Assembly: GCA_026196545.1 (NCBI GenBank)
Contig: JAPHSZ010000151.1
Location: forward strand, 1 to 35,480
Length of the DNA: 35,480 nt
From: Gammaproteobacteria bacterium
GTDB taxonomy: Bacteria > Pseudomonadota > Gammaproteobacteria > SZUA-229
Reading direction: 5' to 3'
The position numbers and the translations under genes are program-made. Shown one piece after another: positions 1 to 35,480 of the stretch. The notes below the pieces were generated by a model. That model did no database searches. It saw only the letters and a program-made list of their open reading frames with translations, and was not told where the DNA came from. Each line of letters begins with the position of its first letter. Within the stretch, counting starts at the first letter, position 1.

Positions 1-128
1 CCGTCCAGTTCAGAACCTGCTTCTGGAGTGAAGTATTCACCCTGTCTAACACCACTTGCATGCTCTTTTGCTATGAATTTCTTCTGCATTTCAAGCATTT
101 CTTTGATTTTATCTGTTTTAGCGCTCAT
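1..128 (-). CDS. Small conserved-looking protein of unknown function (C-terminus off window)
   Basis: An open frame begins with ATG at 126-128 (minus strand) and runs off the left edge, giving 42 residues that start MSAKTDKIKEMLEMQKKF. The upstream sequence offers an AAGG ribosome-binding site about 8 nt before the ATG. The visible part is a lysine/glutamate-rich amphipathic helix followed by a segment reading GVRQGEYFTPEAGSELDG. I do not recognise a named family. It is the last visible gene of a minus-strand set that includes a DsrC paralogue and a Cas6-like gene. Its own 109-bp upstream gap carries a TACCC/GGGTA dyad, so it may be transcribed separately. Whether it is complete beyond the edge cannot be seen. 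Confidence 0.65.
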   Translation of the reverse strand, partial: MSAKTDKIKEMLEMQKKFIAKEHASGVRQGEYFTPEAGSELD

Positions 129-215
129 AACTTTATACCTTTGTTGAACAACCAGCTGATGCCGGTCTTCTAAATCTGTGGCCGAATTCTAGCATCGACC
201 CGAAAACAAGCTGTA

Positions 216-230
216 TACCCCATAAGGGTA
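216..230. promoter_or_regulatory. NarL-like dyad TACCC-N5-GGGTA upstream of the leftmost gene
   Basis: The 15-mer TACCCCATAAGGGTA is a perfect 5-bp inverted repeat with a 5-nt spacer. It lies in the gap between the DsrC paralogue and the start of the leftmost minus-strand gene, about 90 bp upstream of that start. Half-sites of the form TACCC/GGGTA also occur in the dsrA upstream region. NarL heptamers follow TACYYMT, normally arranged 7-2-7, and here the spacing is one base shorter. Assignment to a NarL-family regulator is inference. Confidence 0.4.
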
Positions 231-237
231 AGATCGA

Positions 238-558
238 TTAATATCCGCCTTTGCGGGTACTTTGTGGACAACCACCGATTTTCAGGCCCTGTTTTGAGGG
301 CATACCAGGGAACAGTTCGTACATTTCCTTGGAAGAAACCTTACGGCCCCATTTTTTGCCCATGGCTTTCATGATGCCACGCTCGTTGGGCTCATCACCA
401 GCCAGAGTTTCTTCACGCACGTAGTTAACGGTATCCCAGTGCTCCTGAGTTGGTTCAATGCCTTCTTCGGCGAAGAGTTCTACTGCGATTTCTTCATTCC
501 AGTCTGTGGCGTTAACTAGATACCCGTTTTCTGTTCTTTCAACTGAATCAAGTGCCAT
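238..558 (-). CDS. DsrC/TusE/RspA-family protein lacking both conserved C-terminal cysteines
   Basis: A 106-aa protein that aligns along its length with the canonical DsrC encoded at 5664-5996. Shared features include NGYL near the N-terminus, the DW...EEIA and EHWDTVNYVRE segments, and the C-terminal ELFP...KQG region. DsrC proteins carry sulfur on two C-terminal cysteines, one penultimate and one 11 residues earlier. Here the earlier cysteine is Leu and the penultimate one is Gly. A single cysteine (Cys97) sits in a GGCPQS context, where DsrC has GLPKP. It therefore cannot form the DsrC trisulfide or disulfide in the usual way and is better placed with regulatory or non-canonical members of the superfamily. 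The start has an AAGGG site about 9 nt upstream. It lies 117 nt downstream of the Cas6-like gene on the same strand. Confidence 0.85.
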   Translation of the reverse strand: MALDSVERTENGYLVNATDWNEEIAVELFAEEGIEPTQEHWDTVNYVREETLAGDEPNERGIMKAMGKKWGRKVSSKEMYELFPGMPSKQGLKIGGCPQSTRKGGY

Positions 559-621
559 AATTCTTACCCTTTTATCTGTTTTTTAATAAAATACTTAAAA
601 ATTGGAAGCCGAATGTTAAAT

Positions 622-645
622 CAGGTAAAACCAAGTTTCCACCTG
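622..645 (-). other. Intergenic hairpin between Cas6-like gene and DsrC paralogue
   Basis: The sequence from 622 to 645 reads CAGGT ... ACCTG at its ends, with an inner AAAC ... GTTT pair and a 3-nt apex, so the minus-strand transcript could fold into a 9-10 bp hairpin with a small internal loop. It has no T-run and does not look like an intrinsic terminator. It could be an RNA-processing or stability element. Folding is inferred by eye. Confidence 0.4.
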
Positions 646-675
646 CTCAAAAGGGATATTTTTTTCACTAAAAGA

Positions 676-1380
676 CTATTTAGCACCTGAAAAATGTGAT
701 TTGTCCTCGGTTTCACCTACCGCCTTAATGCCCTTATGTGGCATGAAAATGCCGCAACCCAGGTGGCGATGCTCACCAATACCCTGTTCCTGCAAGGCAA
801 TTGAGGTTTGTTTGTCCAGGTCAGCCACCATTACACTACGCGTTTCAATGCTATTGTTCGGGGTCTGAATGGTGTGCTGGATGCCACACAGCATTTTTCG
901 CAGTTCTATATCACGTTTGGCCAGCTCATCGACTATCCACTGGGTAAACGCATCTTCATCCATGCCATCTGGCACCACAACATAGCGCGAAAACAGCGTG
1001 GCCAACGGATTGAGTGATTTTTCTGTCATCGCACCAATTTCCAGCTCATAACCGGCGATATTCACTTTTTTCCCGACCAGCGCCATCGCTTGTTCCACTC
1101 GAGGGCGCGGAACTCTCAGATTCATACGCGTACGCCGAGATAAATGCATCAATTCACCATCAGCGGGGCGCTCCCAGCCATTACCCGATGTAGCACCGTG
1201 TATTTGATGGATACCCACTTCCGGCTCATCGGCCAGCCAGGGCAGAATTTCATGCAGGGCCTGAGACAGTTCCCAGGCGTGCGTCGTTGGCAGCTGCTTG
1301 CAATTGACCTTGAATGACAGATCAATCACATTATCCGGTTGTACAAATTCAGTTTTCTTGTCTTCGTCTTGCCAAAGCAT
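676..1380 (-). CDS. Orphan Cas6/Cmx6-type (I-MYXAN-like) RNA endonuclease homologue
   Basis: The 234-aa protein begins MLWQDEDKKTEFVQPD. I chose the ATG at 1378-1380 over the longer frame because AGGA lies about 9 nt upstream and the longer start would overlap the preceding gene. It matches what I know of the Cas6/Cmx6 family: an N-terminal LSQALHEILPWL helix, GIHQIHGATSGNGW with candidate catalytic histidines, LSRRTRMNLRVP, and the C-terminal glycine-rich loop LGCGIFMPHKG typical of RAMP-fold proteins. Cas6 enzymes cleave CRISPR precursor RNA at repeat hairpins. No other cas gene and no repeat array is visible in the window. Instead the gene is 4 nt from a 63-aa small gene, upstream of a DsrC paralogue, and divergent from dsrA. 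A role in processing cellular RNA is possible but is inference. Confidence 0.75.
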   Translation of the reverse strand: MLWQDEDKKTEFVQPDNVIDLSFKVNCKQLPTTHAWELSQALHEILPWLADEPEVGIHQIHGATSGNGWERPADGELMHLSRRTRMNLRVPRPRVEQAMALVGKKVNIAGYELEIGAMTEKSLNPLATLFSRYVVVPDGMDEDAFTQWIVDELAKRDIELRKMLCGIQHTIQTPNNSIETRSVMVADLDKQTSIALQEQGIGEHRHLGCGIFMPHKGIKAVGETEDKSHFSGAK

Positions 1381-1384
1381 CGTA

Positions 1385-1576
1385 TTAGTCCTGCCTGGCG
1401 GTAAAAGCCGCTTCCAACTTGTCCTGCCAGTCATTGGGGGTATCGGGATAAGGCGGTTTTACATCCATCTGGAAGAATAATTCACCCTGTTTCGCCCTTT
1501 TGCCTAATTCCACCTTCAAATCTTCAAAAGTTTCGAGATCCTGTCCCTGCAACATCACTTCACTCAACCAAAGCAT
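1385..1576 (-). CDS. 63-aa conserved-looking protein, first gene of the divergent operon
   Basis: The protein starts MLWLSEVMLQGQDLETFEDL and ends EAAFTARQD. A GAGG site lies about 10 nt upstream of the ATG, and its stop codon is 4 nt before the Cas6-like start, so the two are almost certainly co-translated. The middle contains a GELFFQMDVKPPYPDTP segment that looks like a constrained motif rather than random coding. There are no cysteines, membrane segments or nucleotide-binding motifs. From memory, similar short proteins accompany dsr loci of other sulfur oxidisers and are sometimes labelled sulfur-relay proteins, but I cannot confirm this. No function is assigned. Confidence 0.75.
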   Translation of the reverse strand: MLWLSEVMLQGQDLETFEDLKVELGKRAKQGELFFQMDVKPPYPDTPNDWQDKLEAAFTARQD

Positions 1577-1835
1577 TCTTTATATCCTCACTCTATATAT
1601 GAGCCATGCTGTAGCATTATGCGCACACAGCAGGAACTGGCCGGAGATAATGCGATCATCCTGCCTGAAAAACAATATCACCTAAGAGCGAGCCGCCACG
1701 CGCGGTCTAGCCTAGATGAGCTACACATTATATATGGGTAGCATTGCAGAAAATAAACCCCTTTCAGCAAAAAGCAGTATCTCATTGTTTTTATTAAAAA
1801 ACATATAGAACCATACCAGAAACTCCAAAGAAACC

Positions 1836-1851
1836 TATCCCTTTGGGGGTA
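1836..1851. promoter_or_regulatory. NarL-like 7-2-7 dyad upstream of dsrA
   Basis: TATCCCTTTGGGGGTA can be read as two heptamers in inverted orientation with a 2-bp spacer. Each half matches the NarL consensus TACYYMT at 6 of 7 positions. It lies about 220 bp upstream of dsrA. A NarL-family regulator is encoded at 15963-16613 in the same cluster. Binding by that protein is inference. Confidence 0.4.
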
Positions 1852-1866
1852 AAGTCACATAAACAC

Positions 1867-1881
1867 CACCCCCCAAGGGTA
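1867..1881. promoter_or_regulatory. Second GGGTA dyad upstream of dsrA
   Basis: CACCCCCCAAGGGTA has the same layout as the 15-mer at 216-230 (YACCCC-N2-AAGGGTA), with one mismatch in the outer pair. It lies 15 bp downstream of the 1836-1851 dyad, so the two form a tandem array about 190-235 bp from dsrA. Confidence 0.35.
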
Positions 1882-2072
1882 GGGTTCTACAGCTGCCCAG
1901 CCGGCTCTAGAATCTCGTTCCATAATTTTTCTCAGGTGTAATTGTTAAAACTTTACCACTGGGGATATTGAGAACAATTTGATTTGGGAATACAATCGGT
2001 TCCCCGATTTCGACCAAAACACATGATCCGATCATATGATCAGAACAATGGCGGTTTAACAGGAGACAATCC

Positions 2073-3335
2073 ATGGCCAAAAAGATTTATGAAACACCAA
2101 TGCTGGACATCCTTGAAGAAGGACCATGGCCCAGCTTTATTTCTGGTATCAAAAAACTTCGTGATGAGCATCCTAATGAGCGCATCCAGGAAGTAACAAG
2201 CAGCCTTTTGGGCCAACTTGAGCATTCTTACGAAACTCGTAAGGGTTACTGGAAAGGCGGCACCGTATCTGTATATGGTTATGGCGGTGGTATTATTCCT
2301 CGCTTCTCAGAAGTAGCTTCAGCTTTTCCTGAGTCTAAAGAATTCCACACAGTACGTGTTCAACCACCTGCTGGTAACCACTACACAACAGCAATGCTGC
2401 GTCAGCTGGGCGATAGCTGGGAAAAACACGGTTCAGGCCTGCAAACATTCCACGGCCAGACTGGTAACATCATGTTTATCGGTACTGACACCGACGGCGT
2501 TCAAGATTTCTTCGACGAAATTAATGAATACGGCTGGGACCTTGGTGGTGCTGGCCCATGTGTACGTACTGCAATGTCATGTGTAGGTGCTTCACGTTGT
2601 GAAATGTCTAACTGTAACGAACACGGCATCCACCGCCTGTTAGTGAATAACTTCACTGATGACGTGCATCGCCCTGCTCTGCCTTACAAATTCAAATTCA
2701 AGGTTTCTGGTTGCCCTAACGACTGCCAGAACTCTATCGAACGTGCTGACATGGCTGTAATAGGTACATGGCGCGACGACATGAAAGTTGATCAGGAAGA
2801 AGTTAAAGCCTACGTTGCAGCTAAAGGCCGTCAGTACATTATTGATAATGTAACTACACGTTGCCCAACTAACGCATTGACCCTGAACGATGACGACACA
2901 CTGACTGTTAACAACAGTGACTGTGTACGTTGCATGCACTGCCTGAACGTTATGCCCAAAGCACTTCACCCTGGTGATGACAAAGGTGTAACCATCCTGA
3001 TTGGTGGTAAACGTACACTGAAGATTGGTGACTTGATGGGTACAGTTGTTATTCCATTCAAGAAGCTTGAAACAGAAGATGATTACGAAAGCCTGGTTGA
3101 ACTGGCTGAAGAAATCATTGATTTCTGGGCAGAGAATGCGCTTGAACATGAACGTTGCGGTGAAATGATCGAACGTATTGGTCTGGTTAACTTCCTCGAG
3201 GGTGTTGACTACGATCTGGAAGTTGATCCAAACATGGTCAGCAATCCACGTCAAAGCTCCTACATCCGCATGGATGGCTGGGATGACGAAGCCGTTAAAT
3301 GGTTTGAGCGTAAACAAGAAGCCGCTAACGCTTAA
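2073..3335 (+). CDS. dsrA: Dissimilatory sulfite reductase alpha subunit (oxidative type)
   Basis: A 420-aa subunit of cytoplasmic siroheme sulfite reductase, which in sulfur oxidisers runs in reverse and releases sulfite from DsrC-bound sulfane sulfur. The cysteine pattern is intact: C163, C170, C176 and C181 (CEMSNC), then C214 and C218 in GCPNDC for the siroheme-[4Fe-4S] centre. An inserted ferredoxin domain follows, with C264 and CVRCMHC at 284-290. The length is usual for the family. The start is set by AGGAGA about 9 nt before ATG and by the conserved N-terminal MAKKIYETPMLDILEEGPWP. It is the first gene of the dsr operon, followed by dsrB after 80 nt. Assignment to the oxidative type rests on its neighbours dsrEFH and dsrL. 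Confidence 0.98.
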   Translation: MAKKIYETPMLDILEEGPWPSFISGIKKLRDEHPNERIQEVTSSLLGQLEHSYETRKGYWKGGTVSVYGYGGGIIPRFSEVASAFPESKEFHTVRVQPPAGNHYTTAMLRQLGDSWEKHGSGLQTFHGQTGNIMFIGTDTDGVQDFFDEINEYGWDLGGAGPCVRTAMSCVGASRCEMSNCNEHGIHRLLVNNFTDDVHRPALPYKFKFKVSGCPNDCQNSIERADMAVIGTWRDDMKVDQEEVKAYVAAKGRQYIIDNVTTRCPTNALTLNDDDTLTVNNSDCVRCMHCLNVMPKALHPGDDKGVTILIGGKRTLKIGDLMGTVVIPFKKLETEDDYESLVELAEEIIDFWAENALEHERCGEMIERIGLVNFLEGVDYDLEVDPNMVSNPRQSSYIRMDGWDDEAVKWFERKQEAANA

Positions 3336-3373
3336 GTTTTAAGCACAAAATAACACGGAGGGGGTTAACCCCC
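3330..3373 (+). other. dsrA-dsrB intercistronic hairpins
   Basis: Two perfect inverted repeats sit between dsrA and dsrB. GCTTAA-GTT-TTAAGC (3330-3344) overlaps the dsrA stop codon, and GGGGG-TTAA-CCCCC lies at 3360-3373. Neither has a proper T-run, so they look more like mRNA-stability or processing elements than terminators. Confidence 0.5.
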
Positions 3374-3415
3374 CCTTCTAAATAACATATTTAGAAAATT
3401 ATTTGAGGAATAACC

Positions 3416-4489
3416 ATGAGTGATACACCTCGTCCACCAATTGAATCCGGATGCCCTGACGCATTCCAATACATGCACCCTGTCATGCGCAAGAACTACG
3501 GCGCATGGAAATTTCATGAGCACCCACAACCCGGTGTTCTTCGTCACGTAGCTTACAGTGGCGACGAAATCTGGACTGTACGTTGTGGTACACAGCGTAT
3601 TCTGGATGTCTTCTCTTTACGTGAACTTTGTGACATCGGCGACGAATTTGCAGATGGCTACATTCACTTTACTATTCGCAGTAACGTTGAATACATGGTA
3701 TCAGACGCGGCAAAAGTAGAGCCCCTGATCAAAGCAATCACAGACAAAGGCTACATCGTTGGTGGTACGCAGAACTCTGTTGCCATGATGTCTCATACAC
3801 AGGGCTGGTTGCACTGTGATATTCCTGGTACTGACGCATCCGGTGTTGTTAAGTCAATGATGGATGAGCTGATCGACGAATTCCGTAATGCTGACATGCC
3901 TAACCGCGTACACATTACGACTTCCTGCTGCCAGATTAACTGTGGTGGTCAGGGCGACATCGCGATTAACATCCAGCATACCAAGCCACCCAAGATCAAC
4001 CATGACCTGGTATCAAACGTTTGTGAGCGTCCTACTGTTGTAGCTCGCTGCCCCGTTGCTGCGATTCGTCCTGCAATGGTTAACGGCAAACCTACTCTGG
4101 AAGTTGATGAGAAGAAATGTATCTGTTGTGGTGCATGTTTCCCTCCTTGTCCTCCAATGCAGATCAATGATGCTGAGCATTCTAAACTGGCTGTATGGGT
4201 TGGTGGTAACCACTCTAACGCTCGTAGCAAACCTACTTTCCAGAAACTGGTTGCTGCTGGCATTCCTAACAACCCACCACGCTGGCCTGAAGCAACTGCC
4301 ATCGTTAAGCAGATTCTTAAAGCTTATAAAGAAGATGCCAAAGACTGGGAACGTATGAATGACTGGATTGAGCGCATCGGCTGGCCTCGTTTCTTCGAGA
4401 AGACTGGTCTTCCGTTCACCAAATACCATATTGATAACTGGCGCGGTGCACGTAACAGCTTGAACGCATCTACCCACATTCGTTTCTAA
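3416..4489 (+). CDS. dsrB: Dissimilatory sulfite reductase beta subunit
   Basis: A 357-aa partner of DsrA in the alpha2beta2 enzyme. The DsrB pattern is present: WLHCDIPGTD around 131-140, CCQINCGGQGD at 171-181 for the siroheme-cluster site, RCPVAAIRP near 211-219, and the ferredoxin segment KKCICCGACFPPCPP at 233-247. The start has a GAGGA site about 8 nt upstream. DsrB supplies the catalytically active siroheme in characterised enzymes. The next gene, dsrE, starts only 9 nt after the stop, which indicates a single transcript. Confidence 0.98.
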   Translation: MSDTPRPPIESGCPDAFQYMHPVMRKNYGAWKFHEHPQPGVLRHVAYSGDEIWTVRCGTQRILDVFSLRELCDIGDEFADGYIHFTIRSNVEYMVSDAAKVEPLIKAITDKGYIVGGTQNSVAMMSHTQGWLHCDIPGTDASGVVKSMMDELIDEFRNADMPNRVHITTSCCQINCGGQGDIAINIQHTKPPKINHDLVSNVCERPTVVARCPVAAIRPAMVNGKPTLEVDEKKCICCGACFPPCPPMQINDAEHSKLAVWVGGNHSNARSKPTFQKLVAAGIPNNPPRWPEATAIVKQILKAYKEDAKDWERMNDWIERIGWPRFFEKTGLPFTKYHIDNWRGARNSLNASTHIRF

Positions 4490-4498
4490 GGTGGTTCT

Positions 4499-4891
4499 GT
4501 GAAAATAGCACTCCAAATTAACGAAGGTCCATACCAGCATCAGGCAGCTGATAGTGCAATTCAGTTCACTAAAGCTGCGCTGGCTAAAGGCCACGAAATT
4601 TTCCGCGTGTTCTTCTATCACGACGGTGTGAATAACGCGACTCGTCTCGCTATTCCACCTCAGGATGACCGCAATATCACTGCAGAGTGGGTTGCTTTAC
4701 AGAAAGAACATAACCTTGATCTGGTTGTTTGTATCGCTGCTGCACAACGCCGCGGCCTGATCGACGAAGATGAAATGAATCGTCAGGGCAAAGATGCTAA
4801 CAATATTTCAGAAGGTTTCCGTATTTCAGGTTTAGGTCAGTTGATCGAAGCCGGAATTGAAGCAGACCGTCTGGTCGTATTCGGCGCATAA
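4499..4891 (+). CDS. dsrE: DsrE, sulfurtransferase subunit of DsrEFH
   Basis: A 130-aa cytoplasmic protein of the DsrE/TusD family. In sulfur oxidisers DsrE, DsrF and DsrH form a 2:2:2 hexamer that passes sulfane sulfur to DsrC. The persulfide-carrying cysteine of the family is present as Cys78 in LVVCIAAAQRRG. Translation begins with GTG at 4499-4501, preceded by AAGGTGG. The conserved N-terminus MKIALQINEGPYQHQAADS supports this start. With DsrF and DsrH it is a genomic marker of oxidative rather than reductive Dsr. Confidence 0.96.
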   Translation: MKIALQINEGPYQHQAADSAIQFTKAALAKGHEIFRVFFYHDGVNNATRLAIPPQDDRNITAEWVALQKEHNLDLVVCIAAAQRRGLIDEDEMNRQGKDANNISEGFRISGLGQLIEAGIEADRLVVFGA

Positions 4892-4902
4892 GGGGAAATA
4901 CG

Positions 4903-5304
4903 ATGGCTAAGAAATTTATGTATGTTAACCGTAAACCACCCTACGGCACTATTTATGCTCTGGAATCACTGGAAGTTGTACTGATTGGTGCCGCTTTCGA
5001 CCAGGACGTGAGCCTTGCCTTCATCGGTGATGGTGTTTACCAGCTAACCAAGGGCCAGGATACTAAAGCTATCGGACAGAAGAACTTCTCTCCTGTTTAT
5101 AGTGCACTGGGTGATTACGAAGTAACTAAAATTTACATCGAAAAAGAATCACTCGAAGAACGTGGCCTTACACTCGATGATCTTCAACACCTTGTTTGGG
5201 AAGATGAAGATGACGACTGGGCAGAAAAAGACTCTATCCGCCTGGTTAGTCGAGCTGAACTGGCTGACGTTCTTGATGATCAAGACGTATTATTGAGCTT
5301 CTAG
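4903..5304 (+). CDS. dsrF: DsrF, subunit of DsrEFH sulfurtransferase
   Basis: A 133-aa TusC/DsrF-family protein located 11 nt after dsrE, with a GGGG-rich ribosome site before ATG. The N-terminal MYVNRKPPYGTIYALESLE and the central AFIGDGVYQL match the family. The copy contains no cysteine at all, so any sulfur carriage by the hexamer must rely on DsrE Cys78 (and DsrH). An acidic stretch, EDEDDDWAEKD, lies near residue 107. Confidence 0.94.
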   Translation: MAKKFMYVNRKPPYGTIYALESLEVVLIGAAFDQDVSLAFIGDGVYQLTKGQDTKAIGQKNFSPVYSALGDYEVTKIYIEKESLEERGLTLDDLQHLVWEDEDDDWAEKDSIRLVSRAELADVLDDQDVLLSF

Positions 5305-5315
5305 GAGATAACAAA

Positions 5316-5618
5316 ATGTCATTATTACATACAGTAAATAAATCTCCGTTTGAATCAAATACTTTTGATGCCTGTTTAAATCTGGCCAAGAGTGGTTCAA
5401 CAGTACTACTGATCGAAGACGGTGTTTATGCCGCAACGACTGGTAACAGCGTTGCCGACAAAATAAAAAACACGACAGACATCAACTTCTGCGTACTGGG
5501 CCCTGATGCTCAGGCACGTGGAATCGAAGGAAAGCTAGCCGAAGGTATCAAAGTTGTTGATTACGAAGGCTTTGTTGATTTGGTAGCCGAGCACGACGCT
5601 GTGCAAGCTTGGCTTTAA
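5316..5618 (+). CDS. dsrH: DsrH, subunit of DsrEFH sulfurtransferase
   Basis: A 100-aa TusB/DsrH-family protein completing the DsrEFH hexamer. The conserved cysteine Cys20 is present in NTFDACLNLAKSG, followed by the LIEDGVYAA segment typical of the family. A TAGGAGATAAC ribosome-binding region precedes ATG, only 11 nt after the dsrF stop. A 45-nt A/T-rich spacer then leads to dsrC. Confidence 0.94.
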   Translation: MSLLHTVNKSPFESNTFDACLNLAKSGSTVLLIEDGVYAATTGNSVADKIKNTTDINFCVLGPDAQARGIEGKLAEGIKVVDYEGFVDLVAEHDAVQAWL

Positions 5619-5663
5619 TTTTTTTAATTTTTAATTTTCGTTCTCAACGAGGAGAGCATTATC

Positions 5664-5996
5664 ATGCCTATTGAAGCAAACGGTAAAACATTTGAAACTG
5701 ATGAAGAAGGTTACCTGGCTAACCTTAACGACTGGGAGCCAGCAATTGCTACAGCTATGGCTGAAGCGGAAGACTGCACATTGACTGATGAACACTGGGA
5801 CATCATCAACTTCCTTCGTGAATACTATGAAGAATACCAGATTGCACCTGCAGTACGCGTACTGACTAAAGCAGTTGGTAAAAAACTAGGTAAAGAAAAA
5901 GGCAACAGCAAATATTTGTACGAGCTGTTCCCTTATGGCCCTGGTAAACAAGCATGTAAATATGCTGGCCTACCTAAGCCAACAGGTTGTGTATAA
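5664..5996 (+). CDS. dsrC: DsrC, sulfur-carrier substrate protein of sulfite reductase
   Basis: A 110-aa sulfur carrier. The C-terminal arm reads KQACKYAGLPKPTGCV, so both redox cysteines are present: Cys98 and the penultimate Cys109, 11 apart as in true DsrC. It accepts sulfur from DsrEFH, is oxidised at DsrAB, and exchanges electrons with the DsrK subunit of the membrane complex. A strong AGGAGAG site lies about 8 nt upstream. A strong hairpin directly after the gene (6012-6040) separates it from dsrM and could let dsrABEFHC be expressed above the membrane genes. It contrasts with the cysteine-poor paralogue at 238-558. Confidence 0.98.
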   Translation: MPIEANGKTFETDEEGYLANLNDWEPAIATAMAEAEDCTLTDEHWDIINFLREYYEEYQIAPAVRVLTKAVGKKLGKEKGNSKYLYELFPYGPGKQACKYAGLPKPTGCV

Positions 5997-6011
5997 CAAC
6001 CAACCTGATCA

Positions 6012-6041
6012 CAGGGGGTCAGATACTGACCCCCTGGTTTT
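6012..6041 (+). terminator. Strong hairpin with short T-run between dsrC and dsrM
   Basis: CAGGGGGTCAG (6012-6022), loop ATA, CTGACCCCCTG (6026-6036) form a perfect 11-bp GC-rich stem followed by G and TTTT. It is placed 16 nt after the dsrC stop. It probably acts as a partial terminator or 3'-end stabiliser inside the operon. Confidence 0.75.
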
Positions 6042-6086
6042 AAAAAACTGTAACTTTTCGTAACACCTGGGCGAGACACTCTGACC

Positions 6087-6848
6087 ATGACTGTTTTAAG
6101 TATCATATATGTCGTGCTTTTCTACGTAGCCATAATTGTTTTATTTGGCGGCATTGCCAATAAAATAATGCTATACAAACGTGTGCCTGCCCCACTGAAA
6201 ATACCCGTGACACCCGCGCCTTTAACAACAGGTGGCGTTGTCTATCGCTTATTCTATGAGGTTGTTTTCTTTAACAGTCTCTTCCGTGGAAACAAATGGA
6301 CCTGGATTTTTGGCTGGATTTTCCATCTTTCTTTATTGCTGGCCTTCTTCCGACACCTGCGTTATTTGATTTCACCTGACGTTTTCTTCTGGCCTCTGAT
6401 TAATAACATGGTTGTTCAGAGCTTTGGCCATTACGCTGGCTTCACCATGTTGATAGGTCTGGCTGGTCTTTTTGCTCGCCGCATTCTGGTGGACCGGGTA
6501 CGCTATATTTCATCAGCATCTGACTACCTGATGCTGTTATTGATCATGGGCATTGCAGGCAGTGGCCTGATGATAGTTTATGCATCACACACAGATATTA
6601 TTCAATTGAAAGCGTTTATTATGGGGCTGTTCCTGTTTGACCCACAAAACCTTCCAGCTGACCCGATTTTACTGGCACACATTACTATGGTGCTATTTTT
6701 AGCGGTAATTTTCCCTGTTAGTAAATTACTACACGCGCCCGGCCTGTTCTTTGCACCAACACGCAACCAGATTGACAATCCTCGTGAGAAACGACACCTG
6801 TCAGAATGGGGTGCTGCCATTGAAGCCGAAGATGGTCGTAATAACTAA
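6087..6848 (+). CDS. dsrM: DsrM, membrane cytochrome b subunit of DsrMKJOP
   Basis: A 253-aa integral membrane protein of the NarI/DsrM diheme cytochrome b family. Five hydrophobic segments are visible, starting at residues about 3, 70, 110, 145 and 200, with histidines in or near helices (FHLSLLLAFFRHLRYL, SFGHYAGF, LLAHITMV) as candidate heme ligands. It moves electrons between the quinone pool and DsrK. The ribosome site is weak, which fits lower translation than dsrC. DsrK follows after 69 nt. Confidence 0.95.
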   Translation: MTVLSIIYVVLFYVAIIVLFGGIANKIMLYKRVPAPLKIPVTPAPLTTGGVVYRLFYEVVFFNSLFRGNKWTWIFGWIFHLSLLLAFFRHLRYLISPDVFFWPLINNMVVQSFGHYAGFTMLIGLAGLFARRILVDRVRYISSASDYLMLLLIMGIAGSGLMIVYASHTDIIQLKAFIMGLFLFDPQNLPADPILLAHITMVLFLAVIFPVSKLLHAPGLFFAPTRNQIDNPREKRHLSEWGAAIEAEDGRNN

Positions 6849-6917
6849 AATAACACTGTACTGATTTATTAGATTAAAACTGGAAGTAACTGCAACTATA
6901 AAAGCTGAGAAACAAGA

Positions 6918-8462
6918 ATGGCTGATTACGATATACCAGAAACGCACGAATTCCCCATCATTCCATCCATTATGGAAGGTTCGATGGCGCATAGCTCACC
7001 TTTTGTTGCAGGCAAAGAGTTTCAGGACGACATGGGTTTTCCCAGCGCAGAAGAAACTGGCGAGCTAATCGAAGGCTGGAAAGAAAAGTTTTTAGAGTTA
7101 TTGCAGGACAAACTTGGTAAATACCGTTCTTTACAGGTATTCATGGACACCTGTGTTAAATGTGGTGCCTGTACTGATAAATGTCACTACTTTATCGGTA
7201 CAGCCGATCCCAAGAACATGCCAGTTGCACGTCAGGATCTATTGCGCAAAGTTTACCGTCGTTACTTTACCTTTGCCGGCAAGTACTTCCCTAAACTGGT
7301 TGGCGCTGTCGATCTTACCGAAGATGTCGTCAAGGAAATGTACAGCTACTATCACCAGTGTTCTGAGTGTCGCCGCTGTGCCGTATTCTGCCCCTTCGGT
7401 ATTGATACCGCTGAAGTCACCATGGCTGCTCGCGACATTCTGGCGATGATCGGCATGGGCCAGAAATACTCCAACCAGATTATTCCCAAGGTCTTCAAAA
7501 TTGGTAACAACCTTGGCCTGCCTGAGCCTGCACTGGCCGATACGCTGGAAGGCCTTGAAGAAGAAATTGAAGACGATATCGGTGTTAAGGTTCGCTTCCC
7601 GCTCGACGAGAAAGGCGCAGATATTCTTTTGGTGACTCCATCGGCTGATTTCTTTGCTGAGCCTCACGTTGATGGCCTGATGGGCTACGCCAAAGTTTTC
7701 CACGCTGCTGGCGTTAGCTGGACACTAAGTTCAAAAGCATCAGAAGCCGCCAACTTTGGCCTGTTCATCGGTAACTATGAGTCAATGCGCCAGATTTCAC
7801 TGCGTATTCGTGATGAAGCAAAAAGACTGGGCGTAAAACGTATTATCTTCGGTGAGTGTGGTCACGCATGGCGCGTTGCTTATAATCACCTGAACACGCT
7901 GGCTGGCCCCTGGGATTTCCTCGATCAGAACTACCCGATTCCACAGCACATTCTGGAATTCACCAAAGACTGTCTTGATCGCGGCATTTTAAATATCGAC
8001 AAGTCTGAAAATGACTGGATGACACTGACATTCCACGATTCCTGTAACATCGCACGCGCATCACGCATCGGTGAAGATCCAGGTAGTCAGTTCACCACTC
8101 CTCGCCAGGTGATTCAGGCTGTCTGTAATAATTATTATGATATGGCGCCAGAAACCATTCACGACCAGACATTCTGTTGTGGTGGCGGTGGCGGCCTGTT
8201 GACCGACGACTTGATGGAATTACGCATCAAGGGTGCACAACCACGTATGGAAGCGTTGAAAAACAGCATTGCGGAAAAAGGCGTTACACATATGGCAGCC
8301 ATTTGTGCCATCTGTAAATCACAATTTACTAAGGTCCTGCCCTATTACGGCATGACTATGGATCAAATCGTCAGTGTTCACCAGCTTGTAAGCAATGCCA
8401 TCATACTTGATGGTCAGGGCGAAGAAGCTGAAGAGTCTGACGACGCAGAAGAAACTGCATAA
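6918..8462 (+). CDS. dsrK: DsrK, HdrD-like iron-sulfur subunit of DsrMKJOP
   Basis: A 514-aa cytoplasm-facing catalytic subunit related to heterodisulfide reductase HdrD. Two [4Fe-4S] ferredoxin motifs are visible: C79-C82-C85-C89 (CVKCGACTDKC) and C148-C151-C154-C158 (CSECRRCAVFC). In the C-terminal half the CCG-domain signatures appear as FGECGHAWR, HDSCNIAR, FCCGGGGG and AICAICKSQ, which bind the noncubane cluster that handles DsrC thiols or disulfides. It is expected to be the docking site of DsrC. An acidic tail ends the protein. The ATG is preceded by a modest GAG-containing region. Confidence 0.96.
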   Translation: MADYDIPETHEFPIIPSIMEGSMAHSSPFVAGKEFQDDMGFPSAEETGELIEGWKEKFLELLQDKLGKYRSLQVFMDTCVKCGACTDKCHYFIGTADPKNMPVARQDLLRKVYRRYFTFAGKYFPKLVGAVDLTEDVVKEMYSYYHQCSECRRCAVFCPFGIDTAEVTMAARDILAMIGMGQKYSNQIIPKVFKIGNNLGLPEPALADTLEGLEEEIEDDIGVKVRFPLDEKGADILLVTPSADFFAEPHVDGLMGYAKVFHAAGVSWTLSSKASEAANFGLFIGNYESMRQISLRIRDEAKRLGVKRIIFGECGHAWRVAYNHLNTLAGPWDFLDQNYPIPQHILEFTKDCLDRGILNIDKSENDWMTLTFHDSCNIARASRIGEDPGSQFTTPRQVIQAVCNNYYDMAPETIHDQTFCCGGGGGLLTDDLMELRIKGAQPRMEALKNSIAEKGVTHMAAICAICKSQFTKVLPYYGMTMDQIVSVHQLVSNAIILDGQGEEAEESDDAEETA

Positions 8463-8517
8463 ACACTTTTTATATTTGATTAATACCGGTAACGGTTGAA
8501 GCAATAGGAGAACTGGC

Positions 8518-10491
8518 ATGGCCACTTCCACAGACGACATGCAAAACGATAAGTTAACGTACAGAAGATTTGAAGATGGCAACCAGAACTGGGGTGGTTT
8601 TGCCAAGAAAATCTTCAAAGAAGATACATCTCATAAATGTCCTACTTACGTTCACCGCACACCACCGTGTCAGGGCAGCTGTCCTTCAGGTGAAGATATT
8701 CGTGGCTACCTGGATATCGTTCGTGGTATCGAAGTACCGCCAGAAGGTGTTTCTATGCAGGAATATGCCTTCCGTCGTTCAACCGATGCCAATCCTTTCC
8801 CATCCATGATGGGACGCGTTTGCCCTGCACCCTGTCAGGACGGTTGTAACCGTAACGATGTTGACGATTTCATCGGCATTAACTCGATTGAACAATACAT
8901 TGGTGATACCGCTTTCACTGAAGGCTTCAAGTTTGATAACAGCGCTGAACTGACCGGTAAAAAAGTCGCCATCATCGGTGGTGGCCCAGCTGGTATGGCT
9001 GCGGCTTATCAGCTGCGTCGCAAAGGCATCGCTTCAACTATTTTTGATGACCATGCTGAACTCGGCGGCATGATGCGTTACGGCATTCCTGGTTATCGTA
9101 CTCCACGCGACTTCCTCAACAACGAATGCCAGCGCATTATAGATATGGGCGGCATTGAAACACGCATGAACACACGTGTTGGTAAAGACATCAGCGTAGA
9201 AGACATCGAAAAAGAATTTGATTCTATTTTATGGGCACTGGGCTGTAAATCAGGTCGCGGCCTGTTCGTTGATAGCTGGAACGAAACACCTAACTGTGTC
9301 TCAGCAGTTGAATTCCTTGAGCAGTTCAACAAGGGCGACATGAAATACACTGCTAACAAGATCCTGTGTGTCGGTGGTGGTGATACCTCAATCGACGTGG
9401 TATCTGTTGCGCGCCGCATTGGTACATTAAAAGACTACAATGAAAACCCTGAAGATTCAGCCACTGGCGCAAACGCACACGGTGATGTTGATGCTTCAGC
9501 GAAAAAAGCCTGTGACAGCGTTGTTTTAACTGCCCTATTTAAACAGGAAGAAATGACAGCCGCTGAACATGAAGTTCAGGACGCGCTGATTGAAGGCGTC
9601 ACTATCATGAACGAAGTAATGCCTGTTGAAATCATTAAAGATGCCAACGGCCGCGCCACTGCACTAAAACTGGTTGACAGCAAATTTGAAAACAATGCAC
9701 CTGTTGCCGTTGAAGGTGGTAAAGAATACATCGTAGAAGCCGACCTGATTGTTTCAGCGATTGGTCAAAGCGGCGACCTTACCGGTCTTGAGGATCTGGA
9801 CAATGGTCGTGGCCTGATTGATGCAGACAACTTCTACCGCGTACCAGGTAAAGACGGTCACTTCGTCTGCGGCGATATCGTTCGCCCTCACCTGCTGACT
9901 ACGGCTATCGGCCAGGCTTCAATTGTTTCTGACACCATCGAAGCTTACCTGAGCGAATCGAAAGTTAATAAACGTCCTAAAGTAGATGTTCACCACTTTG
10001 AACTAGTTGAAAAACTGGAAGAAGCAGGTTTATCAACGGATAAATATGATGTTGCTGAACACAAAGAAGATGGCCAGCGTGGTACTGATACAAGCACTTA
10101 CGCTATTCACAACTATGAAGACCGTTCTTCACAGGAAATTATTGGAACTGATGAAATGTTCCTTGGCCACTTTGAACACGTAGCACGTCACCTGCGTGCA
10201 GTTGATGTGCCTTCTTCTGATGAAGTGCTGGGTCATTTTGCTGAACGTCAGGCGAGTTTGTCCGAAGAAGATGCTGTAGCAGAAGCTAATCGTTGCATGA
10301 GCTGCGGCATGTGTTTCGAATGTGATAACTGTGTAATTTACTGCCCACAGGATGCTGTCTTCAAAGTTAAGAAAGACAAGCACACGACTGGTCGCTATGT
10401 TGATACCGACTATAGCCGTTGCATCGGTTGTCATATTTGTTCTGATGTTTGCCCAACAGGTTACATCGATATGGCTTTGGGCGACGCCTAA
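8518..10491 (+). CDS. dsrL: DsrL, FAD/iron-sulfur NAD(P)H oxidoreductase
   Basis: A 657-aa GltD-like flavoprotein needed for oxidative Dsr in Allochromatium, where it transfers electrons from DsrAB to NAD+. N-terminal cysteine motifs (PPCQGSCPSGEDI and CPAPCQDGCNR) are followed by an FAD-binding AIIGGGPAGMAAAY segment around residue 157. A second dinucleotide fold, CVGGGDTSIDV, lies near 286. A C-terminal two-cluster ferredoxin carries CMSCGMCFECDNCVIYC and CIGCHICSDVC. AGGAGA precedes ATG. Full length for the family. Its presence directly supports sulfur oxidation rather than sulfite reduction. Confidence 0.96.
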   Translation: MATSTDDMQNDKLTYRRFEDGNQNWGGFAKKIFKEDTSHKCPTYVHRTPPCQGSCPSGEDIRGYLDIVRGIEVPPEGVSMQEYAFRRSTDANPFPSMMGRVCPAPCQDGCNRNDVDDFIGINSIEQYIGDTAFTEGFKFDNSAELTGKKVAIIGGGPAGMAAAYQLRRKGIASTIFDDHAELGGMMRYGIPGYRTPRDFLNNECQRIIDMGGIETRMNTRVGKDISVEDIEKEFDSILWALGCKSGRGLFVDSWNETPNCVSAVEFLEQFNKGDMKYTANKILCVGGGDTSIDVVSVARRIGTLKDYNENPEDSATGANAHGDVDASAKKACDSVVLTALFKQEEMTAAEHEVQDALIEGVTIMNEVMPVEIIKDANGRATALKLVDSKFENNAPVAVEGGKEYIVEADLIVSAIGQSGDLTGLEDLDNGRGLIDADNFYRVPGKDGHFVCGDIVRPHLLTTAIGQASIVSDTIEAYLSESKVNKRPKVDVHHFELVEKLEEAGLSTDKYDVAEHKEDGQRGTDTSTYAIHNYEDRSSQEIIGTDEMFLGHFEHVARHLRAVDVPSSDEVLGHFAERQASLSEEDAVAEANRCMSCGMCFECDNCVIYCPQDAVFKVKKDKHTTGRYVDTDYSRCIGCHICSDVCPTGYIDMALGDA

Positions 10492-10529
10492 TAGCTCAGA
10501 CAATAACAAGAAGTACTAAGGCTGATACT

Positions 10530-10991
10530 ATGACTCGTTTTCTGCGACTATCGCTAATCCTGACTGGATTGATCATGTTATTCCCTTCACAGGGAATGGC
10601 AGAAACACCCTTCCCCATCATTCATGAACCTGAAGGTAAAGAATGTGTTGAAGATGAAGATGATATGCGCCGAAATCACATGAACTACATACGCCACCAG
10701 CGTGATAAAACCATGCGTGAAGGCATCCGTGCTGAAAGTGAGGGCAGTTATAGTTTATCAAAGTGTATTGATTGTCATGTTGAAGCTAATGATAAAGGTG
10801 TAACACCAACTCATAATGATAAAGAGCACTTCTGTGTTGCCTGTCATGAGTATGCAGCCGTACAAATCGACTGCTTCCAGTGTCATGCTGATCGTCCGCA
10901 AAAGAACATTAAGCGTAGCTCTTCAGATCAGGCACTTAAAGATCAGTTGCAAGAAATGCTCGCAGCTAAAGACATGGGGGATGTGCAGTAA
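10530..10991 (+). CDS. dsrJ: DsrJ, periplasmic triheme cytochrome c
   Basis: A 153-aa exported cytochrome. I chose the ATG at 10530, with AAGG 8 nt upstream, because it begins a clean signal peptide (MTRFLRLSLILTGLIMLFPS, cut after GMA). The longer frame overlaps dsrL and has no such signal. Three CxxCH heme sites are present: CIDCH, CVACH and CFQCH. An extra cysteine (Cys39 of the precursor, in GKECVEDED) matches the family's unusual distal heme ligand. It is the periplasmic electron carrier of the DsrMKJOP complex. Its stop overlaps the dsrO start by one base (TAATG). Confidence 0.95.
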   Translation: MTRFLRLSLILTGLIMLFPSQGMAETPFPIIHEPEGKECVEDEDDMRRNHMNYIRHQRDKTMREGIRAESEGSYSLSKCIDCHVEANDKGVTPTHNDKEHFCVACHEYAAVQIDCFQCHADRPQKNIKRSSSDQALKDQLQEMLAAKDMGDVQ

Positions 10992-11728
10992 TGTCTGACC
11001 AGATTAATGATTCAAGACGTCAGTTCCTGTCAAAGGCCGCTATTGCCGGCAGTGTTACTATCGCACCGGGTGTTTTCCTGCACCAGACGGCTCAGGCCAA
11101 ACCTGATGAAAAAGCCGTTACCAGCGCTACCCGCTGGGGCATGCTGATCGATACTGATAAATGTTCAAAGGGTTGTACTGACTGTGTTGATGCCTGTAAC
11201 CAAGAACACGCATTGACCGGCTTTGACCGCCCGGAAACTGATGCGCAGTATATTCGCAAGGTTTCCCTGGTTGAAAAACAGACCGGCCATGAAATTTCAT
11301 TGCCTCTGATGTGTCAGCACTGTGAAAAACCACCCTGTGTTGATGTCTGTCCAACAGGTGCATCCATGAAACGCGAAGACGGTATTGTACTGGTTGATAA
11401 GCACATCTGTATTGGTTGTCGTTACTGCATGATGGCCTGCCCTTACAAGGCACGTTCATTTGTTCATGAAACCATCGAAAACCAGACACTGAGTGCGCCG
11501 CGCGGTAAAGGCACGGTTGAATCTTGCACCATGTGCACACACCGCGTTGATAAAGACGGCATTCCTGCCTGCGTTGAAGCCTGCACCGATGAAAATCACA
11601 ATGCGATGACCTTTGGCGACCTCAACGATCCAGAGAGCACAATTTCTAAAGAACTGAAGAAACACGGTGGCAAACAGATTCGCGCTGATTTACAACTCAA
11701 TACTGGCGTACGTTACCAGGGACTATAG
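10991..11728 (+). CDS. dsrO: DsrO, periplasmic Tat-exported iron-sulfur protein
   Basis: A 245-aa ferredoxin-like subunit of DsrMKJOP. The N-terminus carries a twin-arginine signal, DSRRQFLSKAAIAG, then a hydrophobic stretch ending in AQA. Four cysteine clusters follow: CSKGCTDCVDAC, CQHCEKPPCVDVC, CIGCRYCMMAC and the split CTMC ... CVEAC, consistent with several [4Fe-4S] clusters as in PhsB/NrfC proteins. It pairs with the NrfD-like DsrP encoded next. One-base overlap with dsrJ indicates coupled translation. Confidence 0.95.
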   Translation: MSDQINDSRRQFLSKAAIAGSVTIAPGVFLHQTAQAKPDEKAVTSATRWGMLIDTDKCSKGCTDCVDACNQEHALTGFDRPETDAQYIRKVSLVEKQTGHEISLPLMCQHCEKPPCVDVCPTGASMKREDGIVLVDKHICIGCRYCMMACPYKARSFVHETIENQTLSAPRGKGTVESCTMCTHRVDKDGIPACVEACTDENHNAMTFGDLNDPESTISKELKKHGGKQIRADLQLNTGVRYQGL

Positions 11729-11766
11729 GTCCATCACCTTTAAATCATCAAAGAGTCTAGAAAAAG

Positions 11767-12975
11767 ATGAAAAAGATCGAATACACAAGAATTAAAGGTC
11801 ACAGTCTCGCTTACTACGGCTTACTGGCAGGCCTGGGTTTCATTATATTGCTTGGCCTGCTCGCTACCTGGTATATGGAGCATAATGGGCATTATGTTAC
11901 CGGCATGAGCAACCAGATCGTATGGGGCATGCCTCATGTATTTGCTATTTTCCTGATCGTTGCAGCCTCGGGTGCTTTAAACGTTGCTTCCATTGCTTCG
12001 GTATTTGGTAAAAAAATCTACGATCCCCTGTCGCGTCTATCTGCGCTACTGTCCATTGCCCTACTTGCTGGTGGCCTGGTGGTTTTATTACTGGATTTAG
12101 GCCGACCTGACCGCCTGATCGTTGCTATTACCACTTATAACTTCAAATCTATTTTTGCCTGGAACATTATTCTCTACACAGGCTTCTTTGCAATTGTTGG
12201 TGCCTATATCTGGATGATGATGGATCACAATATGCACAAATATAAAAAGAAAGTGGGTCTGACTGCCTTTGTCTGGCGTCTTATCCTGACCACTGGTACT
12301 GGTTCTATCTTCGGCTTTCTGGTTGCACGCTCTGCTTATGATGCAGCACTGATGGCACCAATGTTTATCATCATGTCTTTTGCTTTTGGTCTGGCTATCT
12401 TTATTCTGGTACTGATGGCAGCCTACAACTGGACAGGCCGTGAACTGGGTGATGCCGTTATTGCCCGCCTTAGAAGTCTGCTGGGCGTGTTTGTTGCTGC
12501 TGTACTCTACTTCACTGCGGTTTATCACTTAACTAATCTGTACATCACTGAGCACCACGGCGTTGAGCAGTTTATCCTGCGCGATGGCGGTATCTACACC
12601 AATTTGTTCTGGTTTGGTCAGGTCCTGATTGGCGGTCTTTTACCACTGGCATTAATCTATGCACCTGGCGTTAAGACATGCAGAAAAACTTTAGCTCTAA
12701 TCAGCACCATGATTATCGTTGGTGGTATGTGTCAAATCTACGTTATCGTCATCGGTGGTCAGGCTTATCCTATGGAACTGTTCCCAGGTTACGAAGTTAG
12801 CAGCACATTCTTTGATGGCATGGTAAACAGTTACTCACCTACTCTTCCAGAAATCATTCTTGGCTTGAGCGGTATGGCAGTTTCAATATTACTGGTCAGT
12901 TTTGCAATTAAAGCGTTGAGCTTCCTGCCTACCTCGCTGGCAGATTCTATTGCTGATCCACACGCAGCAAAATAA
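11767..12975 (+). CDS. dsrP: DsrP, NrfD/PsrC-type membrane subunit
   Basis: A 402-aa quinone-interacting membrane protein with ten hydrophobic segments spread through the chain, the NrfD-family layout. Together with DsrO and DsrJ it forms the periplasm-facing part of the DsrMKJOP complex. The start MKKIEYTRIKGHSLAYYG sits 38 nt after dsrO with only a poor A-rich ribosome site. Thirteen nt after the stop begins a strong hairpin (12987-13014). Confidence 0.94.
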   Translation: MKKIEYTRIKGHSLAYYGLLAGLGFIILLGLLATWYMEHNGHYVTGMSNQIVWGMPHVFAIFLIVAASGALNVASIASVFGKKIYDPLSRLSALLSIALLAGGLVVLLLDLGRPDRLIVAITTYNFKSIFAWNIILYTGFFAIVGAYIWMMMDHNMHKYKKKVGLTAFVWRLILTTGTGSIFGFLVARSAYDAALMAPMFIIMSFAFGLAIFILVLMAAYNWTGRELGDAVIARLRSLLGVFVAAVLYFTAVYHLTNLYITEHHGVEQFILRDGGIYTNLFWFGQVLIGGLLPLALIYAPGVKTCRKTLALISTMIIVGGMCQIYVIVIGGQAYPMELFPGYEVSSTFFDGMVNSYSPTLPEIILGLSGMAVSILLVSFAIKALSFLPTSLADSIADPHAAK

Positions 12976-12986
12976 ATTTCATTACC

Positions 12987-13014
12987 ATTGGCTCAGGTCT
13001 ATGCCTGAGCCAAT
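12987..13014 (+). terminator. 11-bp hairpin between dsrP and dsrN, no T-run
   Basis: ATTGGCTCAGG (12987-12997), loop TCTATG, CCTGAGCCAAT (13004-13014) is a perfect stem. The downstream sequence is ATTCAC, so it is not a standard intrinsic terminator. It may be an mRNA 3'-end stabiliser or an attenuator in front of dsrN. Confidence 0.5.
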
Positions 13015-13039
13015 ATTCACAAACGACCGATGGTGAAAA

Positions 13040-14422
13040 ATGAGTCGTTTCTTCATTTCAGCAGCCCATAAGTCCTCTGGCAAAACCACTGTCAGCATCG
13101 GCCTGTGCGCGGCCCTGAGTGAAAAAGGAAAACTCGTCCAGCCCTTTAAAAAAGGCCCCGACTACATCGACCCGCAATGGCTAGCCCGTGCCAGCAGTTT
13201 TAATGCAGAATCACGTCATTGTTTTAATCTCGATTTTTACACCATGACACCGGATGAGATCCTGGAAACTATCGCCCTGCACTCAGCCGATGCTGATATC
13301 TCACTCATAGAAGGCAACAAAGGTCTTTACGATGGTCTCGATCTTGATGGCAGCAACAGCAACGCAGCACTGGCCAAGCTGACACAAACACCTATTATTC
13401 TGGTGCTCGACACCCGCGGCGTCACCCGAGGTGTCGCACCGCTCATCCTTGGCTATCAATCATTCGATAATGATATTAATATCCAGGGTGTTATTCTCAA
13501 CCAGCTGGGTGGTTCAAGGCATGAAGAAAAACTAAGACGCGTCATCGAACACTATACCGATGTACAGGTTGTCGGTGCGATACACAAGGACAAACGTTTT
13601 GATATCGATGAACGCCACCTTGGCCTGCTGCCCAGCCATGAAGACCCGCAATCTAACGAAAAAATTGAATTACTGAAACGGGCCATTATCGATCAGGTCG
13701 ATCTTGATAGAATCATTGGGATCGCAAATGATGCTCCAAAATTAGAAATCCAGCCATCAGGCATCCCTGTACCAGCAGCAAACAAAGATATCCGCATTGG
13801 CATCGTCCACAATACCGCCTTCTCTTTCTATTATCCTGATGATTTAATCTCTCTCGAACAGGCTGGTGCTGAACTGGTTTATATCGATAATATAACAGAC
13901 AGCAAGCTCCCTGAAATTGATGGTTTATTTATCGGCGGTGGTTTTCCGGAAACCCATTTACAGGAACTCGAAGCCAATCAGTCAATAAGACAGGACATCC
14001 ATCAGGCCATTGAAAATGGCCTGCCGGTATATGCAGAATGCGGCGGCCTGATGTATCTGGCCCGTACAATAAAATGGCAAGACCAGAAAAACAACATGGT
14101 TGGCAGCATACCCGGAGACATTATAATGGAGGACAAGCCACAGGGTCGCGGTTATGTTCAACTGAAGGAAACAGCCGAAGGATTATGGCCGTTGAGGTCA
14201 GATGGCATCATTTCAGCCCACGAATTTCATTATTCACGTTTTGAAAATCTTGATAAAAATGCTAGATTCGCCTTTGAAGTGGTACGCGGTACCGGCATTA
14301 ACGGTAAGAATGACGGCTATATCTACAAAAATCTGCTGGCCTGTTACACACACCAGCGTGGCACCAGCAAAAATCGCTGGACCCAGCGTTTTGTCGATTT
14401 TATCCGCCAACAAAAAACATAA
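13040..14422 (+). CDS. dsrN: DsrN, CobB-like glutamine-dependent siroheme amidase
   Basis: A 460-aa member of the cobyrinic acid a,c-diamide synthase family. DsrN is thought to amidate siroheme for DsrAB. The N-terminal P-loop AAHKSSGKTT (residues 8-17) and DTRGVTRG belong to the ATP-dependent synthase domain. The C-terminal half is a class-I glutaminase with the nucleophile Cys334 in YAECGGLMYL and a downstream ISAHEFHYSRFE histidine. Length is normal. A GGTG site precedes ATG. Its position after dsrP is the standard dsr order. Confidence 0.94.
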   Translation: MSRFFISAAHKSSGKTTVSIGLCAALSEKGKLVQPFKKGPDYIDPQWLARASSFNAESRHCFNLDFYTMTPDEILETIALHSADADISLIEGNKGLYDGLDLDGSNSNAALAKLTQTPIILVLDTRGVTRGVAPLILGYQSFDNDINIQGVILNQLGGSRHEEKLRRVIEHYTDVQVVGAIHKDKRFDIDERHLGLLPSHEDPQSNEKIELLKRAIIDQVDLDRIIGIANDAPKLEIQPSGIPVPAANKDIRIGIVHNTAFSFYYPDDLISLEQAGAELVYIDNITDSKLPEIDGLFIGGGFPETHLQELEANQSIRQDIHQAIENGLPVYAECGGLMYLARTIKWQDQKNNMVGSIPGDIIMEDKPQGRGYVQLKETAEGLWPLRSDGIISAHEFHYSRFENLDKNARFAFEVVRGTGINGKNDGYIYKNLLACYTHQRGTSKNRWTQRFVDFIRQQKT

Positions 14423-14455
14423 CCCCATATATATAATATTTAAGCTATTGATTTT

Positions 14456-14770
14456 ATGATTAAAGTAACTCCAGAAGCAGCCAGACAAATCCAAATCTCC
14501 GCCAGTCAGGGAAACACTGAAAACCTGGCCCTGCGCATCGCCGCCACAAAAAATGATGACGGCAGCTTCCACTACGGCATGGGCTTTGATGAAGACAAGG
14601 ACGGCGACATTGCCGTCACATCTGAAGGCGTTAAAATCATCGTCTCTGCTATCAGCGCCGATTTACTCAAAGACACAACCCTGGATTATGTTGAACTTGA
14701 GCCGGGTAAAAGCCAGTTCATTTTCATGAACCCAAACGACCCAAATTACACCCCTCCTTCTGATAACTGA
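14456..14770 (+). CDS. dsrR: DsrR, IscA-like protein without cluster-binding cysteines
   Basis: A 104-aa HesB/IscA-fold protein starting MIKVTPEAARQIQ. A-type scaffolds carry three conserved cysteines; this one has none, which is the known trait of DsrR. In Allochromatium it influences post-transcriptional expression of dsr genes rather than acting as a cluster scaffold. The LEPGKSQFIFMNPND tail corresponds to the usual C-terminal arm with its CGCG-type motif lost. No strong ribosome site is visible. A 7-bp hairpin (14764-14786) covers its stop codon. Confidence 0.9.
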   Translation: MIKVTPEAARQIQISASQGNTENLALRIAATKNDDGSFHYGMGFDEDKDGDIAVTSEGVKIIVSAISADLLKDTTLDYVELEPGKSQFIFMNPNDPNYTPPSDN

Positions 14771-14802
14771 ATCGACTTATCAGTTAGAGCAAAACGAGTT
14801 GT

Positions 14803-15954
14803 ATGGATAATTCTGTTGATAATAATAGCTACTGGTCTCAGGATACGCTTACCTTTCTTTATGAGCTCAGCTCAATTATTAATGCGATGGATAACAGCAG
14901 TCATCACTGTGCTGATCCGCTCAAATTTATTACTCAAAAGCTAAACGGCTCTGCTTCAATCATCCGACTCGTTTCCGAAGAAGGCTGGATGGACCTGTAC
15001 GCTAGCCATGGCATGAGCAATGAACAAGTTACAGACCTGCAGCATACTCCCATTGAAGGCTCTTTATTTGTACACGAAAGCAGGTCAATAAAAGAAATTC
15101 GTCGTAACCCGGCCAGCACTTTAATTAAAGACAAAACATCTGAAGTCATTTCGATTCCAGTACGCCACCATGGCCATACCCTGGGTGTACTCAATGTATT
15201 CATCCCTGGTAATCAGTTCCATCTGGATGATGAAACCGCACTCATGCTACTGGCCTCTGGACAACATTTGGGCCTGGCCATAGAAAAACACCGCCTGGAA
15301 AATGCCGCCAAACAGAAGCTGATCCAGGAAGAGCGCAATATGATCGCCAACGAATTACACGATTCACTGGCACAGACCCTGGCATCACTGCGATTTCAGG
15401 TGCGCATCCTCGACCAGACATTGCAACCTACCAGTGATTACATGGCCATCACAAGCCTGGAACAGGTTGAACATGGGCTGGATGAAGCCTACACCGATCT
15501 GCGAGAACTCATCGCCCACTGCCGCGTACCCATTGAGCAACAGGGGTTGATTCCTTCAATCGAGCGTGTAGTCTCAAAATTCAAGGAAGATACGGATATT
15601 CATATCCTGTTACAATGCGAGTGTCAGGAAACTGATGTGCCGGCAAATATGGAAATGAATATTTACCGCATTGTGCAGGAAGCACTGACGAACATAAAAA
15701 AACATGCAGAGGCGCATATCGTCCGAGTACTGCTAAACAGCGATGACAATGGCAATTTTCGCATACTGGTAGAAAATGATGGCAAAGGTTTTGATATAAC
15801 ATCAGTCAAGAGCAAGGAAGGTAAACACCTGGGCTTAACCATTATGCAGGAACGTGCCCGCCATTTAGGCGGAAAACTAAAAATTGAAAGTGAGCCGGAA
15901 GAAGGCACGCGAATTGAATTAAAATTCCAATACCAGAGAGAACAGGCTGAATAA
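14803..15954 (+). CDS. Soluble NarX/NreB-like sensor histidine kinase with GAF domain
   Basis: A 383-aa kinase with no membrane segment. Residues about 20-165 look like a GAF sensory domain, followed by a HisKA_3 dimerisation region with the phospho-acceptor His186 in ANELHDSLAQTLASL. An HATPase_c domain follows, with NIYRIVQEALTNIKKHA, ENDGKGFD and GLTIMQERA as the N and G boxes. Scattered cysteines (HHCAD, AHCRVP, LLQCECQE) could sense redox or a ligand, but no CxxC cluster motif is seen. It lies 32 nt after dsrR and 8 nt before its response regulator. In Allochromatium vinosum dsrS occupies this position instead. A likely signal is sulfur or redox state, which is inference. Confidence 0.88.
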   Translation: MDNSVDNNSYWSQDTLTFLYELSSIINAMDNSSHHCADPLKFITQKLNGSASIIRLVSEEGWMDLYASHGMSNEQVTDLQHTPIEGSLFVHESRSIKEIRRNPASTLIKDKTSEVISIPVRHHGHTLGVLNVFIPGNQFHLDDETALMLLASGQHLGLAIEKHRLENAAKQKLIQEERNMIANELHDSLAQTLASLRFQVRILDQTLQPTSDYMAITSLEQVEHGLDEAYTDLRELIAHCRVPIEQQGLIPSIERVVSKFKEDTDIHILLQCECQETDVPANMEMNIYRIVQEALTNIKKHAEAHIVRVLLNSDDNGNFRILVENDGKGFDITSVKSKEGKHLGLTIMQERARHLGGKLKIESEPEEGTRIELKFQYQREQAE

Positions 15955-15962
15955 CTTAAATC

Positions 15963-16613
15963 ATGCGCGTTTTAATTATTGATGATCATGCTCTTTTTCG
16001 CGTTGGCCTTAAAGGCCTGCTAGAGCAACGAAATATTGAAGTTGTTGGTGCCGCTGCACATGGAGGTGAAGGTATAGAACTGGCTGCGCAACTAAAACCC
16101 GATATTATTCTGCTCGATCTACGCATGCCCGACATGGGTGGCCTGGAAGTATTGCCGGTATTACGTGAAAAACACCCCTCAACACCGGTCGTCATGCTCA
16201 CCACCAGCAATGAAGAAAAAGATTTAATCAAATCATTGCGCACGGGTGCGCAGGGTTATTTGCTAAAAGACATGGAACCCGATGAACTCGTCGGCGCACT
16301 CAGGGATATCGAAAAAGGCAAAAATGTCGTCGCCCAGGACCTCACCGATGCCCTCGCTAGAATGGTTCAGGGGGAGACCAGCATCGAAGATAACGACGGC
16401 CCCTTCTCCACGCTTACGCCCCGCGAACATGAAATATTATGCCTGCTTGCCGAAGGCCAGAGCAACAAGCTGATTGCCCGCAACCTCGGCATTTCAGATG
16501 GCACAGTCAAACTCCACGTTAAAGCTATTCTTCGCAAACTCGGCATTCATTCACGCGTTGAAGCCGCCGTGATTGCCGTTGAACAGGGCTTGCGCAACTC
16601 ACAAAATAAATAA
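15963..16613 (+). CDS. NarL/FixJ-family response regulator
   Basis: A 216-aa regulator. The receiver domain (1-120) has the acidic pair D7-D8, phospho-acceptor D52 in [12 protein letters not shown]80 and K102 in YLLKDMEP. The C-terminal LuxR-type helix-turn-helix follows, [19 protein letters not shown] ... [19 protein letters not shown]. It is paired with the kinase 8 nt upstream and followed 4 nt later by a rhodanese gene. NarL-like dyads at 216-230, 1836-1851 and 1867-1881 make it a plausible direct regulator of dsr and of the divergent operon, though no binding data are available here. Confidence 0.93.
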
Positions 16614-16617
16614 AGCT

Positions 16618-17100
16618 ATGAAAAAATTTATGGATCTCGTCGAAGAGGCACGGGAACAGGTAGAAGAATTATTTCCATGGGATGTAGATGAACTCATCAA
16701 ACAGGACAACGGTGCTCTGATTCTGGACATTCGTGAAGAATGTGAATTTTCAGCCTATCACATCGAACACACCATGCTGGTACCTCGCGGCATTCTTGAA
16801 ACTGCCTGCGAAGAAGAATATGAAGATTCCGTACCCGAACTGATTGAAGCGCGTGACCGTGAAATTGTGGTGATATGCCGTTCAGGCAATCGCAGCCTGC
16901 TCGCCGCCCAGACCATGAAAATCATGGGTTTCAATAATGTGAAATCAATGAAAACCGGGTTACGCGGCTGGAATGACTATGAACTACCGCTGAGAAACTC
17001 AAGACTTGAAATTGTTGACCCTGACGAAGTCGATGAAATGCTCGATGCAGGCTTCTGTTCTGCGCTTATGCACCCGGATCGCCGTACCATTATGTCATAA
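16618..17100 (+). CDS. Rhodanese-domain sulfurtransferase
   Basis: A 160-aa single-domain rhodanese. I use the ATG at 16618, 4 nt after the response-regulator stop, rather than the longer frame that overlaps it. DIREECEFSAYHI is the conserved N-terminal motif and VICRSGNRSLLAA holds the active-site Cys87, which would carry a persulfide. The MKTGLRGWNDYELPL segment is the usual C-terminal end of the fold. An extra C-terminal stretch (residues about 125-160, with FCSALMHPDRR) contains another cysteine. It probably feeds or receives sulfane sulfur near the Dsr pathway, judged from context only. Confidence 0.9.
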   Translation: MKKFMDLVEEAREQVEELFPWDVDELIKQDNGALILDIREECEFSAYHIEHTMLVPRGILETACEEEYEDSVPELIEARDREIVVICRSGNRSLLAAQTMKIMGFNNVKSMKTGLRGWNDYELPLRNSRLEIVDPDEVDEMLDAGFCSALMHPDRRTIMS

Positions 17101-17225
17101 GGCAATGTCCAGCCGAACAATTTTATGCTTGGAGTTTTACAATGAATGGTTGTATACTCAGTCTACACGCGGAAGAAACTTTTCTTTACATTTCGTAAAA
17201 ACTTCTGCTGCAAATGTCCAAAAAT

Positions 17226-17251
17226 AAAACTTCGAATTCTTAGAAGTTTTT
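17226..17251 (+). terminator. Weak terminator-like hairpin after the rhodanese gene
   Basis: AAAACTTC (17226-17233), a 9-nt loop and GAAGTTTT (17243-17250) followed by T form an A/T-rich stem about 125 nt after the rhodanese stop. It could end the dsr transcript, but the stem is weak. Confidence 0.4.
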
Positions 17252-17334
17252 AAATTCTCAAAATATCAAATACATAAAACAATGTATTGAGTTTTTTGTT
17301 TAGAGCTCGAGCGCATCTGTTTGATTTTTAACTC

Positions 17335-17360
17335 CAATATTTCTCTGAAATGAAATATTG
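17335..17360. promoter_or_regulatory. 9-bp inverted repeat just upstream of the surface-protein start
   Basis: CAATATTTC and GAAATATTG are perfect inverted repeats separated by TCTGAAAT, ending 20 nt before the TTG start and a few bases before its GAGG site. A second stem, AATACAT/ATGTATT, lies at 17269-17288. Either an operator or an mRNA hairpin controlling translation would fit. The rest of 17101-17379 is A/T-rich with no gene seen. Confidence 0.45.
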
Positions 17361-17379
17361 AGTAATTGAGGTTGCCACT

Positions 17380-20300
17380 TTGAGAAGCTACCAGACAACG
17401 CTATGGTGTATTTTAATAAGCTGCTTTGTTAATTTTGCAGCAATCAATAATGCCTATTCCATAGAAATCGTTCGCGCCACAACTATAAGCGCTACAAATC
17501 CCAGCTACGATAACCAGGATCTGATTGTTAATGCGACCACACTAACTATTGATGGCTCTCATCAGTTTAATTCTGTACAACTCATTAACGGTGCCATCCT
17601 CACCCACTCGCTTTCCCCTGCAACAAAATTAGAAATTACCAGCAAAACATTTTTTATCGATGCCAACTCACGCATTGATGTAATCGGCAAAGGTCATTTA
17701 CCCACTTCGGCTGTAACCGGAGCATCCGGTGGCAGTTATGGTGGCCTCGGCGGCATCTATGAAGACGGTGGCACCACCAATCCCGTATTTGGCAATCTGA
17801 CGCAGCCAACAGACTTTGGCATTGGCGGCATTGGCAGCGCTGGTACAACTCACGGCGGCGGCTCAATCAAGCTGGTTACTGATGAACTAACATTAGACGG
17901 CCTGATCACCGCAAATGGTCAGGACTTCAATACCTTTTTCTCATCGCAGGGTGGCGGTAGTGGCGGCTCCATCTTGCTGGATGTTGGCACATTGAACGGT
18001 GTCGGCAGCATTGATGCCAGCGGTGGTTCCGGCTTCACCTTCTATGGCGGCGGTGGCGGTGGCGGCGGTCGTATCGCTGTTTATTATGACTCCACGACCT
18101 TTAATTTCCGCAACATTATTAATCTTGGCGGTGTCTGCAAACCACTGTTTGGCGAGCATGGCCAGAACGGTTCAATTTATCTAGAAAACACCACGGCAGA
18201 AAACAGGGCGCCTGTTGCCAATGCCGGTGTATCTCTCGCCGTTCAGGAACAGTTAGAAGTAACATTAAATGGAAGTGCAACCGATGCCGATGGCACGATT
18301 GCGAGTTATCAATGGACACAACTGTCCGGCCCGGTCGTCACTCTCGTTAACAGCAACACCGCTGCTGCAAGTTTTACCACACCTGTGGTTTTATCAAATG
18401 ATAGTCCAACCGTTTTGCAATTCCGTTTAACGGTTATTGATGATCAAGGCGCAAGTGCGTCAGCTGATACCAGTGTTGGCGTGTTAGCGTTTAATGCCAT
18501 ACCCGTTGCCAATGCCGGTACCGACTTCAGCGTCAACGAAGCCGGTGTGGTTAATTTAAATGGCAGCGGTGACGACAGTGATGGTCACATTGCCGGCTAT
18601 AAGTGGACACAGACCAGCGGCACTGCAGTCACACTCAGCAACAGCAACCGTGCAAGTACTTCATTTACCGCCCCGAACACAAAACAGATTGAACGCCTTG
18701 GTTTTAGGCTGACGGTCACAGATAACGAATCAGAGATTCACAGTGATGAAATTTTTATTACGGTCAATCCGGTTAATACCTTACCAACAGCCCTGATTAC
18801 CAGCCCTACCCCCGTTGCTGAAAATACTTTTACCCGCCTCGACGGTTCCGGCTCTAATGATACAGACGGCAGCATTGCCAGTTACCACTGGACCCAGGTA
18901 GCAGGCCCGGTAGTCGCACTGTTTAATGCCGGCAGTGCTAACCCGAGTTTTTCAACACCGTCCGTGTACCAGGATACAACGCTGAGCTTCCGCCTTGATG
19001 TTCTAGATGATGAAGGTGGTGCTGCATCGGCAATCGCCCATTTAACCGTACTCGACGTCAACACGGATGACGATAGCGATGGCCTGTTAGATACCTGGGA
19101 AATGCTTTTCTTCAATACGCTGACACACGACGGTACCACTGACACTGACAGTGATGGCGCCACCGACCAGCAGGAATTTGACTTTGGCACCAACCCAACA
19201 ACCGAGCAGCAGCCGGCACAGCCTGAAATTGTTTCACCGGATGCTACCGAGGTCGCTTCATTATTCCCTGAATTAAGTTTGATAAATCCAAACCAGCACA
19301 GTGGTTTTCCTGTCAGTTATGAATTCGAGGTTTACAGCGACGCAACAATGTCACAACTGGTGACTTCCACAGCTAACAACGGCCTGAACTGGCAGGTAAG
19401 AGCCGAACTAGCTGACAATACTCGCTATTACTGGCGGGCACGTGCTATCGGTGCAACCCTGTTCAGCGACTGGGTCAACAGCAGCTTCTTTGTCAACACG
19501 ACCAATGATGCGCCAGGCACGTTCAACATAAGCTATCCACAGGACGGCGTCTGGGTAGCCAGCTTTACACCAACGCTATCTGTGACCAACAGCACCGACA
19601 TTGATGGAGATGCACTAAGTTACCGTTTCGAGGTTTATGCAGATTCGACATTAATTGCTACATCAAGCGACCTGCCAGCCGGTCGCAATGGCACAACTTC
19701 ATGGACGCTTAATACTCCCCTGCTGGAAAACAATCTTTATTACTGGCGTGCAGTTGTAACTGACGAACACGGCCTGAGCACTAGCAGCAGTGAGCCAATG
19801 ATTTTTATCAATACCGTGAATGATGCACCAACAACACCAACACTAGCGGCACCGCTTAATGATAGCGAAATTACTAGCCTGTATGCCGACCTGATCATCA
19901 ACAACAGCAGCGACCCGGAAGGCGAAGCTGTGTATTACCTGTTTGAACTCGATGGCGTGAACACCTTCGACAGCTCGAACAAACAGAGCTCTGACGTCAT
20001 CAGTGAAACGCCAATTAATACTAGCTGGTCAATCAATGGCCTACAGGACAACACCTGGTATTACTGGCGCACTAAAGCCAGCGATGGCCTCACAGAAAGT
20101 TTGTGGTCTAACGGTCGCTTCTTTGTTAACCAGTTTAATGATGCGCCCGGTATTCCAACGGCATTAAATCCTGGCGACCATGGCTGGACCGGCAGCCTGC
20201 AACCAACGCTTGAGCTCCATCCTGCAACAGACATTGACGGCGATGCCCTGAGTTACGAGTTCGCTATTTATAAAGCTGCCGAGGCTGGCCTTGAGCCTGA

Positions 20301-21120
20301 ACTGGTCAGCACTGGCATTAGCAGTAACACCTTCTGGCAAGCTGATGCTGCACTGCCTGGCGCTGGTAATTACTACTGGCATGCGCGTGCTATCGATGAG
20401 CACAACCTTGCCGGTGACTGGGGCGAGCTGGTCACGTTCTTTGCTGATGACGATGGCATCAATGACACACCGGTAATCCAGCTTAAAAACATCAAACAGG
20501 AACATGATGCCAACGATGAAACATCACAGGTTGAAATCAAATGGACAGACTATGACCCGGACAGCGATGCCCGCATCAGCCTGTACTACGACACTGACCA
20601 GCACGGTGAAGACGGCGTATTAATTGCGCAGGATATTTCTGAAGACCCTGACGCCGACTATGACAGCTTCAACTGGGATATCAACCAGATACCGGCTGGC
20701 GTCTACTTCATTTACGCCATGATTGATGACGGCTATACAACGTCTGTAAGTTACTCCAGCAATGCCGTTATCGTAGGCGATGGTGGTGGCCAGCCTTATC
20801 TTGTATTCAAAACAGCTGAGAATGAAAACCAGGGCAAACGCAACCAGCGCACACTGATCCAGTGGCGTGACCTTGACAGTGACAGCAATGCAATTATTGA
20901 TCTCTATTATGATTCGGACAACGCCGGTTTTGATGGCCGACTGATCACGACAGGCATCGAAGAAGATACAGATGGCAACGCTGATCACTTCCTCTGGGAC
21001 ACCTCTGCAATGGCCGAAGGCGATTATTACATCTACGCCATCATCTCTGACCAGACTAACCACTATCAGGTTTATTCGGACAACGCCATCACCATTAAAC
21101 ATGGCAAGGACAAACATTAA
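17380..21120 (+). CDS. Large secreted surface protein with PKD/Ig-like and Fn3-like repeats
   Basis: A 1246-aa protein starting at TTG (17380-17382) with GAGG 8 nt upstream. No in-frame ATG would preserve the signal peptide (residues 1-27, cut near NAYS). Residues about 95-265 are glycine-rich, with a GGSYGGLGG-like repeat pattern. Three PKD/REJ-type repeats follow at about 275-370, 372-466 and 468-560, each with a SYQWTQLSGP-like core. A calcium-binding-type DTDSDGATDQQEFDFG segment (about 560-608) comes next, then four Fn3-like repeats joined by NDAP linkers with YYWRA motifs (about 614-1028). Two copies of a DPDSDARISLYYDTD-type module end the chain. Likely an adhesin or envelope matrix protein; the substrate is unknown. 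The next gene starts 2 nt after the stop. Confidence 0.8.
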   Translation: MRSYQTTLWCILISCFVNFAAINNAYSIEIVRATTISATNPSYDNQDLIVNATTLTIDGSHQFNSVQLINGAILTHSLSPATKLEITSKTFFIDANSRIDVIGKGHLPTSAVTGASGGSYGGLGGIYEDGGTTNPVFGNLTQPTDFGIGGIGSAGTTHGGGSIKLVTDELTLDGLITANGQDFNTFFSSQGGGSGGSILLDVGTLNGVGSIDASGGSGFTFYGGGGGGGGRIAVYYDSTTFNFRNIINLGGVCKPLFGEHGQNGSIYLENTTAENRAPVANAGVSLAVQEQLEVTLNGSATDADGTIASYQWTQLSGPVVTLVNSNTAAASFTTPVVLSNDSPTVLQFRLTVIDDQGASASADTSVGVLAFNAIPVANAGTDFSVNEAGVVNLNGSGDDSDGHIAGYKWTQTSGTAVTLSNSNRASTSFTAPNTKQIERLGFRLTVTDNESEIHSDEIFITVNPVNTLPTALITSPTPVAENTFTRLDGSGSNDTDGSIASYHWTQVAGPVVALFNAGSANPSFSTPSVYQDTTLSFRLDVLDDEGGAASAIAHLTVLDVNTDDDSDGLLDTWEMLFFNTLTHDGTTDTDSDGATDQQEFDFGTNPTTEQQPAQPEIVSPDATEVASLFPELSLINPNQHSGFPVSYEFEVYSDATMSQLVTSTANNGLNWQVRAELADNTRYYWRARAIGATLFSDWVNSSFFVNTTNDAPGTFNISYPQDGVWVASFTPTLSVTNSTDIDGDALSYRFEVYADSTLIATSSDLPAGRNGTTSWTLNTPLLENNLYYWRAVVTDEHGLSTSSSEPMIFINTVNDAPTTPTLAAPLNDSEITSLYADLIINNSSDPEGEAVYYLFELDGVNTFDSSNKQSSDVISETPINTSWSINGLQDNTWYYWRTKASDGLTESLWSNGRFFVNQFNDAPGIPTALNPGDHGWTGSLQPTLELHPATDIDGDALSYEFAIYKAAEAGLEPELVSTGISSNTFWQADAALPGAGNYYWHARAIDEHNLAGDWGELVTFFADDDGINDTPVIQLKNIKQEHDANDETSQVEIKWTDYDPDSDARISLYYDTDQHGEDGVLIAQDISEDPDADYDSFNWDINQIPAGVYFIYAMIDDGYTTSVSYSSNAVIVGDGGGQPYLVFKTAENENQGKRNQRTLIQWRDLDSDSNAIIDLYYDSDNAGFDGRLITTGIEEDTDGNADHFLWDTSAMAEGDYYIYAIISDQTNHYQVYSDNAITIKHGKDKH

Positions 21121-21122
21121 AC

Positions 21123-22439
21123 ATGCGCCGGTCGCATCAATGTGTTTTCCTACTCACCATGCTGTACTGCAGCAGCAGCCTGGCCGCCATTGATTTAGAT
21201 AAATTAAAAAAACTTTTTGATTCTGGTGATAGCCAGGCTGCTTACGACTACGCGAACACAGAATTACTCGCTCACGAAGGCGAACCGGTGTTTGATTATT
21301 ACTATGGTACAGCCGCAATAGATGTTGGGCACGCAAACCAGGGCGTTTATGCACTTGAGCGCGTACTGGTTTCGCAACCCAACAATCATGCCGCCCGGCT
21401 TGAACTGGCGCGTGGTTATTTTATCCTTCAACAATATTCCCGGTCACGCGCAGAATTTAATATCGTACTGAAACATAACCCGCCCGAAGATGTACGTGAA
21501 AAAATTTACAAATACCTGGACAGCATTCGTTTGCTGGAAGACCGTTACAAAACCACGTCAGCGGCCTATATAGAAGTGGGTTACGGCACCGACTCCAACA
21601 TCAACAGCGGCCCGGACAACCCGACAATTATATTTCTCGGCCAGACCGGTCAGCTCAACGCCTCTGCACTGGAACAAAGCGACAATGTCACAAAACTAAA
21701 AGCCAATTACGGCATCAGCACACCGCTAACGGCAAAGACTTCTTTCAATGCCAGCATCAATGCTAACCTAAACAGCAACAGCGAGCACAGTGAACTGGAC
21801 ACCGCCACGTACACCGGCTCTGCCGGCTTTCGTTTTCTGCACGCGCAGGACTCCTACTCAATCAGCCTGATCGCACAACAATTTTCCGTTGAGGACGATG
21901 ATTATCAGCAACTGGCTGGCATTAACGCTGATTGGAGCCGTAACCTGTCACAAACATCAACCCTACAGGCCTTTGCCCAGCTTTCAAAACAGGACTTTGC
22001 CGGACAGCAGGCACGCAACGTAAATACCAGCATATTAGGCGCTGGTTTCACAAAACGATTTAACAGTACATTATCGCCGGTGCTCTTCAGCAGTATTTAT
22101 CTTGGTCAGGACACGCCCGAACGTAACAGCGAGATTGCCAGGCAAATTGCAGAGCGCGATTATTACGGCGCCCGCATCGGTACCATCCTGAATATCTCAG
22201 CAAAGACCTCAGGTCAGTTCTCCGTAAACTATCAGGGTAGCCAGTATGGGCTCGAAGATATTAACGGCATCCTGAGAGAAGACGACCATAGCAGTGCAGA
22301 GATAAATTTCACCTGGTTGCTATCTCGAAACTGGAGCCTGCTCGCAGATGCCAGTTATATAAAAAATGATTCAAACAACACCATAAATGCATACGATCGA
22401 AAACAGTTCAGCGTTTCCCTTCGTTATGAAATGAAATAG
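21123..22439 (+). CDS. TPR plus outer-membrane beta-barrel protein, Slam/DUF560-like
   Basis: A 438-aa protein with signal peptide (cut after SSSLAA). Residues about 25-145 contain helical TPR repeats such as AYDYANTELLAHEGEPVFDYYYG and LELARGYFILQQYSRSRAEF. From about 150 the sequence becomes alternating beta strands (YIEVGYGTDSNINSG, then many short aromatic-ended strands, ending FSVSLRYEMK), about 290 residues and barrel-sized. A TPR domain plus a C-terminal barrel is the layout of Slam/DUF560 type XI secretion proteins, and the GYGTDSNINSG opening resembles that family. No ribosome site is evident and it starts 2 nt after the previous stop, so translation is probably coupled. It could alternatively be another TPR-porin. 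Confidence 0.7.
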   Translation: MRRSHQCVFLLTMLYCSSSLAAIDLDKLKKLFDSGDSQAAYDYANTELLAHEGEPVFDYYYGTAAIDVGHANQGVYALERVLVSQPNNHAARLELARGYFILQQYSRSRAEFNIVLKHNPPEDVREKIYKYLDSIRLLEDRYKTTSAAYIEVGYGTDSNINSGPDNPTIIFLGQTGQLNASALEQSDNVTKLKANYGISTPLTAKTSFNASINANLNSNSEHSELDTATYTGSAGFRFLHAQDSYSISLIAQQFSVEDDDYQQLAGINADWSRNLSQTSTLQAFAQLSKQDFAGQQARNVNTSILGAGFTKRFNSTLSPVLFSSIYLGQDTPERNSEIARQIAERDYYGARIGTILNISAKTSGQFSVNYQGSQYGLEDINGILREDDHSSAEINFTWLLSRNWSLLADASYIKNDSNNTINAYDRKQFSVSLRYEMK

Positions 22440-22468
22440 TCCCCCTTAAATATTTTGAGGAACAGATC

Positions 22469-24079
22469 ATGAAACAACCCAGACACAATTTAGCAACATG
22501 GTTAACGACTATATTATTCAGCATCGGCCTGCTATTTTCCGGCAGCGCCTTTTCTGACAACCATATTGGCCGTGTGATTCATGCCAAGGGCACAATCCTT
22601 GCGACTAATGACGGTGCGCAGAGAAAGCTAATGCGAGGTTCGACTATTGAGGAAGGCGATGTCATTCAAACCGGCAGAACCGCACGCTCGCAATTGCGAA
22701 TGAAAGATGGCGCCCTGATCGTGTTACGCCAGAATTCTGAAATGCATTTCGAAGAGTACCGCTACGAGGAAGAAGACAAGTCCATCGGCAGCAGTATTTT
22801 CAGCCTGTTAAAGGGCGGCTTTAAAACTATCTCCGGGATGATTGGAAAACGTAACAAACGAAACTACAAGGTAAAAACGGCTTTTACCACGATAGGCATA
22901 CGTGGCACCGACTACGGTGTCACCATCTGCGAACAGGGTAATTGCAGCGATGGCGACAATGGAGCCCTTGATGATGGCCTCTATGCCAGTGTCATCGACG
23001 GTGAAATCTCCAGCGAAAACGAAGCTGGCCTGTATATATTTTCCAACGATGAGTATTTTTACGTCGCCAGCAACGACAGCAAACCAGAGAGTCTGTTGAA
23101 GGCACCCGGTGTCATTTTTGATCCGAACACGGTTGAGATCAGCGCTGAAGCCATGGCTGCAGACAATGAGCACGCAGCGCTACTGACCGACAACAGCCTG
23201 GATCAGGATGCGGCATCATTGAGCAATCTCAACAGGCAAAATGTTGCCCCGGACAATGGCACCTTCACGCCTGTCTTTGAAGCCGCCAATGACATTGACA
23301 ACAATACCTATATGATCGTTTCAAAACCCGGTGATGTCATGATGTTCAGTTACTTTCAGGGCACGACCGATACTTTAAGTCCAGCGTCACAAACCCTGGT
23401 CGATGATGGTACAGGCGACAATCAGTTCGCACTCAACGCCATCGCTGCCGATAACGGAACCTTAATCCCCCTCGCCTCACGCATTACCTTTGGTGCAGCA
23501 CCTGCAACCAGCACGCTCTATATCGCTAATGCAACCGCCAATGATACGGGTTCAATGAGCATGGGTGGCACTGACCTGAGCTGGGGGCGCTGGAGCGGAG
23601 ACCTGTATGAAACCGCAGAAAACGGGGTCACCACAGCCCATTCAGGTTCGCTACACTACACCGTAATCGATGGTGGCCTAACCACACCAACACAGATTGG
23701 TGCCATGACCGGCAACTTTAACTACACCACCATTGCTGGTACCCACGCCACCGACCTTGAAGGTAACGTCGCAAACAGTGTTGCTGATGTAAATATGGCC
23801 GTCGACTTTGGCCTGCAAAACATCAACAGCTACTCCGTTGCGACTAATGTTGCTGGTATCGACTATCAGGCTGAATTATCCGGGCCAACAACCATTACTG
23901 CAGCGGTCAATAATGGTATGCCACTGGCGGGCAATGTCGCTGGCGCATGTCCGACCTGTGGGGGGCTGGCAAATCTGGGCTTTATCGGCACGCAAGCTGA
24001 AGGGGCCATTACCAGCTACAACATAGGCAATGCCAGTACGACCACAGTCATTACAGGCACGGCAGTACTAACACGCTAA
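22469..24079 (+). CDS. Secreted FecR-domain protein with TbpB-like C-terminal barrel
   Basis: A 536-aa exported protein; the signal peptide runs to about residue 28 (GSAFS) with no lipobox. Residues about 33-130 match a FecR domain: GRVIHAKGTILATNDG, GSTIEEGDVIQTG, SQLRMKDGALIVLRQNSEM. TAFTTIGIRGTDYGV and a cysteine pair in CEQGNC follow. The C-terminal about 180 residues are glycine/threonine-rich beta strands with GAMTGNFNYTTIAG, VDFGLQNINSYS and FIGTQAEGAITSYNI, resembling the TbpB-type barrel found in type XI cargo. A second cysteine pair lies in ACPTCGG. GAGGA precedes ATG. With the two upstream genes it forms a three-gene surface cassette. Cargo status is inference. Confidence 0.75.
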   Translation: MKQPRHNLATWLTTILFSIGLLFSGSAFSDNHIGRVIHAKGTILATNDGAQRKLMRGSTIEEGDVIQTGRTARSQLRMKDGALIVLRQNSEMHFEEYRYEEEDKSIGSSIFSLLKGGFKTISGMIGKRNKRNYKVKTAFTTIGIRGTDYGVTICEQGNCSDGDNGALDDGLYASVIDGEISSENEAGLYIFSNDEYFYVASNDSKPESLLKAPGVIFDPNTVEISAEAMAADNEHAALLTDNSLDQDAASLSNLNRQNVAPDNGTFTPVFEAANDIDNNTYMIVSKPGDVMMFSYFQGTTDTLSPASQTLVDDGTGDNQFALNAIAADNGTLIPLASRITFGAAPATSTLYIANATANDTGSMSMGGTDLSWGRWSGDLYETAENGVTTAHSGSLHYTVIDGGLTTPTQIGAMTGNFNYTTIAGTHATDLEGNVANSVADVNMAVDFGLQNINSYSVATNVAGIDYQAELSGPTTITAAVNNGMPLAGNVAGACPTCGGLANLGFIGTQAEGAITSYNIGNASTTTVITGTAVLTR

Positions 24080-24097
24080 AAAGAAAATTTCAGCCAT

Positions 24098-24127
24098 AAA
24101 AAAAGCCTGCTCATGCAGGCTTTTTTT
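24098..24127. terminator. Bidirectional intrinsic terminator
   Basis: Seven A residues, GCCTGC (24105-24110), loop TCAT, GCAGGC (24115-24120) and seven T residues form a symmetric terminator. It serves the FecR gene on the plus strand and the converging S24-like gene on the minus strand. Confidence 0.9.
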
Positions 24128-24131
24128 ATGA

Positions 24132-24449
24132 CTATCTATCGTAGTGCTTTCGATCCTTGCGCCGACGTCCCGCCTGCTGGGAAACCACACCGGTGACCAC
24201 ATCCAGGCTTTCAATCTCGACGGTGTCGTATAAATCGTTCAGTGGCTGAAGGTAATACTTTTCTTCGTAGATTTTTAACTGCCTGAAAATCAGCTCATCA
24301 TTGTGAGTAGCAATTACATAACTGCCGTCCCTGATTGCGCCGGCAGGATCAATAACAATAATTACACCTTCTTTAAATTCCGGCTGCATGCTGTCACCCA
24401 GCACCCGCAATGCATAAGGCTCGCTTTCACTACAACCACCAGTACCCAT
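24132..24449 (-). CDS. S24/LexA-like small protein with Arg in place of catalytic Lys
   Basis: A 105-aa protein. I chose the second in-frame ATG (24447-24449) because GAGG lies 6 nt before it, and the protein then starts MGTGGCSESEPYALRVLGDS. GDSMQPEFKEG contains the serine of the S24 Ser-Lys dyad. In LexA/UmuD proteins the lysine sits in an EVTVKR-like strand; the matching segment here is ELIFRQLKI, with Arg at the expected place. There is no DNA-binding domain. It therefore keeps the LexA C-terminal fold but probably lacks self-cleavage. A basic tail, GRRRKDRKHYDR, ends the chain. It converges on the FecR gene and diverges from the SlyD-like gene. Confidence 0.78.
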   Translation of the reverse strand: MGTGGCSESEPYALRVLGDSMQPEFKEGVIIVIDPAGAIRDGSYVIATHNDELIFRQLKIYEEKYYLQPLNDLYDTVEIESLDVVTGVVSQQAGRRRKDRKHYDR

Positions 24450-24583
24450 ACACAACCTCATAAGCTATTGATTTTCAGATCGGAATTATACACCCTGGCT
24501 GTGCTGCTTTCTATGCAGACCATCGGCATTCCGTGTAAAATGTCCGCCCACAAAATAATCGTGACCATATCCTTGAGGAAACC

Positions 24584-25063
24584 ATGGCTGATACCATCGC
24601 AAAAAATAAATTTGTCTCTCTTGTCTACAACATCACCGACGAAACCAATGAAGTACTCGAACGTATAGACCTGCCCGTGCCACTCATTCTTGGTCACAAC
24701 AGCCAGCTAATCGAAAAAATTGAACAGGCCCTGGTAGGTAAAAAACAGGGCGATGAAATCAGCGTCACACTCAGCGCAGAAGAAGGTTTTGGCCCACACC
24801 TGCCCGAACTGACTTTTACCGATGATCTTGCCAATGTACCCCAGGAATTTCAGCATATCGGTGCACAAGTCCAGTTCCAGAATGACCAGGGCGAGGTCAA
24901 GGAATTCCGCGTTATCAGCATCGAAAATGGCAAACTCACCGTCGATGGCAACCACCCGTTCGCAGGCAAGGCCATTACCTACAACATTACCATCACTGAA
25001 GTACGCGACCCAACGCCTGAAGAAATGACCAATGGCGTGGAAAACCAGCCATCACTGCACTAA
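24584..25063 (+). CDS. SlyD-like FKBP peptidyl-prolyl isomerase
   Basis: A 159-aa cytoplasmic FKBP-type prolyl isomerase and chaperone. The N-terminal half-domain (KFVSLVYNITDETNEVLE, PLILGHNSQLIEKIEQALVG) and the C-terminal VDGNHPFAGKAI strand enclose an insert-in-flap domain (about residues 70-128), the SlyD arrangement. The histidine/cysteine-rich metal-binding tail of E. coli SlyD is missing; the end is GVENQPSLH. GAGGA precedes ATG. The divergent 122-bp gap to the S24-like gene holds its promoter, which I could not define. Confidence 0.88.
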   Translation: MADTIAKNKFVSLVYNITDETNEVLERIDLPVPLILGHNSQLIEKIEQALVGKKQGDEISVTLSAEEGFGPHLPELTFTDDLANVPQEFQHIGAQVQFQNDQGEVKEFRVISIENGKLTVDGNHPFAGKAITYNITITEVRDPTPEEMTNGVENQPSLH

Positions 25064-25170
25064 TTGCGGATACGCGAGATTTATACCCCCATAAAAGGCT
25101 TTATTGCTGAAAAAATAAGTGGATTAAGGTATTCTCGCACTCCTGATTTATCATTCAGAGCCAGAACCCA

Positions 25171-25524
25171 ATGTCATCCATACCCGATATCACTGACACA
25201 GAACAATGGACGGTCTCAACCACGCTAAAAGAGCGCTGGCCGGAACTGGATATCGAACTGCAACTCGCCGATGTCGAAATCCGTATGCTACCCAGTGACC
25301 GTGAACTCACTGAGTGCCCGGCGATCTTCTGGCAGGTGGATGATGCCAGCTTTGTCATCATCAAGGTCGCTGAAAAAGTCTACCGTGCCCAGTTTTACTA
25401 TCGCGGCTACCAGCAGTACGGCAGCGGCTTTGAAGACATTGATGACATCGCCGACTGCGTGGTCACCATGCTGCAGGTGCACGCTGACCGCGAAACGGTA
25501 AGGGCCGAAGAACAATCATCATGA
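25171..25524 (+). CDS. Unknown 117-aa protein
   Basis: An acidic, soluble-looking protein, starting MSSIPDITDTEQWTV, with no family I recognise. A core of LKERWPELDIELQLADVEIRM and FWQVDDASFVIIKVAEKVY, then YRAQFYYRGYQQYG, suggests an alpha/beta fold. It has two cysteines (TECPAIF, DCVVTM). No clear ribosome site is seen. Upstream, at 25084-25100, TACCCCCATAAAAGG resembles the left half of the 216-230 dyad. It precedes the PPi-phosphofructokinase gene by 43 nt. Confidence 0.7.
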   Translation: MSSIPDITDTEQWTVSTTLKERWPELDIELQLADVEIRMLPSDRELTECPAIFWQVDDASFVIIKVAEKVYRAQFYYRGYQQYGSGFEDIDDIADCVVTMLQVHADRETVRAEEQSS

Positions 25525-25567
25525 CAAAAATATTTAAAACATAAACCTACTCAACAGAGGAAAACCT

Positions 25568-26836
25568 ATGAGCAAGAAAATGAACGCATTTTATGCACAG
25601 TCCGGTGGTGTCACTGCCGTGATCAATGCATCTGCATGTGGTGTTATTGAAACTGCCCGCGCCAACAAAGACAAAATCGGTAAAGTTTACGCTGGCAACA
25701 ACGGCATCATCGGTGCTTTGAGCGAAGAACTGATCGATACCAGCAAGGAAACTAAAAGCACAATCGCTGGCCTGCGCAGCACGCCTTCCGGTGCTTTCGG
25801 TTCATGTCGTTTCAAGCTAAAAAGTCTGGAAGACAACAAAGCTGAATATGAGCGCCTGATCGAAGTATTCAAGGCACACAACATCGGTTACTTCTTCTAC
25901 AATGGCGGCGGCGATTCTGCTGACACCTGTTTGAAGGTTTCTCAGATCGGTAAAAAAATGGGCTACCCCATCACAGCGGTTCACGTACCAAAAACAGTTG
26001 ATAATGACCTGCCTATCACTGACAACTGCCCAGGTTTTGGTTCAGTGGCTAAATACATCGCAGTTTCTACTATGGAAGCCAGCTTTGACGTTGCTTCTAT
26101 GTGCAAAACTTCAACTAAAGTATTCGTACTTGAAGTAATGGGACGTCACGCTGGCTGGATTGCAGCTGCAGGTGCCATGGCTTCAACTGAAGATCATGAA
26201 ATCCCCATCGTTGTTCTATTCCCGGAAGTTAAGTTCGACCAGAAAGCATTCCTGAAGAATGTTGATGAAAAAGTTAAAAAATTCGGTTACTGCACAGTCG
26301 TGGTATCTGAAGGTGTGGCATGGCCAAATGGCAAGTTCCTTGCTGAAACTGGTCTAAAAGATGCATTCGGCCACAGCCAGCTGGGGGGCGCGGCACCTGT
26401 TGTTGCCGGCATGATCCAGGAAAAACTGGGCCACAAATACCACTGGGCAGTGGCTGACTACCTGCAACGCGCCGCTCGTCACATCTCTTCTAAATCTGAT
26501 GTTGAACAGGCTTATGCAACCGGTAAAAAAGCAGTTGAATACGCAATTAAAGGCCATAACTCAGTAATGCCTGCGATCAAACGTACCAGCAACAAACCTT
26601 ACAAGTGGAAAATCGAAATGGCACCACTGAAGAAAGTCGCTAATGTTGAAAAGATGATGCCCAAGAGCTTCATCTCTAAAGATGGCTTCGGTATCACCAA
26701 AAAATGTCGTGAATACCTTGAGCCTCTGATCAGGGGTGAAGAATTCCCGGCATTCAACAAAAACGGCCTGCCTAAATACGTTACTTTGAAGAAAATAATG
26801 GTTGAGAAGAAGTGCGGCCCTTTTGAAGTGAAATAA
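25568..26836 (+). CDS. pfp: PPi-dependent 6-phosphofructokinase
   Basis: A 422-aa enzyme interconverting fructose 6-phosphate + PPi and fructose 1,6-bisphosphate + Pi. The N-terminal SGGVTAVINASACGV, YNGGGDSADT (replacing the ATP-enzyme GGDGS with an acidic/Ser pattern), PKTVDNDLPITDNCPGFGS with the catalytic TVDND, and VMGRHAGWIAAAGA are clear family motifs. In autotrophs this enzyme can also act on Calvin-cycle sugar phosphates and recover PPi. AGAGG precedes ATG by about 8 nt. A 68-aa gene follows after 25 nt, then adenylate kinase. The reversible PPi chemistry links it to HppA and Sat in the same window. Confidence 0.92.
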   Translation: MSKKMNAFYAQSGGVTAVINASACGVIETARANKDKIGKVYAGNNGIIGALSEELIDTSKETKSTIAGLRSTPSGAFGSCRFKLKSLEDNKAEYERLIEVFKAHNIGYFFYNGGGDSADTCLKVSQIGKKMGYPITAVHVPKTVDNDLPITDNCPGFGSVAKYIAVSTMEASFDVASMCKTSTKVFVLEVMGRHAGWIAAAGAMASTEDHEIPIVVLFPEVKFDQKAFLKNVDEKVKKFGYCTVVVSEGVAWPNGKFLAETGLKDAFGHSQLGGAAPVVAGMIQEKLGHKYHWAVADYLQRAARHISSKSDVEQAYATGKKAVEYAIKGHNSVMPAIKRTSNKPYKWKIEMAPLKKVANVEKMMPKSFISKDGFGITKKCREYLEPLIRGEEFPAFNKNGLPKYVTLKKIMVEKKCGPFEVK

Positions 26837-26861
26837 TTATTTCATCGATTGACGCGTTGCC

Positions 26862-27068
26862 ATGACCCTGGAAAAAGCACACGAACTAATAGCCATGCAC
26901 GTCAGTTTTGGCAGTGGCTATAACCGTAATGCTACGCGCATGATTTTAGGAGAAATCATGCGCGACTTTGGTCAGGCAACCGTTGATCAGCTAATTCGAG
27001 ATTACGATCTCACAGAAAAATGGGGATTCAAACAAGGCGTTTTCTATGAAACCCCCTTTAAAAAATAG
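26862..27068 (+). CDS. Unknown 68-aa protein between pfp and adk
   Basis: A small protein starting MTLEKAHELIAMHVSFG, with a central YNRNATRMILGEIMRDFGQ helix and a C-terminal LTEKWGFKQGVFYE. The start has no good ribosome site, but it lies 25 nt after the pfp stop and is probably translated from the same mRNA. Its composition looks like a real coding sequence. From memory, similar small proteins occur in other sulfur oxidisers, but I cannot name a family. Confidence 0.65.
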   Translation: MTLEKAHELIAMHVSFGSGYNRNATRMILGEIMRDFGQATVDQLIRDYDLTEKWGFKQGVFYETPFKK

Positions 27069-27112
27069 ATTCACATAAAGCAAAGCTAGACAAGGATAAA
27101 AATAATACTTAA

Positions 27113-27784
<672 letters not shown>

Positions 27785-27793
27785 ACTGAATAT

Positions 27794-27820
27794 AAAAGCC
27801 CCGGTAATCGGGGCTTTTTT
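27794..27820 (+). terminator. Intrinsic terminator after adk
   Basis: AAAAGCCCCG (27794-27803), loop GTAAT, CGGGGC (27809-27814) and a run of seven T residues form a classical terminator, 10 nt after the adk stop. Confidence 0.93.
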
Positions 27821-27829
27821 TAGCTAACC

Positions 27830-27843
27830 TTGATCAAGATCAC
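27830..27843. promoter_or_regulatory. FNR/ANR-like box upstream of hppA
   Basis: TTGATCAAGATCAC matches the FNR consensus TTGAT-N4-ATCAA at 9 of 10 defined positions. It lies 60 bp before the hppA start and just after the adk terminator, a position suited to activation of hppA under low oxygen. The identity of the binding protein is inference. Confidence 0.5.
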
Positions 27844-27902
27844 TAGTTAGCCGATAAAAATAATATAAAAAGCAAACCTCAAAAATTATTAGGAGTTCAA
27901 GT

Positions 27903-29921
27903 ATGTCCATTGAAATTATGATCGCCCTCGGTTGTGCCCTCGCAGGCATTGCTTACGGCGTTATTTCCATATTCAACATCCTCGCAAAACCGATGGGTGA
28001 TGATGAAATGAAACGCATTGCTAATGCGGTTCAGGAAGGCGCTATCGCCTATCTATCACGCCAGTACACAACCATTGGTATGGTTGGTGCTGCTTTATTT
28101 ATTGTCATAGGACTTGCTCTGGACTGGTACACCGCCATTGGTTTCGCCCTCGGTGCTACACTTTCTGGTGCTGCCGGTTATATCGGCATGCACGTTTCTG
28201 TACGTTCTAACTCACGTACTGCTGAAGCGGCCAAACAGGGCATCAACCCTGCACTACAGGTTGCATTCAAAGGTGGCGCTATCACCGGTATGCTGGTAGT
28301 GGGTCTTGGTCTTTTAGGTGTGGCGGGTTATTACGCCGTACTAAATGGCATGGGCCTGGATCAAAACAAAGCACTGCACTCGCTGGTCGGCCTGGCATTT
28401 GGTGGCTCACTGATTTCGATCTTTGCTCGATTAGGTGGCGGTATCTTCACCAAGGGTGCAGACGTAGGTGCTGATATCGTAGGTAAAGTTGAAGCCGGTA
28501 TTCCTGAAGATGACCCACGTAACCCTGCAACCATTGCTGATAATGTTGGTGACAACGTGGGTGATTGTGCAGGTATGGCTGCTGATTTGTTTGAAACCTA
28601 TGCAGTAACACTGATTGCTACTATGTTACTCGGTGGCATGCTACTGAAAAATGCCGGTGAACTGGCAGTAACTTACCCACTGGTTCTGGGTGGTGCTTCA
28701 ATCATCGCATCCATTATCGGTACCTTCTTTGTAAAAGCCAATGATGGTGGCAAGATCATGAACGCGCTATATCGAGGCACGCTTGTTTCTGCTGTGCTTT
28801 CTGCTGTTGCTTTCTACTTCATAACTAACAGCATGATGGGTGGTATCGAAGGCTACACAGCCGGCGCACTTTACGGCTGCGCATTAATAGGTCTGGCTTT
28901 GACTGTAGCAATGATCATCATCACCGAGTACTACACCGCTACCGAATACGGTCCGGTTAAACGTATCGCTGAAGCCTCAACCACCGGTGACGGCACTAAC
29001 GTTATTGCCGGTCTGGGTGTATCAATGAAATCAACTGCCCTGCCCGTACTGTCTGTCTGTGCTTCAATCTGGGGCGCTTACGAACTGGCCGGCCTGTACG
29101 GTATCGCGATTGCGGCGACTTCCATGCTGTCGATGACCGGTATTGTTGTTGCACTCGATGCTTACGGACCTATTACTGACAACGCCGGTGGTATCGCCGA
29201 AATGGCTGAACTACCAGAAGATATCCGTAACACAACTGATGCTCTGGATGCCGTAGGTAACACCACCAAAGCGGTAACCAAGGGTTATGCGATTGGTTCT
29301 GCGGGGCTGGCCACACTGGTTCTATTTGCTGATTACACCAATACACTGGGTGCTGCGGGCAAAGTCGTCTCTTTCGACCTGTCTAACCACATGGTTATTA
29401 TTGGCCTGTTCATTGGTGGCCTGGTGCCTTACCTGTTCGGTGCTATGGCGATGGAAGCGGTAGGTCGTGCTGCTGGCGGTATCGTTAACGAAGTACGTCG
29501 TCAGTTCAAGGAAAAGCCCGGCATTATGGATCGCACAGAACAGCCTGATTACTCAAAAGCGGTAGACATGCTGACCAAAGCGGCGATTAAAGAAATGATC
29601 GTGCCATCACTGCTGCCTGTTGCTGTGCCTATTATTGTTGGCCTGACTCTGGGCGCAGAGGCTCTGGGTGGCGTACTGATTGGTACTATCGTAACCGGTC
29701 TATTCGTTGCTATTTCCATGACCACGGGCGGTGGCGCATGGGATAACGCGAAAAAATACATTGAAGACGGCAACTTTGGTGGTAAAGGTTCAGATGCCCA
29801 TAAGGCAGCTGTAACCGGTGACACTGTAGGCGATCCTTACAAAGACACCGCTGGCCCTGCTATCAATCCGTTGATTAAAATCATCAACATTGTGGCATTG
29901 CTGATCGTGCCCCTGCTGTAA
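27903..29921 (+). CDS. hppA: Membrane proton-translocating pyrophosphatase, K+-independent type
   Basis: A 672-aa polytopic membrane pump coupling PPi hydrolysis or synthesis to proton movement. The substrate-binding motif [19 protein letters not shown] begins at residue 213, and [18 protein letters not shown] and [17 protein letters not shown] are further family signatures. [16 protein letters not shown] has Lys456 and Thr459 at the positions that distinguish K+-independent from K+-dependent enzymes. Many hydrophobic helices run through the chain. AGGAG precedes ATG by 8 nt. It is monocistronic between two terminators, with an FNR-like box upstream. Confidence 0.96.
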
Positions 29922-29946
29922 TCTGGTCACGACTGGTACAAAAAAG

Positions 29947-29976
29947 AGGCGAAGCTCAGGCTTCGCCTTTTTTTTG
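29947..29976 (+). terminator. Intrinsic terminator after hppA
   Basis: AGGCGAAG (29947-29954), loop CTCAGG, CTTCGCCT (29961-29968) and a run of T residues form a clear terminator 25 nt after the hppA stop. Confidence 0.93.
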
Positions 29977-30019
29977 ACTTTTATTTTTCACTGATAAACA
30001 AAAACAACTCTCACACTTT

Positions 30020-30049
30020 TTGACCTGTATCATTAAACAAAATACTAAT
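30020..30049 (+). promoter_or_regulatory. Possible sigma-70 promoter for the hemerythrin gene
   Basis: TTGACC (30020-30025), an 18-bp spacer and ACTAAT (30044-30049) give 5/6 and 4/6 matches to -35 and -10 boxes. It lies just after the hppA terminator and about 50 bp before the next start codon. Confidence 0.4.
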
Positions 30050-30096
30050 CGGATCAGTCTAGTAGCTGTAGAAAGACAAATATAAGGAGGGTTAAG

Positions 30097-30498
30097 ATGA
30101 TTTCTGTTGAAGAATTGAGAGCTGAGAACAATGAAATAAAAGATCTCAGCGAAGTGCTTAGCAATCTGGTCGCGCAGGCCTCGTTGCAGACAAATGCCGT
30201 CTTTTGTGAGTTGCTTGAGCGTTTCCAGAACAAGCTCGACGAGCATTTAAAACATGAAGCGAGATCCATTTATCCTGAACTATTAAATCATGATGACAAA
30301 AATATTAAACAGACCGCAAGAGACTTTATCAGCAACACTCATGAGCTTGAACGCATTCTCTCAAAATACACAAAACGCTGGTGCAAACACGTTAATAAAG
30401 AAAAACATGAAGAATTTAAAAATGAGACCATGGCTGTCTTTAATCTGATAAATGAGCGCATTCAGATGGAAGAGGCACACCTGTTCACCGTTTTATAA
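30097..30498 (+). CDS. Hemerythrin-like HHE-domain protein
   Basis: A 133-aa all-helical protein. The pattern H50-x2-H53-E54 (DEHLKHEARSIYPELL), H82-E83 in NTHELERIL, and E125/E126-H128 near the C-terminus (QMEEAHLF) fits a diiron hemerythrin HHE domain that binds oxygen, NO or iron. A strong AAGGAGG site is present 7 nt before ATG. It heads a short plus-strand set with a DUF465 protein and a DksA-like protein. The role is uncertain: oxygen or redox sensing, or iron handling. Confidence 0.8.
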   Translation: MISVEELRAENNEIKDLSEVLSNLVAQASLQTNAVFCELLERFQNKLDEHLKHEARSIYPELLNHDDKNIKQTARDFISNTHELERILSKYTKRWCKHVNKEKHEEFKNETMAVFNLINERIQMEEAHLFTVL

Positions 30499-30534
30499 AA
30501 TTACGGTATTAATAAATAACTACGAGGTTATATA

Positions 30535-30774
30535 ATGACAATAACTCATCACCCATTGACTGAAGAGTTTCATGAATACAAAGAAAAAATGCACGAACTA
30601 AAAATGAAAAACTCTCATTTTCGACGTCTGACACACGAATATGAAGGTATTGATAAATCCATCGTGCGTGCTGAACAGGGAATAGAAATCGTCAATGATG
30701 ATTATCTTGCCGAAATCAAAAAAGAACGTCTACACTTGAAAGACCTAATTTACCAGATGTTAGTCAGTCAGTAA
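30535..30774 (+). CDS. DUF465/YdcH-family small protein
   Basis: A 79-aa helical protein. HHPLTEEFHEYKEKMHELK, then NSHFRRLTHEYEGIDKSIVRAE and LKKERLHLKDLIYQML-like sequence (here KKERLHLKDLIYQML), are the recognisable pattern of the DUF465 family (YdcH), whose function is not established. A GAGG site lies before ATG. It is 36 nt after the hemerythrin gene. Confidence 0.85.
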   Translation: MTITHHPLTEEFHEYKEKMHELKMKNSHFRRLTHEYEGIDKSIVRAEQGIEIVNDDYLAEIKKERLHLKDLIYQMLVSQ

Positions 30775-30803
30775 TTTTAATCATTATTAAATACGAGACC
30801 ACA

Positions 30804-31142
30804 ATGGAATCATTCGACAAAATAAAACAGCAACTGCTGTCTCTGCGTGAAGAATATACAAAAAGGATTGAAGCCATTCAGATAGATTCACATCACAAGG
30901 AAGAGCCTGTTGAAAAGGATTTTGCCGAACAGGCTACTCAGCGTGAAAACGATGATGTTCTGGCTGCACTCGATGATGAGGCCCAGCACATGGTGCTACA
31001 GATCGATACTGCCCTGTCGCAAATCGAACAGGGCGGCTACGGAATCTGTACAAGCTGTGGTGAAGCCATCCCACATGATCGATTACAGGCCGCCCCCTTT
31101 GTCACCCTGTGCATCCGTTGCGCTGAGAAAACCTCCAGCTAA
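30804..31142 (+). CDS. DksA/TraR-family zinc-finger protein
   Basis: A 112-aa protein with an N-terminal coiled coil (about 1-70, with acidic residues at the likely tip, D51-D52 and D57-D58) and a C-terminal four-cysteine zinc finger (C82, C85, C103, C106: CTSCGEAIP and LCIRCAEK). DksA-type proteins enter the RNA polymerase secondary channel and adjust transcription. The shorter length (112 versus about 150 residues) fits DksA-like rather than DksA itself. It ends 20 nt before a strong 13-bp hairpin. Confidence 0.87.
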   Translation: MESFDKIKQQLLSLREEYTKRIEAIQIDSHHKEEPVEKDFAEQATQRENDDVLAALDDEAQHMVLQIDTALSQIEQGGYGICTSCGEAIPHDRLQAAPFVTLCIRCAEKTSS

Positions 31143-31162
31143 CCGCACTATCAACAATACGC

Positions 31163-31194
31163 CCGTTTGCCAGTACATTGCTACTGGCAAACGG
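31163..31194 (+). terminator. Perfect 13-bp hairpin without T-run after the DksA-like gene
   Basis: CCGTTTGCCAGTA (31163-31175), loop CATTGC, TACTGGCAAACGG (31182-31194) pair perfectly. The sequence after it is TCCATTGC, so it lacks the T-run of an intrinsic terminator. The remaining gap up to sat (31195-31409) shows no gene. A TACCCCA half-site is at 31268-31274. Confidence 0.5.
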
Positions 31195-31409
31195 TCCATT
31201 GCAGCTCACTGAAACAGCACCAGACAATAAACAAGAATCATCCTCATTGCCACTACTGCATAGCCTCTACCCCAAAAGCACTACATCAGGCGACTACGAA
31301 AACAGGCTGTTTTAATGTAGAATTCAGCCCACAATTTTTAAGCCGTATTTAGATTTTAATAAAAGTGCTGGCCAAACAGCCGGCGTGATAGCCATCCAGG
31401 AGAAATTAC

Positions 31410-32603
31410 ATGATTAAACCTCATGGTTCTGATGAACTGAACCCGTTGTTCGTATACGACAGCGCTGAAAACGATGCACTACAGAAAGAAGCCGAAGGCC
31501 TGGCCTCTATCGTTGTTAGCTCTGCTGCCGCCGCTAATGCTGTTATGTTGGGTGCAGGCTACTTTAACCCACTAACCGGTTACATGAACAAGGCCGACGC
31601 ACTGTCTGTAGCGACTGACATGAAAACCACTTCAGGCCTGTTCTGGCCTACACCTGTACTGAACCTGGTTCAGGATGCAGGCAACATCAAAGCCGGCGAC
31701 CGCATCGCACTTAAAGATCCTAACGTTGAAGGCAACCCGGTTGTTGCTGTCATGGACGTTGAGGCCGTTGAAGAATTCAGCGACGAAGACATCGCACTGA
31801 TCGCTGAAAAAGTTTATGCCCCTTCTCCAGATGAAGCCCATCCTGGTGTTGATGCATTCCTGGCACAGGGCAAAGTTTGCCTGTCAGGCCCAATCAAGGT
31901 TCTGAACTTCTCATACTTCCAGACTGAATTCCCGGACACTTTCCGCACTGCAGTTGAAATCCGCAACGAAATCGCTGAGCGCGGCTGGAAGAAAGTTGTT
32001 GCCTTCCAGACTCGTAACCCAATGCACCTGGCGCACGAAGAACTGTGCCACATGGCCATGGATCGCCTGGGTTGTGATGGCCTGGTTATCCACATGCTGC
32101 TGGGCAAACTTAAGAAAGGTGATATCCCTGCACCCGTTCGTGATGCAGCTATCCGCAAAATGGTTGAGCTGTACTTCCCGGAAAACAGCGCGATGGTTAC
32201 CGGTTACGGTTTCGACATGCTGTACGCGGGTCCTCGCGAAGGTGTACTGCACGCCGTCTTCCGCCAGAACATGGGTGCGACTCATTTCATCATTGGTCGT
32301 GACCACGCTGGTGTTGGTGATCACTACGGCGCCTTCGATGCACAGACTATCTTCGAAGATCAGGTACCTGCTGGTGCTCTAGAAATTGAAATCTTCAAAG
32401 CTGACCACACTGCCTACTCCAAGAAACTGGACAAGGTTGTAATGATGTGTGAAGCACCTGACCACACTAAAGACGACTTTGTTCTGCTATCAGGCACCAA
32501 AGTTCGTGAAATGCTGGGCCAGGGCATTGCCCCACCAAAAGAGTTCTCACGTCCTGAAGTAGCCCAGATTTTGATGGACTACTACAAAAGCCTGAACAAC
32601 TAA
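31410..32603 (+). CDS. sat: ATP sulfurylase (dissimilatory, Sat)
   Basis: A 397-aa cytoplasmic enzyme that, in sulfur oxidisers, converts APS + PPi to ATP + sulfate. QTRNPMHLAHEEL from residue 200 is the nucleotide-binding signature, and GRDHAGVGDHYG at 296-307 and the conserved LLSGTKVREMLGQG near the C-terminus are further Sat motifs. AGGAG precedes ATG by 7 nt. It is monocistronic, closed by a strong terminator. Together with AprBA (34256 onward) it completes sulfite oxidation with substrate-level phosphorylation. Confidence 0.97.
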   Translation: MIKPHGSDELNPLFVYDSAENDALQKEAEGLASIVVSSAAAANAVMLGAGYFNPLTGYMNKADALSVATDMKTTSGLFWPTPVLNLVQDAGNIKAGDRIALKDPNVEGNPVVAVMDVEAVEEFSDEDIALIAEKVYAPSPDEAHPGVDAFLAQGKVCLSGPIKVLNFSYFQTEFPDTFRTAVEIRNEIAERGWKKVVAFQTRNPMHLAHEELCHMAMDRLGCDGLVIHMLLGKLKKGDIPAPVRDAAIRKMVELYFPENSAMVTGYGFDMLYAGPREGVLHAVFRQNMGATHFIIGRDHAGVGDHYGAFDAQTIFEDQVPAGALEIEIFKADHTAYSKKLDKVVMMCEAPDHTKDDFVLLSGTKVREMLGQGIAPPKEFSRPEVAQILMDYYKSLNN

Positions 32604-32624
32604 GTTTTAGTCACTAAGGTTACG

Positions 32625-32661
32625 AAAAACGGCGCTGATCGAAAGATCGCGCCGTTTTTTT
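32625..32661 (+). terminator. Intrinsic terminator after sat
   Basis: AAAAACGGCGC, an inner GATC-GAAA-GATC hairpin with one bulged T, and GCGCCGTTTTTTTT make a long stem (32625-32654) with a tetraloop and T-run. Confidence 0.93.
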
Positions 32662-32688
32662 TGGCTTACGTTTATTCATAGCGGTAAA

Positions 32689-32973
32689 ATGCGCACTATG
32701 AAACCCGATACTTCCACAGCCATGCAGGACCTGATCAACGAAGTACGCTCGACCATGCCGTTTGGCGCTGGTGAAGCACAGTTGTGTGCGGACTCGGTCT
32801 CATGCAATGGTTGTTCGTTGAAGCTGTTGGAGTTTCTGGAAATGGAATTACAGGACTGGGAGCAGAAGTTACAGGATGGCGTGCAACCCAGTTTTGGAGA
32901 TATTCACAAAATGGGCAAGACCTGTAAGAAGATTTATATGGTTTTGAGGAAGAATGGTTTGGTGGAGGGGTAG
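32689..32973 (+). CDS. Unknown 94-aa cysteine-containing protein
   Basis: A small acidic helical protein. Four cysteines are grouped: C-x5-C-x2-C in LCADSVSCNGCSLK and a later KTCKKIY. The spacing could bind a metal or a cluster, but no known motif fits exactly. The start could be ATG at 32689 or at 32698 (MKPDTSTAMQ); neither has a convincing ribosome site, although GCGGT lies before the first. It stands alone after the sat terminator. I do not recognise a family. Confidence 0.6.
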   Translation: MRTMKPDTSTAMQDLINEVRSTMPFGAGEAQLCADSVSCNGCSLKLLEFLEMELQDWEQKLQDGVQPSFGDIHKMGKTCKKIYMVLRKNGLVEG

Positions 32974-32993
32974 TTTTTTACTTTTCCCCTCTT

Positions 32994-33046
32994 CCCACGC
33001 TCCAGCGTAGGAACGAGAAAACATTGCTGTGCGAATAAATTCGCAC
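32994..33046. repeat. Pair of REP-like palindromes
   Basis: Two palindromes lie side by side: CCCACGCT-CC-AGCGTAGG (32994-33011, one mismatch) and the perfect GTGCGAAT-AA-ATTCGCAC (33029-33046) followed by CTACAA. Both have the look of dispersed extragenic repeats of gammaproteobacteria. No second copy was seen in this window. They lie between converging genes and may also act as terminators. Confidence 0.5.
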
Positions 33047-33057
33047 CTACAAAAAAC

Positions 33058-33693
33058 CTAAAACTTCGGCCTAGGCACAAATGCCACTTCATCCCCATGC
33101 TCCACCAAAGTATAAGGTTCCGCAAACTGCTTGTTGACTGTGACCTGAACCCGGTCATCGGCAAACGCCTCTTCCCATCGCAGCCCCCTCATCCGCATCC
33201 ACTTCAACAGGGTTTCAACATTGGTCACCACATCCGGAATCACCACCTCTTCCTCGTCCTTGCCGGAAATTTTCGCCAGTTCGATAAAATAAACCAGCTT
33301 AATACTGACCTTGCCATCTTCACCAACAACACGGCCTTCGCCGCGTTTTAAATTATGCGCTGCCAGGTCTTTTAAATACTTTGCCCAGTTGACTTCATAA
33401 TTCACGCCCAGCTCATGCAGGGTGCTCCAGGAATAAATTGCAGTATCGTGACCGTCATCGAAATTGATTTTCAGTGCGTAGCTGCCCTGTGGTTCCATGC
33501 TCGAGATATTGACCAGCTCTTTACCGTGCACGGGCTTATCCATGGTTTTGACTTCAGCTGATGTAGAATACACGCGCAGATATTCAGCGGGGTACTTGAA
33601 TTTGAAACCATCAGAAAAAACGAGTTCCAGCAATCGTGATTTCTGGTGGAAGTTGATTTCAGTGGGGGCAATGCTGTTTTCTTGCTCTGTCAT
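33058..33693 (-). CDS. DUF971-MoaD/ThiS-like fusion protein
   Basis: A 211-aa protein. The N-terminal about 125 residues, with RLLELVFSDGFKFKYPAEYLRVYS and SYALKINFDDGHDTAIYSW, are a DUF971 (GBBH-like) domain. Residues about 130-211 (VSIKLVYFIELAKISGKDE, NVETLLKWMRMRG, VQVTVNKQFAE, HGDEVAFVPRPKF) have the beta-grasp pattern of MoaD. MoaD and ThiS end in Gly-Gly, which is adenylated and thiolated; here the end is PRPKF, so normal sulfur transfer is not possible. A role as a binding module is more likely. There is no clear ribosome site. It reads away from aprBA. Confidence 0.8.
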   Translation of the reverse strand: MTEQENSIAPTEINFHQKSRLLELVFSDGFKFKYPAEYLRVYSTSAEVKTMDKPVHGKELVNISSMEPQGSYALKINFDDGHDTAIYSWSTLHELGVNYEVNWAKYLKDLAAHNLKRGEGRVVGEDGKVSIKLVYFIELAKISGKDEEEVVIPDVVTNVETLLKWMRMRGLRWEEAFADDRVQVTVNKQFAEPYTLVEHGDEVAFVPRPKF

Positions 33694-34255
33694 TGGATAG
33701 ATTCGCTGCTATACGGGTTAATTTGGGCGCTATTGTACCCATTATCTGCGCCAGTCATAGCACAATCAACACAAGGATAATGATTCTCAATTAGAGCAGC
33801 CCATAGGGTTTTATATGTTGTTGATTTTATTAGATTAATACAAAACTATTAAGTCATAAGTAAATTTTATCAGTGCAGTAATAAGTTGATTAGGTATTTG
33901 CACTGCAAAGGGCTAATGTGCACGTCCGGAAGTGCCGGTATTCTTTGCTTTTTAACTGGCTTTGGGCATAGAATATGTGCCCCCCTATTTTGTACTTGGG
34001 GATGTTTCACCGGTACTAACAAGATTTTCCTCTACGCGAGGTAGCGATATGCAGCGTTACTTTTCGGTTATGGGGATCAGCTGTCTGAGAGTTCAGGCAT
34101 CTGGAAACTAATTTCAATTCTAACGGGCTTGCTCTGCAGGCTCACAAGATGAAGAAAAAGGTAAAAATTAATTTGATGCCCCGTTTCATCGGGACTTTAT
34201 TTTGAGATTTACCGCAACTGCAATTGCAAAAACTAAACTCTAGGAGTTAATAATA
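33694..34255. promoter_or_regulatory. 560-bp non-coding leader upstream of aprB
   Basis: No convincing gene is seen here. It holds a NarL-type heptamer TACCCAT (33736-33742), a Fur-like sequence (33776-33794), an odd palindrome TTTGCACTGCAAA (33897-33909) and small hairpins such as CCTC-TACGC-GAGG near 34029. Near the gene, CCCG-TTTCAT-CGGG (34180-34193) is followed by ACTTTATTTT and resembles a weak terminator or attenuator. A good site, TAGGAG, lies before aprB. A long untranslated leader or a missed small RNA is possible. Confidence 0.5.
33776..33794. promoter_or_regulatory. Fur-like box
   Basis: GATAATGATTCTCAATTAG matches the 19-bp Fur consensus at 13 positions, with the left half (GATAATGAT) perfect and the right half degenerate. 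It lies between the DUF971-MoaD gene (minus strand, 83 bp away) and aprB. It could regulate either gene or be chance. Confidence 0.35.
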
Positions 34256-34729
34256 ATGCCTACTTTTGTACGTACAGAAAAGTGTGATGGATGTAAAGGT
34301 CAAGACCGTACGGCTTGCATGTACATCTGCCCACACGATCTGATGAAACTGGACAAAGATGGTTCTGACACTGGTCATGCCATGAAGTCTTACAATCAGG
34401 AACCTGAGCAGTGCTGGGAATGTTATTCCTGCGTTAAGATCTGCCCACAGAATGCTATTGAAGCTCGTCACTACGCTGACGTTGTTCCTCTGGGTGGTTC
34501 TGTACAGCCTCTGCGCGGTACTGATTCAATCATGTGGACCATCAAGTTCCGTAACGGAACTATGAAACGTTTCAAATTCCCAATCCGCACTACCGCTGAA
34601 GGTTCTATCGACCCTTATGCAGGTAAACCAGCTGCTGACATGGCTAAAATTGAAGACAACGGTTTCTTCAATCACATGGAACAGAACGGTTACCGCGCAG
34701 GCGATCCAAGCGAATTAATCAATAAATAA
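34256..34729 (+). CDS. aprB: APS reductase beta (iron-sulfur) subunit
   Basis: A 157-aa electron-transfer subunit of dissimilatory adenylylsulfate reductase. Two [4Fe-4S] clusters are bound by C10, C13, C21, C25 (CDGCKGQDRTACMYIC) and C53, C56, C59, C63 (CWECYSCVKIC). The C-terminal tail wraps around AprA in known structures. TAGGAG precedes ATG. In sulfur oxidation the enzyme converts sulfite + AMP to APS. aprA follows after 19 nt. Confidence 0.97.
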   Translation: MPTFVRTEKCDGCKGQDRTACMYICPHDLMKLDKDGSDTGHAMKSYNQEPEQCWECYSCVKICPQNAIEARHYADVVPLGGSVQPLRGTDSIMWTIKFRNGTMKRFKFPIRTTAEGSIDPYAGKPAADMAKIEDNGFFNHMEQNGYRAGDPSELINK

Positions 34730-34748
34730 TCAATAGAGGTTTATAAAA

Positions 34749-35480
34749 ATGGCTGAATTTGGAAATCCTGATGTCGTCGAAGAAGAAGTAGATATTCTTC
34801 TTATCGGTGGCGGTATGGCCTGTTGTGGTACAGCGTTTGAGATTCCTCGCTGGATCGAAGCTTCAGGCGCTGATCTTAAAGTTAAGCTGGTTGATAAAGC
34901 TGCTATGGACCGTTCTGGTGCTGTTGCCCAGGGTCTGTCTGCGATCAACACATACATTGGTCCTGAGCAGGACCCAGCTGACTACGCTCGTATGGTTTCT
35001 AACGACCTTATGGGTATTACTCGTGACGATTTAGCATACGACCTGGGTCGTCATGTTGACGAGTCTGTTCACCTGTTCGAAGAATGGGGTCTGCCTATCT
35101 GGAAGACTGACGAAAACGGTGAGCGTTTCGACGGTTCTAAAGGCATGACACCTCTGAAAGACGGTGGTAAGCCAGTACGTTCTGGTAAATGGCAGATCAT
35201 GATCAATGGTGAGTCATACAAATGGATCGTTGCTGAAGCGGCTAAGAAAGCTTTGGGCATCGAAAACATCCAGGAACGTATCTTCATCGTTAAACTGATC
35301 AACGACAAGAACGACCCTAGCCGCATCGCTGGTGCTGTTGGTTTCTCAACTCGTGATGACAAAATCGTTGTATACAAAGCTAAAGCAATCCTTCTGGCTG
35401 CTGGTGGCTGTGTAAACATCTTCCGTCCACGTTCTGTTGGTGAAGGTACTGGTCGTGCATGGTACCCAGTATGGAACGCA
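34749..35480 (+). CDS. aprA: APS reductase alpha (flavoprotein) subunit, N-terminal part
   Basis: The first 244 residues of the FAD-containing catalytic subunit are present; the window edge cuts the gene (full AprA is about 620 residues). DILLIGGGMACCGTAFEI (residues 15-32) is the FAD-binding fold. VDKAAMDRSGAVAQGLSAIN and YIGPEQDPADYARMV follow the AprA pattern, as does the final AAGGCVNIFRPRSVGEGTGR. AGAGG precedes ATG by about 9 nt. AMP/APS chemistry links it to adk and sat. Confidence 0.97.
   Translation, partial: MAEFGNPDVVEEEVDILLIGGGMACCGTAFEIPRWIEASGADLKVKLVDKAAMDRSGAVAQGLSAINTYIGPEQDPADYARMVSNDLMGITRDDLAYDLGRHVDESVHLFEEWGLPIWKTDENGERFDGSKGMTPLKDGGKPVRSGKWQIMINGESYKWIVAEAAKKALGIENIQERIFIVKLINDKNDPSRIAGAVGFSTRDDKIVVYKAKAILLAAGGCVNIFRPRSVGEGTGRAWYPVWNA

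Follow-up and report, generated by a model that had tools for sequence, protein, structure and literature searches.

A Cas6-family protein encoded in a conserved operon facing dsrAB in Gammaproteobacteria

The Cas6-family gene and its product

The window, meaning the whole stretch of 35,480 nucleotides analyzed here, carries a short series of reverse-strand genes that is divergent from dsrA (Table 1). The earlier note had placed a Cas6-like gene next to a DsrC paralogue (PF04358) and opposite dsrA, and this arrangement was confirmed. It had overlooked a 63-aa open reading frame (sp63), the start of a 67-aa one and a third neighbor seen in relatives, the tauD-like gene dsrQ, which lies between the operon and dsrA; no remnant of dsrQ was found in the window, at the place where close relatives have the gene. 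The Cas6-like frame is open over positions 676-1434 (-), and the ATG at 1380, a start common to the homologues, yields a protein of 234 aa. The intergenic region that separates the divergent genes contains a perfect 12-base palindrome (GATCATATGATC, positions 2030-2041), a possible regulator site some 30 bases upstream of dsrA. No Rfam match was found in positions 1-14000 of the window.

Table 1. Features of the window discussed in the text
Feature	Position	Strand	Remarks
67-aa conserved protein (C9), start only	1..128	-	cut by window (contig) end
DsrC/TusE-family paralogue	238..558	-	PF04358, TIGR03342; tail KIGGCPQSTRKGGY
Cas6-family protein, 234 aa (PF09559/TIGR02807)	676..1380	-	profile, PDB and model matches
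sp63, 63-aa protein	1385..1576	-	conserved, upstream of Cas6-like gene
dsrA	2073..3335	+	divergent from operon
G-C-rich hairpin, dsrA-dsrB gap	3357..3375	+	candidate RNA substrate
dsrB	3416..4489	+	part of dsrAB
True dsrC	5664..5996	+	ends KQACKYAGLPKPTGCV, both redox Cys
G-C-rich hairpin, dsrC-dsrM gap	6012..6036	+	candidate RNA substrate

The product of 676-1380 belongs beyond doubt to the Cas6 protein family, because it is matched by the family profiles, by PDB sequences and by solved structures. The Cas6-type motifs reported by the earlier note, GIHQIHGATSGNGW at residues 56-69 and LGCGIFMPHKG, are indeed present. The HMM search proposed there gave 139.9 bits (1e-40) with TIGR02807 (the NCBIfam equivalog cas6_cmx6), above the cut-off of 98.85, and 211.7 bits (1.2e-62) with PF09559, while the PADLOC Cas6 profile matched at 2.5e-61. 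The sole PDB match found by sequence was 8fcj, the Cas6 of a type I-B CRISPR-associated transposon (CAST), at 3e-12, or 2e-26 with a profile of 61 homologues. These matches rule out a chance resemblance of the motifs. The structure prediction, likewise proposed beforehand, gave an AlphaFold2 model with a pLDDT of 91, and its top structural matches were 8fcj (Z 24.9, rmsd 2.1, 198 residues) and 8fcu (Z 24.5), followed by Pyrococcus and other Cas6 proteins (Z 15-17). The double RRM-like RAMP fold and the C-terminal glycine-rich loop, by which membership was judged, are both present.

The landmarks of the protein are H34, H58 (the putative catalytic His), SGNGWxRP, R83, R89 and the glycine-rich loop G200xGxxRxxGCGxFxPHK. 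Over 61 diverse members, the mean column identity is 48%, with 10 invariant columns. H34 is kept in 174/176 unique homologues, H58 in 169/176 (96%), R83 in 175/176 and R89 in 176/176, and GNGW is almost always present. The protein resembles the type I-MYXAN/I-B Cas6 (TIGR02807, PF09559; 8fcj) in fold, glycine-rich loop and length, but it is 24% identical to 8fcj, its gene lies outside any CRISPR locus and it falls in a separate clade. A tree built from 47 sequences had a branch with 100/100 support between all 7 CRISPR-linked and all 40 dsr-type sequences, the CRISPR-linked set being small, mostly cyanobacterial and including one member (Gloeobacter) linked to CRISPR by annotation only. The SGNGWxRP stretch is found in the dsr-type proteins and is absent from their CRISPR-linked relatives. 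The position of H58 is occupied by His in the CAST Cas6 (8fcj) and by N, Q, A or L in the cyanobacterial CRISPR-linked relatives.

H58 is probably the counterpart of Pyrococcus His46, because its place within the N-terminal domain corresponds and because its distance from the preceding Asn-His motif, 24 residues, equals that in the Pyrococcus enzyme. The catalytic residues of Pyrococcus furiosus Cas6 (3i4h, 3pkm), which has a similar fold (Z about 15), are Tyr31, His46 and Lys52 (PMC3652601); equivalents of Tyr31 and Lys52 are not evident in the Cas6-like protein, and the gene context differs. H58 is replaced by Q, P, Y or F in six members of the dsr-linked clade, with W3, H34, the GNGW motif, R83 and R89 in place, and cleavage may therefore be dispensable. 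Such a loss is compatible with a role on RNA, since the active-site His is not universal in Cas6, some Cas6 proteins cut without it, and binding may be as important as cutting (PMC3652601).

Two of the six copies with a replaced H58 come from small genomes in which the gene is apart from dsr. In these (L282 and L283, near 7944-8645; genomes of 1.4-1.6 Mb), a lone Cas6-like gene with Phe in place of His58 stands beside the genes for RNase III (rnc) and era, and dsr is elsewhere. Other copies apart from dsr adjoin an RlmB-type rRNA methyltransferase gene (L203:7956-8648(-)) or a sulfur transport (PF04143) gene (L227:7932-8648(+)).

A conserved operon opposite dsrAB

The survey of gene neighborhoods that the earlier note had called for revealed a conserved operon facing dsrAB, in the order dsrQ (tauD-like), sp63, a protein of about 235 aa in part of the loci, the Cas6-like protein, a DsrC paralogue ending in RKGGY and a 67-aa protein. 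Of 100 loci from a class-wide sample, selected independently of similarity to the window, 85 contained sp63, 83 the DsrC paralogue, 71 the tauD-like gene and 60 the 67-aa gene, and 72 had dsrAB at most 8 kb away; these counts are lower bounds, because a contig ends within 3 kb of the Cas6-like gene in 25 of the loci. The strand of dsrAB was opposite to that of the operon in 72/72 loci. The term "orphan" used in the earlier note thus holds in the CRISPR sense and fails in the sense of a lone gene, given these constant partners.

The tauD-like gene upstream of dsr, called dsrQ by Lenk et al. (2012; cited in PMC7596348), comes first in the operon of relatives and is divergent from dsr; PMC7596348 mentions neither Cas6 nor CRISPR. 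Its product conserves H115, D117 and H257 at the HxD...H iron-ligand places. In sp63, W50, E55, F58, D38, P41 and P47 are nearly invariant; it has no Pfam relative, and its predicted structure (pLDDT 86) had no PDB match at E under 1. The protein of about 235 aa, which has no Pfam family, is encoded after sp63 and before the Cas6-like gene in 51 loci (e.g., L100:7665-8348(+)), and the source genome has a homologue on another contig (G000:C15:4770-5384(-), locus L340).

The DsrC paralogue of the window is a member of the DsrC/TusE family (TIGR03342, 73 bits; cut-off 53.5), but it lacks both redox Cys of DsrC and ends in RKGGY, an ending that is 97-99% conserved. Matches to an RKGGY DNA pattern were translated because chance matches occur beside true ones. 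A new Cys appears in only some of the paralogues; that in the GGCP motif of the window copy is not conserved, its relatives having GGLP, AGLP or GGIP. Given the two missing Cys, the sporadic new one and the RKGGY end, the paralogue is unlikely to carry sulfur in the manner of DsrC, as far as its sequence indicates.

A gene for a PKHD-type Fe(II) oxygenase (L035:6438-7112(+) and relatives) faces the far end of the operon in many loci; a match was obtained in 87/111 loci with a profile that also catches other open reading frames.

Distribution with dsrA and with CRISPR systems

An even sample of 369 gammaproteobacterial genomes contained 118 with PF09559 and 119 in which dsrA was matched strongly (E of 1e-30 or below). 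Both were present in 111 genomes, the Cas6-like gene alone in 7, dsrA alone in 8 and neither in 243 (odds ratio 482, Fisher p 7e-75); these figures take no account of relatedness among the genomes, but the carriers come from 87 genera of many families. In the seven genomes with the Cas6-like gene alone, either the contig ends close to the gene on its dsr side or a dsrAB fragment is present, and 3/8 of those with dsrA alone are at least 90% complete. The exceptions are thus mostly technical. Physical linkage to dsr and phyletic co-occurrence with dsrA, two marks of a member of the reverse Dsr (rDsr) set, were both found, and a Cas6 clade within a conserved operon is present in nearly every rDsr-bearing gammaproteobacterium sampled.

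Outside the Gammaproteobacteria, no genome of a wider phylum sample had PF09559, though 45 had dsrA. Twenty of these dsrA loci were opened (L284-L303); most are of a different kind, dsrAB-dsrL without nearby dsrEFH, dsrC or dsrMK. Two canonical rDsr loci among them (L295 and L300) have the tauD-like gene and sp63 opposite dsrA, without the Cas6-like gene, and their genomes carry the RKGGY DsrC paralogue. The Cas6-like gene therefore seems to have joined, in Gammaproteobacteria, a dsr-linked set of genes that is older. Since it is missing from these two genomes and from three near-complete gammaproteobacterial genomes with dsrA, rDsr can run without it. In L295 (4384-7683(-)), dsrQ and sp63 are followed by a siroheme synthase gene (CysG-type) instead of the Cas6-like gene.

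No repeat array and no other cas gene was found in the window. The earlier note had said as much for its 35 kb, and its statement was borne out by the array search. In 211 loci of homologues, a simple array finder that detected the array of a control locus returned none. A PADLOC check of the neighbors of four copies apart from dsr gave no cas gene either. Indeed, no PF09559 copy of the class sample whose neighborhood was read lay in a CRISPR locus; the label "type I-MYXAN Cas6/Cmx6" in Gammaproteobacteria is therefore probably wrong as to function. An orphan member without CRISPR in Thiobacillus denitrificans is reportedly mentioned in the TIGR02807 documentation.

A genome-wide check for Cas1, in the direction of the CRISPR search advised by the earlier note, found a single copy in the source genome (2.67 Mb, 97% complete), inside a type II-C Cas9-Cas1-Cas2 locus. 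This locus (L065, contig C107) encodes a Cas9 of 1021 aa, Cas1 and Cas2 and reaches the contig end. Type II-C systems use a tracrRNA and RNase III, not Cas6. No PF10040 Cas6, no PF01905 Cas7/DevR and no second PF09559 were found in the source genome; as regards a class 1 effector for the Cas6-like protein, Cas1 led to the type II-C locus alone and PF01905 was absent from this 97% complete assembly. The two findings that the earlier note would have taken against its reading were a lack of matches to Cas6 models and a nearby type I-MYXAN array whose cas operon lacks its own Cas6; the models do match, and no such array was seen. Across the 369 genomes, the Cas6-like gene was only weakly associated with Cas1 (51 with both, 67 with the Cas6-like gene alone, 85 with Cas1 alone, 166 with neither; p 0.08). 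A phage-borne origin was rejected for lack of any match among 50,697 phage records. The plasmid matches to the gene were cyanobacterial, with cas3 adjoining in 5/6 regions opened.

Possible roles of the Cas6-like protein

Since the Cas6-like gene tracks dsr and not CRISPR, a role in sulfur oxidation, on cellular RNA or as a scaffold with an RNA-binding fold, is most likely, and not one in immunity. CRISPR-based explanations fare poorly. The protein could mature in trans the CRISPR RNA of arrays elsewhere in the genome, as its passing of the TIGR02807 equivalog cut-off and the presence of some Cas1 in 51/118 carriers might suggest; 67/118 carriers have no Cas1 match, however, the gene is distributed independently of Cas1, no copy has arrays nearby and the source genome offers type II-C Cas9/Cas1/Cas2 without PF01905, which makes such a role very improbable. 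Because cas loci also exist in isolation in bacteria (PMC5294841), the gene could be left over from a CRISPR locus that has since been lost, and be drifting next to dsr. This is refuted for practical purposes, and we give it hardly any weight, by the strong conservation described above for the 61 members and by a gene order that is constant across many families.

The intergenic regions of the dsr genes were considered as a source of RNA substrates. Compared with shuffled sequences, the dsrA-dsrB and dsrC-dsrM gaps fold strongly (mean z -2.37 and -2.89, below -2 in 60% and 72%, respectively; -2.18 and -2.35 in the window itself), and most other gaps of the two operons do not. The stems vary in sequence among genomes and yet recur at the same place, which suggests that they are under selection for structure. 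However, the hairpins are also present in rDsr loci lacking the Cas6-like gene (e.g., L295, L304, L305 and L307, from a comparison set of four to six genomes) and therefore do not single out the dsr transcript as the substrate; in addition, half of random 85-nt windows of dsr loci reach -12 kcal/mol. A specific link between the hairpins and the Cas6-like protein was accordingly not established. They may be 3' stabilizers or weak terminators that preserve the abundant dsrAB and dsrC messages. It is doubtful that the RNA acted on is a dsr messenger. The same doubt applies to a fuller scheme in which a domesticated Cas6 would bind or cut the two hairpins and so determine how much DsrAB, DsrC and membrane complex are made relative to one another, while the Cys-less DsrC paralogue would sense the sulfur load. 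Thus, the non-CRISPR role tied to dsr envisaged by the earlier note stood, the gene being nearly one-to-one with dsrA and not with Cas1 in an operon that faces dsrAB, and the processing of an RNA, perhaps from the dsr locus, is a plausible proposal; its reading was in this sense partly supported.

Two other explanations keep the link to sulfur oxidation. The Cas6 fold might be retained purely as a platform for protein binding or assembly (e.g., of DsrAB, for siroheme loading or with the DsrC paralogue), without any function on RNA. The scattered losses of His58 amid otherwise intact landmarks, the siroheme synthase gene after dsrQ-sp63 in one non-gammaproteobacterial genome and the families of the partners, which include a TauD-like oxygenase, small proteins and the Cys-less DsrC paralogue but no RNA enzyme, would fit this; the protein nevertheless keeps its glycine-rich loop and basic residues of the sort seen in RNA-binding Cas6 proteins, His58 is kept in nearly all homologues, and we regard a pure scaffold as possible, on the less probable side. 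Alternatively, the protein could bind a tRNA or its precursor together with its TusE/DsrC-like partner and couple tRNA thiolation, or the use of glutamyl-tRNA for siroheme supply, to sulfur oxidation. TusE, a fellow member of the TIGR03342 family, takes part in tRNA thiolation in E. coli, but the paralogue lacks its sulfur-carrying Cys and the operon showed no genes for tRNA thiolation, so that a tRNA-linked role seems improbable.

On balance, the best explanation is a non-CRISPR, Cas6-family component of the gammaproteobacterial rDsr set that likely works on cellular RNA. The non-CRISPR, rDsr-linked role is highly probable, and action on RNA is fairly probable; RNA processing as such is plausible. 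As a RAMP protein with a double RRM-like fold working outside CRISPR, and as a standing part of this gene set, the protein would bind structured cellular RNA and, where His58 is present, may cut it. In concert with its operon partners, the Cys-less DsrC paralogue and small proteins, it could adjust the expression or the assembly of the Dsr enzymes. We infer that the operon products are partners in one complex, of which a shared operon and co-occurrence are not by themselves proof.

No report joining cas6 and dsr was found in the open-access literature, most subscription papers lying outside this search. A non-CRISPR Cas6 clade tied to reverse Dsr thus appears to be undescribed, and dsrQ appears to be the only known gene of the operon. 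The almost perfect link of this clade to an energy pathway, together with the absence of one to CRISPR, suggests that an RNA-processing fold known from CRISPR has a housekeeping function in the metabolism of a whole bacterial class. With this operon, the rDsr set of sulfur oxidizers, which are important for sulfur cycling in the sea and in sediments, gains several unstudied genes, and the operon offers a direct route to asking what the Cas6 fold does without CRISPR.
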